Positions 1-64,000 of a stretch of DNA of 64,000 bases are shown here, piece after piece. The notes beneath the pieces are model-generated. The model worked only from the letters and a program-made list of their open reading frames with translations, was not told where the DNA came from and did no database searches. The DNA comes from Actinopolymorpha pittospori (GTDB lineage: Bacteria > Actinomycetota > Actinomycetes > Propionibacteriales > Actinopolymorphaceae). The DNA lies in contig NZ_JADBEM010000001.1 in NCBI RefSeq assembly GCF_014873875.1, positions 7,874,001 to 7,938,000 on the forward strand, read 5' to 3'. Numbering within the stretch: the first letter of the stretch is position 1; each line of letters starts with the position of its first letter. The position numbers were made by a program, and so were the translations under genes.

Positions 1-510
1 GAGGACCGCGAGGTCGGTGGCCAGCATGAGAGCGAGCTCAGGCAACCGGAGGTCGTCCTCGGTCAGGTCGGGCAACCGCTCGAGTCGGCGTACGGCGTCG
101 TAACCGATGTAGCCGACCAGGCCCCCGGTGAGTGGTGGGAGTCCCGGCAGCCGCGGCGTGCGCAGCCGCGCCACCGTCTCCTGGACGGCGGCCAGCGGGT
201 CGCCCCCGGAGGGCAGACCGACCGGGGGCGTGCCGAGCCAGTGCGCCTGCCCGCCGCGTTCGGTGAGCACCGCGGCCGAGCGCACGCCGACGAAGGAGTA
301 CCTTCCCCACACCCCGCCGTGTTCGGCGGACTCGAACAGGAAGGTGCCTGGTTCGTCGCGGGCGAGCTTGGCGTAGACACCGAGCGGTGTCTCCGCGTCG
401 GCGAGCAACTTGCGGGTCACCGGGATCACCCGGCGGCCGGGGGCCAGCCGCCGGAACTCCTCGAGGTCGGGGGCCGTGGCCCCGATGGGGTTGGTGTCCA
501 GGATCGTCAC
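1..510 (-). CDS. trpE: Anthranilate synthase component I, N-terminal part (runs off window)
   Basis: First committed step of tryptophan synthesis: chorismate plus ammonia or glutamine to anthranilate. Only the first 170 codons lie in the window. The frame is fully open from a GTG at 510 and begins [20 protein letters not shown]. It continues with typical TrpE N-terminal stretches such as [17 protein letters not shown] and [20 protein letters not shown] (residues about 145-165). The GTG overlaps the hisI stop as GTGA, so the two are translationally coupled; hisI-trpE adjacency is normal in actinobacteria. No internal ATG exists in this part. The catalytic C-terminal chorismate-binding domain is outside the window. 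Confidence 0.9.
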
Positions 511-896
511 CGGCCGGCCTCCTCGTTCTCCGGGGCCCCGACAGCCGCCGGCAGCAGGCCCGCGTCGAAGCAGGTCCGGTCACCGGTGTGGCAGGCCGCG
601 CCTTCCTGGTCGACCTGGACCAGGAGGGTGTCGCCGTCGCAGTCCAGGCGTACTTCCTTGACCCACTGCCGGTTTCCCGACGTCTCGCCCTTGACCCAGT
701 AGGAGCGCCGGCTCCGGCTCCAGAACGTCGAACGCCCCGTGGTGAGCGTCCGGTGGAGCGCCTCGTCGTCCATCCAGCCGACCATGAGGACCTCGCCGGT
801 GTCGTACTGCTGGATCACCGCGGTCACCAGCCCATGGTCGTCCCGCTTCAGGCGCGCGGCGATCTCGGGGGCGAGTGCGGTCTCGGCACTGGGCAT
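507..896 (-). CDS. hisI: Phosphoribosyl-AMP cyclohydrolase
   Basis: Third step of histidine synthesis: opens the adenine ring of phosphoribosyl-AMP to give ProFAR; cytoplasmic, zinc-dependent. The protein of about 129 aa has the family core: [20 protein letters not shown], then [16 protein letters not shown], then the metal-ligand cysteines in RLDCDGD and [10 protein letters not shown] chose the ATG at 896 because GGGAAGAA lies about 10 nt upstream; an in-frame ATG at 968 would add 24 residues unlike the family. It is a monofunctional HisI, without a HisE domain. Its stop overlaps the trpE start (GTGA). It is separated from hisF by about 31 kb of unrelated genes, although the order and strand are the ancestral ones. 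Confidence 0.93.
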
Positions 897-1024
897 GCGC
901 GCCATTCTTCCCGGTCGGGTGAGCCCTCCGTCCGGTCGGGTGCGCGCTCCCGGATCGAGGTCCGTCATCCGGGACCGCTGGCCGGGGACAAAACCCCCAT
1001 CTTCGTCGTGCCGCCACGGCGATC

Positions 1025-1483
1025 ATGGCCGTGGCGGGGAAAATGGAAGGCGTGACCGTCGAGTCGACGCCGAGCGGCCGGGCTGTCCTGACCCTGCGGC
1101 GGGCCGCCATCGGGGTGTGCGTTCTCGCCGTCGCGTGGATCGGGTCCGGGCTCGAGGACCAGACCTGGCCACCCACCCTCATCGTGCTCGCGGTGGTGAT
1201 CCCCGTGGGCCTGCTCTCCTTCCGGCGACCGGTCGGCCCGGTCCCCGGCATGGTCGAGACCGAGCACCCGCTCCGCCGCAGCGTGGTGTTCTGGAGCGTC
1301 CTGCTCACGGCCGGACTGATCTGGGAGGCCTACGCCTTCTTCCACCAGCCCAGCATCCTCGTCGGCAGCTGGGAGCACCCCACCCTCTCCGAGCTTCTCC
1401 ACCCGGTCTTCGAGTTCCGCAGCGCCAAGTTCGTCGGCTGGGTGTTGTGGATCTGGGCGGGACTCCGGATGGCCCGACCATGA
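1025..1483 (+). CDS. Small four-helix membrane protein, function unknown
   Basis: I do not recognise a named family with certainty. The product of about 152 aa has four hydrophobic stretches: near residues 28-42, 49-63, 86-104 and a C-terminal one in FVGWVLWIWAGL. No soluble domain or catalytic motif is visible. The start is uncertain: ATG 1025, ATG 1043 (preceded by GGGGA) and GTG 1052 are all in frame. The stop overlaps the start of the next gene as ATGA, so the two are one transcription unit, divergent from hisI. Confidence 0.7.
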   Translation: MAVAGKMEGVTVESTPSGRAVLTLRRAAIGVCVLAVAWIGSGLEDQTWPPTLIVLAVVIPVGLLSFRRPVGPVPGMVETEHPLRRSVVFWSVLLTAGLIWEAYAFFHQPSILVGSWEHPTLSELLHPVFEFRSAKFVGWVLWIWAGLRMARP

Positions 1484-1680
1484 CCAGCCGCATCGTCACG
1501 ATCGTCGGCTTCGTCCTGCTGTTCGGGATCGGTGGCGTCGCGATTTTCTGGTCGTGGCTGCGGCCCGAACGCTTCGCACGCTTCCACGACGCGCTCACCC
1601 ACGTGACCGGACCGGCGCGATACCGCGTCCTGGTTCTGCTGATCTGGGCCTGGCTGGGCTGGCACTTCCTCGCCCGCTAG
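1480..1680 (+). CDS. Small membrane protein, DUF6186-like
   Basis: A 66-residue protein with an N-terminal transmembrane helix (residues about 5-24, IVTIVGFVLLFGIGGVAIFW) and a second hydrophobic segment at the C-terminus ending WAWLGWHFLAR. This WxWLGWHFxxR ending is the feature I associate with the actinobacterial DUF6186 family; the function is unknown. It starts in an ATGA overlap with the preceding membrane protein, so they are probably made together and may form a complex (inference). Confidence 0.75.
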   Translation: MTSRIVTIVGFVLLFGIGGVAIFWSWLRPERFARFHDALTHVTGPARYRVLVLLIWAWLGWHFLAR

Positions 1681-1747
1681 CTCCGGTTCGCGTCCTTCTG
1701 GTCGGCGCACAGGGGGCCCCTGGCCGCGCGGGAGGCGGCGTGGCAGT

Positions 1748-4700
1748 GTGCGCGTCATGGCGAATTCCTTCACCGCGCACGCCGGACCTGGAAACGGGTC
1801 CGCTCCGGGTGCTCCGGCAGCCGCTTCTGTGGCCGCTCCGGCCGGGATCGTTCCTGGCGGCTCGGACGGGACCACGGTCCACTTCTTCTCGTCGTTCGAG
1901 CCGGGCGATCCGCGTCCGCGAAGCGACGGCCAGGACGGGACCGGCTCCGGCGTGACGACCAGTGTCGGCGCCGGACCGGACCACGCTCCGGCCGCCAAGG
2001 CGCAGGTCGGGTTCAGTGGAGGATCAGCGCTCGCCTACGCCGGCCGGGCGGCGGACGCGGGTTCGGCCCACGCGCGGGTCCGGCTCTTCGACGTGCGGAT
2101 CGAGGTGAACGCCGACACCGAACTCTCCTACGTCCTCTTCCCGGAGTTCACCGCCGGCGACCTCGGCTACCCCGCGACCTACGCGGCGATCGACCTGGAG
2201 TTCGCCGACGGCAGCCACCTGAGTGAGCTCGGCGTCCGCGACCAGCACGGCTTCCCCCTCACCCCGTCCGGGCAGGGCGCGTCCCGCTCGCTGTCGGCCG
2301 ACCAGTGGAACCTCCGGCGGGCGGCGCTCGGCGAGGTCGCCGCCGGTCGGACGATCACCGGCATCCGGCTCGGCTACGACAATCCGAACGGTCCGGCCGA
2401 CTTCCGCGGGTGGATCGACGACGTCGCGATCCTCGACCGGCCCGCACCGGCGGGTCCGACCCGACTGTCCGACCTCGTGATCACCACCCGCGGCACCCAC
2501 TCCAGTGGCGCCTTCTCACGGGGCAACAACATCCCCGCGACCGCGTTGCCGCTCGGGTTCAACTTCTGGATCCCCGTCACCGACGCCGGGTCCACCAGTT
2601 GGGTGTACGAGTACCACCGCGCGAACAACGCCGACAACCTGGCGGAGCTCCAGGCCTTCGCGGTCAGCCACCAGACCAGCCCGTGGATGGGCGACCGGCA
2701 GACGTTCCAGGTGCTGCCGAGCGACGCGACGGGTACGCCCGACGCCGACCGAGCCACCCGGGCCCTGCCGTTCCGGCACGAGAACGAGACCGCCCGGCCC
2801 CACTACTACGCGGTGACCTTCGAGAACGGCATCAGCACCGAGATCGCACCGACGGACCACGCGGCGATCTTCCGCTTCACCTTCACCGGCCCGAGTTCCA
2901 CGCTGCTCTTCGACAACGTCAATGCCAACGCGTCCTTGACAGTCGACCCGGACACCGGCGTGGTGACCGGATTCTCCGACGTACGCAGCCGGCTCTCCAA
3001 CGGCGCCACCCGGATGTTCGTGTACGCGGAGTTCGACCAGCCGGTGGTCGAAGCCGGTCGTCCCGAGGGCGCCGAGGACCGGACCGAGGCCGCGGCGTAC
3101 GTCCGGTTCGACCCGACCACGGCCCACCGCACCGTCACGATGCGGATCGCGACCTCCCTGCTCGGCGTCGAGCAGGCCGAACGCAACCTGCGGCTGGAGA
3201 TCGCCGCCGAGGACAGCTTCGAGGACGTCCGGGAGCGCGCCCAGCAGCGCTGGGACGAGACACTCGGGGTGATCGAGGTCGAGGGCGCCGGCGAGGACCA
3301 GCTGCGGACGTTCTACTCCAACCTCTACCGGCTGTTCCTGTATCCGAACGCGGCCCACGAGAACACCGGGACCGTCGCGGAGCCGGTGCACGTCCACGCC
3401 GTCCAGTCCGCCACGACGACTCCCCCGAGCTCGCCGACCCGGACGGGCGCCGCCATCGTCCCCGGCAAGGTCTACGTCAACAACGGCTTCTGGGACACCT
3501 ATCGCACCACCTGGCCGGCGTACGCCCTGCTGACCCCGCGACTCGCCGGCGAGCTCGTGGACGGCTTCCTGCAGCAGTACCGCGACGGCGGCTGGGTGGC
3601 CCGCTGGTCCTCGCCGGGGTACACCAACCTGATGGTCGGCACCAGCTCCGACGTCGCGTTCGCCGACGCGTTCCTGAAGGACGTCGAGGGGTTCGACCCG
3701 GAGACGGCCTACCGCGCGGCGGTGAAGAACGCGACCGTACGACCGCCCGACGACCATGTGGGCCGGAAGGGCTTCGACACGGCCGTCTTCCTCGGCTACA
3801 CCGCGGCCGAGGCGACCGAGGAGGCGATGTCGTGGGCGCTGGACGGCTACATCAACGACTTCGGGATCGCCATGATGGCCGGCCGGCTCGCCGAGATCGT
3901 CGGACCGGAGGACCAGCGCTACGCCCGCTACCGCGAGGAGCAGGAGTACTTCCTGCGTCGTTCGCTGGGCTACGTCCACCTCTTCGACCCGTCGGTCGGT
4001 TTCTTCCAGGGACGGCACGCCGACGGGAGCCGGCGGCTGCCGCCGAGTGAGTTCGACCCGCGGGTCTGGGGCCACGACTACACCGAGACCAACGCCTGGA
4101 ACATGGCGTTCCACGTACCTCACGACGGAGCGGGACTCGCCGCGCTGTACGGCGGCCGGGCGGGGCTCGCGGCCAAGCTCGACGAGTTCTTCGCGACGCC
4201 GGAGACCGGCGAGGAGGCGTTCAGGGGCTCCTACTCCTCCGTCATCCACGAGATGACCGAGGCGCGCGACGTCCGGATGGGGATGTACGGCCACAGCAAC
4301 CAGCCGTCCCACCACATCCTCTACATGTACAACTACGTCGGCCAGCCGGCGAAGACGCAGGAGAAGGTGCGCGACGTCCTCGCCCGGCTCTACCTCGGCA
4401 GCGAGATCGGGCAGGGCTACCCGGGCGACGAGGACAACGGCGAAATGTCGGCCTGGCAGGTGTTCAGCGCGCTCGGCTACTATCCGCTGCAGATGGGCAG
4501 CCCGCGCTACGCCGTCGGCTCGCCGCTGTTCACCCGTGCCACCATCCACCTCGAGTCCGGCGCCGACCTGGTGATCAACGCACCGGACAACAGCCCCGAG
4601 AACGTCTACGTCCAGGGGCTCACGGTGAACGGCGCGGCCTACGACCGGACCTGGCTCCCGCACGGCCTGCTCGCCGCGGGTGGCGTGCTGGAGTTCGCGA

Positions 4701-5200
4701 TGGGTCCGCGTCCGTCGACCTGGGGCACCGCTCCCGGCAGTGAGCCGCCCTCGGTCACCCCGGCCGGCACCGCTCCCGCGCCGCTGGTCGACGTCACCGG
4801 GCCCGGGCTCGGGACGCCGCACGCCTCGGGCGATGTCGACGCGGCGGTGCTGTTCGACGACACCTCGGCGACCTCGGTGACGTTCGCGGGTACCGAACGC
4901 TGGGTGCAATTCGACCTTGACGGCCCGGCGCGGGTGGAGTTCTACACCCTCACCTCCGCCGCGCAGGGATCCGCCGCCACCTCCTGGGTGCTGTCGGGAT
5001 CGAACGACGGGACGGACTGGACCGTCCTCGACCCCCGAACCGGCGAGGAGTTCGAGTGGCCACGCCAGACCCGGCCCTTCCGGGTCGCCACGCCGGGCAG
5101 CTACGGGCGGTACCGGCTCGACCTCGGTTCCGGCTCGGGTGAGATCGCCGCGCTCGCGCAGGTCGAACTCCTGGCTCTTCGGCTTACGATCAGGGAATGA
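1748..5200 (+). CDS. GH92-family mannosidase-like enzyme with a Gln at the predicted general-acid position
   Basis: A 1150-aa multidomain glycoside hydrolase family 92 protein. GH92 enzymes are Ca2+-dependent exo-alpha-mannosidases. An N-terminal beta-sandwich region spans residues about 40-230, followed by the GH92 catalytic region at about 240-1000 with hallmarks NNGFWDTYRTTWPAY, YMYNYVGQPAKTQ and GDEDNGEMSAWQVFSALGYY. A C-terminal discoidin/F5-8-type domain lies at about 1020-1145. The candidate base aspartates are D894 and D896. The usual NEPSHH acid motif reads NQPSHH here, with Gln852. This is the substitution reported for the mannosyl-phospho-mannose uncapping GH92 enzyme of Cellulosimicrobium, so that specificity is possible. 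No Sec signal peptide is visible. The GTG start at 1748 has GGAGGC 11 nt upstream. The stop overlaps the next start (ATGA). Confidence 0.92.
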   Translation: MRVMANSFTAHAGPGNGSAPGAPAAASVAAPAGIVPGGSDGTTVHFFSSFEPGDPRPRSDGQDGTGSGVTTSVGAGPDHAPAAKAQVGFSGGSALAYAGRAADAGSAHARVRLFDVRIEVNADTELSYVLFPEFTAGDLGYPATYAAIDLEFADGSHLSELGVRDQHGFPLTPSGQGASRSLSADQWNLRRAALGEVAAGRTITGIRLGYDNPNGPADFRGWIDDVAILDRPAPAGPTRLSDLVITTRGTHSSGAFSRGNNIPATALPLGFNFWIPVTDAGSTSWVYEYHRANNADNLAELQAFAVSHQTSPWMGDRQTFQVLPSDATGTPDADRATRALPFRHENETARPHYYAVTFENGISTEIAPTDHAAIFRFTFTGPSSTLLFDNVNANASLTVDPDTGVVTGFSDVRSRLSNGATRMFVYAEFDQPVVEAGRPEGAEDRTEAAAYVRFDPTTAHRTVTMRIATSLLGVEQAERNLRLEIAAEDSFEDVRERAQQRWDETLGVIEVEGAGEDQLRTFYSNLYRLFLYPNAAHENTGTVAEPVHVHAVQSATTTPPSSPTRTGAAIVPGKVYVNNGFWDTYRTTWPAYALLTPRLAGELVDGFLQQYRDGGWVARWSSPGYTNLMVGTSSDVAFADAFLKDVEGFDPETAYRAAVKNATVRPPDDHVGRKGFDTAVFLGYTAAEATEEAMSWALDGYINDFGIAMMAGRLAEIVGPEDQRYARYREEQEYFLRRSLGYVHLFDPSVGFFQGRHADGSRRLPPSEFDPRVWGHDYTETNAWNMAFHVPHDGAGLAALYGGRAGLAAKLDEFFATPETGEEAFRGSYSSVIHEMTEARDVRMGMYGHSNQPSHHILYMYNYVGQPAKTQEKVRDVLARLYLGSEIGQGYPGDEDNGEMSAWQVFSALGYYPLQMGSPRYAVGSPLFTRATIHLESGADLVINAPDNSPENVYVQGLTVNGAAYDRTWLPHGLLAAGGVLEFAMGPRPSTWGTAPGSEPPSVTPAGTAPAPLVDVTGPGLGTPHASGDVDAAVLFDDTSATSVTFAGTERWVQFDLDGPARVEFYTLTSAAQGSAATSWVLSGSNDGTDWTVLDPRTGEEFEWPRQTRPFRVATPGSYGRYRLDLGSGSGEIAALAQVELLALRLTIRE

Positions 5201-5844
5201 CAGATCAGCTGGAGGTCACCGCCCGCACCGAACGCCGAGCACTCGCCGACCTGCTCGACAGCGTGGGCCCAGACGCACCCACGCTGTGCGCCGGCTGGTC
5301 GACTGCTGACCTCGCGGCCCACCTGGTGATCCGCGAGAGTGACCCGTTGGGTGCGGCGGGGATCATGATCACGCCACTGGCCGGACGGACCCGGGCCCGG
5401 ATGGACGCCCTGATCGAGCGACTGGGCTACGACCGGCTGGTCGATCGGTTCCGGCAGGGTCCGCCGAGCTGGTCGCCGGTCCGGTTCGGTGCCGTCGACC
5501 GGGCGGCCAACACCGGCGAGTTCTTCGTCCACCACGAGGACGTCCGCCGGGCGCAGCCCGACTGGGAGCGCCGCCAGCTCCCCGCCGCGCTCGAGGACTT
5601 CTTCTGGCGGCGGGTCACCAGCGGTGGCCGCTTCCTGTTCCGTCGGGCCGCGGTCGGCGTGCTGGTCAGCCGCCCCGAGGGTGAGACGGTCCGGGTACGC
5701 CGGGGCGAGCCGACCGCGGTGCTCGAGGGGCCACCGAGTGAGCTGATGCTCTACATGTTCGGACGAAAGGGCGTCGCGCAGGTCGATCTCCGCGGGCCGG
5801 CGGCGGCCGTGGAGTCACTCGTCCACGCGCCGCTCGGGGTCTAG
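5197..5844 (+). CDS. TIGR03085-type DinB/maleylpyruvate-isomerase-fold protein
   Basis: A 215-aa protein of the DinB-like four-helix family, close to the actinobacterial TIGR03085 group (mycothiol-dependent maleylpyruvate isomerase N-domain-like). It has the characteristic early segment CAGWSTADLAAHLVIRE (residues about 28-44) with a candidate metal-ligand His, and EFFVHHEDVRRAQPDW (about 108-123), where the paired His could complete the site. Family members bind a divalent metal, but most have no known reaction. It is translationally coupled (ATGA) to the GH92 gene, an unusual pairing that may only reflect operon packing. Confidence 0.82.
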   Translation: MTDQLEVTARTERRALADLLDSVGPDAPTLCAGWSTADLAAHLVIRESDPLGAAGIMITPLAGRTRARMDALIERLGYDRLVDRFRQGPPSWSPVRFGAVDRAANTGEFFVHHEDVRRAQPDWERRQLPAALEDFFWRRVTSGGRFLFRRAAVGVLVSRPEGETVRVRRGEPTAVLEGPPSELMLYMFGRKGVAQVDLRGPAAAVESLVHAPLGV

Positions 5845-5852
5845 GGTCCCCT

Positions 5853-5888
5853 CACGCCGGACGCCCGTCGCACGGGACGCCCGGCGTG
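5853..5888 (+). terminator. Intrinsic terminator-like stem-loop after the GH92 operon
   Basis: The arms CACGCCGG (5853-5860) and CCGGCGTG (5881-5888) pair perfectly, with an inner CCCGT/ACGGG helix (5864-5868 with 5872-5876). It lies 9 nt after the stop of the TIGR03085 gene. There is no long U tract, as is usual for actinobacterial terminators. Confidence 0.6.
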
Positions 5889-5995
5889 TTAGCCTCGGCG
5901 ATGGCCCGGACGCGTGTTCGCGCGTGGTCCGGTGCCGACGCGACACAGACAAGCACCACCACAGTCAGCGAAGACTCGACAGACAACAGCAGACG

Positions 5996-6092
5996 ACAGG
6001 GGAGCGCGCGAGCGCTGAGAGTGCGGGGCTGCCACACGTTGGCACAGCCCGCAGACCCTCGAACCTGATCTGGGTAATTCCAGCGCAGGAAG
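5996..6092 (+). promoter_or_regulatory. TPP riboswitch (THI element)
   Basis: The conserved thiamin-pyrophosphate aptamer sequence is easy to read: ACAGGGGAGC at the 5' side, GCTGAGAG at 6014-6021, an extended P3 hairpin (arms around 6024-6034 and 6039-6051), then GACCCTCGAACCTGATCTGG followed by GTAATTCCAGCGCAGGAA. It binds TPP and represses the downstream genes. It sits 136 nt upstream of ykoE, consistent with control of thiamin/HMP uptake. No real gene lies between 5845 and 6227; short open frames across this RNA are spurious. Confidence 0.95.
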
Positions 6093-6120
6093 TCGGTCTG
6101 ACCGTCACGTCACCGTGCGG

Positions 6121-6156
6121 CGCACCTGTACCGATCCGACATCGGGCACAGGTGCG
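6121..6156 (+). promoter_or_regulatory. Expression-platform hairpin of the TPP riboswitch
   Basis: A 9-bp perfect stem, CGCACCTGT (6121-6129) with ACAGGTGCG (6148-6156), encloses a second helix CCGAT/ATCGG (6131-6135 with 6141-6145). It lies between the aptamer and the ykoE ribosome-binding site. It could be a terminator or an anti-sequestering structure; which one is not decided by the sequence. Confidence 0.55.
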
Positions 6157-6227
6157 TCGTCATGGTCGGCCTGCCGGCACATGACGCTCGGCCCTCGGCT
6201 GCCCTCGTCCCGCAGGGAGGCCATCCG

Positions 6228-6845
6228 ATGACCCAGGACGTCACCTCGTCCGCCAGGAAGGGCGGCAAGAGCTCGGCCCGCTGGCGTACGGTCGACATCG
6301 TCGTGGCGGCCGTGGTGGCCGTGGCGTTCGGCGTCGTCTTCGCCGCATGGGGCGCGCTCTGGAACTTCACCCTGCCCGCCTTCGCGGCGTTCCCACCCGC
6401 GCAGGCCTTCATGTACGGCATGTGGCTGGTCCCCGGCGTGGTCGGCGGCCTGCTCATCCGTAAGCCGGGTGCCGCCACCTTCGTCGAGATCGTGGCCGCG
6501 ACCGTCTCGGTGTTCCTCGGTATCCCGAACCCCGTCGCGATCATCTTCTACGGCCTGGTGCAGGGCCTCGGCGCGGAGGTGATCTTCGCGGCCTACCGGT
6601 ACCGCTCCTGGCGGCTGCCGGTGGCACTGCTCGCCGGCGCCGTCGCCGGGCTGGTGCCCGCCGTTCTGGACAACATCCTCTACAACGCCGCGTGGGCGCC
6701 GGCCTGGATGGTCTCCTACGGCGTCCTCGTCGTGATCAGCTCGATCGTGATGGCCGGGGCCGGCGGATACGCGTTGATCCGCGCCCTCGCCCAGACCGGG
6801 GTGCTGGCGCCGTTCGCCTCCGGTCGCGAGCAGTCCCGCACGTGA
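6228..6845 (+). CDS. ykoE: Thiamin/HMP ECF-type transporter membrane component YkoE
   Basis: Substrate-specific (S-like) membrane subunit of the YkoEDC importer for the thiamin precursor hydroxymethylpyrimidine or thiamin. The 205-aa protein has about five to six hydrophobic helices from residue 24 on, with the family-like stretches WNFTLPAFAAFPPAQAFMYG and NPVAIIFYGLVQGLGAEVIF. I chose ATG 6228 because CAGGGAGG lies about 8 nt upstream; an in-frame ATG at 6162 lies inside the leader. The TPP riboswitch just upstream supports the assignment. Its stop overlaps the ykoD start (GTGA). Confidence 0.93.
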   Translation: MTQDVTSSARKGGKSSARWRTVDIVVAAVVAVAFGVVFAAWGALWNFTLPAFAAFPPAQAFMYGMWLVPGVVGGLLIRKPGAATFVEIVAATVSVFLGIPNPVAIIFYGLVQGLGAEVIFAAYRYRSWRLPVALLAGAVAGLVPAVLDNILYNAAWAPAWMVSYGVLVVISSIVMAGAGGYALIRALAQTGVLAPFASGREQSRT

Positions 6846-8347
6846 GCGGCTCGGCACTGTCGATCCGCGCCCGCGGCTTCGGGTTCCGGTATGCCGGACG
6901 CCTGGCGTGGGCGGTGCGCGGCCTCGACCTCGCGATCGAACCCGGCGAACGGGTGCTGCTCGCCGGCCCGTCCGGTGGGGGCAAGAGCACCTTGCTCACC
7001 GGCCTGGCCGGACTGCTCGACACCGACCAGGCCGGTGAGTCCGAAGGGGCGCTGGAGGTGGGCGGCCTGCCCCCGGTAGAGGTCCGGGACCGGATCGGCA
7101 TGGCGTTCCAGGATCCCGAGACCCAGCTGGTGATGGCGCGGGCAGGTGACGACGTGGCGTTCGGCCTGGAGAACCGTGCCGTACCCACCGAAGCGATCTG
7201 GTCGCGGGTCGACGAAGCGCTGGCGCTCGCGGGTTTCCCGTACGACCGGGAGCATCCGACCGGTCGGCTCTCCGGCGGAGAGAAGCAGCGCCTGGTCCTG
7301 GCCGGCGTGGTCGCCCTGCGGCCCGACCTGCTGCTCCTCGACGAACCGACCGCGAACCTCGACCCCGAGGGCGCGGCTCTCGTTCGCGGGGCTGTCGGCC
7401 AGGTCGTCGAGGCCACCGGCGCCACCCTCGTGGTGGTCGACCACCGGGTGGAGGACTGGCTGCCCCAGGTCGACCGGGTCGTGGTCGTCGGCGCCGGCGG
7501 CGGCGGCGTCCTCGCCGACGGAACCCCGGAGAAGGTGTTCACGACCGAGCAGGACGCCCTGGCCGCGGCCGGTGTGTGGATACCGGGAGGCGAGCTGCCG
7601 AACCGTTCACGACCCGCGACCACCCGCTCCGAGCCTTGGCTCACCGCCGAGACCCTGGCCTACCGCTATCCCGGCACCGACCGGCCGGCCCTCGCCGACG
7701 CCTCGCTCGTCCTGCGGGAAGGCGAGGCGGTCGCGATCACCGGCACGAACGGTTCCGGCAAGTCGACCCTCGCGATGCTCCTCGCCGGCCTGCTCGCGCC
7801 GTCCTCGGGCCAGGTCAGCGTGGCCGACGGCGCGGACCCCGATGTCACGGACCTCCCGCGCCGACGCCGCCGACGCAGGACCGCCGCCCGGCCGCTGCAC
7901 CGCTGGCGGGCGAACGAGCTCGTCCGGGCCGTCGGCACCGTCTTCCAGGACCCCGAGCACCAGTTCCTCACCTCGAGCGTCCGCGCCGAACTCGCGCTCG
8001 GTCCCCGTCTCGCCGGTCTGTCCGCCGAGCAGACGAAACGCCGGGTCGAGGAGCTCCTGCAGCGACTCGCCCTGGAGAAGCTGGCCGAAGCGAACCCGTT
8101 CACCCTGTCCGGCGGAGAGAAACGCCGCCTGTCGGTGGCCACCGCCCTCGCGACCGGGCCGCGCGTACTCGTGCTCGACGAACCGACCTTCGGGCAGGAC
8201 CGGCGCACCTGGCAGGAGCTGCTGGACCTGCTCGCCGAGCTCCGCTCGGCCGGGCACGCCCTGTGCTACGTGAGCCACGACCGGGAGTTCATCTCCGCGC
8301 TGGCCGACCGGGAGCTTCCCGTCCGCTCGGGACGGCTGGCCGCATGA
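6842..8347 (+). CDS. ykoD: Thiamin/HMP transporter tandem ATPase YkoD
   Basis: Energy-coupling ATPase with two ABC domains in one chain (501 aa). The first domain has Walker A GPSGGGKST, signature LSGGEKQRL and Walker B LLLLDEPT. The second has GTNGSGKST, LSGGEKRRL and VLVLDEPT. A basic insert (RRRRRRRTAARPLHRWR) sits in the second domain. It powers uptake together with YkoE and YkoC at the inner face of the membrane. The GTG start overlaps the ykoE stop. The gene now ends at ATGAG, exactly where the IS110 element begins. The reconstructed ancestral arrangement is an ATGA overlap between ykoD and ykoC. Confidence 0.94.
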   Translation: MSGSALSIRARGFGFRYAGRLAWAVRGLDLAIEPGERVLLAGPSGGGKSTLLTGLAGLLDTDQAGESEGALEVGGLPPVEVRDRIGMAFQDPETQLVMARAGDDVAFGLENRAVPTEAIWSRVDEALALAGFPYDREHPTGRLSGGEKQRLVLAGVVALRPDLLLLDEPTANLDPEGAALVRGAVGQVVEATGATLVVVDHRVEDWLPQVDRVVVVGAGGGGVLADGTPEKVFTTEQDALAAAGVWIPGGELPNRSRPATTRSEPWLTAETLAYRYPGTDRPALADASLVLREGEAVAITGTNGSGKSTLAMLLAGLLAPSSGQVSVADGADPDVTDLPRRRRRRRTAARPLHRWRANELVRAVGTVFQDPEHQFLTSSVRAELALGPRLAGLSAEQTKRRVEELLQRLALEKLAEANPFTLSGGEKRRLSVATALATGPRVLVLDEPTFGQDRRTWQELLDLLAELRSAGHALCYVSHDREFISALADRELPVRSGRLAA

Positions 8348-8364
8348 GTTTCCTGAGTCAACCC

Positions 8365-9618
8365 CTATGTCGCGAGAGGCTTATCCGCGGGCGTGTTGAT
8401 CTTCCTGTTGGCCTGGTGGGTGGCGGGGTCGTAGCAGGTGCCGTCGCGCCAGCAGGCCCACATCACCCGCAGCCAGGTGCGGGCCAGGATGCGGATCGCG
8501 TGGGGGTGTCGCTTCTTGCGGGCTCTGGCGTCGTTGTAGATCTTCGCTGCCCAGGTACTGCCGTGGCGGCTGTTGTCGGCGAAGGTGGTCAGCGCGACGC
8601 GGGCTCGGCGGTTCGTCGCGAAGCGGAAGGCGACCGTGCGGGACTTGCCCGAGGCGCGGGTGAGGGGGACGACACCGGCCTCGGCGATGAGCTGTTCGCA
8701 GGTCTGAGCGCGTTCCAGGATCGGGCCGATCTCCCCGATGACCTGCCCGAGGCTGACCTTGCCGATGCGCGGCATGGTGGCGAACAGCGGCGCGTAGGGG
8801 TGGGCTTTGGTGGCCTCGGCGATGGTCTTGTCCAGTGTGCGGATGGTTCCGCGGATGCCCTGCACGAGCTGGACCTGAACGCGGACCAGCTGCCCGGTTA
8901 TCGCCTCGCTGAGACGCGAGGCCGCCTTCGGCGTGGCGCGCAGACGTTCGATCAGGACGCTTCCGGGCTTCTTGCCGGAGTAGCCGCGGCGCTTGCACCA
9001 GGCTTCCAGGCGCCCCGCGGTGAGCGTGGCGGCCGAGGCCGGGGTGGGGTACCGCTCCAGGAAGGCCATGGCGATGTCGCTGTCCAGGCTGGCGAAGACC
9101 GTCTTGCCGCCGGGCCAATGCTCGTCCAGCAGCGCGGCGAGCTGGTTGACGGCGGCGACCTTGGCCTCGACGTGGTCGGCCCGCTGACGCGCGAGGGCCT
9201 GCAGGTCGAGGGTGGCCTGCTCGGTGGGCTCCAGCCTCGGCAGCAGGTGGCCGTCGGTGCGCAGGTAATCGGCGAGCTTCATGCTGTCGCCGGCATCTGT
9301 CTTGGCCTTCGAAGCGCCCCAGCGCGCCCGCATCGCGTGGAAGGCGTTCGGGTGGACCGGCACGACCGGGTGCCCGGCGGCCAGCAGCCGGTCGACGGCC
9401 AGGCCCCGGGTGGTCTCAATGGCCACGGGCAGGCCGGCCGGGTTGCCGTGCTTGCGCAGTCGGGCCAGGGTCTTGGCGAACCCTTCCTCGGTGTGGGCCA
9501 GTTCCCACCGGTCGATGCGCTTGCCGGTGTCGTCCATGACGGTCACGTCATGGGTTTCGCTCGCCCAATCCCATCCGATGAACACGTGCGTCGTACTCCA
9601 AGGCGGTTCGAGGAGCAC
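8365..9618 (-). CDS. IS110-family transposase (DEDD recombinase)
   Basis: A 417-aa recombinase. The N-terminal RuvC-like DEDD domain shows D17 (FIGWDWASETHD), E68 (VAIETTRGLA), D108 and D111 (KAKTDAGDS). A helical middle part (about 130-270) leads to the C-terminal Tnp (PF02371-type) domain with MPRIGKVSLGQVIGEIG and the candidate catalytic serine S323 in LTRASGKSRTV. IS110 enzymes cut and rejoin DNA through this serine and are guided by a bridge RNA from the element's own non-coding end. The start is a GTG at 9618. The length is normal and no frameshift or lost catalytic residue is seen, so it may be active. Confidence 0.95.
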   Translation of the reverse strand: MLLEPPWSTTHVFIGWDWASETHDVTVMDDTGKRIDRWELAHTEEGFAKTLARLRKHGNPAGLPVAIETTRGLAVDRLLAAGHPVVPVHPNAFHAMRARWGASKAKTDAGDSMKLADYLRTDGHLLPRLEPTEQATLDLQALARQRADHVEAKVAAVNQLAALLDEHWPGGKTVFASLDSDIAMAFLERYPTPASAATLTAGRLEAWCKRRGYSGKKPGSVLIERLRATPKAASRLSEAITGQLVRVQVQLVQGIRGTIRTLDKTIAEATKAHPYAPLFATMPRIGKVSLGQVIGEIGPILERAQTCEQLIAEAGVVPLTRASGKSRTVAFRFATNRRARVALTTFADNSRHGSTWAAKIYNDARARKKRHPHAIRILARTWLRVMWACWRDGTCYDPATHQANRKINTPADKPLAT

Positions 9619-9824
9619 CTGCCCGGTGGTGAGGTCGTCTGCCGGGAGCTCATTAATCGGCCCTCTGCGGGGCGTGTCCCTGAAGCCGATCAGACGACCT
9701 CGGCCCGGCGGGGCTGGCGGAACTCATGCTGGCCGTCGAACAGCTCGCATTACTGGCCATGCACCCACCGGGACCGAGAGGTCACAACCCTACCCGTGAG
9801 GGCTGCAGAAGGGATGGTCCTCTA
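9619..9824 (-). ncRNA. Predicted bridge RNA of the IS110 element
   Basis: The non-coding left end can fold into two stem / internal-loop / hairpin units, as in known IS110 bridge RNAs. Putative target-binding loop: stem 9704-9712 with 9764-9772 (9 bp, one G-U), holding RNA GCAUGAG (9729-9723), complementary to CTCATGC of the reconstructed target, and GGGUGC (9766-9761) opposite the left target GGATGC. Putative donor-binding loop: perfect 11-bp stem 9631-9641 with 9691-9701, apical hairpin 9660-9663/9670-9673, holding RNA UAAUGAG (9655-9649), complementary to the element end CTCATTA, and UUCAGGGA (9684-9677), resembling the other end TCAGGAAA. Exact RNA ends are unknown. Confidence 0.75.
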
Positions 9825-10631
9825 ATGAGCATCCTCGCCGAGCCCATCGTCGGGAATCCCCACGCTCCGGTCGCCCGACTGAACCCGGTGACGAAGCTCG
9901 TCGCGGCGTTCGCGGTGATGATCGGGCTGCTTCTCACCGGGGACGCGGTGACCCCCGCCCTGGTCCTTGCGATCGAACTCGTCGCGATCTCGATGGCCGG
10001 CCTGCGGTGGGGCGTGTTCCTCCGCCGCATCTGGTTGCTGTTCCTCACCACCGCGGGGATCGGCCTGTCGACGCTGCTCTTCACCGACCGCGACACCGGC
10101 ACCCTGTGGCTTTCCGCCGGACCGGTCCACGTCACGACCGGCAGCCTGCTGGCCGCGACCGCGATCGTGCTGCGCGTACTCGCGATCAGCCTTCCCGGTG
10201 TCGTGGCGTTCGCCTCGACCGACCCGACGGAGTTCGCGGACGCACTGGTGGAGCACCTCCACGCTCCCCCACGCTTCACGTTCGGCGCGCTCGCGGCGTT
10301 CCGGCTCCTCCCGGTGCTCGGTGACGAGTGGCGGACGTTGCTGCTCGCCCGCCGGGCGCGTGGCATCGACGCCGGCCGCTCGCCGCTACGACGGGTGCGG
10401 CTGTTCGCCTCCGGGGTGTTCGCCCTCCTGGTCGGTGCCATCCGGCGCGGCGTACGGCTGGCGACGGCGATGGAGTCGCGCGGCTTCACCGACCGTCCCG
10501 ACCGGACCCTCGCCCGACCGCGGCCGCTGAGGCGTTCGGACTGGCTCTTCCTCGTCGGGACGTGTGCCGCGGTCGTCGGCGCCACCCTGGCGAGCCTCGC
10601 GCTCGGTACCTGGCGCTTCCTGTTCTGGTGA
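9825..10631 (+). CDS. ykoC: Thiamin/HMP ECF-type transporter transmembrane component YkoC
   Basis: EcfT-type coupling protein (268 aa) linking YkoE to the YkoD ATPase. It has about five membrane helices (including KLVAAFAVMIGLLLTG and a cluster at about 100-130) and the EcfT coupling-helix motif LLLARRARGID (about 171-181), with a second such element near VRLATAMESRGFTDRP. The ATG at 9825 lies in the ATGAG copy at the IS junction. Before the insertion this start would have overlapped the ykoD stop; now AGAAGGGA (9807-9814), contributed by the IS end, sits 10 nt upstream and can serve as ribosome-binding site. An upstream in-frame ATG at 9726 lies wholly inside the IS. Confidence 0.92.
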   Translation: MSILAEPIVGNPHAPVARLNPVTKLVAAFAVMIGLLLTGDAVTPALVLAIELVAISMAGLRWGVFLRRIWLLFLTTAGIGLSTLLFTDRDTGTLWLSAGPVHVTTGSLLAATAIVLRVLAISLPGVVAFASTDPTEFADALVEHLHAPPRFTFGALAAFRLLPVLGDEWRTLLLARRARGIDAGRSPLRRVRLFASGVFALLVGAIRRGVRLATAMESRGFTDRPDRTLARPRPLRRSDWLFLVGTCAAVVGATLASLALGTWRFLFW

Positions 10632-10811
10632 GCGGCGGGATCAGGTGGCGGCGGTGCTCGCAGCGCCTGTTCCGGGAGTGGACGGCACGACTTTCGTCGC
10701 GGAATCCTCGGGCGCGCACCCACGTTCGTGGCATGGTCCCCTGACATTTGTCATCGACGGGTCCGACGATCCCCCATGGCGACGTCGTCGCGGCTTCGGG
10801 ACACTGGGGCG

Positions 10812-11354
10812 GTGACTTCGCAGCAGATCCCGCAGAAGCACCCAGAGCACCCCGAAACGGGCGAGCTCCCCCTAGAGCTTCGGCCACCGCGCCACCGCGT
10901 CTCCTCCGCCGCCATCAGGTACTGGACGACTCGGGCCCTCCTCGGTTGGCTCGTCCTGACCGCAGTCCAGGTGGTGTGGCTAGTCCTCGGCCGGGACCAC
11001 CTGGGCTGGCGCATCCCGATCCTGGTGGCCACCCTGGTCCTCGGCGCCGCGCACGTCATGGTGATGCCGCGCTGGCGCTACGCCGTGCACCGCTGGGAGT
11101 CGACGGCGGAGGCCGTCTACACGCAGTCAGGCTGGTTCGACCAGGAGCGCAGGATCGCCCCGATCTCCCGGATCCAGACGGTCGACAGCGAACGCGGACC
11201 GCTGGAGCAGATCTTCGGCCTCTCCAACGTCACGGTCACGACGGCGTCGGCGGCCGGGCCGTTGAAGATCAACGGACTCGACCGGGACACCGCACAGCGC
11301 CTGGTCGACGACCTCACGAGCACCACCCAGGCCACGCACGGTGACGCGACATGA
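10812..11354 (+). CDS. PH-domain (bPH2/DUF304) membrane protein, YdbS-like
   Basis: A 180-aa protein with two transmembrane helices (residues about 46-63 and 71-88) followed by one bacterial PH domain: RWRYAVHRWESTAEAVYTQS then RIAPISRIQTVDSERGPLEQ and IFGLSNVTVTTAS. This architecture is that of YdbS. The GTG start at 10812 follows GGGGCG; a longer in-frame ATG at 10728 is less likely. It is ATGA-coupled to the YdbT-like gene. In Bacillus the YdbS/YdbT pair is linked to resistance to certain bacteriocins; the role here is unknown. The 180-bp gap before it (10632-10811) holds nothing I can identify. Confidence 0.85.
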   Translation: MTSQQIPQKHPEHPETGELPLELRPPRHRVSSAAIRYWTTRALLGWLVLTAVQVVWLVLGRDHLGWRIPILVATLVLGAAHVMVMPRWRYAVHRWESTAEAVYTQSGWFDQERRIAPISRIQTVDSERGPLEQIFGLSNVTVTTASAAGPLKINGLDRDTAQRLVDDLTSTTQATHGDAT

Positions 11355-13078
11355 GCCGGTCCGACCCCACCCACTCCGACCCGACCCACTCCGCCGACCC
11401 GACCCCCGCCGCCGACCCGACCCCCGCGGCCGACTCCGCACCGCCTCACACAGACGCCGGGAACGAGCCGACGACCGACACCCACGGCTGGCGGCGGCTC
11501 AGTGGCCGGATGCTCGCCGTCCACCCCGTCCAGGAACTGGTCCGGACCTTCCCCGCCCTGATCGGCCTCCTCATCGCCGGCAGCAGCAGCGGCCACGGAT
11601 CGCTGTGGAGCCTGATCGGCCTGGCGGCGGTGATCGTCCTCGGCACGCTGCGGTGGTTCACCACGACCTACCGGATCACTCCGGACCAGGTGCAGGTACG
11701 CCGCGGCCTGCTACGTCGCCGCGTCCTCACCGTCCCACGGGACCGCGTCCGCACGGTCGACGTCACCGCGAACGCCATGCACCGGCTCGTCGGGCTCGCC
11801 CGCGTCGTGATCGGCACCGGCCGCTCCGACCGCAAGGGCGAGGACGGCCTGAAGCTCGACGCTCTGGCCGCACCCGACGCCCACCGGCTGCGCGAGGAAC
11901 TCCTGCATCGCGCCCTCCACGTGGACACCGCGCCCGTCGCCACCCACGTCACAGCCCAATCCACCGGCACAGGCACAGGCACCACGGTGGCCGGGCCGCT
12001 CCCCTCGCGCGCCCACGCAGACCCACGTCCGGCCGGCACGTCGCCGGAGACCCGACTGGCCACTCTCCGACCGAGTTGGATCAGGTACGGCCCGTTCACG
12101 CTGTCCGGCCTGATCACCATCGGCGTCCTCGTCGGCTTCGGCGGCCGAGCCCTGTCGGAAGCGCGGATCGACCCGCAGGAGTTCGGCCCCGTGCACCTTC
12201 TGCTGACCCACCTGCAGCGGGTCGGCTGGGTCGTCGCGGGCCTGGAGGTCCTGGCTGTCCTCGTCGTCCTCACGGCGGTCGCCTCGACCCTCGCCTACGT
12301 CCTGGCGTTCTGGAACTTCCGGCTCTCCCGGCACGTCGGCGGCAGCCTGCACGTCAACCGCGGCCTCATCACGACCCGCGCGACGAGCATCGAGGAACGC
12401 CGGATGCGCGGGGTGGAGTTGAGCGAGCCGTTGCTGCTGCGCGCCGCCGGTGGCGCGCGCTGCATCGCGATCGCGACCGGCCTACGGGTCGGGCGTGGCG
12501 CCGAACGCGGTGGCTCGCTGCTGCTTCCGCCGGCTCCCCGCGGGGTCGCCGTCAAGGTCGCCGGTGACGTGTTCGGCCGGACCGAACCCTTCACCCGAGC
12601 GCTCACGCCACACGGGAGCGTTGCCCGACGCCGGCGCTACACCCGTGCCCTCGGCGGAACCGCGGTGTTCGTCGCGGTGCTGGCGGTGCTCCACTCGCTG
12701 GTCGGACTGCCCTCGTGGGCGTGGGAGACGTCCCTGCTGCTCCTCCCCTGCGCCGCTCTCGTCGCCGGTGACCGGTCCCGCAGTCTCGGCCACGCGCTGG
12801 CCGACGGGGCGCTCGTGTGCCGGTTGGGTTCGCTCATCCGCCGCCGCAGCGTGCTCGCCTGCGACGGCGTCATCGGGTGGAACATGCATCGCTCGTACTT
12901 CCAGCGCCGGGCCGGGTTGATGACGCTCACCGCGACCACCGCCGCGGGACGCCAGCACTACGACATCCAGGACGTGGAGATGGCGACCGGCCTGCGGCTC
13001 GCCGACCAGGCCGTACCCGGCCTGCTCACACCGTTCCTCGTGGGCGCCGACGCGACCAAGAACGCCACGGCCGGATAG
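11351..13078 (+). CDS. PH-domain (bPH2/DUF304) membrane protein, YdbT-like
   Basis: A 575-aa membrane protein. The first 45 residues are a low-complexity tail with repeats of DPTHS and DPTPAAD. Paired hydrophobic helices (about 75-100, 255-275, 300-325 and 440-470) alternate with three PH domains, seen as FTTTYRITPDQVQVRRGLLR, then FWNFRLSRHVGGSLHVNRG with TSIEERRMRGVELSEPLLLR, and a third around VCRLGSLIRRRSVLACDGVI. This is the YdbT layout. The gene overlaps its YdbS-like partner by ATGA. Both products should act at the cell membrane. Confidence 0.85.
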   Translation: MSRSDPTHSDPTHSADPTPAADPTPAADSAPPHTDAGNEPTTDTHGWRRLSGRMLAVHPVQELVRTFPALIGLLIAGSSSGHGSLWSLIGLAAVIVLGTLRWFTTTYRITPDQVQVRRGLLRRRVLTVPRDRVRTVDVTANAMHRLVGLARVVIGTGRSDRKGEDGLKLDALAAPDAHRLREELLHRALHVDTAPVATHVTAQSTGTGTGTTVAGPLPSRAHADPRPAGTSPETRLATLRPSWIRYGPFTLSGLITIGVLVGFGGRALSEARIDPQEFGPVHLLLTHLQRVGWVVAGLEVLAVLVVLTAVASTLAYVLAFWNFRLSRHVGGSLHVNRGLITTRATSIEERRMRGVELSEPLLLRAAGGARCIAIATGLRVGRGAERGGSLLLPPAPRGVAVKVAGDVFGRTEPFTRALTPHGSVARRRRYTRALGGTAVFVAVLAVLHSLVGLPSWAWETSLLLLPCAALVAGDRSRSLGHALADGALVCRLGSLIRRRSVLACDGVIGWNMHRSYFQRRAGLMTLTATTAAGRQHYDIQDVEMATGLRLADQAVPGLLTPFLVGADATKNATAG

Positions 13079-13103
13079 CACCAGCAGGAGAAACGAACGG
13101 AAA

Positions 13104-13161
13104 GGGTGGCGGCGCGACCCGTGCGTTGGCAGTAGGTCATCGCCAGGTCGCGCCGCCACCC
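13104..13161. terminator. Bidirectional terminator between the YdbT-like and DUF397 genes
   Basis: A perfect 16-bp inverted repeat, GGGTGGCGGCGCGACC (13104-13119) with its complement at 13146-13161, and a 26-nt loop. It lies between two convergent genes and could serve both. Confidence 0.75.
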
Positions 13162-13171
13162 ACCATTGGAA

Positions 13172-13429
13172 TCAGTTCAGTTCGAACTCGCCGGCCCGGA
13201 CACCGCCGACGAAGTTCTTCCAGGCTCCGGCGCTGAACGCCAGGACCGGCCCGCCGCGGTCCTTGGAGTCGCGGACCGCGACGCGCCCGAGCGCGCCGCG
13301 CTCGATCCGCCTGTCACCACCACGGTCGTGGGCACGCCAGGCGGCGACCTCCACACAACTCGAGCCGTTGCCGCAGTAGCTGCTCGTCCGCCACGCCAGG
13401 CCCGCCGGGCCCATTTCGAGCGTCCGCAT
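13172..13429 (-). CDS. DUF397 family protein
   Basis: An 85-aa DUF397 protein. It shows the family's AWRTSSYCGNGSSCVEVAAW, then RVAVRDSKDRGGPVLAFSAG and WKNFVGGVRAGEF. These small proteins are very common in actinobacteria beside XRE/DUF5753 regulators and probably act as their partners or antagonists (known association, mechanism poorly defined). Here a 20-odd residue insert (HDRGGDRRIERGALG) separates the two conserved parts. Its ATG directly follows the regulator's TAG stop, so the two are co-translated. Confidence 0.93.
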   Translation of the reverse strand: MRTLEMGPAGLAWRTSSYCGNGSSCVEVAAWRAHDRGGDRRIERGALGRVAVRDSKDRGGPVLAFSAGAWKNFVGGVRAGEFELN

Positions 13430-14311
13430 CTATCTCTCCTCGGATCTACTCATGATCTTTTCCGCCGCCTGCGTGAGAAAGTCGACCGAATCAGCTGGAC
13501 TCAGCGCCATGGCCCGCAGGTGGTCGAAAGCCAACGTATACCGGTAGATCTCGGCATGGCTTTCGACATACCGATTGGCGGTCATGGTCTCGACATAAAC
13601 CGCATCCGGTTCATGAGGATTAGGAAATTCCAAGATGTCGAACGAGCCGGCGCTCGCCGGATGGGCGCCGGCGGACGCGGGAAGGACCTGGACGGTCACA
13701 TTGTCGCGCTCGGCGTACTCCCGGAGCTTGTCGTACTGCTCGGCCATGATCTTGGGAGATCCGACGACCCAGCTCAACGCCGGCTCGGCGATCACCAACC
13801 AGAACCGAAGTGGGTCCCGCTCGCGGGTGAGCAGCCGCTGCCGGGTCATGCGGACCTCGACCCGCCGGTCGATCTCGGCCGGCGAGGAAAGTCCCATCGT
13901 GGCGCCGCGGATGATGTCGCGCGCGTAGCTCTCGGTCTGCATCAAACCGTGGATCACGTGGGCGTTGTAGGAACGCATCCCGGCAAGTTGCGCTTCGAGT
14001 TCGATGTAGTCGATGTAGTCGCTCGGCACGAACTCCGCATAGGCGTCCCACCAACCCTTGGTCCGGGCGGTGCGGGTCTTGCTCAGGATCGCGGTGCGGC
14101 GTTCGCCTTCGACGCCGTACAGGTCGAGCAGGAGATTGAGGTCCTTGGAGTTGACGCCGACGATCGCGGTCTCGATCCGGCTGATCTTGGCGACCGACCA
14201 GCCGAGGCGCGCGGCGACCTCTTCCAGGGTGACCTGTGCCCGCTCGCGGAACAGCCGTAGCTCCGCCGCGAGTCGACGGCGTTGAATCGTTGGGGGTTTG
14301 GTACTCGGCAT
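13430..14311 (-). CDS. XRE-family helix-turn-helix regulator with DUF5753 domain
   Basis: A 293-aa DNA-binding regulator. The N-terminal helix-turn-helix (residues about 11-65) includes RLFRERAQVTLEEVAARLGW and SVAKISRIETAIVGVNSKDL. A DUF5753 sensor-like domain (about 100-280) contains YIELEAQLAGMRSYNAHVIH, GLMQTESYARDIIRGA and the conserved FWLVIAEPAL. This is the standard partner of DUF397. The ATG at 14311 has GGAAGAA upstream; an earlier in-frame ATG at 14401 is unlikely. It is transcribed divergently from the 111-aa ORF and half-methyltransferase, which it may regulate (inference). Confidence 0.93.
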   Translation of the reverse strand: MPSTKPPTIQRRRLAAELRLFRERAQVTLEEVAARLGWSVAKISRIETAIVGVNSKDLNLLLDLYGVEGERRTAILSKTRTARTKGWWDAYAEFVPSDYIDYIELEAQLAGMRSYNAHVIHGLMQTESYARDIIRGATMGLSSPAEIDRRVEVRMTRQRLLTRERDPLRFWLVIAEPALSWVVGSPKIMAEQYDKLREYAERDNVTVQVLPASAGAHPASAGSFDILEFPNPHEPDAVYVETMTANRYVESHAEIYRYTLAFDHLRAMALSPADSVDFLTQAAEKIMSRSEER

Positions 14312-14403
14312 GCTTCTTCCACGTCCGAAGATGTTTGGACCTCTGATCTTGGGGGAAGTGAGCGCTTCTCGCACCAAGATTGACTGAACCGGGTACTGCA
14401 CGA

Positions 14404-14429
14404 CACAAGTGCAAATTTACGCATTCGTG
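14404..14429. promoter_or_regulatory. Candidate operator: AT-rich imperfect dyad between divergent genes
   Basis: CACAAGTGC (14404-14412) and GCATTCGTG (14421-14429) form an inverted repeat with 7 of 9 positions matching around an AT-rich 8-nt spacer. The whole 14312-14508 intergenic region is clearly more AT-rich than its surroundings. The position fits a regulator binding site, but this is inference only. Confidence 0.35.
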
Positions 14430-14508
14430 TTGTAGAAGGACTTGCTCAGGATTACGGTCGGCTCAGGATCGCGCAGCACGCCATCACATTGACGGGGAGG
14501 TTCGTGCG

Positions 14509-14844
14509 ATGGCAACCATGACACCCACAGTTGCGTGGGTTACGGGGAGAAGGGCGGCATTGCCCACCGATGCCAGGTTCTTCATACCCCACCATGACCG
14601 GCCCGCGTGGCCGGAAACCGAACTCGATCGTCGCGCACAGGACCTGGCGACAATTCACCGGCCGGACCAAGACCCGCTCCGCTGGCGCCGTCGTTGGGGG
14701 GTGCTGCCCTGGCCCGGCCTCGAAGAACCGCGTTGCGTGTTCTGCGGCCGCGCCTGGCTGTGCCCACCCGCCGCCTGGGCACACGCCCAACTGTCCGCCC
14801 ACGGACACAACCGCCGCGAGCACCTCAGCGAGGAGGCCCCCTAA
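14509..14844 (+). CDS. Small hypothetical protein with a single CxxC pair
   Basis: A 111-aa protein of unrecognised family. It is Trp- and Pro-rich, and contains a CxxC pair in PRCVFCGRAWLCPPAAW (about 79-95) with a third Cys, followed by HAQLSAHGHNRREH, giving a possible zinc-binding site with Cys and His. There is no signal peptide or membrane segment. ATG 14509 has GGGGAGG about 9 nt upstream. Its TAA overlaps the next ATG by one base (TAATG). The position, downstream of a divergent XRE/DUF397 pair and before a methyltransferase remnant, suggests one regulated cassette. Confidence 0.7.
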   Translation: MATMTPTVAWVTGRRAALPTDARFFIPHHDRPAWPETELDRRAQDLATIHRPDQDPLRWRRRWGVLPWPGLEEPRCVFCGRAWLCPPAAWAHAQLSAHGHNRREHLSEEAP

Positions 14845-15716
14845 TGTCCGCGCCGCCATTCGACGACGCACCGAGCACCATCGAGCAGGAGGACCGTCCC
14901 ATCCCCACCGCCACCACCCACGGCGAGGCACCGGCCGCCACCGCCGCGCAACCCGCCACGCTCCGGATCACCCCCACCCAGACCCTCCCGCCCGACGTCG
15001 CCAACGGTGTGTACGACCAGGTCGTCGCGACCGAGCCAGTGCGCGAGATCCCCTATAGCTGGGTCCAGTTGGTACGGCCGGGCGGCGAGCTCGTGGTGTC
15101 CTGGCGCAATCCCTTCGCCGGCCCCGTACGCGCCCGCCTGTCGGTCAGCGAGGACGGCCGCGCGGCCGGCAACTTCGTCGAGTGGACCGGATGCCCCGAG
15201 GGCGACGAGCACGCGGGCGTCATCACCGAGGCGGAGAGCGCGGTGCCGTGGTATCGCACCACGACCAGCCTCGACCCGCACGCCGTCTGGTCCGACCCCG
15301 CGGCGCTGTTCGCGCTCGGGATCAGGTTGCCCCGGCTGCGGTGGGCACAGACCGGTTCCAGCTACGTCGGCTCCCCCCGAACCGACGTCGCACGGGCCGA
15401 CGCCTCGAGCGACGTCCACGACACCATGGCGGACTCGACACCGCCGAGCGCCAAGGACGACCGCACGGGTTCGGGCCCGTTGCGCTACTGGATCCACGAC
15501 GAGGCGTCCTGTGCGTGTGCGCGGAACCTTCCCTCCGGTGAGATCCAGGTCGAGCAGCACGGACCCCGGCTGCTGTGGCGGGAGGTCGAGGCCGCCTACA
15601 AGTGGTGGGAGGAGCAGGACCATCCGGCGTTCGACCGGTTCGGCATCAGCGTGACGTCGTTCGGCCAGTTCGCCTGGCTCGGCCACCGCTGCTCGGGACG
15701 AATCTGGCGGATCTAG
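14844..15716 (+). CDS. Amino-truncated methyltransferase of the ATP-grasp RiPP (TgmC-like) family
   Basis: A 290-aa protein. From residue about 50 it matches, by eye, the C-terminal half of the PCMT-like methyltransferases found in ATP-grasp peptide maturase systems: YDQVVATEPVREIPYSWVQL, RPGGELVVSWRNPF, then QHGPRLLWREVEAAYKWWEE and FDRFGISVTSFGQFAWLG. The expected N-terminal Rossmann region with its glycine-rich SAM-binding motif is absent; instead there are about 50 residues of Ala/Pro/Thr-rich sequence. Catalysis as a normal methyltransferase is therefore doubtful. Neither an ATP-grasp gene nor a precursor peptide is seen nearby. It could be a decayed remnant or a repurposed binding protein; the frame is intact and translationally coupled to the gene before it. 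Confidence 0.7.
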   Translation: MSAPPFDDAPSTIEQEDRPIPTATTHGEAPAATAAQPATLRITPTQTLPPDVANGVYDQVVATEPVREIPYSWVQLVRPGGELVVSWRNPFAGPVRARLSVSEDGRAAGNFVEWTGCPEGDEHAGVITEAESAVPWYRTTTSLDPHAVWSDPAALFALGIRLPRLRWAQTGSSYVGSPRTDVARADASSDVHDTMADSTPPSAKDDRTGSGPLRYWIHDEASCACARNLPSGEIQVEQHGPRLLWREVEAAYKWWEEQDHPAFDRFGISVTSFGQFAWLGHRCSGRIWRI

Positions 15717-15863
15717 CGCTTCGGGACGGCTCCCCCGAAATCCTCTGGTTTGCCACGGGATGATTCCGGACAGACTTCGCAGCGATATGCGCATTCGGAC
15801 AACGATGATCGTCTGCGCCCTGCGCATGGGCGCGGCGATGGCGGTCCGACTTACTGCCGGGGA

Positions 15864-16865
15864 ATGACAACCGTGGACACAACTGTCCGGCATGGCCGGG
15901 CCAACAAGAACACCCGCGCCGCAACGCAGCGGCATCAGACCCGTCCCGCGACGTCGCACCTCACCGAGGGCGACCAGGGGACGGTGGAGGTCTCGATCGT
16001 CCTGCCCTGCTACAACGAGCAGGAGCACGTCCTCGCCGAGATCGAACGCATCACGTCGGCGATGGACGCGAGCGTCTACCCCTACGAGGTGCTCGCCATC
16101 GACGACGCGTCGACCGACGAGACGCTGGAGATTCTCCGTCAGGCCGAGGCCCGTTTCCCGCACCTGCGGGTGCTCGCGTTCGCCAACAACGGTGGTTCCG
16201 GCACCGCTCGGCGGATCGGCACCCAGCAGGCGCGCGGTCAGATCGTGGTCTGGACCGACGCCGACATGTCGTATCCGAATGACCGAATCCCCGAACTCGT
16301 CGAGATTCTCGACAAGGACGAGAACATCGACCAAGTGGTGGGTGCCCGCACCAGTGAGCAGGGCACCCACAAGGTTCTCCGGGTTCCGGCCAAATGGGTC
16401 ATCCGCAAGATCGCCGAGCGGTTGACCAACACCAAGATTCCCGACCTGAACTCCGGTCTACGCGCTTTCCGCCGCGAGGTTTCCCTGCCGTACCTGCGGT
16501 TACTGCCGGCCGGTTTCTCCTGCGTCACCACCATCACCATGGCGTTCCTGCACAATCAACACGCGATCCACTACATGCCGATCGGCTACGCCAAACGATC
16601 CGGCACCTCGAAGTTCCATTTCGTGAAGGACGCCTACCGATACATCCTCCAGGTGCTGCGCATGGTGATGTACTTCAATCCGCTGAAGGTGCTGATGCCG
16701 CCGTCGTTGGCCCTGCTCGCCGTCGGCACCGGCAAGGCCGCCTACGACGTCATCAGTCAGCCCGTCCGGCTGGCCAGCAACACCCTGCTGATCCTGCTGA
16801 CCGGGCTGATCATCGCCTCGCTCGCGCTGCTCGCCGACCTGATCGTGCGATCCAGAACGAACTGA
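15864..16865 (+). CDS. Polyprenyl-phosphate glycosyltransferase, GT2 family
   Basis: A 333-aa GT2 enzyme of the dolichol-/polyprenyl-phosphate sugar synthase type. It has the start of the nucleotide-sugar fold EVSIVLPCYNEQEHVLAEIE, IDDASTDET, the metal-binding DADMSYPND, and the family segment KIPDLNSGLRAFRREV. Two C-terminal membrane helices (LMPPSLALLAVGTGKAAYDV and TLLILLTGLIIASLALLADL) anchor it. It probably loads a sugar on a lipid carrier at the inner face of the membrane. The start ATG 15864 is tentative (GTG 15873 also possible). Four bases separate it from the GT-C enzyme gene. The gap 15717-15863 holds nothing recognised. Confidence 0.85.
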   Translation: MTTVDTTVRHGRANKNTRAATQRHQTRPATSHLTEGDQGTVEVSIVLPCYNEQEHVLAEIERITSAMDASVYPYEVLAIDDASTDETLEILRQAEARFPHLRVLAFANNGGSGTARRIGTQQARGQIVVWTDADMSYPNDRIPELVEILDKDENIDQVVGARTSEQGTHKVLRVPAKWVIRKIAERLTNTKIPDLNSGLRAFRREVSLPYLRLLPAGFSCVTTITMAFLHNQHAIHYMPIGYAKRSGTSKFHFVKDAYRYILQVLRMVMYFNPLKVLMPPSLALLAVGTGKAAYDVISQPVRLASNTLLILLTGLIIASLALLADLIVRSRTN

Positions 16866-16868
16866 CCG

Positions 16869-18554
16869 GTGACAGTCTCCGACCCCAAGACCAAGCCGTT
16901 GGTGACGGTACCCACCGACGGCACCGGCAAGAATGGCCGCGGGCGGCACACTCCCCAGCGGGAGCGCCGCGCCCGGGTGCCCGGCCCCATCCGGCGTGTC
17001 CAGGAGGCCGTTCGGAGGTTGCCGGAACGGCGTCGCGTCGCCCTCCTCCTCGACGGCCTGCTCGCGGCCTCGGTTGCCGTGGTCCTGCTGCTCTACCGCA
17101 TCCCGCCGTTCCCCTCCGACCAACTCAACTACTTCGACGCCGCGCGTGACTTTCCCGCCGCTCCGACGTACGCCGGGATGCACCAGTTCCTGCGCATCGG
17201 CCTCACCCTGCCGCTCCGGCTGGCGCAGGAGGTCTTCGGCTACTCCCAGGTCGCCTACCTCATCGTCCCGATGCTGGCCGGGTTCGCTCTGGTCATGTGC
17301 GTCTACGCACTCGGCACCATGCTCTTCCACCGGGCAGTCGGGGTGGCGGCGGCGACCCTGACCCTCGCCAACACGTTGGTCTTCCCCGACCTCACCGTTC
17401 CACTACCCGACCTGATGGCGACCGCCCTGCTGACCGCCGCGCTCGTCCTCGCGCTCGCACTCCGGCAGCGCCGGCGCTTCGTGTCGGCGACCACGCGACG
17501 GCAGGTCCTCGCGCTGCTCGCGATCGGGGCACTGCTCGGCTGGAGCTACCTCACCCGCGAGTACATCGTCTTCTGCTGGCCACTGGTCGGCCTGCTGCTC
17601 CTGCGCCGGGTGCCGCTGCGCCGGATGCTGTGGATCCTGGCACCACTCGCCGTCGTGGGGCTCGGCGAGAGCGTGCTGAACGCCCTCATCTGGCATGACC
17701 CGCTGGCTCGGCTCCACGCCTCGGCCGAGCACGGGTCCGGCGGAGCCCCTCCGGTCACCGACTACCTCAACCGCAGTCCACGCTGGTACGTCACCCGAAT
17801 CCTGGTGGTGTTGGGCACGACTCCGGAGGGCATCTGGCTCAAGCTCGCCCTGGCGGGCACCGTCCTCGGCGCCTTCTTCTCCCGCCGACTCGCGTTCCTG
17901 CTGGTCTGGGCCGCGCTGTTCTATGTGCCGATCGTGACGTTGGGCGGGTTGCTCAACCCCGAGGCGCCGAGCCTGCGGATCCTGAAGGAGCGCTACTGGC
18001 TCCCCCTCGTACCGGCGTTGACGCTCGCGGCCATCGGCGGGGTGTGGCTCCTGGTCCGGCACCGGGCGCGGGAGTTGGCGTTCCTGCGCCGCCGCGCCAC
18101 GGTGCTCGCGGGCGTGGCCGCCGTGTTGGCCGCCGCCGTACCGTCCGGCGTCGCGCAGTACGCGCGGAGCACCGACCTCGCCGACCCGATCAACGCGACG
18201 TACGCGGCGAACGGTGGCACGCAGTTGGAGGAGTTCCGGTCCTGGCTGTCCACCCACGCCGACGGTGTGCACACGATCTGGGCCGACCGGCGGACCATCC
18301 GCCCCCTCGCCCTCTTCGTCCAGGGACCGGCCGGCGGAGACTTCTGGCAGGGGCGGCTGCGCACCTGGTCGAAGACCAGCGGAGCGCCGGCGACCGGCGA
18401 CCACGTCGTCGTCTACAGCGCCTACTCCCACGTGTGTGGACAGTGCCGGCTCCAGGCCGAGGCCATACTCGGTCGTCCGGTCACCCCGCCCAGTTCCTGG
18501 AGGCGTGTCTTCAACAGCAGGGACCGCGTGGTCGAGGTCTACCAGGTGCACTGA
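16869..18554 (+). CDS. Multi-spanning GT-C (PMT/ArnT-like) glycosyltransferase
   Basis: A 561-aa integral membrane protein with a basic N-terminal tail (about 60 residues) and roughly ten to eleven hydrophobic helices. The first extracytoplasmic loop after helix 1 carries RIPPFPSDQLNYFDAARDFP, whose Asp fits the conserved acidic residue of lipid-sugar-dependent GT-C enzymes. A large outside C-terminal part (about 420-561) holds two near-terminal cysteines in CGQCRLQAE. It probably uses the lipid-linked sugar made by the GT2 enzyme immediately upstream and transfers it to an unknown acceptor outside the membrane (inference). GTG start at 16869. Confidence 0.78.
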   Translation: MTVSDPKTKPLVTVPTDGTGKNGRGRHTPQRERRARVPGPIRRVQEAVRRLPERRRVALLLDGLLAASVAVVLLLYRIPPFPSDQLNYFDAARDFPAAPTYAGMHQFLRIGLTLPLRLAQEVFGYSQVAYLIVPMLAGFALVMCVYALGTMLFHRAVGVAAATLTLANTLVFPDLTVPLPDLMATALLTAALVLALALRQRRRFVSATTRRQVLALLAIGALLGWSYLTREYIVFCWPLVGLLLLRRVPLRRMLWILAPLAVVGLGESVLNALIWHDPLARLHASAEHGSGGAPPVTDYLNRSPRWYVTRILVVLGTTPEGIWLKLALAGTVLGAFFSRRLAFLLVWAALFYVPIVTLGGLLNPEAPSLRILKERYWLPLVPALTLAAIGGVWLLVRHRARELAFLRRRATVLAGVAAVLAAAVPSGVAQYARSTDLADPINATYAANGGTQLEEFRSWLSTHADGVHTIWADRRTIRPLALFVQGPAGGDFWQGRLRTWSKTSGAPATGDHVVVYSAYSHVCGQCRLQAEAILGRPVTPPSSWRRVFNSRDRVVEVYQVH

Positions 18555-18593
18555 GCAGACCGCACGCTCACCCCGCTGACCGAGGCGCCACCC

Positions 18594-19895
18594 TCACCAC
18601 ACCCTGAGCGCCTCGGTGAAGATCCCCTCGAGGAGTTCGGCGTTGACGTCGACGGGCGCGATCGTGAGCAACCGCTGCTGCTGCAGGGCGCCACCGATCA
18701 GGTCGGCCACGTCGTCCGCGGCGTACCCGACGCCGGACAGACCGTTGGGCATGCCGGTGTCGCGCATCAGTCGGCTGATCGCCTCGGGCAGCCGCTCCCG
18801 CTCCTCGCCCAGATCGTCGGTCGCGGGGTCGAGAGCGTGTGCCGCCCACAGGTGCCGCTCCGGGTTGGCGTCGAAGGTGTGCCGGAACGCCGCGGGCGCG
18901 GTGAGCACGACGGACATGCCGTGCGGCACCATCGGCTCCTCGTCGGGGTAGTCGACCGGATGGAATCCGCGCACCCGACCAGCGATCGGATAGGCGCAGG
19001 CGTGCGGGATGTGCACCCCGGCGTTCCCGAAGCCAAGGCCGGCGAACAGCGCCGCCTGGAGCATGTCGGTGCGGGCGGCGAGGTCGTCGCCGTCACGGTA
19101 GGCCGTGCGGAACGACCGGGCGAGCAGCGGAAGCGTGTGCTGGATCCACACGTCGGAGACGGGGTTCGCGCCGCAGTAGGCCACCCGCTCCTCCGGGCGT
19201 CGCTTCGGGTAGGAGTCGTAGGGCCGGGCGGTGTAGGACTCCAGCGCGTGGCACAGGATGTCGAAGCCCGTCGCGGCGGTGACGCCGGGCGGCAGGCTGA
19301 GGGTCACCCGTGGGTCGACGACGGCGAGCACAGGACGCAGCCGCGGGTGGCTGATACCGGTCTTCACCCGCAGGTCGAGCAGGTCCATGATGCACACGGT
19401 GGTGCTCTCGGCCCCCGTACCCGCTGTCGTGGGGACGGCCACCAGCGGCTTGACCGGTCCCGCGGGCGCCTTGCCCAAGCCGATCGGGGCGTTGATGTAG
19501 TCGTAGAGGTCGGCCGGGTACGACGTCATCAGGTTGACGGCCTTGGCCGTGTCGATGGACGAGCCACCCCCGACCGCCACGAAGCCGTCCCAGTCACCGC
19601 CCTGCGCGAATTCGACGGCCTCCTTCATGCTGGCGTCGGTCGGTTCGACGTGGACGCCGGCGAACAGTTCGGCGTTCAGACCGGCCTTCCGGAGCGTCTC
19701 GACCACCCGGTGTGGCAGCCCGGTCGCGGCCACGCCCGGATCGGTGACCACCAGGACCCGGCTCGCGCCGAGTTGGGCGACGTCGTACCCGATCTCGTCC
19801 ACCGCGTCGACGCCGAACTTCAGCGCCGGCCCACCCCAGGTGAACACGGTCTCCGGACCGTGCTCGGTCCCTGTCCCGACCGGTGTACTGGTCAT
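18594..19895 (-). CDS. Iron-containing alcohol dehydrogenase, hydroxyacid-oxoacid transhydrogenase type
   Basis: A 433-aa group III alcohol dehydrogenase. The NAD-binding loop GGGSSIDTAKAVN is followed by VPTTAGTGAESTTVCI and the metal-site region GFDILCHALESYTARPYDSY and GFGNAGVHIPHACAYP. The long segment with SNP-like GANPVSDVWIQHTL and the VPHGMSVVLTAPAAF stretch resemble animal ADHFE1/bacterial HOT, which oxidises 4-hydroxybutyrate while reducing 2-oxoglutarate. That substrate is only inferred. It stands alone on the minus strand; 141 bp without gene (19896-20036) separate it from the divergent HAD gene. Confidence 0.85.
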   Translation of the reverse strand: MTSTPVGTGTEHGPETVFTWGGPALKFGVDAVDEIGYDVAQLGASRVLVVTDPGVAATGLPHRVVETLRKAGLNAELFAGVHVEPTDASMKEAVEFAQGGDWDGFVAVGGGSSIDTAKAVNLMTSYPADLYDYINAPIGLGKAPAGPVKPLVAVPTTAGTGAESTTVCIMDLLDLRVKTGISHPRLRPVLAVVDPRVTLSLPPGVTAATGFDILCHALESYTARPYDSYPKRRPEERVAYCGANPVSDVWIQHTLPLLARSFRTAYRDGDDLAARTDMLQAALFAGLGFGNAGVHIPHACAYPIAGRVRGFHPVDYPDEEPMVPHGMSVVLTAPAAFRHTFDANPERHLWAAHALDPATDDLGEERERLPEAISRLMRDTGMPNGLSGVGYAADDVADLIGGALQQQRLLTIAPVDVNAELLEGIFTEALRVW

Positions 19896-20036
19896 GCGTG
19901 GCCGCTCCCATCCCGTCGTCGTTCGATCGCTCCCCGCGACAGTGGCCTACCCGGCCGCGGCGCGCAAGCCCGGGGAAGCCCCGGCCACCGGCCGGCCCGC
20001 CGGGCTGGTCACCCACACCAGGTACGGTCGGTCAGC

Positions 20037-20747
20037 GTGACAGACACCTCACAAGCCGATCTCCGCCCCGAGGCGGCCACGCTCCTGCGCGCCGACGCCG
20101 TCCTCCTCGACCTCGACGGCACCCTGGTCAACTCCACCCCCGCCCTCACCCGCGCCTGGACCCGCTGGGTCGGCGAGCACGGCGTGACCAGCGAGCAGTT
20201 CGCCCGGGTCGCGGGCGGCCACGGCCTCACCGCCTCCGCGCTCATCGCGGCGCTGCTGCCCTCGGACCTGCCCGCCGAGCGGGTTGCCGCCGCGCAGCAG
20301 CGGATCAGCGATCTCGAGGTCGCCGACGTCGAGGACGTCACCGCGCTGCCGGGTGTTCAGGCGTTCCTCTCCGCGTTGCCGGCCGGACGCTGGGCGATCG
20401 TCACGTCCGGTAACCGAGCGGTGGCGACCGCGCGTATCCGTGCCGCCGGGCTACCGATGCCGGACACCCTGGTCAGCGCCGACGACGTACACCGCGGCAA
20501 GCCCGACCCCGAGCCCTTCCTGCTCGGTGCCAAGCTGCTCGGGATGGCGCCGGAACGCTGCCTCGTGATCGAGGACGCCCCGGCCGGTCTCGCCGCCGCG
20601 GCCGCTGCCGGCATGCGGTCCATCGCCGTCACGACGCACCACCAGCCGGCCGAACTCGATGCCGACGTCGTTGTCGAGGACCTACAGAACCTCCGCGTCG
20701 AGGTTGACGGTGACGCTCTCACCATCGGGGTGGCCGGAGCGGCATGA
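20037..20747 (+). CDS. HAD-superfamily phosphatase (beta-PGM/GPP-like)
   Basis: A 236-aa HAD hydrolase. The nucleophile motif is LLDLDGTLVNS, followed by an alpha-helical cap (residues about 40-100), motif II IVTSGN, a lysine in GKPDPEPFLLGAK and motif IV IEDAPAGLAAAAAAG. This arrangement is that of sugar-phosphate or glycerol-phosphate phosphatases and beta-phosphoglucomutases. The exact substrate cannot be read from the sequence. GTG start at 20037. The stop lies 59 bases before the ABC-transporter binding protein start, so it could be the first gene of that operon. Confidence 0.85.
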   Translation: MTDTSQADLRPEAATLLRADAVLLDLDGTLVNSTPALTRAWTRWVGEHGVTSEQFARVAGGHGLTASALIAALLPSDLPAERVAAAQQRISDLEVADVEDVTALPGVQAFLSALPAGRWAIVTSGNRAVATARIRAAGLPMPDTLVSADDVHRGKPDPEPFLLGAKLLGMAPERCLVIEDAPAGLAAAAAAGMRSIAVTTHHQPAELDADVVVEDLQNLRVEVDGDALTIGVAGAA

Positions 20748-20806
20748 TCGGGGTAGCTCGCCCGCGTGACCATCAGGCATGCAGGGCACACCCACAGGAG
20801 GTAGCG

Positions 20807-22321
20807 ATGGGGAGTCTCCCCCGACGCTTCGCGATTCTTCTCACCCTCGCCGTACTCGCCCTCACCGCCGCATGCTCAGCCGGCAGCGGAACCACCGGCG
20901 AGACGGCCGGGTCGGACACGAGCCTCGACGTCGGTTTCATCGCCGAACCCGCGAGTCTCGACTTCACCCGCAACGACGGGGCGGCGATTCCGCAGGCCCT
21001 GCTGGTCAATGTCTACGAAGGCCTGGTCAAGCTCGACGCCGAAGGCCGGATCGTCCCGCTGTTGGCGAAGAGCTGGCAGGTCAGCCCCGACCGCCGGACC
21101 TACACCTTCACACTGCGGGACGGCGTGACCTTCAGCGACGGCAAGCCCTTCACCGCGCAGGACGCGGCGTTCAGCATCGATCGCGTCAAGACGAGCTGGA
21201 CGACCTCGCTCAAGACGGGGATGGACGTCGTGGCCCGGGCCGAGCCGGTGTCGGCAACGACGCTGAAGGTCACCCTGAAACGGCCGAGCAACTCCTGGCT
21301 GTTCGCGATGACCACCCGGATCGGCGCGATGTTCTCCCGCACCGGCGTGGCCGACCTCGCCACCAAACCGATCGGGACCGGCCCCTTCGTCGTCGAGAAG
21401 TGGACCCGCGGCGACTCGATGGTGCTGACCGCCCGCGACGGCTACTGGGGCAAGGCACCTGCCGTGCAACGGATCACCCTGCGGTACTTCAAGGATCCGA
21501 CCGCCATGAACAACGCCATGCGCACGGGCGGCATCGACGTGATCAGTACCGTACAGGCGCCGGAAAGCCTGCCGGAGTTCAGTGACACCTCGAAGTACCA
21601 CGTCATCGAGGGCACCAGCAACGGCGAGGTCGTGCTGTCGTACAACAACAGCAAGCCGCCATTGACAGACCGCCGGGTGCGGCAGGCGCTGTCGTACGCC
21701 ATCGACCGCAAAGCCGTCCTTGACACCGCGTGGGCCGGGCACGGCACGCTGATCGGTTCCATGGTGCCCCCGACCGACCCGTGGTACGAGGATCTCTCGC
21801 AGACCTATCCGTACGACCCGGCCAAGGCCCGGCAACTCCTCGCCCAGGCCGGCCACCCCACCCTCACACTGCGGCTGCGGATCCCCAACCTCCCCTACGC
21901 CGTGGCGAGCGCCCAGGTCGTCAAGAGCCAGCTCGCGCAGGTCGGTGTCACCGCGCGGATCGACGTGCTGGAGTTTCCCGCACGCTGGCTGGACGAGGTC
22001 TACACCAAGGCCGACTACGACATGTCGATCATCTCCCACGTCGAACCCCGTGACATCACCTCGTGGGGCAATCCCGACTACTACTGGCGCTACGACAACC
22101 CGCGGGTCCAGCAGTTGCTGGCGCAGGCCGACTCCGGCACCGCGCAGCAGCAGGTCGACCGGATGAAGCAGGTCGCCCGCACCCTCGCCGAGGACGCCGC
22201 CGCCGACTGGCTCTTCCTGCTGCCCAACCTCATGGTTGCCGACCCGGGGGTGAGGGGTCTGCCGACCAACGTCGTCTCCGAGGCGTTCGACCTCACCGCC
22301 GTCTCCGTCGCCCGGTCCTGA
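20807..22321 (+). CDS. Peptide/nickel-type ABC transporter substrate-binding lipoprotein
   Basis: A 504-aa SBP_bac_5 family protein exported as a lipoprotein. It has a basic start MGSLPRRFAI, a hydrophobic core and the lipobox LTAAC. The core includes SWQVSPDRRTYTFTLRDGVT, FSDGKPFTAQDAAFSIDRVK and the IGTGPFVVEKWTRGD region typical of DppA/OppA. The ligand (peptide, opine or other small molecule) is unknown. ATG 20807 has CAGGAGGT 5 nt upstream and gives the signal sequence directly. It is followed by two permeases and a double ATPase in one operon. Confidence 0.93.
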   Translation: MGSLPRRFAILLTLAVLALTAACSAGSGTTGETAGSDTSLDVGFIAEPASLDFTRNDGAAIPQALLVNVYEGLVKLDAEGRIVPLLAKSWQVSPDRRTYTFTLRDGVTFSDGKPFTAQDAAFSIDRVKTSWTTSLKTGMDVVARAEPVSATTLKVTLKRPSNSWLFAMTTRIGAMFSRTGVADLATKPIGTGPFVVEKWTRGDSMVLTARDGYWGKAPAVQRITLRYFKDPTAMNNAMRTGGIDVISTVQAPESLPEFSDTSKYHVIEGTSNGEVVLSYNNSKPPLTDRRVRQALSYAIDRKAVLDTAWAGHGTLIGSMVPPTDPWYEDLSQTYPYDPAKARQLLAQAGHPTLTLRLRIPNLPYAVASAQVVKSQLAQVGVTARIDVLEFPARWLDEVYTKADYDMSIISHVEPRDITSWGNPDYYWRYDNPRVQQLLAQADSGTAQQQVDRMKQVARTLAEDAAADWLFLLPNLMVADPGVRGLPTNVVSEAFDLTAVSVARS

Positions 22322-22326
22322 CCACC

Positions 22327-23274
22327 GTGCTGCTCCGCTTCCTCACCCGCACCGGCGTGTTCGTCGGCAGCGTCGCGGCGGCGAGCGTCGTCGTGTTCGG
22401 CTTCATGGCCGTCCTGCCGGGTGACCCCGCCCGGATCGCGCTCGGGGTCAACGCCACCCCGGCGGCCGTCGCCCAACTGCGGCGGGAGTTCGGCACCGAC
22501 CGGCCGATGCTCGCCCAGTACGCCGACTGGGCCCGCGGCCTGCTCGTCGGGGACTTCGGCGAGTCCTACGTCACCCGCGCGGCCATCGGCCCGCAGGTGC
22601 TCGACCGGCTGGGCGTGACACTGTGGCTGGTGGGCGCGGCGATGGTGGTGGCCGTCCTCGTCGCCGTCCCCATCGGCACGGTGATGGCCGTACGACACCG
22701 GCGGCCCAGTGGGCTGGCACTGTCCGCGCTCAGTCAGTTCGGGATCGCGGTGCCGGCGTTCCTCACCGGCGTGCTCGCGGTCGCGTTGTTCGCCGTCCAC
22801 CTGGGGTGGCTGCCGGCCGGCGGCTACACCCCTCCCGCGCAGGACCCGGTCATGTTCCTGCGCCAGCTCGTCCTCCCGGCGGGGGCGCTCGGGCTGGCGC
22901 AGGCGGCGATCCTCGCGCGCTACGTCCGGACCGCCGTCCTCGACGTGCTGCGCGAGGACTACCTGCGCACGGCCCGCGCCAAGGGCCTGACCCTCACCCG
23001 GGCACTGGTGCGGCACGGCCTGCGCAACGCCGCCATCCCGATCAGCACGGTGCTCGGTCTCCAGCTCGCCACCCTGCTCGTCGGAGCCATCGTGGTCGAG
23101 CGGGTCTTCGTGATCCCGGGCCTTGGCAGCCTGCTTCTGGACGGCGTGGCCAATCGCGACCTGCTGCTCGTCCAGGGCGTCGTCATGGTGTTGGTGGTCG
23201 CCGTCCTGGTGGTCAACTACCTCGTCGACCTCCTCTACGCCGTCCTCGACCCGCGGCTGCGGAGGGCGACGTGA
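22327..23274 (+). CDS. ABC transporter permease, DppB-like
   Basis: A 315-aa inner-membrane permease with six predicted helices; N-terminal FLTRTGVFVGSVAAASVVVF is followed by the family extracytoplasmic segment LPGDPARIALG. The cytoplasmic EAA-like coupling loop reads DYLRTARAKGLTLTRALVRH (about 215-235), followed by GLRNAAIPI. The start is GTG 22327, six bases after the previous stop; a CTG at 22318 would overlap it. It forms the channel with the downstream DppC-like protein. The stop overlaps the next start (GTGA). Confidence 0.92.
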   Translation: MLLRFLTRTGVFVGSVAAASVVVFGFMAVLPGDPARIALGVNATPAAVAQLRREFGTDRPMLAQYADWARGLLVGDFGESYVTRAAIGPQVLDRLGVTLWLVGAAMVVAVLVAVPIGTVMAVRHRRPSGLALSALSQFGIAVPAFLTGVLAVALFAVHLGWLPAGGYTPPAQDPVMFLRQLVLPAGALGLAQAAILARYVRTAVLDVLREDYLRTARAKGLTLTRALVRHGLRNAAIPISTVLGLQLATLLVGAIVVERVFVIPGLGSLLLDGVANRDLLLVQGVVMVLVVAVLVVNYLVDLLYAVLDPRLRRAT

Positions 23275-24098
23275 GCGCACGCCACAGGTCTGTCAACCCG
23301 TCCCTGCTCGCCGGCGGCGTCCTCGTCGGCCTGGTCGTCCTGCTCGCCCTGGTGTCGTTCCTGTGGACGCCACACGACCCGGACCGCGTCGACAGCGCCC
23401 ACCGGCTGCTCGGACCCGACGGGTCCTTCTGGCTGGGCACCGACAAGTTCGGCCGCGACATCACCAGCCGGCTCATGGTCGGCGCCCGGACCACGTTGTT
23501 CGTCGGTGTCGTCGCGGTCGGTGTCGCCGCCGTCCTCGGGACGCCACTCGGCATCCTCGCCGGCATGGCCCGGGGGTGGCGCGGCGGACTGCTCTCGCGG
23601 GCCACCGACCTCGCGATGGCGTTCCCGGCGCTGCTGCTCGCGATCATGTTCGGTGCGGTGTTCGGGGCCAGCACGCTCACCGCGATGATCGCGATCGGTC
23701 TCGCCACGGTGCCGGCGTACGTCCGCATCGTCCGCGCCGGCACGCTCGCCGTGATGAGCACGGAATACGTTCTGGCCGCCCGCGCGGCGGGCCGGTGTCG
23801 GCTCGGGATCGCGCTGCGGCACGTACTCCCGAACGTCGCCGGACTGGTGATCGTGCAGGGCTCGGTGTCCTTCGCGATCGCCGTCCTGGCCGAGGCGGGG
23901 CTGTCGTTCCTCGGCTTCGGCACCGCGCCGCCGACGCCCTCGTGGGGCCGGATGCTGCAGGAGTCACAGGAACTGCTGTTCACCCATCCGCTGCTGGCGG
24001 TGTGGCCGGGCGCCGCGATCATGATCGCCGTCCTCGGCTTCAACCTCTTCGGCGACGGCCTGCGCGACCGCTACGACCCGAGGCTGGAGCGACGGTGA
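23271..24098 (+). CDS. ABC transporter permease, DppC-like
   Basis: A 275-aa permease. The N-terminal helix is followed by the family motif FWLGTDKFGRDITSRLMVGA (about 58-77), then helices and the coupling loop YVLAARAAGRCRLGIALRHV with LPN. The C-terminal PTPSWGRMLQES and NLFGDGLRDRYDPRLE are standard DppC endings. GTG start in a GTGA overlap with the DppB-like gene; its stop in turn overlaps the ATPase start. Confidence 0.92.
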   Translation: MSARHRSVNPSLLAGGVLVGLVVLLALVSFLWTPHDPDRVDSAHRLLGPDGSFWLGTDKFGRDITSRLMVGARTTLFVGVVAVGVAAVLGTPLGILAGMARGWRGGLLSRATDLAMAFPALLLAIMFGAVFGASTLTAMIAIGLATVPAYVRIVRAGTLAVMSTEYVLAARAAGRCRLGIALRHVLPNVAGLVIVQGSVSFAIAVLAEAGLSFLGFGTAPPTPSWGRMLQESQELLFTHPLLAVWPGAAIMIAVLGFNLFGDGLRDRYDPRLERR

Positions 24099-25951
24099 GC
24101 AACCCGACCTTGACAGTGGCCGGCCTCGGCGTCCGGGCCGGTGGCGGCCCACTCGTCGACGACGTGAGCTTCACCATCGACCCGGGCGAACGCGTCGGCC
24201 TGGTGGGCGAGTCTGGATCCGGCAAGTCGTTGACCGCACTCGCCGTGATGGGCCTGTTGCCCGAAGGGTTGGTCGCGCAGGGCTCGGTCCGGCTCGCGGA
24301 GGAGTCGACGGACCTGCTAGGGGCGGACGAGCGCGCGCTGTCGAAGCTGCGGGGCCAGGCGATGAGCATGGTCTTCCAGGAGCCGATGTCCGCGCTCAAC
24401 CCGGTCATGCGGGTCGGCGACCAGGTGGCCGAGGTGCTGCGGATCCACCAGCCAGGCCTGCACCGGGCGGCGTCCCGGTCACGGGCGGTCGATCTTCTGG
24501 CGAAGGTCCGCCTCCCCGATCCCGCCCGCGCGGCCCGCGCCTATCCGCACCAGCTCTCCGGCGGCCAGCGTCAGCGGGTCGTGATCGCGATCGCCCTCGC
24601 CAACGACCCGGACCTGCTGATCTGCGACGAACCCACCAGCGCGCTGGACGTCACGGTGCAGGCGCAGGTCCTCGACCTGATCGTGGCCGCCACGTCGCGC
24701 TCCAACACGGGCCTGCTGTTCATCACCCACGACCTCGCCGTGGTGGCCACCGTGTGCAGCCGGGTGCTGGTGATGCACGACGGTGTCCTGGTCGAGAACG
24801 GACCGGTCTCCGACGTCTTCCGGCAGCCGCGCCACCCGTACACGCGAGCACTGCTCGACGCCGCGGAACCCAGCAGCCCGGCACCCACCCGGCACCTGAA
24901 TCCGACGCAGCGCCCCAGCCCGACACAGCCCGATCCGACGCCGCGACCGGACGGGACGCGGCCGGACGGGACGCGGCCGGACGGGACGCGACCGGACGGG
25001 ACGCGGCCGGACGGGACGCGTCGACCTGATCCAGACGGCCTGGATTCCGCAGTGGAGCCGGCGGAGCCGGCACCGCACCCGGGGCCGGCGCCCGTCATCG
25101 AACTCCGTGACCTCTCTCGCGTCTACCGGCGACCCCGCACCTCGTTGCGTTCGGCACCCAGCTCGGTACCCGCGCTGCGCGACGTCAGCTTCGACATCGC
25201 CTCCGGGCAGCGGTTCGGCATCGTCGGCGAGTCCGGGTCCGGCAAGTCGACGCTCGTACGCCTGCTCGCCGGTCTGGACCAGCCGACCGCGGGATCGGTC
25301 CGGTTCGCCGGACGCCGCGTCGACGGCGTACCGGAACGCCGGCTGCGGTTCCTGCGCGAGGACCTGCAGTTGGTGTTCCAGGACCCGAGCGGCTCCCTTG
25401 ACCCAAGGATGCGGGTGGGTGACATCGTGGCGGAGCCGCTGGTCGCGATGCGCGACTCGCGGCTGCGGCGCACCCAGCGTTCCCATCGAACCCGCGTCGA
25501 CGAACTCCTCGCCGCGGTGGGCCTGCCCGCCGACGCCGCCGAACGCTATCCGCACCAGTTCTCCGGCGGCCAGCGCCAACGCATCTCGCTGGCACGTGCT
25601 CTCGCCCCCGCTCCGAAGGTCCTGGTCGCGGACGAACCCGTGAGCGCCCTCGACGCCTCCGTGCGCGCGCAGATCCTCGACCTGCTCGCGTCCCTCGCCG
25701 ACACCTTCGAACTCACCCTGGTCTTCGTCTCTCACGACCTGTCGGTGGTTCGCCAGGTCTGCGACACGGTGGCCGTCCTGCACGAGGGACGGGTGGTCGA
25801 ACTCGGGCCGACCGAGCGGATCTTCACCGCGCCGGAACACCCCTACACCCAACGGCTGATCGCGGCGGTCCCCAGCGTCTCGAGAGCTCTCTCGGGCACG
25901 ACCGTGCATGACCTGACCGGCGACAAGGCGAGGCTCGAGGCTTCGCCGTAG
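24095..25951 (+). CDS. Fused DppD-DppF-type double ATPase of the ABC importer
   Basis: A 618-aa protein holding both ATPases of a peptide-type importer. Domain 1 (about 1-255): Walker A GESGSGKSL, signature LSGGQRQRV, Walker B LLICDEPTSALD. Domain 2 (about 330-610): GESGSGKST, FSGGQRQRI, VLVADEPVSALD. Each has the C-terminal oligopeptide-type extension (HPYTRALLDAAEP and HPYTQRLIAAVPS). The roughly 70-residue linker contains five tandem copies of RPDGT encoded by 15-bp repeats. Separate dppD and dppF genes are also common; fusion guarantees a 1:1 ratio. The last 128 bp overlap the end of the convergent DUF222/HNH gene. Confidence 0.93.
   Translation: MSNPTLTVAGLGVRAGGGPLVDDVSFTIDPGERVGLVGESGSGKSLTALAVMGLLPEGLVAQGSVRLAEESTDLLGADERALSKLRGQAMSMVFQEPMSALNPVMRVGDQVAEVLRIHQPGLHRAASRSRAVDLLAKVRLPDPARAARAYPHQLSGGQRQRVVIAIALANDPDLLICDEPTSALDVTVQAQVLDLIVAATSRSNTGLLFITHDLAVVATVCSRVLVMHDGVLVENGPVSDVFRQPRHPYTRALLDAAEPSSPAPTRHLNPTQRPSPTQPDPTPRPDGTRPDGTRPDGTRPDGTRPDGTRRPDPDGLDSAVEPAEPAPHPGPAPVIELRDLSRVYRRPRTSLRSAPSSVPALRDVSFDIASGQRFGIVGESGSGKSTLVRLLAGLDQPTAGSVRFAGRRVDGVPERRLRFLREDLQLVFQDPSGSLDPRMRVGDIVAEPLVAMRDSRLRRTQRSHRTRVDELLAAVGLPADAAERYPHQFSGGQRQRISLARALAPAPKVLVADEPVSALDASVRAQILDLLASLADTFELTLVFVSHDLSVVRQVCDTVAVLHEGRVVELGPTERIFTAPEHPYTQRLIAAVPSVSRALSGTTVHDLTGDKARLEASP
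24947..25021 (+). repeat. Five tandem 15-bp repeats in the ATPase linker
   Basis: Five consecutive 15-bp units of CCGGACGGGACGCGG, three exact and two with a changed last base, encode RPDGT repeats in the interdomain linker. The unit is a multiple of three, so copy-number change would keep the frame. Confidence 0.9.
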
Positions 25952-27656
25952 GGGTCACGGTGAACGCGGACCGCGGTGGTCCATCCGCCTGCCATCCGTT
26001 GGCGCTCCTCCCCCATTCGCGCCCCGTCACGTGGCTTCGGCGCGGACGCTTCACCTCGGCGCGTTCGTCCTTCTCAGAAGGGCGGCGGGCCTGTGTCGTC
26101 GTTGGACGCGGCGGCGTTGGTGGTGCGGGTGGTGGTGCGGGTGGTGGTGCGGGTGGTGGTGCGGGTTGTGGTGGTGCGGGGTCGGTGAGGTCGGGTGGGT
26201 GGGTGTGGTGGTGTCTGCCGTGTGGGTCGGTGAGGGTGTAGTGGCCTGGGGTTGTTTGGTGGAGGGTCCAGGCTGACTCGGTCTTCACTGAATGGTGGTG
26301 GGGGCACAGGGGTGCGGTGTTCGTGGGTGTGGTGGGTCCGCCGTCCGCGTGGGGGGTGTTGTGGTCGAGGTCGCAGGTGGGGGCGGGTCTTCGACAGGTG
26401 GGCCAGATGCAGCGTTGGTTGAGGGCGTGGACGAGTTCTGCTTGTAGTCCGCGTGGGAACCGTTGGGGTAGTGGGTGTAGGTGCAGTAGTTGTCCGGTGA
26501 TGGGGTGTGTGACGCCGACGGTGTAGCGGGCGTCGGGGTTGGTGAGCTGGTTGAGGGTCAGTCGGCGGGCGACCTCGGTGACGATCGGACCGAACCCGCC
26601 GAGTTCACCTGGCCGCTGCGACAGTCCCATCAGCGTGGTCAGCGGAACGTTCAACTGGATCCGCGCCCGCACCCCCACCCTGGCCAGACCACTCCCTTGC
26701 TCCACACTCGCGGCTGCATCAGCCGTCGTCGACGGATCGACTGCGGGTTCGGAGGCGGCTGCGGTTGGTTGCGGTGCACGCGGTGCGGGGACCTTCACCA
26801 CACCACGGCGAGCCTGCTCACTCGATTCGCCAGCGGCCCTGTCGCCGTCACCCGGGTTGGGGTTGTGGATGTGGCTGCGACCCGACAGCAGGCTGGTGGC
26901 GATGTCCGCGCGGAGCTGCCCAAGCCGACGAGGATCGCCTGACTGTTTCATGGTGCGAGCGATCGCATCCACATACCCGAACGCCTCCGCCGCCTGATCA
27001 GCCGGCACACCACGCACCGCCAGATCCGCGGCACCATCGATCGCGGGATAGATCTCCACCTCCCGATCACGCACCCGACGTCGATGCCGCGCCAGGGCGG
27101 CATCGGGGTCGACCTTGATGACCTCCGCCTCCACCCGCATGCGAAGCAACCCAGCCCGCAACCCCAACACATCCGGGAACAGAGCGTCCTCCACCCGACG
27201 CCTCTCCGCCCCAGTCTTCAGTTCGGCGAGACGTTCGGCGATCACCCGGACCTCGCCGACCTCAAGCTCACCCCGAGCAAGAGCAGCCCGCGTGCGCGGC
27301 AACTCGGACAAGGTCAGAGCCAACGCGACGTACCAGTCAGCGTGATAAGCAGTCCACCCCAACAACGGCTCCAACACCGCAGGCGTATGCGGATCAACCG
27401 ACCCCACCCGCACCGCCGGGTCGTCGATCAGACCGGGCGGGGTGTGCGCCAACTCCACCACCTCACCCAGACACCCCTCCTCCAACCAACAAATCAACCG
27501 CCGCCGCGCACGAACCAACTCCTCCAACTCAACCCCGTTACAGTCCCCCCGCGACACCGCCAACAAAGCCGACAACAACCCAGGACCCGGCAGCATCTCA
27601 GCGAACCCAGCAGGCAGCGGAGACACCCGCACCGACACACCACCAGACTCGCCCAT
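25824..27656 (-). CDS. DUF222 / HNH endonuclease (13E12-repeat family) protein
   Basis: A 610-aa member of the actinobacterial 13E12 repeat family. It has a DUF222 region (about 30-360) and a C-terminal HNH domain with CIWPTCRRPAPTCDLDHNTP, HADGGPTTPTNTAPLC and PHHHSVK, so cysteines and histidines of the metal finger and nuclease are present. Function in the cell is not established; copies are often numerous and mobile-like. The last 110 residues are unusual: a PAPP-type Pro/Ala tract (26119-26166), then a basic tail reading through the end of the convergent ATPase gene for 128 bp. ATG start at 27656. Codon use in the middle resembles the neighbours; the region 25960-26600 is much more GT-biased on the plus strand. 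Confidence 0.88.
   Translation of the reverse strand: MGESGGVSVRVSPLPAGFAEMLPGPGLLSALLAVSRGDCNGVELEELVRARRRLICWLEEGCLGEVVELAHTPPGLIDDPAVRVGSVDPHTPAVLEPLLGWTAYHADWYVALALTLSELPRTRAALARGELEVGEVRVIAERLAELKTGAERRRVEDALFPDVLGLRAGLLRMRVEAEVIKVDPDAALARHRRRVRDREVEIYPAIDGAADLAVRGVPADQAAEAFGYVDAIARTMKQSGDPRRLGQLRADIATSLLSGRSHIHNPNPGDGDRAAGESSEQARRGVVKVPAPRAPQPTAAASEPAVDPSTTADAAASVEQGSGLARVGVRARIQLNVPLTTLMGLSQRPGELGGFGPIVTEVARRLTLNQLTNPDARYTVGVTHPITGQLLHLHPLPQRFPRGLQAELVHALNQRCIWPTCRRPAPTCDLDHNTPHADGGPTTPTNTAPLCPHHHSVKTESAWTLHQTTPGHYTLTDPHGRHHHTHPPDLTDPAPPQPAPPPAPPPAPPPAPPTPPRPTTTQARRPSEKDERAEVKRPRRSHVTGREWGRSANGWQADGPPRSAFTVTPTAKPRASPCRRSGHARSCPRELSRRWGPPRSAVGCRGVPAR
26119..26166 (-). repeat. Four tandem 12-bp repeats encoding the PAPP tract
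   Basis: Four copies of GGTGGTGCGGGT (plus-strand reading) encode the repeated PAPP of the DUF222/HNH protein tail. The unit keeps the frame, so the tract may vary in length. Confidence 0.85.
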
Positions 27657-27863
27657 ACGTTCGATCCTACCGGCGACGAAGGCCCGACGCGAACCAGAAA
27701 CCCCTTATCCACAAGGCAAAACAGCCCACCATGAGCAACCGCCCACCTGTCGGCGCCATGTGGTAAGAGGTCCCGACGACACCACGAGGACCTGACAAAG
27801 AGGCGGCCGCCGCCCGGCACGCCCGACCGACCGGCGGCCGGGCTGCCAGCGGCGGTCGAGTCC

Positions 27864-28082
27864 TCAGCTCCCGGCGAACGCCATGCCGATCTCAGCGAGA
27901 GCCTGCCGAAGCTGTCGGATCGCCTTCGGCCCCACGCCGTGCAGGCGCAGCAACTCCTGCTCGCTGACCCCGGTGAGGTGCTCGATGCGGCTGTAGCCAG
28001 CCGCGATGAGAGCGCGGCGGGCGGGTTGGGAGAGTGCGGCCGGCAGATCCTCGCCGCCGCGCTGGTTCCGCTCAGCCGACAT
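27864..28082 (-). CDS. Small helix-hairpin-helix protein
   Basis: A 72-aa protein made almost wholly of a helix-hairpin-helix fold like the RNA polymerase alpha C-terminal domain: LSQPARRALIAAGYSRIEHL, then GVSEQELLRLHGVGPKAIRQ and LRQAL. Such domains bind DNA without strong sequence specificity; many actinobacteria have free-standing copies next to enzymes. It overlaps the end of the upstream hydrolase gene by 11 bp, so it is probably co-translated. The 207-bp gap 27657-27863 contains GC-rich imperfect palindromes but no gene. Confidence 0.78.
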   Translation of the reverse strand: MSAERNQRGGEDLPAALSQPARRALIAAGYSRIEHLTGVSEQELLRLHGVGPKAIRQLRQALAEIGMAFAGS

Positions 28083-28842
28083 GAATGCCCGCTCTCCGGA
28101 TCGGCATCAGCGTGGGTCGAGCTTCGCTGGTCAGGAAATCGGAGACCAACCGAACGCACTCGTCGGGGCGCCCGAGCAGCAGCAGGTGTGAGGTTCCTGG
28201 CACGATCGCCAGTTGGGCGTCCGGCAGTGCGTGGTACAGCGCCACGGTGTGCTCCAGCCGCACGAGATCATCGTCGCCGGCCATGACCAGGGTGCGGCAG
28301 TTCACACCGGCCAGGTCGGCGGGCTCGAGTCCGTCCTCCTCGGCCACCGCGTCCACCACCTTCGCGATCACCGCAGGGAAGTGTCCGGCGCCGTCCGGCG
28401 ACACCTCGGCGTAGGCCGCGACGAGCAGCGGTGGCGGTTCCCCTTCCGCGCTTGGCCGCAGGATCAACCCGTCGGTGTGGAAGGCACCACTGACAAGGAC
28501 GAGGCGCTCGACCAGGTCCGGCCGGTCAAGCGCCACCCGGAGCGCCACGCCCGCACCCGCGCTGTAGCCGACGAGGCGCGCAGGCCCGCCGACCACGCGC
28601 TCCAGGAAGGCGACGATGTCCTGTGCCATCACGGCAAGACTGAGCGGTCCGGGCACATCGGCGGTATGGCCGTGGGCTCGGCATTCGGGAAGGAGGAGCC
28701 GGAACCCGCCGGCCAGGGTGTCGAGGTTTCCCGCGAAGTCCCTCGCGTCGCTGAGACCGCCGTGCAGGAGCACAACGGGCTCGCCCGCGCCGCGATCGTC
28801 GTACCACATGGACACGCCGTTCACCCGTACGTAGTCCGCCAT
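28072..28842 (-). CDS. Alpha/beta hydrolase
   Basis: A 256-aa alpha/beta-fold hydrolase. Oxyanion-hole segment VVLLHGGLSD, nucleophile elbow GYSAG with Ser94, acid in VMAGDDDLV (Asp190 or Asp192) and His219 in VPGTSHLLLLGRP are all present in the right order. The substrate is unknown (esterase, lipase or lactonase are possible). No signal peptide, so cytoplasmic. It is the first gene of a two-gene unit with the HhH protein and lies next to an ECF sigma factor gene on the same strand, 91 bp away. Confidence 0.88.
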   Translation of the reverse strand: MADYVRVNGVSMWYDDRGAGEPVVLLHGGLSDARDFAGNLDTLAGGFRLLLPECRAHGHTADVPGPLSLAVMAQDIVAFLERVVGGPARLVGYSAGAGVALRVALDRPDLVERLVLVSGAFHTDGLILRPSAEGEPPPLLVAAYAEVSPDGAGHFPAVIAKVVDAVAEEDGLEPADLAGVNCRTLVMAGDDDLVRLEHTVALYHALPDAQLAIVPGTSHLLLLGRPDECVRLVSDFLTSEARPTLMPIRRAGIHVG

Positions 28843-28933
28843 CTGTCGCCCTCGTGATCTCGTGAGGTAGGTCGCACGCCGGTCGGTCGTGCGCTCACCT
28901 GCTCCTACGGGGCGGGGCGACGGAACTCATCGC

Positions 28934-29965
28934 TCACCGGGCAAGAAACTCATCAGTCCGGGCCCAGGGCCTGTCGATGCCGGTGGGCAGGCCGAAGAGC
29001 GGGAACAGTCGCTCGGCGTCGAGACAGGTCGTGGTCTCGGTGATCAGCCCATCGGCGACCTCGAGAACGAGGAGGGCGAACGGCATGTAGCGTCCGTCCG
29101 GGCCGCCCGGGCGGTACTGCGCGAACGCCGGAGCGCCGTTCGCCACGCACGGCAGCAGGCGCGCGCCCTCGCACGGGTTTCCGGCCGCGATCAGCGTCCG
29201 GCGGATGTCCGCGCGGCCGCGAAGCCACCACACGAACGGCGGCATCGACATCGTGGCGTCTTCGTGCAGAAGCGAGACGAGGGTCGCGACGTCGTAGTGC
29301 TCGAAGGCCTCGCAGTAACGGCTCAGGAGCCGCCGCTGGTCGGCGCCCATCGGCCGGAACGTATCGGCGGGCGCGAGATCGACGCCCTCCATGGTGGACC
29401 GTGCCCGCTGCAAGGCACTGTTGACGGAGGCGACGGTGCTCTCCAAGAGCCCCGCTGTCTCGGCCGCCGTCCAGCACAGCACGTCGCGCAGGATGAGCAC
29501 CACCCGCTGCCGGGGTGGAAGGTGTTGGAGCGCCGCGACGAACGCCAGCCGGATCGTCTCGCGGCGCGCCACGAGGTCGGCCGGATCGCCGCCCTCCGCC
29601 GGCCCGATGACCAGGCTGTCGGGGACCGGCTGGATCCAGACGTTCTCCGACAGCGGTACGCCGAGCGCTGCCCCGACGGGCGATGCGGGACCGAGGTCCA
29701 TCGCCCGGGCCCGACGTTGGGTGCTGCGCAGCATGTCGAGACAGACGCGGGTCGCGATGGTGAACAGCCACGTCCGCAGGGACGCTCGGCTCTCGTCGTA
29801 GCGGCCGAAGCTTCGCCAGGCCCGGAGCAGCGTCTCCTGTACGGCGTCCTCGGCCTCGAAGCCCGAGCCGAGCATACGGTAGCAGAACCCGGTCAGCTCG
29901 ACCCGGTGGGTTTCCAGGCGCGGTTCCGTCGGCGTGGTCAGTCGAGCGTCCACCGCATCGTCCAT
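28934..29965 (-). CDS. ECF sigma factor with C-terminal SnoaL-like domain (SigG-type)
   Basis: A 343-aa extracytoplasmic-function sigma factor. Region 2 reads LTGFCYRMLGSGFEAEDAVQ followed by ETLLRAWRSF and TWLFTIATRVCLDMLRS. Region 4 reads LPPRQRVVLILRDVLCWTAA with ETAGLL. After this comes a SnoaL/NTF2-like domain (about 215-335; LLSRYCEAFEHYDVATLVSL), which in related sigma factors controls activity without a classical anti-sigma factor. No anti-sigma gene is next to it, in line with that. The start ATG 29965 overlaps the end of the APH-family gene by 28 bp; GTG 29953 is an alternative. Confidence 0.88.
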   Translation of the reverse strand: MDDAVDARLTTPTEPRLETHRVELTGFCYRMLGSGFEAEDAVQETLLRAWRSFGRYDESRASLRTWLFTIATRVCLDMLRSTQRRARAMDLGPASPVGAALGVPLSENVWIQPVPDSLVIGPAEGGDPADLVARRETIRLAFVAALQHLPPRQRVVLILRDVLCWTAAETAGLLESTVASVNSALQRARSTMEGVDLAPADTFRPMGADQRRLLSRYCEAFEHYDVATLVSLLHEDATMSMPPFVWWLRGRADIRRTLIAAGNPCEGARLLPCVANGAPAFAQYRPGGPDGRYMPFALLVLEVADGLITETTTCLDAERLFPLFGLPTGIDRPWARTDEFLAR

Positions 29966-30774
29966 CGACGTAGCGGCTCGAGGCCTTCGGGATCCGCGGC
30001 ATAGCGCGCGGACAGGTCGGCCAGCATCATCTCGCCCGCCCACCGGTGGCAGGCAGGCGGAATCGAGGCCGCCTGCGGGCCGTAGCCGGCGATCCAGCCC
30101 CGGGTCAGCTCGTCGAGGAACGCACGCTCCTGCGCGGTCAGCATCGCGAGCATCGGGTTGATCGTCATCAGCGCGTGCGTCCGGGCGACATCGAGCAGTG
30201 GATGACCCGCACGCGCGTTGACCCAGTCGACGACGCCGCTCACCTTGTCCCCGTCGACCAGGATGTTCAGGGGATGCCAGTCGAGATGCACCAACGCGCT
30301 GCCCACGGGTGGGCCGAGGCGGTCCGACGTGACCGCTCCCCCGGACGCTCGAGCATCGAGGGCGTGGCCGTGCCAGACGGGTACGCCGGGCAGACCGGCA
30401 GGCGCGGGCACCTCGTGGAGGGCACGCTGGGCCTCACCCATCAGCTCGCCGAGCCGGTGAGCTCGGCCCGGCTCCAGGCGGAGCGCCTCGAGCACGGTCG
30501 TCCCGGGCAGCCAACTCGACAGCAGGATGTCCGATCCACCGTGCTGGGCGCGTCGGAGGATCTCCCCCACCGGCAGCCCGGCACGCCCGGCCGCGACCAT
30601 CGCGGCCACCAGGGCCGTCGTTCCGGCGCCCGCCGGTGCGCACCGCAGGGCGAGCAGACCGTCGGGCGTGCGCACCTTCCACATCTCTCCGGTCGCTCCG
30701 CCCGCCAACTCCACGGGCGTGTCCGGTGGAAGGTCGACGCTCGCGAGCACCTCTGGCGCCAACGCGTGGGTCAT
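29938..30774 (-). CDS. Aminoglycoside phosphotransferase (APH)-family small-molecule kinase
   Basis: A 278-aa protein-kinase-like phosphotransferase. The catalytic loop HLDWHPLNILVDG (about 176-188) holds the expected Asp and Asn; it is followed by the metal-binding VVDWVNARAGHPLLDVART. The N-lobe has a glycine-rich LAGGATGEMWKVRTP and a possible ATP-lysine is not obvious at the usual place. The substrate cannot be assigned; most such actinobacterial proteins are not antibiotic-resistance enzymes. It is directly followed (28-bp overlap) by the ECF sigma gene. Confidence 0.82.
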   Translation of the reverse strand: MTHALAPEVLASVDLPPDTPVELAGGATGEMWKVRTPDGLLALRCAPAGAGTTALVAAMVAAGRAGLPVGEILRRAQHGGSDILLSSWLPGTTVLEALRLEPGRAHRLGELMGEAQRALHEVPAPAGLPGVPVWHGHALDARASGGAVTSDRLGPPVGSALVHLDWHPLNILVDGDKVSGVVDWVNARAGHPLLDVARTHALMTINPMLAMLTAQERAFLDELTRGWIAGYGPQAASIPPACHRWAGEMMLADLSARYAADPEGLEPLRRWTMRWTLD

Positions 30775-30824
30775 GACGGGTCAGGCTACCGGCTCGGACG
30801 GTGTGGACGGCCTGGAAGCGTGGT

Positions 30825-32231
30825 TCAGCCGAGCGCCCTGCCGAAGAACACGAGATCGTCGGTGGGGATCCCGATCGACTGGGGACGCAGCACCGAGAAC
30901 AGACCGGGGCCCCCGACGCCCTGGCTCGTCCCGGTCAGAATCGTGACCGAGCCGCGTCCGGCGTCCTCGTTGTCGGCGGAGACGATCAGCTCCGCCCGAC
31001 GGTTGCGGTTGAAGTCACGGAAGGCCGCCGGCGACCCGAACAGGTCCGCGGCCTCGGCCGAGTCGGGCACGCCGGCGGTGTCCTGCGTGATCTCCTGCAC
31101 CCGGGTGAGATCGAGTCCCGCCGCACTTCCCCGGACAACGGTGACCAGGCCGGCGTCCTCCCTGGTCCCGACGTCTTCGTACGGGACTCCCACGGCGAGG
31201 TCGGCCTTCCCGTCACCCTCGACGTCGCCGAGCGCGACGCTCAGGCCGAAGAGGTCGTCCTCCTCCGCCACGGCGGGAATCCCGGCCGTGTCCTGGCTCA
31301 GTCCCGTCGGTCCGCGGCGCACGTCGAGTCCGGTACTCGAACCGAACCAGACGCGGACCCGGCCCGCTTCGGTCCGGCCGCTGACGGTCGAACGTGGGTT
31401 GCCGATCGCGACGTCGGCATACCCGTCGCCGTCGATGTCGCCGATCGCCGCGGCGTCGGTCGTCTCTGTCGAGATCTTCTGGAACAGCGTCGTGTCGATG
31501 CCGTCCGGACCTCCGCGGTAGAGCAGCAGTCGGGTGGTCTGGTTGATGAGCTGGACGGTGAAGAAGACGTCGTCATAGCCGTCTCCGGTGACGTCACCGA
31601 CAGCGAGTACGCGCCTGCCGTTCAGGTCCAGTCCCGTCGGACCGAAGGGGTGCAGGATGGGCGCGGCGAAGCCTGCCCTGCCGTACATCACGTAGGCCTG
31701 TTCCCATCCGAGGATCGCGAGGTCGGGATAGCCGTCCTTGTCGAAGTCGCCCGCGCCGACCTCATGACAGTTCGCCACCACGCGTACGCCACGGTTGAGT
31801 CCCACGGCACTTCCGAACAGCACCGTGAGCGAGCCCACGAACTTGAAGCCCGGCTCACTCTCCATCGGCGTGCAGACGGCGAGGTCGGCGTATCCGTCGG
31901 CGTTGAAGTCGGCGGAGGCGAGCGAGCCCCCGAACCCTTCTTCGCTCGCCGCTCCACCCGGCACCCAGGACAGGTCCTGCGTGATGCGCTGGCGGTGGGA
32001 GGGGGTGAGAAGGTCGCCGGCGCCGTAGACGACCCCGACCATCCCGGCGAACGGCCGGTCGCCGAGGAAGGCGGGCATCCCGATCGCCAGGTCGGCGTTC
32101 CCGTCACCGTCGAAGTCCGCCGGCAGTGCCGGTGGCGCGGCCGAGGCCGGGGTGGGCGGCGCGGCCAGCACCGCCGAGCACACCAGGCCCGCGGCGAGCC
32201 CACCCGTGAGGAGAAACCGACGAAGGCGCAT
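30825..32231 (-). CDS. Secreted FG-GAP/integrin-like repeat protein
   Basis: A 468-aa exported protein. A Sec signal peptide (MRLRRFLLTGGLAAGLVCSA, cleavage near ASA) is followed by about seven FG-GAP repeats, each with a Ca2+-binding loop such as DFDGDGNADLAIG, DFNADGYADLAV, DFDKDGYPDLAI, DVTGDGYDDVFF, DIDGDGYADVAIG and DVEGDGKADLAVG. The last one (DFNRNRRAELIVS) has lost some ligands. The fold should be a beta-propeller. No catalytic domain accompanies it, so it may bind a surface or ligand. ATG 32231 is chosen because it starts the signal peptide; an ATG at 32282 is in frame. The gap 32232-32363 is empty. Confidence 0.87.
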   Translation of the reverse strand: MRLRRFLLTGGLAAGLVCSAVLAAPPTPASAAPPALPADFDGDGNADLAIGMPAFLGDRPFAGMVGVVYGAGDLLTPSHRQRITQDLSWVPGGAASEEGFGGSLASADFNADGYADLAVCTPMESEPGFKFVGSLTVLFGSAVGLNRGVRVVANCHEVGAGDFDKDGYPDLAILGWEQAYVMYGRAGFAAPILHPFGPTGLDLNGRRVLAVGDVTGDGYDDVFFTVQLINQTTRLLLYRGGPDGIDTTLFQKISTETTDAAAIGDIDGDGYADVAIGNPRSTVSGRTEAGRVRVWFGSSTGLDVRRGPTGLSQDTAGIPAVAEEDDLFGLSVALGDVEGDGKADLAVGVPYEDVGTREDAGLVTVVRGSAAGLDLTRVQEITQDTAGVPDSAEAADLFGSPAAFRDFNRNRRAELIVSADNEDAGRGSVTILTGTSQGVGGPGLFSVLRPQSIGIPTDDLVFFGRALG

Positions 32232-32363
32232 AGCGGTACCTCGGAACGACTTCGGAGTTGTGGACAGTACCGAAATCGTCACACGAGAATGGCGTATTAC
32301 GGCGCCAGATGGGCAAGCTCTCCCGAAAGGGTCAGTTGGGTTCGATTCGCCTCGACTCGGGCG

Positions 32364-33131
32364 TCAGCGGACGATGTGCCCCGCGTCGCGCAGGGCCGTC
32401 TTGACGTCGCGGATGCGCAGGTCGCCGAAGTGGAAGACGCTGGCGGCGAGTACGGCGTCCGCACCGGCCTCGATCGCCGGCGGGAAGTCGGCCGGGGTGC
32501 CCGCTCCCCCGCTGGCGATCAGCGGGACATCCACGACCTTGCGAATCGCCTCGATCATCGTGATGTCGTAACCCGTCTTGGTGCCGTCCGCGTCCATGGA
32601 GTTGAGCAGGATCTCCCCAGCGCCCAACTCCGCTCCACGGGCCGCCCACTCCACCGCGTCGAGGTCGGCCCCGCGGCGTCCGCCGTGTGTGGTGACCTCG
32701 AAGCCGGAGGGCATGTTCGGTGCCCGGCGCGCGTCGACGGACAGCACCAGCACCTGCGAGCCGAACCGTTTGGCGATCTCGGCCAGAAGCTCCGGCCGGG
32801 CGATCGCCGCTGTGTTGACGCCCACCTTGTCCGCACCGGCCCGCAGCAGCCGGTCGACGTCCTCGACGGACCGGACGCCACCGCCGACCGTGAGCGGGAT
32901 GAAGACCTGTTCGGCGGTCCGGCGTACGACGTCATGGGTCGTCGCCCGACCCTCCGCCGAGGCCGACACGTCGAGGAACGTGAGCTCGTCGGCACCTTCG
33001 GCGTCGTAGATCGTCGCCATCTCCACCGGGTCGCCCGCATCGCGCAGGTCGGCGAAGTTGACGCCCTTCACCACCCGTCCGGCGTCGACGTCGAGGCAGG
33101 GGATCACCCGGACCGCGAGGCTGTTGCTCAT
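32364..33131 (-). CDS. hisF: Imidazole glycerol phosphate synthase cyclase subunit
   Basis: The 255-aa (beta-alpha)8-barrel cyclase forms IGP and AICAR from PRFAR using ammonia delivered by HisH. It shows [20 protein letters not shown] at the start (Asp14 region), the phosphate-binding [11 protein letters not shown] and the second catalytic Asp within [12 protein letters not shown]. Full length and start are typical. It stands alone here: the lipid-type operon and other genes (33.4-41.5 kb) lie between it and its partners hisH and priA, although strand and relative order are kept. Confidence 0.96.
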
Positions 33132-33206
33132 GCCGAGACCCTAGCGACCACCCGCTCGACAGTGACGCGCGGCGCCCGCGCTCGCGGGTCCGCATGACCC
33201 TGGCCG

Positions 33207-33278
33207 CCCCGGCGCCCGATCCGACTAGCCGATCCCACCGGCGCCCGATCCGACTGGCGCCCGATCCCGCTGGCCAGG
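33207..33278. repeat. Short degenerate direct repeats upstream of the PI-PLC gene
   Basis: Three copies of GGCGCCCGATCC with linked GACT or CGCT, and a partial GCCGATCC copy, are spread over about 70 bp. The 295-bp gap 33132-33426 has no gene otherwise; the promoter of the phospholipase must be here. Confidence 0.5.
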
Positions 33279-33426
33279 CCCGGACATGCACGCTCTGACC
33301 ACGGCCTGGCAGCGACCGGATACCCAAGGTGGAGCCCAAGATCCCATCAGGTCGCCGTCCGCTGTTCACCCGGCGGCCGCGACGGCAGGCCAACCTTGGC
33401 GCTCGATCGATCCCAGAAGGAGTGAC

Positions 33427-34626
33427 ATGCGCGCACCCGCCCGCTTTGGTGTCGCGGCGCTTGCCGCCGCCGCGACCGTCGCCGTCTCCGCGGTCATCCC
33501 GGCCGTCCGGGCAGCCGACCCGGCTCCCACCGCCCCGGCCGCCGACATCTCCGCCGCCGCACCTCCCGTCGTCCGGCCGAACGACGTTCGGATGAACCAG
33601 ATCCAGATCATCGGCGCCCACAACGCCTTCCACCGGGAGATGCAGGGTGCCGAGCTCGCGGAGTCGATCAAGATCGACCCCGGCTATCCCCAGTGGGGCT
33701 TCTACTCCCACGCCTCCGTCGGCGACCTGCTCGAGCGGCAGAACGTCCGCGCCCTCGAGTTCGACCTGCTGCCCGACCCGGACGGCGGCCTCTACCGCAA
33801 CCCGCTGGCCCGTCAGCGCGCCGGGCTCGGTCCGATCGAGGACCCGGACATGGCCCAGCCGGGCATGAAGGTCATCCATGTCGCCGACCAGGACTACAAC
33901 TCGACCTGCCGGACCTTCGTGCGCTGCATGGAGCAGGTGCGCACCTGGTCCCGCGCCAACCCTGGGCACGTACCGGTCTTCCTGCAGATCGAGCTCAAGC
34001 AGACCGACGACCGGTGGGAGAAGCTCGGCGGCGCCGTGAGCCCGCCCTGGACTCCGGAGCTGCTGAACGACATCGACACCGAGATCCGCTCCGTCTTCAC
34101 CGAGGACGAGCTGATCACCGCCGACGACCTACGCCGGCCCGGCATGACGTTGGAGCAGTCGATCCTCACCCACGGCTGGCCCAAGCTTTCCTGGGCGCGC
34201 GGCAAGTTCATGGTCTTCTTCGACAACGCCGCCGACATCCGCGACATGTACATCGCGCACCGCCCCAACCTCGAGGGGCGTGCGGTCTTCACCCGCGGTC
34301 CCGAGGGCGCACCGGACGCCGCGATCACCCAGGTGAACGACCCGCGCGGCGCCAACCAGGCCGTGATCCAAGACCTCGTACGCAAGGGCTACATCGTGCG
34401 GACCCGGTCCGACGAACCGCTCAGCACGGTGAAGAACCGCGAGTACAGCCGGGTGCCGATCGCCCTCGACAGTGGGGCGCAGCTGGTGACGACGGACTTC
34501 CCGACAGTCGGGATGGCCGCGCGGTACGACAGCGACCTGGTGGCCGAGCTTCCCGGCAACGTGCCGGTTCGGTGCAACCCGGTGTCGGTTCCGAATGCCT
34601 GCAAGGACACCGGGCTGGAGCACTGA
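33427..34626 (+). CDS. Secreted Ca2+-dependent phosphatidylinositol-specific phospholipase C-like protein
   Basis: A 399-aa exported protein. It has a signal peptide (basic MRAPARFGV, hydrophobic Ala/Val core, cleavage near VRAADP) and a PI-PLC TIM barrel. The first catalytic His is in IQIIGAHNAFHREM; RALEFDLLPDPDGG holds the Glu/Asp of the metal site; the second His is probably in GMKVIHVADQDYNSTCRT. These features are those of the PI-PLC-C1 (Ca2+-dependent) family, which cleaves phosphatidylinositol or related lipids. ATG 33427 has AGAAGGAG 5 nt upstream. Transcribed alone, followed by a strong terminator. Confidence 0.88.
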   Translation: MRAPARFGVAALAAAATVAVSAVIPAVRAADPAPTAPAADISAAAPPVVRPNDVRMNQIQIIGAHNAFHREMQGAELAESIKIDPGYPQWGFYSHASVGDLLERQNVRALEFDLLPDPDGGLYRNPLARQRAGLGPIEDPDMAQPGMKVIHVADQDYNSTCRTFVRCMEQVRTWSRANPGHVPVFLQIELKQTDDRWEKLGGAVSPPWTPELLNDIDTEIRSVFTEDELITADDLRRPGMTLEQSILTHGWPKLSWARGKFMVFFDNAADIRDMYIAHRPNLEGRAVFTRGPEGAPDAAITQVNDPRGANQAVIQDLVRKGYIVRTRSDEPLSTVKNREYSRVPIALDSGAQLVTTDFPTVGMAARYDSDLVAELPGNVPVRCNPVSVPNACKDTGLEH

Positions 34627-34639
34627 GCTCGACGCTTCT

Positions 34640-34669
34640 CGTCGGGGCCGCCGCACGGCGGCCCCGACG
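34640..34669. terminator. Strong bidirectional terminator
   Basis: A perfect 13-bp stem CGTCGGGGCCGCC (34640-34652) with its complement at 34657-34669 and a GCAC tetraloop lies between the convergent PI-PLC and PEBP genes. Confidence 0.82.
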
Positions 34670-34689
34670 ACGTTCGCGACAGGTGCGGC

Positions 34690-35238
34690 TCAGGCCTCGT
34701 AGATGGCGGTCAGCGTGGCCCGCGCGAGCGTGTGCCCGAAGAGGTTGAAGCCGAGCAACGCCGGGCTCGCGCCCTCGGGAAGCTCGAGTTCGGCCACGTC
34801 GAGCGCGTGGACGACGAAGAAGTACCGGTGCGGACCGTGCCCGGCCGGCGGGGCCGCGCCGATGTACTGGCGCACGCCACCGTCGTTGGCCAGGGTGACC
34901 GCCTGCGACGGCAGCGCGGAACTGCCCGGGTCACCCGCACCGGTCGGCAGGTCGGTGACCGTCACCGGGAGGTTGTAGACGGCCCAGTGCCAGAACCCGC
35001 TCGCGGTCGGGGCGTCCGGGTCGTAGACCGTGACGGCGAAGCTACGCGTCTGCTCGGGAAAGCCCGTCCACGCCAGCTGGGGTGAGGTGTCGGTCCCGCC
35101 CGCGCCGAACAGCCCGGACAACTGCGGCGTGCTCAGCGTCTCGCCCGCCGCGATGTCCCTGCTCGTCAGGACGAACTCCGGCACCTTCGGCAACGCGTCG
35201 TACGGGTCGAAACCGGCAGGCCTCTTCGCCTCGGTCAT
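34690..35238 (-). CDS. YbhB/YbcL-type Raf-kinase-inhibitor-like (PEBP) protein
   Basis: A 182-aa phosphatidylethanolamine-binding-protein fold member. The ligand-pocket motifs [20 protein letters not shown] (about 73-92) and [14 protein letters not shown] (about 141-154) are conserved, as is [10 protein letters not shown]. The bacterial group is cytoplasmic here (no signal peptide) and has no established reaction. It begins with ATG 35238. It is separate from the acyltransferase operon: 85 bp lie between the two genes. Confidence 0.92.
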
Positions 35239-35323
35239 GAATCCTCCAGCCCTGTGAGGTGAGTCGACAGCACATCCCCAGCAGCGAGAGTAGCGACCCT
35301 GCCTGGATGCTCCTGGTCAACGG

Positions 35324-36256
35324 CTACTTCCAGGCGCCCCGCCGCTGGCCTTCCTCCGGAGGAGCCGTCTGCGCCCAGATGCGCCGCCACGACGCCACCG
35401 GGGGTCCGGACGGGTCGGGGGTCTCACCTCGGGCCGCGCGCCGGGCGGCGTCCCACCAGGTCGTCGCGTCCTCGTCGAGGAGCCTGGCCACGCCCTGTTG
35501 GATGCGCGGTGCGAAGGTCCGCGGCGCCTCACCCTCGGCCGGCCAGATCGGCTCACCGAACCGGACCCGGACCGGCAGCCGCCCCGGCCGGGGCCAACCG
35601 CGGCCCCTGGGCATGGCGGCGTAGGAGCCACGGATCCCGATCGGGATGACCGGTACACCGTGCTCGACGGCGAGCCACGAGGCCCCCAGGCGGAAACGTC
35701 CGGCCCAGCCGTCGACCGAGCGGGTGCCTTCGGGGAAGACCACGACGTTCCAGCCCTGGTCGAGCAGGTCGCCCGGTGTCGTCGACATGGTGCCGCCGCG
35801 GCGTTCGATCGGGAAGGTGTTGAACACCATCGCCGAACCGCTCGCCCGCCACCAGGTGTCGAAGAAGTAGTCGGCGGCGGCAGCGACGGCGGTCTGCCGC
35901 CGCCACTCGTCGGGAAGCGAGCAGAGGATGAGCGGGGTGTCGAGGTGCGAGGTGTGGTTGGCCACGAACAACACCGGCGGCTTCACCCGGGTCAGCACGT
36001 CCAGGCCAGCCGCCTGCGGCGTGACGGTCGAACGCAGCAGCGGCCCGAGGCCGAAACGCTGCACCGCGTCGCGCACGGCGTTGGCCGTGGGTGTCCGGGC
36101 CCACGCGGTCGGGAAGACAGACTGCTGCTTGGGCGGCTGGAACGGCTCCGCGCTCCCCGGCACCAGCGGTCGGCGACCCCAGCGCCAACCGCGTGCGACC
36201 ATGCGTACTTCCTGCGCGGTCTCCCTGACGAACCGCACCGGGTTCTTCTCGCTCAT
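35324..36256 (-). CDS. 1-acyl-sn-glycerol-3-phosphate acyltransferase-like (PlsC family)
   Basis: A 310-aa acyltransferase. Block I VANHTSHLDTPLIL (HxxxxD), block II around FNTFPIERRGGT, block III VVFPEGTRSVDGW and block IV VPVIPIGIRG are all present. These enzymes acylate lysophosphatidic acid or related lyso-lipids at the membrane. Here the N-terminus is soluble-looking and about 60 residues long. Start ATG 36256 lies 8 nt after the LarA-like stop. As last gene of a four-gene operon it suggests that the operon makes a lipid. Confidence 0.9.
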   Translation of the reverse strand: MSEKNPVRFVRETAQEVRMVARGWRWGRRPLVPGSAEPFQPPKQQSVFPTAWARTPTANAVRDAVQRFGLGPLLRSTVTPQAAGLDVLTRVKPPVLFVANHTSHLDTPLILCSLPDEWRRQTAVAAAADYFFDTWWRASGSAMVFNTFPIERRGGTMSTTPGDLLDQGWNVVVFPEGTRSVDGWAGRFRLGASWLAVEHGVPVIPIGIRGSYAAMPRGRGWPRPGRLPVRVRFGEPIWPAEGEAPRTFAPRIQQGVARLLDEDATTWWDAARRAARGETPDPSGPPVASWRRIWAQTAPPEEGQRRGAWK

Positions 36257-36263
36257 GCCACGC

Positions 36264-37844
36264 TCACCGCACATCCGAGATGAGGTGCGGCGGGTTGTGG
36301 GTGTAGGTGATGGACGGCGAACGTCCAACCGTTCCGCTGACCATCTCCAGCGCGTCGGCGAGGGTCGAGGCGGCCCGGAAGCCCATCCGCTCCACCGATC
36401 GGCGGTCGGCACCCACCCACACGACGTCGCCCACGTGGTCCATCGCGTGCGCCGCCCAGTACCACATGTAGAACGGGTGGACGCCGTGGTAGGCGTAGGA
36501 CGTGCGGTAGAGGTGGATGTACCACGGGTCGGTGGCGTACTGCTTCTCGAAGCGCTGCTCGATGACCGCGGGGTCGGTCGACTCCGCGAGCACCTCCTCG
36601 AAGAAGTCGACGTAGCTCGGGTGGTGCAGCTGGCTGAACTCGTAGGGCACCGGGTGGTAGAGGATGACCGCCCCGCCCTGACGCACCACCGGCTTGCCGC
36701 GGTAGGAGTTGAAGAAGTAGCCGAGGCCCATGCACGTCGCGAGGATGGGATTCATCGGGGCGTTGACGTTGTAGGGGCCGAGGTAGGGCACGCCCATGAT
36801 CAGAACGTCGGACTGTCCCTGCACCTCGACGGCCTGCTGGCGGAAGACGTTGGCCAGGGTCTTCTCGTGCACGGCCTCGGTCTCACCAGCATGGACGCCG
36901 GTGATGCCGTAGGGCGCCTGGACGTTCTGGAAGATCTTCCGCGTGAGCCTCGACGGCGAGACGGCCAGACCGCGCCGCGCGGCCAGCATGGACGCCTGGT
37001 CCTTGAGACTCCACTCCCACTCGCGCTTGTTGAGGAAGTCGAAGGGCGAGGGGAAGACGTCGTTGTTCAGCGTCGTCTCGATGGTGAAGATCTTGACGTG
37101 GTCCTTGAGCAGCCGGCCCATCCGCCAGGCGGAGTGGTGCATCGCGGACTTCTTGTGGTCCATGAACGAGCGCGAGTTCACCATCGTGTGCGTGTTGTGG
37201 TGATGGCGCAGCGAGCGGTAGGACGCGAGCCCGATCGGCACCGACTTGTGGCCACCGTCCATCGGGACGATGTTGATGTTGACGTAGACCAGCAGGTCGG
37301 ACTCGGCCGCCCGCTTGTTGATCTCGACCTCTTCGCCGTGGTCGGTCGTCCCGATGAACGCCAGGTTGTCGGGGTCCTCGGCGTCGTGGTTGTAGAGCAG
37401 GCCATCGGGCGCGAACGAGCGGTAGACCCGCTCGCCCAGCGCGTGCTGCAACTCGCTCGGCATCATCCGTCGGTGCAGCGCGAGCGCCGCGATGATCTGC
37501 ACGTCGTCGACACCGGCCTCGGCCGCCATCGTGAGCACCTGCTCGATGACCCGCTGCCGGATGTCCGGCCGCTTCATCGGCGGCAGGGGCAGCGACACGT
37601 CGTCGAAGGCGATCGTGAGCTTCATGCCGGGGCGCAGCAGCGCGCGAAGCGGCTCGGAGTTCTCCGGCTGCTCCAGTGCGTGCCGGATGGCACCGTCGAC
37701 GTCGCGGAGCCCAGGCAGCGACTCCGGCGAGTAGACCACGCGGGTGCCGAGGGGGAACTTCTCCAGCCGGAATCCCTCGCCGTTGTGCACGACGAGGGGT
37801 GGCGTACGGTCGTCGACCTCGAGTACGAATCCTGGTCGGCTCAC
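36264..37844 (-). CDS. LarA-like (nickel-pincer lactate racemase family) protein
   Basis: A 526-aa homologue of LarA, larger than the usual 420-430 aa. Visible family parts are FDDVSLPLPP (residues 80-89, cf. DDxTR), ALALHRRMMP with His124, IGTTDHGEEVEIN, and DGGHKSVPIGLASYRSL with Lys200, the probable pincer-cofactor lysine, then His214-216. The PH of the PHxxAGFSGGRK motif reads PM here, so one of the two acid/base histidines of lactate racemase seems missing. No larB, larC or larE cofactor genes are near. The substrate is probably a 2-hydroxyacid-like group on an unknown molecule. The GTG start 37844 overlaps the preceding stop. Confidence 0.83.
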   Translation of the reverse strand: MSRPGFVLEVDDRTPPLVVHNGEGFRLEKFPLGTRVVYSPESLPGLRDVDGAIRHALEQPENSEPLRALLRPGMKLTIAFDDVSLPLPPMKRPDIRQRVIEQVLTMAAEAGVDDVQIIAALALHRRMMPSELQHALGERVYRSFAPDGLLYNHDAEDPDNLAFIGTTDHGEEVEINKRAAESDLLVYVNINIVPMDGGHKSVPIGLASYRSLRHHHNTHTMVNSRSFMDHKKSAMHHSAWRMGRLLKDHVKIFTIETTLNNDVFPSPFDFLNKREWEWSLKDQASMLAARRGLAVSPSRLTRKIFQNVQAPYGITGVHAGETEAVHEKTLANVFRQQAVEVQGQSDVLIMGVPYLGPYNVNAPMNPILATCMGLGYFFNSYRGKPVVRQGGAVILYHPVPYEFSQLHHPSYVDFFEEVLAESTDPAVIEQRFEKQYATDPWYIHLYRTSYAYHGVHPFYMWYWAAHAMDHVGDVVWVGADRRSVERMGFRAASTLADALEMVSGTVGRSPSITYTHNPPHLISDVR

Positions 37845-39025
37845 CTGCTGCTCCTTAGATCGAACGCCACTTTGACGGTTCCCAGTCGGCCGGCCGAGTG
37901 GGCGTGGTCGAGGGCTTCCCGCCAACGGTAGAGCGGATAACGTCCGCCGACGACCCCGTCGAGGGGTGCGGCGGCGGCCAACTCGAACGCCTTCTGGAAG
38001 GCGTCCCGGCCCTGTGTGGCGTAGGTGCCGGCGACCTCGAGTTCACGGAACCAGACCGGGGAAAGATCCGCGCCCGCGGAGGGCATGCCGGACAGCACGA
38101 CCCGACCGCCGGCGCGGGTGACCCGCAGCGCGGTGCTGAGGGAGTCCTTGCTGCCCACGGCGTCGACCGCGACGTCGACCCCGCCGAGCAGGAACTCCCC
38201 GGTGCGCTCGGGCACCAGCCGGAACGCCTGGGTCGCGCGCCGGACCCGTGCGGGCACCTCGTCCGGCGCGATCACGTCGGTCGCGCCGAACGCCTTCGCA
38301 AGCTCACGTTGACGGGGGTGCTTGGCGACCACGCTGATCCGACCGGCTCCGGTCAGTTCGCGCAGCGCGAGCGTCGCGAAGAGGCCAACCGCGCCCGCAC
38401 CGGACACCAGGACCGAACCTCCGTCGGGCACCTGCGCGCGCTTCGCGGTGTGCACGGCGCACGCGAGCGGCTCCACCAGCACCGCGCGCTCGTCGGAGAG
38501 GCCGTCGGGTACGGCGTGCAGCTGGCTGCGGTGGGCCATCAGCTGGCCGCCCCACCCACCGCCGGTGTCGGCGCAGTACCCGGTCTGCAGGCCGGGCGAG
38601 ACGTGCCCGACCGTGATGCGGTCACACCGGTTGGTGTGGCCGCTCGCGCAGGACTCGCAGCGCTCGACGCCGCGAGCCGCACAGGACAACACCGGGTCGA
38701 GGACGACGCGGGTGCCGGCGGGCAGGTCCTCGCAGTCGTCGAGGAGTTCGCCGACCACCTCGTGGCCAGGGACGAACGGCATCGAGACCAGGGCCGAGAA
38801 GTACAGGCTGGTCTGGCCGAACAACGCGCCGAGGTCGGACCCGCAGATCCCGGACAGGATCGGCTTGACCCTGGCCCAGCCCGGACCACTCGTACGCGGC
38901 TCCTCGCGGTTCACCAGCCGGACCGGCGCGGCCGGCCCGGTCAGGATGCCGGGGATCCGGCCGCCGACCGCGCGCGCCGCGATGTAGCGGGGCAGCGAGC
39001 GGTACATCTCCAACGCCAGCATCAT
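37841..39025 (-). CDS. Zinc-dependent medium-chain alcohol dehydrogenase
   Basis: A 394-aa MDR-family dehydrogenase. Catalytic-zinc region GICGSDLGALFGQ and VPGHEVVGELLDD, structural-zinc cysteines in CAARGVERCESCASGHTNRC, and the Rossmann motif VLVSGAGAVGLFATLAL are present. It oxidises an alcohol or reduces an aldehyde with NAD(P). The two adjacent genes (acyl reductase and LarA-like) overlap it at both ends by 4 bp, so all are made together. The chain length of its substrate cannot be read from the sequence. Confidence 0.9.
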   Translation of the reverse strand: MMLALEMYRSLPRYIAARAVGGRIPGILTGPAAPVRLVNREEPRTSGPGWARVKPILSGICGSDLGALFGQTSLYFSALVSMPFVPGHEVVGELLDDCEDLPAGTRVVLDPVLSCAARGVERCESCASGHTNRCDRITVGHVSPGLQTGYCADTGGGWGGQLMAHRSQLHAVPDGLSDERAVLVEPLACAVHTAKRAQVPDGGSVLVSGAGAVGLFATLALRELTGAGRISVVAKHPRQRELAKAFGATDVIAPDEVPARVRRATQAFRLVPERTGEFLLGGVDVAVDAVGSKDSLSTALRVTRAGGRVVLSGMPSAGADLSPVWFRELEVAGTYATQGRDAFQKAFELAAAAPLDGVVGGRYPLYRWREALDHAHSAGRLGTVKVAFDLRSSR

Positions 39026-41322
39026 GAGCTGCTCCCACCGTTAGCGCCCGGAAGGGTGAGCCGGGAGACCGAGCTGGAGGTCTTCCAGTCCTCCACCGGC
39101 CACCGGCCCTTGCGCGCCTCGCGCCACAGGGTGACGTCCGGGCTCACCGCGACCGGACGCCCGACGGCCCGCAGCATCGGCAGGTCGGAGTGGCTGTCGG
39201 CGTAGGCGTAGGACTTGGCGAGGTCGAAGTCGTTCTGGAGCGCGAAGCGCCGAAGCCAGGCCGCCCGTGCCTCGCCCACCAGCGGCGGACGGGTGAGGAA
39301 CCCGGTGCACCGGCCGCGGTCGTCGATCGCCAGGTCGGCCGCGATGATCTCGTCGAACAACGGCTCCAACGGGCGCGTCAGTGGCCGGATCGCACCGGTG
39401 ATGAGGACGGTCCGGTGACCCGCCGCACGGTGCTCCCGGACGCGACGCAGCGCCGCCGCGGACACGCGTTCGAGCACGTGCTGGGACAGCGAGTCGTCGA
39501 CCAGGCGCTCCAGCTCCTGGAAGTCGGCGCCGGCGTACCTGCGGTAGACCGCACGCAGGAACCGCCCGCGGTCCTTGCGTTCGGCGTTGAGGAATCCGGG
39601 CATCCGGCGCAGCAGCGCGCCGACCTCGCGCGCCCGGCCCTGTCCGTCCAGCTCGGGCATCCGCAGCCAGAGGTAGGTCTCGACGACGTTGGAGGACAGC
39701 AACGTGCCGTCCATGTCGAACGCCGCGACGATGCCCTCGCCCTGCGGCAGCTGCTTCGCGACCTGGGGGGCGGAACGACCGCGCCGGCGCCGGATCACGT
39801 CGTACTTGCGCATCGACTCCGTGACGGCGGGACAGTGCAGCTCGACCAGGTAGTAGTGCCAGTCGAACGTCGTGATGTCGAAGGAGAACTCCCGCTGGTC
39901 CTCGGGGTCGAGGCCATGGAAGAGCGCCCAGGTGTTGTCGTCGGTGAAGACGAGCTCGGTCTCGAGGTAGGCGCGGTAGAGGTCGTGGTAGCGGCGCAGG
40001 AAGTCCAGCCGGCGTTGCTGCTGGTCGAGCTCGCGCGCCAGCTTGCGCACCCGGTCACCGCGCGGCGCGTGCGTGACGAGGAAGTCGGCGGCCTTGTGCG
40101 CACGCTCACCGAGGACGAGTGTCCGCTCGACGCGTTCGCCGCCCGGGAAACGCCAGATGGGCAGCCGGACCGCACCGCGTTCGCCCATGTCGAACGGGTT
40201 CTTGTCGAAGTACTCCCGGATGAGGTCGAACAGCCGCGCGAAGATCAGCGGGTTGCGCGCGCCGGAGGTGACCTGGAAGTACGCCGGAGTGCCCGGCTCG
40301 GGGAGGACCGAGGCGGCGGCGAGCGTCGCGTTGACCACGTGGTCGACCGGCACGACGTCGCACTGGGAGTCGGGGCTCGCGGGGAACTCCGGCAGCTCGC
40401 CGCGACCGTAGGCCAGGATCAGCGGCTCGGCCATCTTGAAGCCCTCGATCCAACCCGGGAAGGGCGTCTCGAGCGCGCTCTCGATGATGCTGGGCCGCAT
40501 GATGGTGACCGGCAGCGGCGCGCCGACCTCCTCGACGACCCGCTCGCCCAGCGCCTTGGTGAAGGTGTAGACGTCGGTCCAGCCAAGCGAACGCGCGCGT
40601 TCGCCGCCGGCCTCGACGAGCTTCTTGTCGACCCACTCCTTGCGCCGGCGCTCGGTGTCCTGGGCCGAGGTGATCGGCCCGGCCCGCAGGTGGTCACGCT
40701 CGGCCGCGCGACGAAGCTTCGCCAGCACGCCCGGCGCACGTGACGTCTCCTCGATGCGGTCGCGCATGGCGAGGCCCCAGTGGGCTTCGGTGCGCCAGTC
40801 GGCGTCGTGCTCGACCGGGCCCTCCGGGATCGCGCCGCGGCGTCGACCGGAGACGTAGGCCGTCGAGACGTGGACGTAGTGGGCGTTGCTGCCGCTGTCC
40901 AGGATGCGCCGGAGCAGTTGCTCGGTGCCGAGCACGTTGGTCTGGAACGCCTGGTTGATCGGCGGGTCGAACGAGACGTCGCCCGCGCAGTGGATCACGA
41001 TGTCCAGGTCGTTCGGCAGCGCCGGCACGTCGGACAGGTCACCCTCGAGCACGGTGACGCGGGCGTCGAGGAGCGCGGACAAGTCGCCGGCGTACCTCTC
41101 GCGTACCTGCTCGAAGATCGGCTTGTTGAGCACCTGCTCCATCCGCGAGCGCCCGCTGAGCGATCCCTTCCGACGCACCAGTGCCACGACGTGGGTGTCG
41201 GGAAGGTCGCGGAGAATGCGGTGCAGCAGGGCTTCGCCGACGAAGCCGGTGACCCCGGTGAGAAGCATCCGCTTCCCCTCGAGTCGCTCCCTGAGCTTCA
41301 AGCGCTCCCCCTCTGTGGACAC
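39022..41322 (-). CDS. Fatty acyl reductase-like SDR fused to HAD-IB phosphatase
   Basis: A fusion of about 766 aa. The N-terminal part (about 15-400) is a NAD-binding_4 (male-sterility/fatty acyl-CoA reductase-like) short-chain dehydrogenase: LLTGVTGFVGEALLHRIL, VIHCAGDVSFDPPIN, VSTAYVSG and the YTFTKALGE Tyr-Lys pair. A linker region (about 400-530) leads to a HAD-IB phosphatase: AAFDMDGTLLSSNVVETYL, VLITGAIRPLTRPLEPL and YADSHSDLPMLRAVG. Together it could reduce an activated acyl group and hydrolyse a phosphate. I chose GTG 41322, preceded by GGGGGGAG; an in-frame ATG at 41406 is possible. First gene of the four-gene operon. Confidence 0.85.
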   Translation of the reverse strand: MSTEGERLKLRERLEGKRMLLTGVTGFVGEALLHRILRDLPDTHVVALVRRKGSLSGRSRMEQVLNKPIFEQVRERYAGDLSALLDARVTVLEGDLSDVPALPNDLDIVIHCAGDVSFDPPINQAFQTNVLGTEQLLRRILDSGSNAHYVHVSTAYVSGRRRGAIPEGPVEHDADWRTEAHWGLAMRDRIEETSRAPGVLAKLRRAAERDHLRAGPITSAQDTERRRKEWVDKKLVEAGGERARSLGWTDVYTFTKALGERVVEEVGAPLPVTIMRPSIIESALETPFPGWIEGFKMAEPLILAYGRGELPEFPASPDSQCDVVPVDHVVNATLAAASVLPEPGTPAYFQVTSGARNPLIFARLFDLIREYFDKNPFDMGERGAVRLPIWRFPGGERVERTLVLGERAHKAADFLVTHAPRGDRVRKLARELDQQQRRLDFLRRYHDLYRAYLETELVFTDDNTWALFHGLDPEDQREFSFDITTFDWHYYLVELHCPAVTESMRKYDVIRRRRGRSAPQVAKQLPQGEGIVAAFDMDGTLLSSNVVETYLWLRMPELDGQGRAREVGALLRRMPGFLNAERKDRGRFLRAVYRRYAGADFQELERLVDDSLSQHVLERVSAAALRRVREHRAAGHRTVLITGAIRPLTRPLEPLFDEIIAADLAIDDRGRCTGFLTRPPLVGEARAAWLRRFALQNDFDLAKSYAYADSHSDLPMLRAVGRPVAVSPDVTLWREARKGRWPVEDWKTSSSVSRLTLPGANGGSSS

Positions 41323-41527
41323 TATGGACGGGACTCCCCCCCTGACCTGGTTCGCACACCCTATCCGGATGCCCTCCGTCATCGGGCGAACCCGTCCGTA
41401 ACTCACCGTGTGATCGTCTGGTTACGCAGTGGTCGCCTCGGCGTCGTCCGGCCGGGCATCACGTCGCGCCCGGCCGGTGCCGGGTGGAGGGCACGGACCG
41501 GATCGCCGACGCTATCTGCCCCGGCGG

Positions 41528-42250
41528 TCAGTCGCGGGTGGTGGCCAGCGCCTCTTCGAGCGTGAAGGCCCCGGCGTACAACGCCGTACCGACGATCGCG
41601 CCCTCCACGCCGAGCGGCACCAGGGCGGCGATGGCACGCAGGTCGGACAGGGTCGACACACCTCCGGACGCGATCACCGGCCGGTCTGTCGCCGCGCAGA
41701 CGGAACGGAGCAACTCGACGTTGGGCCCCTGCAGCATGCCGTCCTTGTTGACGTCGGTGACGACGTAACGCGCGCAGCCTTCGGAGTCGAGCCGGGCAAG
41801 CGTCTCGAAGAGGTCGCCGCCCTCCCGGGTCCAGCCGCGTGCCGCCAGCGTGCGTCCTCGAACGTCCAGACCCACAGCGACGCGGTCGCCGTACTTCGCG
41901 ATCGCGCGGGCGCACCATTCGGGGTTCTCCAGCGCCGCGGTACCGATGTTGACCCGGGCGCAGCCGGTGCTCATCGCCCAGTCCAGCGCGTCGTCGTCGC
42001 GGAGACCACCTGACAACTCCACCTTGACGTCGAGGCGGTCGATGATGTCGGCGAGCAACGTCCGGTTGTCGCCGCGCCCGAACGCCGCGTCCAGGTCGAC
42101 CAGGTGGACCCAGTCCGCCCCGGCTCGCTGCCAGGCGAGGGCCGCCTCGAGCGGACTGCCGTACTGCCCGCCGGTACCGGCCCGGCCCTGTACCAACTGG
42201 ACGGCCTGGCCATCGACGACATCGACCGCGGGAAGCAGCGTGAGGCTCAT
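41528..42250 (-). CDS. priA: Bifunctional HisA/TrpF-type isomerase PriA
   Basis: The 240-aa (beta-alpha)8-barrel isomerase of actinobacteria that converts ProFAR in histidine synthesis and phosphoribosyl-anthranilate in tryptophan synthesis. [20 protein letters not shown] includes the first catalytic Asp; [13 protein letters not shown] and [19 protein letters not shown] (second Asp) follow; [11 protein letters not shown] binds phosphate. No separate trpF is in the window. The dual role is known for this actinobacterial group and inferred here. Followed by 205 bp without gene (41323-41527) before the lipid-type operon. Confidence 0.94.
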
Positions 42251-42261
42251 GGTCGCCGAGA

Positions 42262-42836
42262 TTACCGTCGGCCCCGCGGGTCGAGCGCAGCGAGGACCGC
42301 CGCACTCGAGGTCACCGTGCCGAGGCGGGGGAAGATGCTGGCCACGGCGAACTCGTGCTCGTGCGCCGCGAGCCCGCTCATCGCGTCCTCGACCAGGACC
42401 AGGCGGTAGTCGCGCTCGTCGGCGGCCCGGGCCGTCGACTCGACGCCCATGTTGGTGGCGATACCCGCGAGAACGATCGTGTCGACGGCACGCGAACGCA
42501 GCACCTCCTCCAGCGGCGTCTCGTGGAAGGCGCCCCAGGTGTGCTTCACGATCAGCGGGTCGTCCGGTCGCGTACCGACCTCCGGGACGGGCAACTGGTC
42601 CGGATCACCCGGCTCGAGCGCCTGCCCGGGCTTCGACCGGACGGCCACCACCGGCACCACGAGCGCACCGGCCGCCCGGAAGCCGTCGACGAGCCGCCGG
42701 GCCACCGCGACCACCTCGGCGGGGTCCGCGGCGCGGTCGGGAGCCCTACGACAGCGGGCTGCAGGTCGATGAGGACGAGCGCGGTACGGCGGGGGTCCAG
42801 GGCGAGGTCGAGTGAGTCGGTCGCGGCAACGGTCAC
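42262..42836 (-). pseudogene. Isochorismatase-family hydrolase, frameshifted
   Basis: Two overlapping frames together give one isochorismatase-family protein of about 190 aa. The first part starts at GTG 42836 and runs TALVLIDLQPAVVGLPTAP; the rest, in another frame, runs from about ADPAEVVAVARRLVDGFRAA to the stop at 42262 and includes [17 protein letters not shown] and [20 protein letters not shown]. One base appears to be missing near 42735-42745. The normal catalytic Cys position is Gly (TNMGVES), a variant found in some family members. It lies between priA and hisH. A sequencing error cannot be excluded. Confidence 0.75.
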
Positions 42837-42885
42837 GTTGCGACGTTAACTCCCCCGCCGCGACCGTCGCCCAGACACCCTGGCG

Positions 42886-43530
42886 CTACCGGAGCGAGCC
42901 GACCCAGTTGGCCAGCAGGTGCGCGCCGGCGTCGCCGGACTTCTCCGGGTGGAACTGCGTGGCGCACAGTGGGCCGTTCTCGACGGCGGCGACGAACCGG
43001 TCGCCGTCGTACGGCGTCCAGGTCACGGCCGGCTGCCGGAACCCGCCGGTGGCGTGCAACTCCCACTCCCGCACGGCGTAGGAGTGGACGAAGTAGAACC
43101 GCTCGTCCTCGACCCCGGCGAACAGCGTCGAGCCTTCGGGGACCTCGACGACGTTCCACCCCATGTGCGGAACGATCGGCGCCTTGAGACGCTCGACCGT
43201 GCCCGGCCACTCGGCGCAGCCCTCGGTCTCGACACCGTGCTCGACGCCGCGGTCGAAGAGGATCTGCATGCCGACGCAGATGCCGAGCACGGGGCGGCCG
43301 CCGGCGAGGCGCCGGCCGATCAGCCGATCGCCGCGGACGCCACGCAGACCTGTCATGCAGGCCTCGAACGCGCCGACTCCGGGCACGACGAGCCCGTCCG
43401 CCTCGGTGGCGGCGTCGTAGTCGGAGGTCACCTCCACCTGCGCGCCGGCGCGGACCAGGGCGCGTTCGGCCGAGCGCAGGTTGCCGGTGCCGTAGTCGAG
43501 GACGGCGACGCTGGGCTTGGTCGGACTCAT
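42886..43530 (-). CDS. hisH: Imidazole glycerol phosphate synthase glutaminase subunit
   Basis: A 214-aa class I glutamine amidotransferase that supplies ammonia to HisF. The nucleophile is in [14 protein letters not shown], and the catalytic His and Glu are in [23 protein letters not shown] forms the oxyanion region. ATG 43530 overlaps the stop of the 49-aa membrane protein (ATGA). HisF, its obligate partner, lies 9.7 kb downstream. Confidence 0.96.
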
Positions 43531-43676
43531 CGGGTCGTCTCCCGCAGCCCGGCCACGAGGAACAGGACCGCGAGCAGAAGTACGACCACGGTCGCCCAGA
43601 TCGGCCGCTTCTGTTGCCGGGTCGCGATTCCTCCGCCCACCAGGATCCCGGCCAGGGCGAAGTAGAGATACTCCAC
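43527..43676 (-). CDS. Small membrane protein embedded between hisB and hisH
   Basis: A 49-residue protein starting [20 protein letters not shown] (GTG at 43676), followed by QQKRPIW and a second hydrophobic helix ending [10 protein letters not shown]. Two short transmembrane helices are separated by a basic turn. The start overlaps the hisB stop by one base and the stop overlaps the hisH start (ATGA), so it is inside the coupled his operon. The function is unknown. Strict coupling and full GC-rich codon use argue that it is a real gene. Confidence 0.72.
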
Positions 43677-44308
43677 TACAACGCTCCCTTTGTGCTGGGT
43701 ACGCCGCTCTCCCGCGGGTCCAGGGCCACCGCGTCACGCAGTGCGCGGGCGAGGGCCTTGAACTGCGCCTCCACGATGTGGTGCGGGTCGCGGCCGGCCA
43801 GCACGCGAACGTGCAGGCAGATCGCGGCGTGGAAGGCCAGCGTCTCCAGGACGTGCCTCGTCAACGACCCGGTGAAGTGGCCGCCGATCATGGCGTAGGC
43901 CTGACCCTCCGGCTCACCGGTGTGGACGCAGTAGGGCCGCCCGGCGACGTCGACGACGACGTGCACCAACGACTCGTCCAGCGGAACGGTGGCGTCGGCG
44001 AACCTGCGGATCCCCCGCTTGTCGCCGAGTGCCTGCCGGAACGCCTGCCCGAGCACGATGGCGGTGTCCTCGACCGTGTGGTGGACGTCGATGTCAACGT
44101 CGCCTTGCGCACGCACCATGAGGTCGAACAGTCCGTGCCGGCCGAGCTGGTCGAGCATGTGGTCGTAGAACGGCACACCCGTCGAGACGTCGACGCGCCC
44201 GCTCCCGTCGAGGTCCAACTCGACGACGATCTTGCTCTCCTTGGTTTCCCGCTCGATCCGAACGGCCCGGCTTCCCGATCCGCCCAGCTCCCGCTCCGGT
44301 CCGCTCAC
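43676..44308 (-). CDS. hisB: Imidazoleglycerol-phosphate dehydratase
   Basis: A 210-aa monofunctional dehydratase, which removes water from IGP to give imidazole-acetol phosphate; Mn-dependent. It has the family metal motifs [40 protein letters not shown]-type [12 protein letters not shown] and [18 protein letters not shown]. There is no phosphatase domain, in agreement with a separate hisN-like gene. The GTG start at 44308 overlaps the hisC stop (GTGA). Confidence 0.96.
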
Positions 44309-45387
44309 TGTGCCAGTACCTCCTGCAACGCGGCCCGGAAGGCCGCCATCTCCTGCGCGGTCCCGATCGAGACCCGCAGCCATCCGTCCGGCCCGGTCTC
44401 CCGGATCAACACACCCCGGTCCAACAGCCCCTGCCACACCGTGTGCCGGTCCGGGAACGTCCCGAACAGGACGAAGTTGGCATCGGAGTCGGCGACCTGA
44501 TGTCCCTGGCCGCGCAGCCACTCGACCGTCTCGTCCCGCCGTCCCCGCAGCTCGTGGACGCGGGCGAGCAGCGCGTCGGCGTGCTTCAGGGCGATCCGCG
44601 CGACCGCCTGGGTCACGGCCGACAGGTGGTACGGCAGCCGCACGATCCGCAGCGCGTCGACGATCGCCGCGTCGGCCGCGAGATAACCGAGCCGGCCCCC
44701 CGCGAAGGCGAACGCCTTCGACATGGTGCGGCTGACCACCAGCCGCGGGTAGCGCGGGAGGAGCGTCAGCGCGCTCGGCGTACCGTCCCGACGGAACTCG
44801 CCGTAGGCCTCGTCGACCACCACGATCCCGGGCGCGGCCTCGCAGATCCGCTCCACCACATCGAGCGGCAGCGCGGTCCCGGTCGGGTTGTTCGGGGAGG
44901 CGAGCAGGACCACCGACGGCTGGTGCGCCGCGATCTGCTCGAGGGCGTGGGTGACGTCGAGGGTGAAGTCCTCGGCGCGCCGGCCGGTCACCCAGGTGGT
45001 GCAGCTGTCCCGCGCGTACTCCGGATACATGGAGTACGTCGGCGCGAACGACAGCGCCGTCCGGCCCGGTCCACCAAAGGCCAGCAGGATCTGCAGCATC
45101 ACCTCGTTGGACCCGTTGGCGGCCCACACCTGCGCGGCGGTGAGGTCGTGGCCGAGGTAGGCCGCGAGGTCCTTCCGCAGCTCCAGGGCCTCGCGTTCGG
45201 GGTAGCGGTTGAGCGTCCGTGCCGCCTCGGCGACGGCGGTGGCGATGTCGGCCACCACCTCCTCCGAGGGCGGGTAGGGGTTCTCGTTGACGTTCAGCAC
45301 GACCGGAACGTCGAGCTGGGGTGCGCCGTACGGCTCCTCACCACGAAGATCGTCGCGCAGCGGCAGGTCGGCCAGCGTCTGGCCCAT
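44305..45387 (-). CDS. hisC: Histidinol-phosphate aminotransferase
   Basis: A 360-aa PLP-dependent class I/II aminotransferase converting imidazole-acetol phosphate to histidinol phosphate. Motifs: [51 protein letters not shown] and the PLP lysine in [21 protein letters not shown] 45387 overlaps the stop of the IMPase-family gene by one base (TGATG). It is part of the coupled his operon. Confidence 0.95.
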
Positions 45388-46199
45388 CAGATCACCTTGA
45401 CCATTCCGACCAAGGTCTTGGTGACCTCTGGGGTGCCGGCGACCAGAACCTCGAGCCCGGTCGCTGTCGTGACCCACTCCGCCTCGCCGCCGGCAGCCTC
45501 GACGAGGGCGATGCCGGCCGCGACGTCCCAGATGTTGACCCCGAAGCCGAGGTAACCCTCCTGCGCACCGAGCGCGACGGACAGCAGCTCGCAGGCCGAG
45601 GATCCGGTGCGCCGGTAGTCGCGCGCCTGACGCATCAGCTCACCCACGAACGCGTGCACGCGCACGCGTTGGTCCATCGGGGTCGGCAGGCCGATCCCGA
45701 CGAGGGAGTCGGCGAGGTCGACGGCGTCGGAGACCTGCGGCGTGCCCTCCCGGGCGAACGCCTCCGGTCCGCCGGCCGCCGCCCAGTCGCCGTCGGCCGG
45801 ACGCACGATCGCACCCGCGACGATCTGGCCGTCGCGCTCCACACCCACCGAGACGGCGTAGTCGCGGCGGCGGTGCACGAAGTTCATCGTCCCGTCGAGC
45901 GGATCGACCAGCCAGCGCACTCCACTGTCACCGTCGTGGACCCCCGACTCCTCCGCGAGAACGGCGTCTCGCGGACGAGCGGCCGAGACCAGGCGCAGGA
46001 TCGCCGCCTCGGCGGCCTTGTCGGCAGTCGTGACGAAATCGGCGGGATGCGCCTTGGTGGACACCTGCAGCGCTCCGCCGCGCACCTCCCGAAGAATCGC
46101 GTGGGAGCCGGCGTGCGCGGCGGCGAGCGCGAGGTCGCGCAGATCCTGGTCGACGCTTTGGGAGTCGTAGGAGTTGCCGTTGTGCACCGGTCTGGTCAT
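45387..46199 (-). CDS. hisN: Inositol-monophosphatase-family phosphatase, probable histidinol phosphatase
   Basis: A 270-aa IMPase-fold, Mg2+-dependent phosphatase. Metal-binding motifs are [19 protein letters not shown] and [20 protein letters not shown]. Because it lies between hisD and hisC and because hisB here has no phosphatase domain, the likely role is dephosphorylation of histidinol phosphate, as known for HisN of Corynebacterium; myo-inositol phosphate is the alternative. ATG 46199. The previous gene in the operon, hisD, ends 58 bp upstream. Confidence 0.83.
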
Positions 46200-46257
46200 G
46201 ACTGACTCATTTCGTTCGGAGCGGTCGCCGAGGCCCCGCGCATGCGGCTGCGGGCCA

Positions 46258-47610
46258 TCAGGCATACCCATCGGTGCCGGGACCGAAGCGCACCTGGACG
46301 GCCTGCCCGTGTGCCGGGAGATCCTCGGCCTCGGCCAGCGCGACGACGTGCTTGGCGACGTCACGCAGAGCGGCCTGGTCGTAGTCGACGACGTGGACAG
46401 CCTTCAGATAGCTGCGGACCGACAGCCCGGAGGAGTGGCAGGCGCACCCTCCGGTGGGCAGGACGTGGTTGGAGCCCGCGGCGTAGTCGCCGAGGGAGAC
46501 CGGCGACCACGGCCCGACGAAGATCGCCCCGGCGTTGCGGACCCTGGCGGCCCAGCGCGCGGCGTCCGTGGTGTGGATCTCCAGGTGCTCGGCGGCGTAG
46601 GCGTCGACCACGGCGAGGCCCTGTTCGAGGTCGTCCACCAACACGACGCCCGACTGCTCCCCGCGCAGTGCCTCGCCGATTCGCTGCACGTGCTTGGTGG
46701 CCGGGACCTGCCGCTCGAGCTCAGCCTCGACCGCCGTCGCGAGCTCGACGCTGGGTGTGACGAGGACGCTCGCCGCCATCGGGTCGTGCTCGGCCTGGCT
46801 GATCAGGTCGGCGGCGACGTAGCTGGGGTCGGCGGTGTCGTCGGCGAGGATGGCGATCTCGGTCGGACCCGCTTCGGAGTCGATGCCGACGATCCCCTTG
46901 ACCAGGCGCTTGGCGGCCACGGTCGTGATCCGGCCCGGACCGGCGACGAAGTCGACCGGCTGGCAGAGCACCTCCGTGTCGGGGCCTTCGCCGGCCCTGG
47001 CGCCGTAGGCGAACATCGCGATGGCACCCGCGCCACCAGCGGCGTAGACCTCGTCGACGCCGAGGAGCGCGCACACCGCGAGGATCGTCGGGTGCGGGAG
47101 CCCGCCGTACTCCTTCTGCGGCGAGGACGCGAGCGCGATCGACTCGACGCCGGCCACCTGCGCGGGCACGACGTTCATGACGACACTCGACGCGAGCGGC
47201 GCGACCCCGCCGGGGATGTAGACGCCGGCCCGCCGGTAGGGCACCAGCCGCTGCGTGACGGTGCCGCCGGGCACCACCCGGACCTCGGTGTCGGTCTCGA
47301 GTTCGGCCTCGCTGACCGCGCGGAGCCGTCGGATCGACTCCTCGAACGCCGCCCGGACGTCGGGGTCGAGCTCATGCAGCGCCCTCGCCATCGCCTCGAC
47401 CGGGACCCGGATGTCGGTGAGTTCCACACCGTCCCAGCGGGAGGCGTACTCGCGCAGGGCCACCGCGCCACGATGGCGGACGTCGTCCAGAGTCGGGCGT
47501 ACGGCGTCGACGGCAGCCTCCACGTCGAACGGCGCACGCGGCACCACGGCGCGGTAGTCCAGGGCGGGCTCGGATGCGCGGCGTCCGCGCAGGTCGATAC
47601 GACGGATCAC
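46258..47610 (-). CDS. hisD: Histidinol dehydrogenase
   Basis: The 450-aa zinc enzyme of the last two steps, histidinol to histidine with NAD. Family marks: [79 protein letters not shown] and [20 protein letters not shown] followed by [15 protein letters not shown] 47610 is the chosen start; the longer in-frame start at 47730 would overlap the divergent promoter region. First gene of the hisD-to-priA series. Confidence 0.96.
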
Positions 47611-47717
47611 CCCACCGAGTCTAGAGGGGCGCCCGTCGCGCCCGCCCGCGCAGTCGATTCCCGAGGCGGCGCCCGAGATGCGGGGGTTTCGACCGCTGGT
47701 CGCGCTTCGTTCCGCCC

Positions 47718-47747
47718 TTGACTCTGACACCTATGTGAAGCTTTAGC
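47718..47747 (+). promoter_or_regulatory. Candidate promoter for a leaderless mRNA
   Basis: TTGACT (47718-47723) and TTTAGC (47742-47747) are 18 nt apart and resemble -35 and -10 elements. Transcription would begin about 47754-47756, at or next to the ATG of the downstream gene, so the mRNA would have little or no leader. Leaderless starts are common in actinobacteria. Confidence 0.35.
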
Positions 47748-47755
47748 GTCGGCCC

Positions 47756-48691
47756 ATGCACATCGGGATCTTCATCGGAAGGACCGACGAAACAATCCGG
47801 CCGGCAGCGCTCGCGGCAGCGGTCGAGGAGCGCGGTTTCGAGTCGCTCTTCGTACCCGAGCACACCCACATCCCCGCCTCGCGTGAGACACCGTACGAGG
47901 GAGGCGGCGAGCTCCCCCGCCCCTACTACCGCGTGCTGGACCCGATCGCGACCCTGGCCGCGGCCGCGACCGCGACGACCTCCCTGCGGCTGGGTACCGC
48001 GATGAGCCTGGTGGCTCAGCACGACCCGATCATCCTGGCCAAGCAGATCGCGACCCTGGACCTGATCTCCGGCGGCCGGATCGAGGTCGGGGCGGGCGCG
48101 GGTTGGAACCGCGAGGAGATGCGCAACCACGGCACCGATCCGCGCACCCGGACCCGGGTCCTGCGCGAACGCCTCCTCGCCATGAAGGAGATCTGGACCA
48201 GGGACCAGGCGTCCTTCCACGGCGAGTTCGTGGACTTCGATCCAATCTTCTCCTGGCCCAAGCCGCTCCAACGTCCACATCCGCCGATCCTGCTGGGCGG
48301 TTGGGGACGTACGACGCACGCGCGCTTGGTCGACCACGCCGATGGTTGGCTCGCGCCGTTCGACCTTCCGGTGGCGGAACTCGGCCCGGGGATGCGATCG
48401 CTCGAGGCGCTGGCCGAGGAGGCCGGCCGTGGCCGACTGCCCGTCACCGCGACCTCGTTCTCACCGAACCGGGCGCTGCTGGAGGAGTTCACGGCACTCG
48501 GCGTCGCCCGAGCCCTGCTCGGGGTGTCGGCCGAGGAACCCGCCGAGGTTCTCCGTCAACTCGACGAGTACGCCGGACTCCTGAGCGTTCGGCCGCCTTC
48601 GACCACACCCGGGCCTCGGTCGACCTCCGCCGCCGACGCCGGGGCGACCTCCCCCGCCACGCCCGCCGCGCCAGGTCGGGGAACGGAGTGA
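47756..48691 (+). CDS. LLM-class F420-dependent oxidoreductase (TIGR03619-like)
   Basis: A 311-aa luciferase-like TIM-barrel enzyme expected to use coenzyme F420. It has the N-terminal IGIFIGRTDETIRPAALAAA, the DPIATLAAAATATTSLRLGT strand-turn, GRIEVGAGAGWNREEMRNHG and the HPPILLGGWG motif. Substrate unknown. The last about 40 residues are a Pro/Thr/Ala-rich disordered tail. No Shine-Dalgarno sequence is apparent upstream, in line with a leaderless start. Divergent from hisD. Confidence 0.9.
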   Translation: MHIGIFIGRTDETIRPAALAAAVEERGFESLFVPEHTHIPASRETPYEGGGELPRPYYRVLDPIATLAAAATATTSLRLGTAMSLVAQHDPIILAKQIATLDLISGGRIEVGAGAGWNREEMRNHGTDPRTRTRVLRERLLAMKEIWTRDQASFHGEFVDFDPIFSWPKPLQRPHPPILLGGWGRTTHARLVDHADGWLAPFDLPVAELGPGMRSLEALAEEAGRGRLPVTATSFSPNRALLEEFTALGVARALLGVSAEEPAEVLRQLDEYAGLLSVRPPSTTPGPRSTSAADAGATSPATPAAPGRGTE

Positions 48692-48736
48692 GGCCAGCCG
48701 TCCTCACCAGGTGCGGGACGTGACAGGCTGAGCGAC

Positions 48737-49252
48737 GTGGCGAAGAAGGACGGGGCGAAGAAGCGAGCCTCCCAGGGGACACCGGCTGTGCTGGTTCTCC
48801 AGGACGCCGACGTTTCCCACACCCTGCATCCCTACGACCACGAGGCGCCCAGCGCAGGCGAGCGGCCCAACTACGGGCTGGAGGCCGCGCAGGCCCTCGG
48901 TGTCCCACCCGACCAGCTCTTCAAGACTCTGCTCGCCCAGGTCGACGGCCAGCTCGCTGTCGGGGTCGTACCGGTCAGCTCCTCCCTCGACCTCAAGGCG
49001 TTCGCCGCCGCGGTCGGTGGCAAGCGCGCCCAGCTGGCCGATCCGACGGTCGCCGAGAAGACGACCGGCTACGTCGTGGGCGGGATCAGCCCACTCGGCC
49101 AGCGCCGCCGGCTCCCCACCGTCGTCGACGACAGCGCGCTCGGCCACCCCACCGTCTACGTGTCGGCTGGCCGGCGCGGCCTCCAGGTCGAGCTGGCGCC
49201 CCAGGACCTCATCCGGCTGTGTGAGGCGACCGCGGCCGCCATCTCGGCCTGA
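48737..49252 (+). CDS. ybaK: Cys-tRNA(Pro)/Cys-tRNA(Cys) deacylase YbaK
   Basis: A 171-aa trans-editing factor that hydrolyses misacylated Cys-tRNA(Pro). Characteristic parts are VSHTLHPYDHE, YGLEAAQALGVPPDQLFKTL, GVVPVSSSLDLKAFAAAVGG with the catalytic Lys, and the GYVVGGISPLGQRRRLPTVV segment. GTG start at 48737. The basic first dozen residues (MAKKDGAKKRAS) are typical. Its stop codon lies within the first unit of a 16-bp tandem repeat. Confidence 0.93.
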   Translation: MAKKDGAKKRASQGTPAVLVLQDADVSHTLHPYDHEAPSAGERPNYGLEAAQALGVPPDQLFKTLLAQVDGQLAVGVVPVSSSLDLKAFAAAVGGKRAQLADPTVAEKTTGYVVGGISPLGQRRRLPTVVDDSALGHPTVYVSAGRRGLQVELAPQDLIRLCEATAAAISA

Positions 49253-49338
49253 CCGGCACTCGACCTGACCGGCACTCGACCTGACCGGCACTCGACCTGA
49301 CCGGCACTCGTTCTGACCGGCACTCGTTCTGACCGGCA
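49249..49338 (+). repeat. 16-bp tandem repeat array at the ybaK 3' end
   Basis: Five full units of CTGACCGGCACTCGAC or CTGACCGGCACTCGTT (three of the first, then two of the second) plus a partial sixth. The first unit contains the ybaK TGA stop. The unit is not a multiple of three and there are no spacers, so it is neither coding nor a CRISPR array. Confidence 0.9.
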
Positions 49339-49370
49339 GGACAGCGGTGGCGGACCCACCGAGACGGCAG

Positions 49371-49408
49371 GTGGGGCGGTGCCGGGCCTGAGCCCAACAC
49401 CGCCCCAC
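49371..49408. terminator. Bidirectional terminator between ybaK and the DUF3352 gene
   Basis: A perfect 11-bp inverted repeat GTGGGGCGGTG (49371-49381) with CACCGCCCCAC (49398-49408) and a 16-nt loop lies between convergent genes. Confidence 0.75.
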
Positions 49409-49433
49409 CGCGGCTCGATGCGACCGACGCGTG

Positions 49434-51329
49434 TCAGTCGAGCAACACCCGGATCGTGAACGTCCCGCCGGTCTCGTCGGTCGTCCCGGACATCCCGATC
49501 GCCTTCAGCGCCGCGACGTCGGCCTTGCTGTCGGCCGGAAGCTGACTCGCGTAGAGCTTCTCCAGCTTGTTCAGGTCGACGAACAGCCCGAACTGCGCCT
49601 TGTCGGCCTGGTCCACAGCCTGCTTGAACGTGTCACTGCTCGCGAGGTCTCCGCCCTTCACCAGCTCGTCCGCGTAGGCCTGGGTGGACGCGAGCACCAT
49701 CGCGCCGGACCCGGTCGCCTTGCCGAGCTGGAAGTCGAGCCCGAGCCCGCCGACCAGCTGGTCGAGCTTCGGCAGCAGCGCCTTGGCCTTGGCCTCGTCG
49801 GTGGTCGAACGGATGCCGACCAGCGGGAGCTGCGGAGCACCGGAACCGCTCGCCTGCATCATCGTGTCGAGGCCACGCTCGTCCACCGCGATGGTGGTGT
49901 CCGTGCCCAACAGGGTGCTGACGTCGTCGGGAACCTTGATCCCGAACTGCTGCTCAGCGGCCTGCAGGAAGGAGTCCAGCTGCGCGGTCGCCCCTGCCGA
50001 CTCGAGGGTCTTGCGAATCTCGGGCCAGGACTGGGCGAAGGCTGGTCCCGCACCCGCGACCGAGATCGCCGCCGCGGTCGTGTTGGGGAGTTCGCCGAGC
50101 TTGATTCCGCTCTGCTTGAGAGCGGGGATCTTCGCGCCGCGAGCCTTGGCGACCAACTGGACGGAGTTGCTGGTGAAGCTCAGACCACCGACCACTCGCC
50201 CCTGGGCGGCGACCTGTGCCGGTGCCATGCCGCTCCCCGTTCCGGAGAGCTCAGCCAGCTTCGGCAGGTCGGCCCAGAAGGACATGACGCCTTCGTCGAC
50301 GGACCCCATGTCGTCGGTGAACGTCTCGTTCTTGGCCAGCGAGTTGTCCGAGACCGTCTTGGCGAGGTCGTCGGCGCGGGCCTGGGAGTCGGCGAAGATC
50401 ACGTAGTCGCCGGTGAAGGCGAAGTTCTTCGCACCGAGCTTCTGCAACCCGGCGCGGGCCTTGTCCTCATCGGTCATCTGCGCCGCGAGAACGGCCTCGG
50501 GCTCCTTGCCGTCGGTGCCGGGCACCACCGCGACACCGGCGCGGTCGCCGAGCCAGGTGTCGATGTCCTTGGTGTAGTCGACGTTCTTGAGCTCGGGATC
50601 GGTCTGCTTGATGGCCTCGAAGACCGCCTCGCGGAGGTCGTCGCCCTCACCGAGGCGCTTGCTGGCGTCGGGGAACTTCCGCGCGACGCTGAAGATCGCG
50701 GCCTTCTGCTCGGCAGAGGGGTCGAGGTCGATCCGGAAGTATGCGAAGGCGTTGGCCGGTAGCACGTCGGCAGGCTGCGCGCCGCCACCACTCAGCGTGG
50801 TGATCGCCGCCCAGGCCCCGCCGCCGACCGCTACCACCAGAACGGCGGCGAGCGCGACGATCAACCAGCGCGGGCCCTTGCGCTTGGGCTCCTCGGCGTA
50901 GAAGCCGGGGCCGGCGGGCTGGCCGCCACCAGGCGTCCACTGTCCGCCACCCTGCTCGCCCTGGCCGGTCGGCTGGCCGTAGCCGCCCTGCTGCTGGGCG
51001 CCGTAGCCGCCCTGCGAAGGCTGGCCGTAACCACCCTGCGGAGCCTGCCCGTAACCACCCTGCGGGGGCTGGCCGTAACCACCCTGCGGCTGTCCGTAGC
51101 CCCCTTGCGGAGCCTGTCCGTAGCCGCCCTGCGGCTGCGTTCCTCCTGGCTGACCAGGGCGACCGTGGTGCGGCGGAGGACCCGCCGGTCCGCCCGGCTG
51201 CTGCCCATAGGGCTGGCCACCCGGCGGCTGACCCTGCGGTCGGCCCATGGGCGGTCCCTGGCGGTGCCCACCGCCCGGCGGTGGCGCGCCGAACCGCCCC
51301 GATTCGTTTGGTGTGCGATCGTCAGACAA
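49434..51329 (-). CDS. DUF3352 membrane-anchored protein with Gly/Gln-rich N-terminal tail
   Basis: A 631-aa protein. The first about 150 residues are a low-complexity cytoplasmic tail with some seven QGGYGQ-type repeats (DNA about 50990-51130). Then comes one transmembrane helix ([20 protein letters not shown]) and a large extracytoplasmic DUF3352 domain (about 180-631: [20 protein letters not shown], then ADLPKLAEL and [10 protein letters not shown]). The function of DUF3352 is unknown. The start is probably TTG 51329, just before [10 protein letters not shown]; an ATG far upstream in frame (51746) would run through the DUF2567 gene and is rejected. Confidence 0.85.
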
Positions 51330-51427
51330 GAGGCACCCCCGAAGCAACGGAATGTGTCGCCACAAATTAGCGCATCGCGGAGACAGCTCCCAGGCCCACC
51401 CAACTGACCTGTGGATAACTTTCGCGC

Positions 51428-51994
51428 CTACTCCTCGTCGCGGCTCCACCCGAGCCAGACCAGCGGAATGACGGGAGCCAGGGCGCCGATCGGCCAACTG
51501 AACAGGACGCCGTAAGCGTGCAGGCCGAGCGGTGCGGTGAGCGGGCTTCCCGGCGTGGCCTGTGGGTGCCAGGTCAGGACCACGGCACCGTTGGCCACCA
51601 GGCTCCCGGTCACGAACGCCACCACGGCGGCGAGGACGGCTCCGACCAGCAGTGCCACGACGACCAGGACGCCGTGCCGGAGATAGACGGTCGCGAGGAC
51701 CGCACCCAGAAGCAGGCCGGCGACGGCACCGAGGGCGGCGTACCACGCGTCCATCGACACCTGGCGCGCCGCCTCGAGCTCGGTGTTGGGGAAGGGGCCC
51801 AGGTCGGTCATCGTCATGGCGACGTGGGGATTGAGGCGCGTCCAGACGAGGCCGACGACGACGCCCGCCACCACCATCACGGCCACGATCACCAGGAAGG
51901 CACGTGCGCGCCCGGGCACGGACGCACGCGACGCGCGCATCGGCGGGGTTCCGGGCGAGGGTGTCGCCGAATCAGGCGGGGTCGTCGTGTTCAC
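51428..51994 (-). CDS. DUF2567-like membrane protein
   Basis: A 188-aa protein with a Pro/Thr-rich start and four hydrophobic helices (about 33-50, 86-105, 110-130 and 165-182; for example [20 protein letters not shown] and [20 protein letters not shown]). The pattern fits actinobacterial DUF2567 proteins of unknown function. GTG start at 51994. It shares strand and proximity with the DUF3352 gene 98 bp downstream; this gap shows no gene. Confidence 0.75.
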
Positions 51995-52045
51995 CGCCCC
52001 AGATCCTACGCACCCTTCCCCGGAGCCGATCCTGGGTCTGCCGCC

Positions 52046-55000
52046 TCAGGAGCGGACGCAGCCAGGCCCGAGCAGCGCCTTGAGATCGCCCATCAGCGCG
52101 GTCGAGGGGGTGACCCGCCAGCGATCCTCCAAGCGCATGACCAGCGTCTTGCTCTCCGAGCGCAGGTGAAGGTGGATCTGCGTCATGCCCGGGTGGGTGG
52201 CGAAGATCTCCTTCAGCCGGTCGACCACGGGCGGGGTGCACCGCTCGCGGTTCAAGGAGATGGCGAAGGGTCCCGACTGCTGGTCGGTGGTGATGTCGGG
52301 GACCGACAGCTCCATCGCGATCAGCTGGGGTACGTCGTCGCGTCGGTCGAGGCGCCCCTTCACCACCACCACCGCGTCCTCGGTGAGCTGGAGCGCGGTG
52401 AGCTGGTAGGTGGAGGGGAAGAACATCACGTCGATGCCACCCTCGAGGTCCTCCAGGGTGATGATGGCCCACGGGTCACCCCGCTTCGTCATCTTGCGGT
52501 TGATCGCGGTGATGAGGCCGCCGACGGTGACGACCGAGCCGTCCGGTCGGTCCTCCCCGGTCAGCAGCGACCCGATGGTGCAGTCGGACGCGTTCGACAG
52601 GACGTGCTCGATGCCGAAGAGCGGATGGTCGGAGACGTAGAGCCCGAGCATCTCCCGCTCGTGCGCCAGCAGGGTCTGCTTGTCCCACTCGCTGATGTCG
52701 GGCACCTGCGGGGACATGAGCGCCTCGTCGGTCGAGTCGTCACCGCCGAACCCGAACAGCGAGTCCTGACCGATCGCCTCCTGGCGCTTCTGGTCGATGA
52801 AGTACTCGACGGCGTCCTCGTGCCACTGCACCAGCGCGCGGCGGCGGTGTCCGAGCGAGTCGAACGCACCGGCCTTCGCCAACGACTCGAGCACCCGCTT
52901 GTTACAGACCGGGGCAGGCACCTTCGCCATGAAGTCGCTCGCGTCGTTGAACCGCCCCTTGGCCCCCCGCGCCGCGACGATGGCGTCGACGACGTTGGTG
53001 CCGACGTTGCGGATCGCGGTCAGACCGAACCTGATGTCGGTGCCGACCGGAGTGAAGTTGGACGCGGACTCGTTGACGTCGGGTGGCAGCACCTTGATGC
53101 CGGAACGACGGCAGGCGTTGAGGTAGACCGCCATCTTGTCCTTGTCGTCCTGGACGCTGGTGAGGAGCGCGGCCATGTATTCGGCCGGGTAGTTGGCCTT
53201 GAGGTAGGCCGTCCAGTACGACACCAGGCCGTACGCGGCGGTGTGGGACTTGTTGAACGCGTAGTCGGAGAAGGGGACCAGGATGTCCCACACCGTCTTG
53301 ATCGCCGCGTCGGAGTAGCCGTTCTTGCGCATGCCCTCGCTGAAGGGGACGAACTCCTTGTCGAGGACCTCCTTCTTCTTCTTGCCCATCGCCCGCCGGA
53401 GCAGGTCGGCCTGGCCGAGGGAGTAGTCGGCGAGCTTCTGCGCGAGCCGCTGCACCTGCTCCTGGTAGACGATCAGGCCGTACGTCGGGCCGAGGATCTC
53501 CTCACAGGCGTCCTTCAGCTCGGGGTGGATCGGCGTGATCTCCTGCTGGCCGGTCTTGCGCAGCGCGTAGTTGGTGTGGGAGTTGGCGCCCATCGGACCC
53601 GGCCGGTAGAGCGCGCTGACCGCGGAGATGTCCTCGAAGTTGTCCGGCTTCATCAGCCGCAGCAGCGACCGCATGCCGGCACCGTCCATCTGGAAGATGC
53701 CGAGCGTGTCGCCGCGGGCGAGGAGTTCGTAGGTCGGCCTGTCGTCCAGCGGCAACGACAGCAGGTCGATCTTCTCGCCGCGGCTGATCTCGATGTTCTT
53801 GACCGCGTCGTCCATGATGGTGAGGTTGCGCAACCCCAGGAAGTCCATCTTGAGCAGCCCGAGCGTCTCGCACGTCGGATAGTCGAACTGCGTGATGACG
53901 GCGCCGTCGGCCTCCCGCTTCATCAACGGGATGTGGTCGGCCAGCGGTTCGGCTGACATGATCACGCCGGCCGCGTGCACACCGGTCTGGCGGATCAGGC
54001 CCTCGAGACCCTTCGCGGTGTCGATGACCTTCTTGACGTCCGGGTCCTGCTCGTACAGCGCCCGGACCTCGCCCGCCTCGTTGTGACGGGGATGGCTCGA
54101 GTCGAAGATCCCGGTGAGCGGGATGTCCTTGCCCATCACCGCCGGAGGCATGGCCTTGGTGATCTTGTCGCCGAGCGCGTACGGGTAGCCCAGCACCCGC
54201 GAGGAGTCCTTGATCGCGGCCTTCGCCTTGATCGTGCCGAACGTCGCGATCTGCGCGACCTTGTCCTCGCCGTACTTCTCGGTGACGTAACGGATCACCT
54301 CACCGCGCCGACGTTCGTCGAAGTCGATGTCGATGTCGGGCATCGAGACGCGTTCGGGGTTGAGGAACCGCTCGAACAGCAGTCCGTGCTCAAGGGGGTC
54401 GACGTCGGTGATGCCGAGCGCGTACGCGACCAGGCTTCCTGCCGCCGATCCTCGACCGGGACCAACGGCGATGCCGTTCTTCTTGGCCCACATGATGAAG
54501 TCCGCCGTGACCAGGAAGTACGACGGGAAACCCATCTGCAGGATGATCCCGATCTCGTACTCGACCTGCGCGCGATAGGTCTCGTCGTAACCGTTCGGGT
54601 AGCGGCGGTCCATCCCCCGCCACGCCTCTTCGCGGAACCACGACTCCTCGGTGTGACCCTCCGGCACGTCGAAGCGCGGCATCAGGTTGCGGAACTCGAA
54701 CATCCCCGTCGTGTCGACCCGCTCGGCGATCGCGAGAGTGGTGCGGCAGCCGGCCTGCCAGACGTCGGAGTCGTCGAGTCGCCGCATCTCCTCGGCCGAC
54801 TTGAGGTAGTAGCCCGACCCCTCGAACTGGAACGTCGGAGCGGCGAGGGTGGACGCGGTCTGGACGCACAGCAGCGCGGAGTGCGCGGCGGACTCGTGCT
54901 CGTAGGTGTAATGGGAGTCGTTCGTCACGACGTACTGCAGGCCAAGCTCCTGGGCGACCTTCTCCAGGCCGGCACGCGCCCGCCTGTCGATGTCGATCCC

Positions 55001-55576
55001 GTGGTCCATCAGCTCGACGAAGTAGTTTTCGCGGCCGAAGATGTCACCGAAGTCCGCCGCGGCGTCCAACGCCTCCTTCTCCATGCCGAGCCGGATCTTC
55101 GTCGAGACCTCCCCGGACGGGCAGCCGGTCGTCGCCATCAGGCCGGTGGAGAACTCCGAGAGCAGCTCCCGGTCGATGCGCGGCTTCCGGAAGAAGCCCT
55201 CCATCGACGCCCTGGTCTGCAGCTTGAAGAGGTTGTGCAGGCCGACCGCGTCGCGCGCCCAGATCGTCATGTGGGTGAAGGCGCCGCCACCGGAGACGTC
55301 GTCGCCCTTCTGGTGCTGCTGTCCCCACCGGACCGGCGCCTTGTGGAAGCGCGACTCGGGCGCGACGTAGGCCTCGAGGCCGATGATCGGTGTGACGCCG
55401 GCCGACTTGGCCTTGGTGAAGAAGTCGTAGGCGCCGTGCAGGTTGCCGTGGTCGGTGATCGCCACGGCGGGCATCTCCAGCCGCTGGGCTTCGGCGAACA
55501 TGTCCTTGAGCTTCGCCGCGCCGTCGAGCATGGAGTATTCGGTGTGGACGTGCAGGTGGACGAACGAGTCCGACAT
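52046..55576 (-). CDS. dnaE: DNA polymerase III alpha subunit
   Basis: The 1176-aa replicative polymerase. The N-terminal PHP domain begins FVHLHVHTEYSMLDG and ends near residue 290. The polymerase domain has GPGRGSAAGSLVAYALGITD and the catalytic aspartates in MPDIDIDFDERRRGEVIRYV. Fingers and HhH regions follow (LIVYQEQVQRLAQKLADYSL), and a C-terminal OB-fold lies near residues 960-1080 (VTVGGLITAINRKMTKRGDP). This is the DnaE1 type and is essential. ATG 55576 with a GGAGG-like AGGCGC upstream; the in-frame ATG at 55657 lies in the non-coding leader. The 226 bp upstream (55577-55802) hold no gene. Confidence 0.97.
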   Translation of the reverse strand: MSDSFVHLHVHTEYSMLDGAAKLKDMFAEAQRLEMPAVAITDHGNLHGAYDFFTKAKSAGVTPIIGLEAYVAPESRFHKAPVRWGQQHQKGDDVSGGGAFTHMTIWARDAVGLHNLFKLQTRASMEGFFRKPRIDRELLSEFSTGLMATTGCPSGEVSTKIRLGMEKEALDAAADFGDIFGRENYFVELMDHGIDIDRRARAGLEKVAQELGLQYVVTNDSHYTYEHESAAHSALLCVQTASTLAAPTFQFEGSGYYLKSAEEMRRLDDSDVWQAGCRTTLAIAERVDTTGMFEFRNLMPRFDVPEGHTEESWFREEAWRGMDRRYPNGYDETYRAQVEYEIGIILQMGFPSYFLVTADFIMWAKKNGIAVGPGRGSAAGSLVAYALGITDVDPLEHGLLFERFLNPERVSMPDIDIDFDERRRGEVIRYVTEKYGEDKVAQIATFGTIKAKAAIKDSSRVLGYPYALGDKITKAMPPAVMGKDIPLTGIFDSSHPRHNEAGEVRALYEQDPDVKKVIDTAKGLEGLIRQTGVHAAGVIMSAEPLADHIPLMKREADGAVITQFDYPTCETLGLLKMDFLGLRNLTIMDDAVKNIEISRGEKIDLLSLPLDDRPTYELLARGDTLGIFQMDGAGMRSLLRLMKPDNFEDISAVSALYRPGPMGANSHTNYALRKTGQQEITPIHPELKDACEEILGPTYGLIVYQEQVQRLAQKLADYSLGQADLLRRAMGKKKKEVLDKEFVPFSEGMRKNGYSDAAIKTVWDILVPFSDYAFNKSHTAAYGLVSYWTAYLKANYPAEYMAALLTSVQDDKDKMAVYLNACRRSGIKVLPPDVNESASNFTPVGTDIRFGLTAIRNVGTNVVDAIVAARGAKGRFNDASDFMAKVPAPVCNKRVLESLAKAGAFDSLGHRRRALVQWHEDAVEYFIDQKRQEAIGQDSLFGFGGDDSTDEALMSPQVPDISEWDKQTLLAHEREMLGLYVSDHPLFGIEHVLSNASDCTIGSLLTGEDRPDGSVVTVGGLITAINRKMTKRGDPWAIITLEDLEGGIDVMFFPSTYQLTALQLTEDAVVVVKGRLDRRDDVPQLIAMELSVPDITTDQQSGPFAISLNRERCTPPVVDRLKEIFATHPGMTQIHLHLRSESKTLVMRLEDRWRVTPSTALMGDLKALLGPGCVRS

Positions 55577-55802
55577 GTGGGGAAAGCGCCTCCTGTTCCG
55601 CCGCCGCGCAAGGCGTTGGGGCGCCGACCGGGGGAAGGGCGGCGGCGCTGTCGCCAACCAGGTAGGGGTCCGACTTTAGAGCCGCGGCCGTAGGACCAAA
55701 AGTCGCCCCGCCGATGAGCTTGTGATCAAGTCCTGCTAGGGCCTGTTTTCCAAGCCAGCAGAGCCTTCCCCGGGTCGTTGCTCCACCGTCGGGTGCCTCG
55801 GG

Positions 55803-56135
55803 CTAGCGCCGGGAGGCGCTGCTCTCGGCGAGGTCGAGGCTCTCCTCGATGACGGTGGTCATGATTCTGGTGAGGCGCTCCGGCCCGAGCCGTGGTGCCC
55901 GGCGGGCCATGCCCGCGACGATCTCGGCCTCCCGGCCGGCGTCCCGGCCGGCGTGACCGCCGACAGGCTTCAACTGCTGGACACGCTCGGTGAGGCCGGC
56001 CCGGTACTCGAGCAGGGCGGCGAGTACGGCGTCGATCTCGTCGATCGCCGCCCGGCAGCCGCTGACTGTCGCGGGATGGGGACGCGCGATCAGGCTGGCG
56101 ATCGACGTGTGCACGGCGGCTGAGGCCTCAGGCAC
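55803..56135 (-). CDS. Chorismate mutase type II-like protein
   Basis: A 110-aa helical protein. It has the AroQ-type first helix RAAIDEIDAVLAALLEYRAG LTERVQ, then KPVGGHAGRDAGREAEIVAG and LGPERLTRIMTTVIEESLDL. The conserved Arg, Lys and Arg-Glu positions of chorismate mutases are recognisable (about residues 28, 55 and 66-69). It may convert chorismate to prephenate, or need a DAHP synthase partner as in mycobacteria (inference). GTG 56135 has GGGGAGAGGAG just upstream and is preferred to ATG 56201. Confidence 0.78.
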   Translation of the reverse strand: MPEASAAVHTSIASLIARPHPATVSGCRAAIDEIDAVLAALLEYRAGLTERVQQLKPVGGHAGRDAGREAEIVAGMARRAPRLGPERLTRIMTTVIEESLDLAESSASRR

Positions 56136-56241
56136 CAGGTGCTCCTCTCCCCGGATGGCCGGACGCGCGAGGTGGCCCGGTCCGCCTGCCACGCTAGGCA
56201 CACGGCTGACGGGCGTACAACATTTCGAGATCGTCGTCTCG

Positions 56242-57201
56242 TCAGCTGGACCGGTCGGTGTCCATCCGGGCGCGTTCGAGCGCGTGGGTGAGGTCGTCGG
56301 GATAGCGCGAGGTGAACGAGACCCACTCCCCCGTGTCCGGATGCGCGAATCCCAGCCGGGCCGCGTGCAACCACTGGCGAGTGAGCTCGAGCCGGTTGGC
56401 GAGAACCGGGTCGGCGCCGTAGGTCAGGTCACCCACGCACGGGTGCTTGATCGCGCTCATGTGCACCCGGATCTGGTGGGTACGGCCGGTCTCCAGCCGG
56501 ACCTCGAGCAACGACGCGTGCCGCAGGGCCTCCAGCGTCTCGTAATGCGTCACCGACGGCTTGCCGTGGGCGACGACGGCCCACTTGTAGTCGTGGGTGG
56601 GATGCCGGTCGATCGGTGCGTCCACGGTGCCGCGGCTCGGGTCGGGGTGCCCCTGGACGAGCGCGTGGTAGATCTTGTCGACCTCGCGCTCCTTGAAGGC
56701 GCGCTTGAGCGCGGAGTAGGCGCGTTCGGATTTCGCCACGACCATCAGACCGCTGGTCCCGACGTCGAGCCGGTGGACCACGCCCTGACGTTCGGCGGCA
56801 CCCGAGGTCGAGACCCGGAAGCCGGCGGCGGCGAGGTGTCCGATGACGGTCGGCCCGCGCCAGCCGGGACTCGGGTGCGCGGCCACTCCGACCGGCTTGT
56901 CGACGACCACGATGTCGGGGTCGTCGTGGACGATCCGCATGCCCTCCACGCGTACGGGAGCGATCGGCTCCTGCGGCCGGGGCAGCTCGACCTCGAGCCA
57001 GGAGCCGGCGCTCACGCGCTCGGACTTCATCGCCGACGAGCCGTCGAGGAGGACCTGGCCCTGCTCGACGAGTTCGGCTGCCTTCGTCCGGGAAAGTCCG
57101 AAGAGTCGGGCCAACGCCGCGTCGAGGCGTTCGCCCTCGAGGCCGTCGGGGACGGGAAGGCTTCGCCGGTCTCCCGCTCCGGTGGCGGGCGCCGCGCTCA
57201 C
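56242..57201 (-). CDS. rluD: Pseudouridine synthase RluD-like
   Basis: A 319-aa RluA/RluD-family enzyme that makes pseudouridine in 23S rRNA. The N-terminal S4 domain (about 18-70; [20 protein letters not shown]) is followed by the catalytic domain with [20 protein letters not shown], whose Asp attacks the base, and [20 protein letters not shown]. The GTG start at 57201 overlaps the lspA stop. rluD after lspA is a conserved bacterial pair. Confidence 0.94.
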
Positions 57202-57854
57202 TCCGACGTCCCGACTGACCGACCGTCGGTGGACTCCGGTGCGCCCCGGGTGACCTCGCGGGCGCTGCCGTCGTGGTCGTCCTGGGACGTCGACGTCTCC
57301 TTCGGCGTGCGCGAGGAACCCTCGATCGTGCCGTCCCAACGCCGACCGCGCAGCGCCATCAGGATGATCAGGGCCGCCGCCGCGCAGACCGACATGTCGG
57401 CGACGTTGAAGACCGGCCAGTTCGGCAGCTCCAGGAAGTCGACCACGTGCCCGCGCAGGAATCCCGGCTCGCGGAAGATCCGGTCGGAGAGGTTGCCCAT
57501 CGCGCCGCCCAGCAGCAGGCCGAGCGCGATCGCCCAGGGGGTACTGCGCAGCTTCCGCGAAAGCCTCAGGACGACGATCACGAGACCGAGCGCGACGATC
57601 GACAGGCCGAGGGTGTAGCCCTCGGCGAGACTGAACGCCGCACCTGAGTTGCGGATCAGCCGGAGGGTCAGCAGGCCGCCGGCGAGGGGGACGGGATCGC
57701 GATCGGACAGGTACGCCATCGCCGCGATCTTGGTCGTGACATCGATCGCGAGGACGACGATCGCCACCGCCGCGAAGAGTCCGAGCTGGCGGCGTCGACG
57801 GCTGTCGTCGGCTTCGGTGGCGTCGTTCAGCGACGCTCTTCCTTCTGTTTGCAT
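57198..57854 (-). CDS. lspA: Signal peptidase II (prolipoprotein signal peptidase)
   Basis: A 218-aa membrane aspartyl protease that removes signal peptides of lipidated prolipoproteins. It has four hydrophobic helices and the family motifs [34 protein letters not shown] and [20 protein letters not shown]; the catalytic aspartates are in LSDR and FNVAD. The last 45 residues are a disordered Ser/Asp/Glu-rich tail not usual for the family. ATG 57854 overlaps the end of the TraR/DksA gene by 28 bp. Confidence 0.95.
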
Positions 57855-58681
57855 GACACGCACAGTGTCGCACGTGGGAATGCCAGTAACCGAGCCTTGC
57901 CGATGGGGTTCGCGCAGCCTTCGCACACGCCGTAGGTCCCGTTGCGGATTCTGGCCACCGCCCGCTCGGTCTGTTCGAGCATCTCCCGGGTGTTGTTGGC
58001 GAGTGACATCTCGTGCTCACGCTCGAAGGTCTTCGAGCCGGCATCGGCCTGGTCGTCCCCCGCTCCGTCGCCGCTGTCGCGGAGCAGGTCGGCCAGCTCG
58101 TCGGTGGCCGAATGGAGCTCGGCCTTCAACCGGGACACGTCGTCCGCGAGCTCGTGGTAGACCTCCGCGAGCTCCTCCGGCGTCCACGGCTCCTCCTCCG
58201 GGCGGACGACCAGCAGCCGAGCACTCTCCGCCAGGTCCGTGGCCGCGTTCGGCCGCTCCTCCGCCTGGGTCGGCGTCGCCTGTCCGGTCGATTCGGCACC
58301 GGCGGCCTGTTCGGCCGCGGTCTGCCTGCTCGACGCCCGCTTGGTCGTCGCCCGCTTCGTCGGTGCCTGCCTGCCCGACGTCCCCTCCGCCGTCGACCGC
58401 CTGGTCGACGTCCGCTTCCTGGCCGGCTGCGTCTTCTCCACCCCATCTCTCTTCACCGAAGAGTCCCCCTTCACCTGGCCGCCCCTGTCGGGCGAGCCCT
58501 TCTGCTCCTGAGCGCGCCCCCGCGTACCCGGCGAGGCGTCACTCGTCTTCGCGCCCGCGGCCTTCACGGAGGCACGCTTCCTGGCCGGCGCCGTCTTCCG
58601 GGTCGCGGTGGACTTCCTGGTCGTGGCGCGCCGCTCACTCGTCACGGACGTCCGATCCGCTCCGTCTGTCTGTTCCGCCAC
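57827..58681 (-). CDS. TraR/DksA-family zinc-finger protein with long basic N-terminal tail
   Basis: A 284-aa protein. The C-terminal 110 residues are a DksA/TraR-like coiled coil ([20 protein letters not shown]) and four-cysteine zinc finger [25 protein letters not shown]. The first about 145 residues are low-complexity, rich in Lys, Arg, Thr, Ser and Ala ([18 protein letters not shown]), like histone H1-type tails. This suggests RNA polymerase secondary-channel or nucleic-acid binding; neither is proven. ATG 58681. Upstream of lspA, as in many actinobacteria. Confidence 0.88.
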
Positions 58682-58699
58682 CCTCGCCTCCGGCTCGGC

Positions 58700-59107
58700 T
58701 CAGCCCCACTGTCGCGCGCGGTCCCGGGCTGTCCTGTCTGTCCTGTCTGACGTGTCTGACGTGTCTGACGTGTCCTGTCGCGGTCCGACTCCACCCGCCG
58801 AGCGGGGAAGCGGCTCGTCCTGGTCGGCGAGCAGGCACGCGAGCCGCTCGTCGACGTCGGGTGCGTCGATGTCGAACACCTTGTCCCGGCTGTGCGCGCC
58901 GGTGACCAGGGACACATCCGCGCCCGATACGCCGAACGCCGTGGCGAGGGCACTCACCACGGCGGCGGTAGCCCGGCCGTCCACCGGCGGGGCGCCGACC
59001 GCGACGACCAGCGCGACGCCGTTCCGGCCTTCGTACCGACCGCCCACGCGGGGCCGCCGGGCGCCTGGCTTGACCCGCACCGCGATCCGCCTACCCGTCC
59101 GCACCAT
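58700..59107 (-). CDS. DUF167 (YggU-like) protein
   Basis: A 135-aa protein. The DUF167 fold covers about residues 1-85: RIAVRVKPGARRPRVGGRYE, VALVVAVGAPPVDGRATAAV and VSLVTGAHSRDKVFDI. The function is unknown. The C-terminus is an unusual repeat tail QDTSDTSDTSDRTDRTARDR encoded by 9-bp repeats. ATG 59107 begins MVRTGRR; an ATG at 59119 is an alternative. It ends 18 bp before the TraR/DksA start, so they form one unit. Confidence 0.85.
   Translation of the reverse strand: MVRTGRRIAVRVKPGARRPRVGGRYEGRNGVALVVAVGAPPVDGRATAAVVSALATAFGVSGADVSLVTGAHSRDKVFDIDAPDVDERLACLLADQDEPLPRSAGGVGPRQDTSDTSDTSDRTDRTARDRARQWG
58731..58783 (-). repeat. Short GTCTGAC/CCTGTCT tandem repeats in the DUF167 gene tail
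   Basis: Repeated GTGTCTGAC 9-mers (three) flanked by TGTCCTGTC copies encode the DTSDTSD tail of the DUF167 protein. Confidence 0.75.
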
Positions 59108-59343
59108 GCCAGTGTGCACACCACTGCAACCCCCCTGTCGCAGGCCCGACCACGCGGCCGGAACGAACCTCGCGGATGCCTCGGATCGCCCCGTGGGCCT
59201 CCCGTCCCGGTCTCCACGGGTTACCGCCCACTCACCGTCGGCTCACCTGGCGGCACCGCCGTCACGTGGTCGCACCGGCGACGAACCGGCATGTAGACAG
59301 TCCCGAGGGTCGTCGGGCAGTACGCCTAGGATGACGCCGCGAG

Positions 59344-62300
59344 ATGGACCCATCACGACGTCCGGAGCGACCGGTGACAACCAACGACGACCGCGCATAC
59401 CGTCTGGTCGACAGCAACGTCGACCTTCCCTCGCTGGACCACGAGATCCTCGCGTGGTGGCACGAGCGCGACATTTTTGCCAGGACCCTCGAGGCCACCG
59501 CCGGCGCCGCTCCATGGACGTTCTACGAGGGGCCGCCGACGGCCAACGGGCGCCCGGGTGCCCACCACGTCGAGGCACGGGTGTTCAAGGACGTCTTCCC
59601 TCGCTTCCAGACCATGCGTGGACACCACGTGGTCCGCAAGGCCGGCTGGGACTGCCACGGCCTGGCCGTCGAGGTCGCGGTGGAGCGTGAGCTCGGCATC
59701 TCCGGCAAGCGGCAGATCGAGGAGTACGGCGTCGCCAACTTCAACGCGGCCTGCCGCGCCTCGGTCGAGCGGCACGTCGACGCGTTCACCGAGCTCACCG
59801 AGCGGATGGGCTACTGGGTCGACATGTCCAAGGCCTACCGCACGATGGACCCGGCCTACATCGAGAGCGTGTGGTGGTCCCTGCAGCGGGTCTTCGACCA
59901 CGGCCTGCTGGTTCGCGACTATCGCATCAGCCCCTACTGCCCGCGGTGCGGCACCGGCCTGTCCGACCACGAGCTCGGCCAGCCCGACGTCTACCAGACC
60001 GTCTCCGACCCGTCGGTCTTCGTGCGCTTCCCGCTGACCTCCGGACCGCTCGTCGCCGACGGCTCCCGCGCGGCGTTGCTCGTGTGGACCACCACGCCGT
60101 GGACGCTCGTCTCCAACACCGCGGTCGCCGTCCATCCCGACGTCGAGTACGTCGCGGCCACCGACGGCGACGGCGACGAGACCCTGGTCGTCGCCGCCGA
60201 CCTGCTCGGCGTCCTCGGCGAGGGTTGGCGGGTCACCGCATCGATGCGGGGCGCGGAGATGGAGCGGTGGACCTACACCCGCCCGTTCGATCTCATCGAC
60301 CCACCGACCGACGCCGACGGCGCGAGCACGCCCGCGTGGTACGTCGTGGTCGACGACTACGTCTCGACCGAGGACGGCACCGGCCTCGTGCACCAGGCTC
60401 CCGCCTTCGGCGCCGACGACTACCGGGTGGGGCAGAGCTACGGCCTGGCGGTGCTGAACCCCGTTCGACGCGACGGCACCTTCGAACCCTCGGTGCCTCT
60501 GGTCGGCGGACTGTTCTTCAAGGAGGCCGACCCACAGCTGGTCGCCGACCTGGACGCCCGTGGACTCCTCTTCCGCGGCGAGGCCTACGAGCACAGCTAC
60601 CCGCACTGCTGGCGCTGCGGCACCCCGCTGCTCTACTACGCCCTGCCGTCGTGGTTCATCCGGACGACCGCGATCAAGGACCAACTGCTCGCCGAGAACG
60701 CCCGCACCCAGTGGTATCCCCCGACCATCAAGGACGGGCGGTACGGCGAGTGGCTGCGCAACAACGTCGACTGGTCGTTGTCCCGGGACCGCTACTGGGG
60801 CACACCCCTACCGATCTGGGAGTGCCCGGACGGCCACTTCACCTGCGTCGGATCCCTCGCCGAGCTCGGCCGGCTCGCGGGCTCCGACCTGAGCGCGCTC
60901 GACCCGCACCGCCCCTACGTCGACGACGTCACCTTCGCCTGCCCGCAGCCGGCGTCCACCGGAAGCGCGGTGGCCGGTGACCGCGCTGCCTGCGGCCAGA
61001 CCGCACGGCGGGTCCCGCAGGTGATCGACGCGTGGTACGACTCCGGTGCGATGCCGTTCGCGCAGTGGGGCTACCCGCACGTTCCCGGGTCGAAGGAACT
61101 CCTGGACGCCGCCTATCCGGCGCAGTTCATCTGCGAGGCGATCGACCAGACCCGCGGCTGGTTCTACTCGCTGATGGCCGTCGGCACGCTGACCTTCGAC
61201 CGCTCGTCGTATGAGAACGTCGTCTGCCTCGGCCTCATCCTCGCCGAGGACGGCCGCAAGATGAGCAAGCATCTCGGCAACATCCTCGAGCCCATCCCGC
61301 TGTTGGACCGGCACGGCGCGGACGCGGTGCGGTGGTTCATGGCCTGCGCGGGTTCGCCCTGGTCGGCGCGGCGGGTCGGTGACGCGACGTTGCAGGAGAT
61401 CGTTCGCAAGGTCATCCTCACGTACTGGAACACCGTCGCGTTCCACACGTTGTACGCCCGGCTCGCCGGCTGGACCCCCGACTCGCGGCAGGTCGCGGAG
61501 CCCAGCGCTCTCGACCGGTGGCTGCGTTCGGAGACCCATCGCCTCCTCGTCGACGTCGAGGAGGCCTATGAGAGCTACGACACCCAACGCCTCGGCCAGG
61601 TGCTGTCGCAGTTCATCGACGACCTGTCCAACTGGTACGTCCGCCGGTCGCGGCGCCGGTTCTGGGCGGGTGACACCGCCGCCTTCGCGACGCTGCACGA
61701 GACGCTGCGGATCCTCACCGGTGTGCTCGCACCGCTCACGCCGTTCGTCACCGAACGCGTCTGGCAGCACGTCGTGCGCCCGGTGACCCCCGACGCACCC
61801 GAGTCGGTGCATCTCGCGCCCTGGCCGAAGGCGGACCGTTCCGCCCTCGACCCCGACCTGGCCACACAGGTCACGCTCGCTCGCCGGGTCGTCGAGTTGG
61901 GGCGTGCCGCCCGAGCCGAGGCGAAGGTTCGCACCCGCCAGCCGCTCGGTCGGGCACTGGTCGGCGCCGGCGGCTGGGGCGAGCTGCCGGAGGAGCTGCG
62001 CCGCGAGGTCGCCGAGGAACTGAACGTCCTCGAGGTCCGCGGGCTCGCGGAGGCTGGCGACGACCTCGTCGACTACGCCGTCAAGCCCAACTTCCGGGCC
62101 CTCGGCAAGCGGTTCGGCAAGGACACCCCCCGGATCGCGGCCGCCGTCTCCGCGATCGACCCGGCCGCCCTCGTCGCCGCCCTCCGTGAGTCCGGCGAGT
62201 CCAGCGTCGACATCGACGGTGCCGTCGTGACGCTCCGATCGGAGGAGCTGGTGGTGTCGGAGCGACCTCGTGAGGGCTGGGCCGTCGCCAACGCCCAGGG

Positions 62301-62607
62301 CGAGACCGTCGCGCTCGACCTCACCATCACCGACAACCTGCGTCGCGCGGGCCTCGCCCGCGAGGTGGTGCGGCTCGTGCAGGACGCCCGCAAGAACGCC
62401 GGGCTCGAGGTGAGCGACCGGATCACCCTGTGGTGGTCCGCCGACGACCCGGACACCACGGCCGCCCTCCGCGAACACGGGAGCTTCGTCGCCGACGAAA
62501 CGCTGGCGACCCAGATCAGCGAGGGAAAGCCGACATCGACCGGGAGCGAGCCGCATGAGGTCACGGCGGCCGAGTTGGCACTCCGGTTCTGGATCCTGGC
62601 CGGCTGA
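59344..62607 (+). CDS. ileS: Isoleucyl-tRNA synthetase, type 2, with GAHH signature
   Basis: A 1087-aa class I synthetase charging tRNA(Ile); essential. The catalytic Rossmann fold begins with FYEGPPTANGRPGAHHVEAR, so the HIGH motif reads GAHH (residues 72-75) instead of HxGH. The editing domain (about 200-400) has WTTTPWTLVSNTAVAVHPDV, and the second signature is DGRKMSKHLGN (about 636-646). Length and motifs fit the eukaryote-like type 2 IleS common in actinobacteria. A swapped GxHH signature has been linked to mupirocin hyper-resistance of IleS2. The start may be ATG 59344 or GTG 59374. The 236-bp gap upstream (59108-59343) has no gene and no clear T-box. Confidence 0.96.
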   Translation: MDPSRRPERPVTTNDDRAYRLVDSNVDLPSLDHEILAWWHERDIFARTLEATAGAAPWTFYEGPPTANGRPGAHHVEARVFKDVFPRFQTMRGHHVVRKAGWDCHGLAVEVAVERELGISGKRQIEEYGVANFNAACRASVERHVDAFTELTERMGYWVDMSKAYRTMDPAYIESVWWSLQRVFDHGLLVRDYRISPYCPRCGTGLSDHELGQPDVYQTVSDPSVFVRFPLTSGPLVADGSRAALLVWTTTPWTLVSNTAVAVHPDVEYVAATDGDGDETLVVAADLLGVLGEGWRVTASMRGAEMERWTYTRPFDLIDPPTDADGASTPAWYVVVDDYVSTEDGTGLVHQAPAFGADDYRVGQSYGLAVLNPVRRDGTFEPSVPLVGGLFFKEADPQLVADLDARGLLFRGEAYEHSYPHCWRCGTPLLYYALPSWFIRTTAIKDQLLAENARTQWYPPTIKDGRYGEWLRNNVDWSLSRDRYWGTPLPIWECPDGHFTCVGSLAELGRLAGSDLSALDPHRPYVDDVTFACPQPASTGSAVAGDRAACGQTARRVPQVIDAWYDSGAMPFAQWGYPHVPGSKELLDAAYPAQFICEAIDQTRGWFYSLMAVGTLTFDRSSYENVVCLGLILAEDGRKMSKHLGNILEPIPLLDRHGADAVRWFMACAGSPWSARRVGDATLQEIVRKVILTYWNTVAFHTLYARLAGWTPDSRQVAEPSALDRWLRSETHRLLVDVEEAYESYDTQRLGQVLSQFIDDLSNWYVRRSRRRFWAGDTAAFATLHETLRILTGVLAPLTPFVTERVWQHVVRPVTPDAPESVHLAPWPKADRSALDPDLATQVTLARRVVELGRAARAEAKVRTRQPLGRALVGAGGWGELPEELRREVAEELNVLEVRGLAEAGDDLVDYAVKPNFRALGKRFGKDTPRIAAAVSAIDPAALVAALRESGESSVDIDGAVVTLRSEELVVSERPREGWAVANAQGETVALDLTITDNLRRAGLAREVVRLVQDARKNAGLEVSDRITLWWSADDPDTTAALREHGSFVADETLATQISEGKPTSTGSEPHEVTAAELALRFWILAG

Positions 62608-62761
62608 CCCAGCCCACTGACCAGAGCCCTGGCCACTCCCGGCCGGGGCTCACCAGGTCACCACCCGCAGTCAGCCGGTCCACTGAACCCGTCTCGAACA
62701 GAATCCACCTGGCCGAACACCGTCGGCGGGGCTGGCACGCCCCTCACCCCCTCCGAACACA

Positions 62762-62801
62762 CGAGTGCCCCGGGCCGCTGGAATGCGGCTCGGGGCACTC
62801 G
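62762..62801. terminator. Strong bidirectional terminator between ileS and divIVA
   Basis: A 17-bp stem with one G-U pair: CGAGTGCCCCG at 62762-62772 pairs with 62791-62801, extended by GGCCGC with GCGGCT and a 6-nt loop (62779-62784). It lies between convergent genes. Confidence 0.88.
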
Positions 62802-62816
62802 ATGTGCTTGCGGTGG

Positions 62817-63635
62817 TTACAGCGAGGACTCGTCGTCGTCGTCGAGCAGAGCGTTCAGGCGCGGCGTGCCGGCACCGGAACTCATCCGCTCGCCACCACG
62901 CTCGATCCGCTCACCCCCGCCACCCGCGGCGAGCGCGGCCGGCTTGTGGGAGTTGATCGGGCGTGGGCCGCTCGTGGGCTCGGAGGACATGCCGTTGTCC
63001 ATGCCGCCCTGGCCGTTCAGAACACGCAGCTGACCCTCGAAGTAGGCCTTCAGGCGGCTGCGGTACTGGCGCTCGTAGGTGCGGAGCTCGTCGACCTCAC
63101 GCTGCAGCCGCGACTTCTCCTTCTCGAGCTGTCCAAACAGCTGGTTGCGCTTCTCGGCCGTGTCGCGGTCGAGCTGCTCGGCCTTGGCACGCGCCTCGGA
63201 CTCGAGCCGGCTCGCAAGGCCACGCGCTTCGTTCTCGAGCCGCTCGGCTCGGGCACGGGCGTCGCCCAGGATGCGGTTGGCCTGCTCCTTGCTCTCGGCA
63301 ACGAGCTGGTCGGCGTTCTGGGTCGCGATCTCCAGCAACCGCGCCGCGGCGCTGGAGGCTTCCGCGACGCTCGACGGGCCGGGTGGAGGCGCCTGCCGGA
63401 TGGGGGCCGGCACGGGCTCGTGCTGCTCGACGACGGGCTGCTTGGCGTATCCCCCGCCGTCACCACGCTGCGCGGCCGCCAGCTTCTGCCGAAGGTCCTC
63501 GTTCTCGTGGTTGAGGCGCTCAAGTTCGGATTCGACTTCGTCGAGGAACTGGTCCACCTCGCCCATGTCGTAACCCTCCCGCAAACGGACGGGCGTGAAG
63601 CGCTTGTTGCGCACGTCCTCGGGTGTCAACGGCAT
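62817..63635 (-). CDS. divIVA: DivIVA/Wag31 polar growth and cell-division protein
   Basis: A 272-aa coiled-coil protein that marks the cell pole and directs peptidoglycan synthesis in actinobacteria. The conserved N-terminal membrane-binding head is MPLTPEDVRNKRFTPVRLRE followed by GYDMGEVDQFLDEVESELER. A Pro-rich linker (about 65-88) leads to a long coiled coil (about 90-205: ARAERLENEARGLASRLESE) and a Gly/Asn-rich C-terminus ending in an acidic DDDDESSL. Start and length are typical. It lies downstream of yggT as in the usual division-gene region. Confidence 0.96.
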   Translation of the reverse strand: MPLTPEDVRNKRFTPVRLREGYDMGEVDQFLDEVESELERLNHENEDLRQKLAAAQRGDGGGYAKQPVVEQHEPVPAPIRQAPPPGPSSVAEASSAAARLLEIATQNADQLVAESKEQANRILGDARARAERLENEARGLASRLESEARAKAEQLDRDTAEKRNQLFGQLEKEKSRLQREVDELRTYERQYRSRLKAYFEGQLRVLNGQGGMDNGMSSEPTSGPRPINSHKPAALAAGGGGERIERGGERMSSGAGTPRLNALLDDDDESSL

Positions 63636-63739
63636 GACCTCACCTCAGGCTCGCAGGGGCTCGACAACGGATATCGGAGCAACCGTACCCGGTTTGGGTG
63701 GCAAAGGCCGACCCGGCTCCGAAAACTAGGTCTTTGGAC

Positions 63740-64000
63740 CTATCCAAACAGGGTCAGCACAAGTGCCTGGAGCACGTAGATGATGACGATCAGCAACAGG
63801 AAGGACAGGTCGAGGGCGAAACCGCCCAATCGCAACGGTGGGATGACCTTGCGCAGCGCCTTCAGCGGCGGATCCGTGACGGTGTAGACGCCCTCGAGAG
63901 CGACCAGAAGGATCCCGCGAGGCTCCCAGGAACGCGCGAAGAACTGCACCCAATCCACGACCAACCGGACAAACAACAGGACCAGGAAGATCCACAGCAG
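63740..64000 (-). CDS. YggT family membrane protein (partial, runs off window)
   Basis: The C-terminal 86 residues of a YggT-type two-helix membrane protein. The frame is open to the end of the window. The first visible part LLWIFLVLLFVRLVVDWVQF is the first helix region; LEGVYTVTDPPLKALRKVIP is the conserved amphipathic loop; LDLSFLLLIVIIYVLQALVL is the last helix. YggT proteins are normally about 90-100 aa, so only a few residues are missing. The divIVA-yggT association is conserved in Gram-positive bacteria. A gap of 104 bp (63636-63739) before divIVA holds no gene. Confidence 0.93.
   Translation of the reverse strand: MLWIFLVLLFVRLVVDWVQFFARSWEPRGILLVALEGVYTVTDPPLKALRKVIPPLRLGGFALDLSFLLLIVIIYVLQALVLTLFG

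Follow-up and report, generated by a model that had tools for sequence, protein, structure and literature searches.

A complete IS110-group insertion sequence with a predicted bridge RNA, found mostly at stop/start overlaps of neighbouring genes

How does an insertion sequence come to lie exactly at the junction of two operon genes, and can the choice of this site be read from the element itself? The question is raised by a locus in the window, the 64,000-nucleotide stretch of the Actinopolymorpha pittospori genome analysed here. It is highly probable that the locus holds a complete IS110-group insertion sequence, and that a bridge RNA encoded in its left end guides the pairing of donor and target, mostly at stop/start overlaps.

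The element and its empty site

The element was delimited from core to core over 1481 bp (8349..9829, minus strand), outside of which the four copies in the same genome diverge. Since the AG/CT core stands at both ends, the boundaries 8347-9827 are equally valid. The left non-coding end (LE; 9619..9829, minus strand, 211 bp) encodes the predicted bridge RNA, and the right non-coding end (RE; 8347..8364, minus strand, 18 bp) ends with TCAGGAAA followed by the CT core. A long LE with a predicted RNA and a short RE place the element in the IS110 group rather than in IS1111.

The gene of the element (8365..9618, minus strand) codes for a DEDD recombinase (transposase) of 417 aa. Both Pfam domains of the IS110 family were detected (PF01548, DEDD RuvC-like, 2.7e-31; PF02371, 3.5e-9), the DEDD residues D17, E68, D108 and D111 are in place, and so is the serine followed by a glycine (S323-G324). 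D17, D108 and S323-G324 were invariant in 10/10 alignment rows, E68 and D111 in 9/10. A single-sequence PDB search with the recombinase gave no match, whereas a profile search did match ISCro4 (9t56, 1.3e-16) and IS621 (8wt6, E 4.2e-18), the recombinase of which is distantly similar and differs in length (326 aa).

The element is located at the second gene junction of an ECF-type operon, composed of a PF09819 membrane protein, an ABC ATPase and a CbiQ permease. The upstream ATPase gene (6842..8347, plus strand, start coordinate provisional; Pfam ABC_tran, 2.5e-53) has kept its stop codon, and the downstream gene for the CbiQ-type permease (9825..10631, plus strand; PF02361, 4.2e-28) now takes its start codon from the element. 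A TPP riboswitch (59.3 bits) precedes the operon (riboswitch and operon together 5988-10631), which presumably encodes a YkoEDC-like transporter for thiamine precursors.

On the host side, the right target GCATGAG (8342..8348, plus strand) contains the start codon (8344-8346), the stop TGA (8345-8347) and the core AG (8347-8348). At the left junction (9825..9834, plus strand), the ATG supplied by the element (9825-9827) is followed by the core AG (9828-9829), and the left target begins at 9830. When the flanks of the window copy are joined, the ATPase gene ends in GCA-TGA and the permease start ATG-AGC runs over this end, with GCATGAGC as the overlap. The empty site reconstructed in the initial annotation is credible, since joining restores this stop/start overlap of two ABC-transporter genes. 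The permease is present in 8/8 family genomes, the present one (G000) included, and the junction could be read in 4/7 orthologous loci of the family: the GTGA overlap is uninterrupted in 3/7 (499 codons before, 268 after), and in 1/7 the gene opens with GCATGAGCAT. The sequences named in the annotation were likewise found at their positions.

Four full copies were found in the genome, at four different sites, together with three short partial matches to the element. Over 1481 bp, the other three copies depart from that of the window by 5, 5 and 7 differences. After the element end, the right flank is CTCATGCG in 4/4 copies, and the final two host bases before the core in the left flank are T or C, then G. 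Joined in gene orientation, the flanks give CGCATGAGC in all four. The genome measures 10.6 Mb, compared with 6.4-8 Mb in its genus mates.

Relatives were collected from several samples. The scan of GTDB contigs yielded 34 loci and the viral scan one, and of the 13 records of the plasmid search the best seven and three distant ones (L068-L070) were taken. A single-genus sample of 392 genomes contributed 11 places in 7 genomes; the genus is inferred to be Streptomyces, since named Streptomyces loci share identical sites. In total, 40 elements with both ends were available, and L054 is one more. Among the genus mates (6 genomes, at 1e-60), no close relative was found, with a partial match of 53% in G003 and one of 38% in G000. 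The family sample (8 genomes, 1e-150) held no close relative outside G000, and the order sample (391 genomes, 1e-130) none in the other 390; one relative of 55% with stops was added by the class sample (394 genomes), at most four candidates per genome being scored in the order and class samples. The informative relatives were supplied by the GTDB contigs, the plasmids, a single viral contig and the Streptomyces sample, and include full copies of 73-89% identity in Streptomyces, Nocardiopsis and Kutzneria. Given these full copies and the lack of a match at 1e-130 in the other 390 order genomes, the element probably reached the present genome by horizontal transfer. L030 and L049 show one and the same element at an identical site in a contig filed as viral in IMG/VR and in the chromosome of S. 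olivoreticuli; the contig is therefore probably part of a prophage, or host DNA that was filed wrongly.

Predicted bridge RNA and its guides

For the 207 nt of the non-coding end, a folding energy of -97.6 kcal/mol was obtained (z -3.0), and 1/200 shuffles was as good. In an alignment of 26 distinct left ends (A2), its architecture is a 5' hairpin followed by two loops, first the target loop and then the donor loop. RNAalifold predicted 55 pairs on A2, five of them with double changes; 43 were kept and 12 dropped (five near the element end, four before the target loop and the three that it puts between the two donor guides). The 43 pairs are formed in 99.6% of 1118 cells, compared with only 35-53% in slid control versions of the structure. 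Cells with double changes numbered 16 vs 4.1 in shuffles (0/500 as high), and the number of pair types was not above shuffles (497/500 at least as high). The two stem-loop units described in the initial annotation are thus backed by a fold that beats shuffles and by compensatory changes in both; covariation of the two stems, on which that reading had been made to depend, was found.

The 5' stem-loop (9784..9806, minus strand, A2 columns 24-46) has 8 bp, paired in 98.6% of the cells with no double changes. The target-binding stem-loop (9705..9771, minus strand, columns 59-125) is built of an outer stem, an internal loop and a hairpin, with the left target guide (LTG) on the 5' side of the internal loop and the right target guide (RTG) on the 3' side. 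Double changes occur here at columns 71/115 (U-A to C-G in 7 sequences) and 89/95 (G-C to A-U in 4). In the donor-binding stem-loop (9631..9701, minus strand), the 13 pairs of helix 4 are formed in 100% of the cells and three of them show double changes. The single-sequence fold pairs parts of the target guides with one another. A search of Rfam at gathering score returned only the TPP riboswitch and no family matching the predicted bridge RNA.

Two further observations concern this end. Three related segments of the target loop, AUGGCC, AGCUGU and ACGGCC (9731-9760, columns 70-99), vary together in several relatives. The middle segment is able to pair with the one on either side of it, which makes two hairpins around the guides possible. 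TTGACT in the RE and GACCAT in the LE (8356-8361 and 9814-9819, minus strand) would stand 17 bases apart in a circle and are a possible candidate junction promoter for the RNA.

The RTG GCAUGAG (9723..9729, minus strand) is complementary to CTCATGC and fits the right target in all four own-genome copies. Other copies at unrelated sites, which would have spoken against the initial annotation, were thus not what was found. Within 41 elements, own copies included, 37 pair 7/7, one has a G-T wobble and three have mismatches (L065 and L063 one each, L053 two); outside of these, L047 has one mismatch and L054 pairs 7/7. Guides of relatives and their sites read GUAUGAG/CTCATAC, CUGUGAG/CTCACAG, CGAUGAG/CTCATCG, CAAUGAG/CTCATTG and AAGUGAG/CTCACTT (the last in L054), as well as ACAUGAG/CTCATGT in all four copies detected in genome G960. 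Over 36 sites, the three variable positions gave 103/108 Watson-Crick pairs vs 55.7 expected and a maximum of 85 in 20000 permutations, where five duplicates were dropped, L054 stands outside the count as the first search pattern overlooked its right end, and neither permutations nor pair counts are tree-aware, many sequences being close relatives.

Covariation was scanned between the variable RNA columns 47-200 on one side and left-target positions -10 to -1 and 14 right-target bases on the other. The top three signals, all in the RTG, link columns 102, 101 and 103 to right-target +4, +5 and +3; the next link columns 80 and 81 to left-target -3 and -2. These five (z 7.7 to 4.9) lie on two antiparallel diagonals, and off-diagonal signals reach z 4.8, just behind the fifth true signal, as shared descent would give. 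In the first loop, the 5' side pairs with the bottom strand of the target and the 3' side with the top strand, as in the IS621 type.

The left target guide had to be moved. The initial annotation had placed it at GGGUGC (9766-9761), a near-constant segment (columns 64-69), five of six bases of which belong to pairs of the target loop's outer stem. Its 98/185 pairs over 37 sites are exactly the permuted value, the segment being invariant there. The covariation of columns 80/81 with left-target -3/-2 instead places the LTG, UAAUGC, at columns 78-83 (9747..9752, minus strand), with its last C matching the core C. Columns 78-82 form 126/195 Watson-Crick pairs over 39 sites vs 92.5 permuted (0/20000 as high). 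In raw pairing beside the core, both segments are similar overall, and at the site of the window copy GGGUGC pairs as many or more bases than 9752-9747, which pairs AUG plus the core C and no more. The choice of 9752-9747 therefore rests on covariation and on the stem. Left matches are poor in L053 and L063, and L062 and L002 also depart on the left; since L053 and L063 mismatch on both sides, their guides may have changed after insertion.

In the donor loop, the left donor guide (LDG) UUCAGGGA (9677..9684, minus strand) matches the element right end TCAGGAAA with one G-T wobble, and the match is exact in relatives (UCAGGGA/TCAGGGA in the L028 group; UUAGGAA/TTAGGAA in L034, L039 and L042). 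The right donor guide (RDG) UAAUGAG (9649..9655, minus strand) is complementary to CTCATTA, the element left end. This combination is present in 43/49 elements and is replaced by UAGUGAG/CTCACTA in L034 and L039; wobbles occur in L014, L016 and L043, and L015 has one mismatch plus one wobble. Both donor guides, as annotated, thus fit the element ends, and their changes track those of the ends. Independent donor changes are few, which makes the support for the donor loop weaker than for the target loop. CTCA follows the right end in 48/48 right-end-like strings, searched without demanding CTCA; L037 has no right end.

The CT core lies in both right-guide pairings, the LTG reaches the core C alone and the LDG stops short of the core. 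PMC11208158 describes for IS621 a handshake rule, according to which guides match non-cognate DNA. Here, the predicted handshake base of the target loop, U at 9722 (minus strand, column 108), matches the donor A left of the core, and that of the donor loop, C at 9648 (minus strand), matches the G at left-target -1, which is G in 39/39 sites. Both are invariant (26/26), so they show consistency with the published rule and nothing beyond it.

By analogy with IS621, from which expression and binding of the RNA and the chemistry are inferred, the following course is proposed. In a circular form, the two ends would lie next to each other, and the RNA would then be expressed. In the donor loop, LDG would pair with TCAGGAAA and RDG would pair with CTCATTA, both at the junction of the element itself. 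In the target loop, LTG would pair with the host bases left of the CT core and RTG would pair with CTCATGC, which begins at the core and extends to the right. Strand exchange at the CT core, between the donor TCAGGAAACTCATTA and the target GCATGAGCAT, would be the work of the DEDD/serine recombinase. The covariation of RTG and site, the own-genome copies and the covariation of the structure support the proposal of the initial annotation that the element inserted itself by its guides.

Outcome of insertion and occupied sites

After insertion, the upstream gene retains its TGA, and the element gives the downstream gene an ATG (GTG in L034 and L039). Where a GTGAG target received an element with CTCAT, the downstream gene has ATG and the upstream side retains GTG. 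The exchange therefore took place to the left of that base, consistent with a CT core. The element can in this way enter an operon with both neighbouring reading frames intact.

A hypothetical antisense ORF runs through the whole element (8344..9825, plus strand), from the host start codon to a TAA which overlaps the new ATG (TAATG). The junction stop overlaps the new start as TAGTG in L034 and L039, and as ATGA, with TGA one codon later, in L016. The recombinase frame of L034 is interrupted by a stop close to the end, while the antisense frame is still open up to the junction. An accidental frame without any role, open since high-GC genes rarely use TTA, CTA and TCA, is a rather probable explanation. 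The antisense register is codon-on-codon, host gene-like frames leave a 452-codon stretch open with a chance of 0.31, and a Pfam scan of the frame found no domain; openness being so cheap at high GC, the frame was judged weak as evidence of selection. Against an accident, the frame is open to the junction stop in 33/35 evaluable elements (five of 40, at contig ends, were left out; duplicates are included, and the elements are related and hence not independent trials), and this also across the non-coding LE. The two failures, L042 and L062, have lengths that break the frame, and the other length differences are multiples of three (1481, 1484, 1460 and a deletion of 201 bp in L063).

A more daring reading, which we consider unlikely though worth stating, is that the guide RNA is written to read a stop/start overlap (ATGA or GTGA plus G), and that the element acts as a translated spacer through which operon coupling is kept. 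The host ribosome would enter at the retained start codon, read the antisense frame through the recombinase gene and the bridge RNA, stop at TAATG and restart on the ATG supplied by the element. If this is true, insertion leaves the operon translationally coupled.

The occupied sites were sorted with a frame classifier based on codon usage. From the 40 elements, 30 distinct sites remained after five at contig ends and five duplicates were dropped: a stop/start overlap at 17, only a stop at 4, only a start at 2, an intragenic position at 2 and other positions at 5, where the classifier can overlook small genes. At L032, called stop only, the downstream frame is KdpF (Pfam PF09604), and L040, called other, also has a 29-codon frame. 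Gene starts thus account for 19/30 sites (overlaps and start only together). A Shine-Dalgarno-like tetramer precedes 24/43 right targets vs 25/142 motif sites. In annotated plasmid loci of close relatives, a gene on the opposite strand starts at the element left end in 6/6 cases, an annotation which may itself rely on the ATG of the element.

Overlaps were far rarer in the comparison sets: 9/128 for background motif sites in the same DNA (Fisher p 5.9e-9 vs 17/30 occupied) and 3/49 for unoccupied guide-matched sites (p 8.7e-7). Guide-matched sites had to fit the right guide over its whole length and, on the left, the first three bases (own genome, 2/19 overlaps) or the first two (G960, 1/30, for the first 30 of 58 sites). 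Most guide-matched sites are empty, and in the own genome 19 sites fit the 10-base guide pattern yet are unoccupied. The expectation of the initial annotation that target specificity can be predicted from the window thus holds in part: the guides fit the sites, but do not tell which of the matching sites are taken. As occupied sites are far more often junctions than unoccupied guide-matched ones, guides are insufficient to explain the distribution, and another signal or the loss of harmful insertions must add to them.

Loss could do so by itself, if the element landed wherever its guides fit and intragenic insertions disappeared, an explanation to which we give somewhat less than an even chance. 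Intragenic positions make up 32/49 of the unoccupied guide-matched sites vs 2/30 of the occupied ones, and overlaps are among the least harmful places for the motif. When intragenic sites are excluded, however, overlaps still represent 17/28 of the occupied sites, compared with 9/52 motif sites (p 1.3e-4) and 3/17 guide-matched sites (p 0.006). Also speaking against survival alone, all nine RTG types in A2 read NN[A/G]UGAG, with a purine before UGAG and thus a start codon overlapping TGA. Occupied sites are furthermore nominally richer in G at -8/-9 and in A/T at -7 than 43 background overlaps. The bias towards stop/start overlaps is plain; its cause may be targeting or survival.

In 43 right targets, a W-C-C block was observed at +10 to +12 (W in 31, C in 35 and C in 37), beyond the guide and at a fixed distance like the TCTCCTT of IS900; background overlaps have a weaker version. 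A search by eye for an RNA segment able to read this block found none. Since background overlaps share much of the signal through the Shine-Dalgarno sequence, an extended guide is not claimed. IS110 recombinases contact DNA, and the recombinase protein might read the site motif, the resemblance of the RNA being a by-product of shared descent, for which the CTCA after all right ends, the W-C-C block enriched without an RNA partner and permutations that ignore kinship could speak; this is very improbable, since joint changes of guide and site bases were seen at five positions, which belong to two separate segments of the RNA, concern opposite strands and follow the expected antiparallel order, and a protein reader does not predict this.

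Known systems and meaning of the guide series

The preferred reading, an IS110-group element with a guiding bridge RNA, brings the element closest to IS621. According to PMC11208160 and PMC11208158, they have in common the IS110 group, a bridge RNA in the LE with the order 5' stem-loop, target loop and donor loop (the IS621 RNA being described as a 5' stem-loop and two stem-loops with internal loops; PMC11208160), the CT core, four guides, the DEDD and serine residues and handshake-compatible bases. They differ in their sites, mostly stop/start junctions here and REP sequences in IS621, and in that target and donor here share CTCA[T/C], beyond CT. With the seekRNA of IS1111/IS110 elements, the likeness is a non-coding end giving an RNA with one segment per target strand (PMC11187229); in contrast, IS1111 members carry their RNA in the right end (PMC11208160).

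For IS900 of Mycobacterium avium subsp. paratuberculosis, PMC8141618 reports targeting of translation initiation with the motif CATGNNNNNNTCTCCTT, which we interpret as a start codon with the complement of a Shine-Dalgarno sequence at a fixed distance, and an antisense frame, hed, that spans the element (with reference to Doran et al., 1997). Both elements belong to the IS110 family, insert at translation start signals and are spanned by an antisense frame, the likeness being one of description. They differ in that a guide RNA covarying with the site was identified here, that a stop/start overlap of four bases is the most frequent kind of site, and that the antisense frame ends on a stop overlapping the new start codon. 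A word search of PMC11187229 and PMC11208160 returned no guides for stop/start overlaps, the sole start-codon passage found in the former being about annotation, and no report of bridge-RNA guides reading such overlaps was found in the IS110, bridge-recombinase and IS900 literature, as covered mostly outside of subscription papers and bioRxiv. IS900 is a precedent for an element aimed at translation starts.

The related recombinases form a natural reprogramming series, with at least seven right guides, each of which fits its site perfectly. High-GC genomes can therefore be read directly for candidate bridge systems that differ in their targets. The series also suggests how an RNA-guided mobile element occupies low-cost sites, namely the stop/start overlaps which hold operons together.
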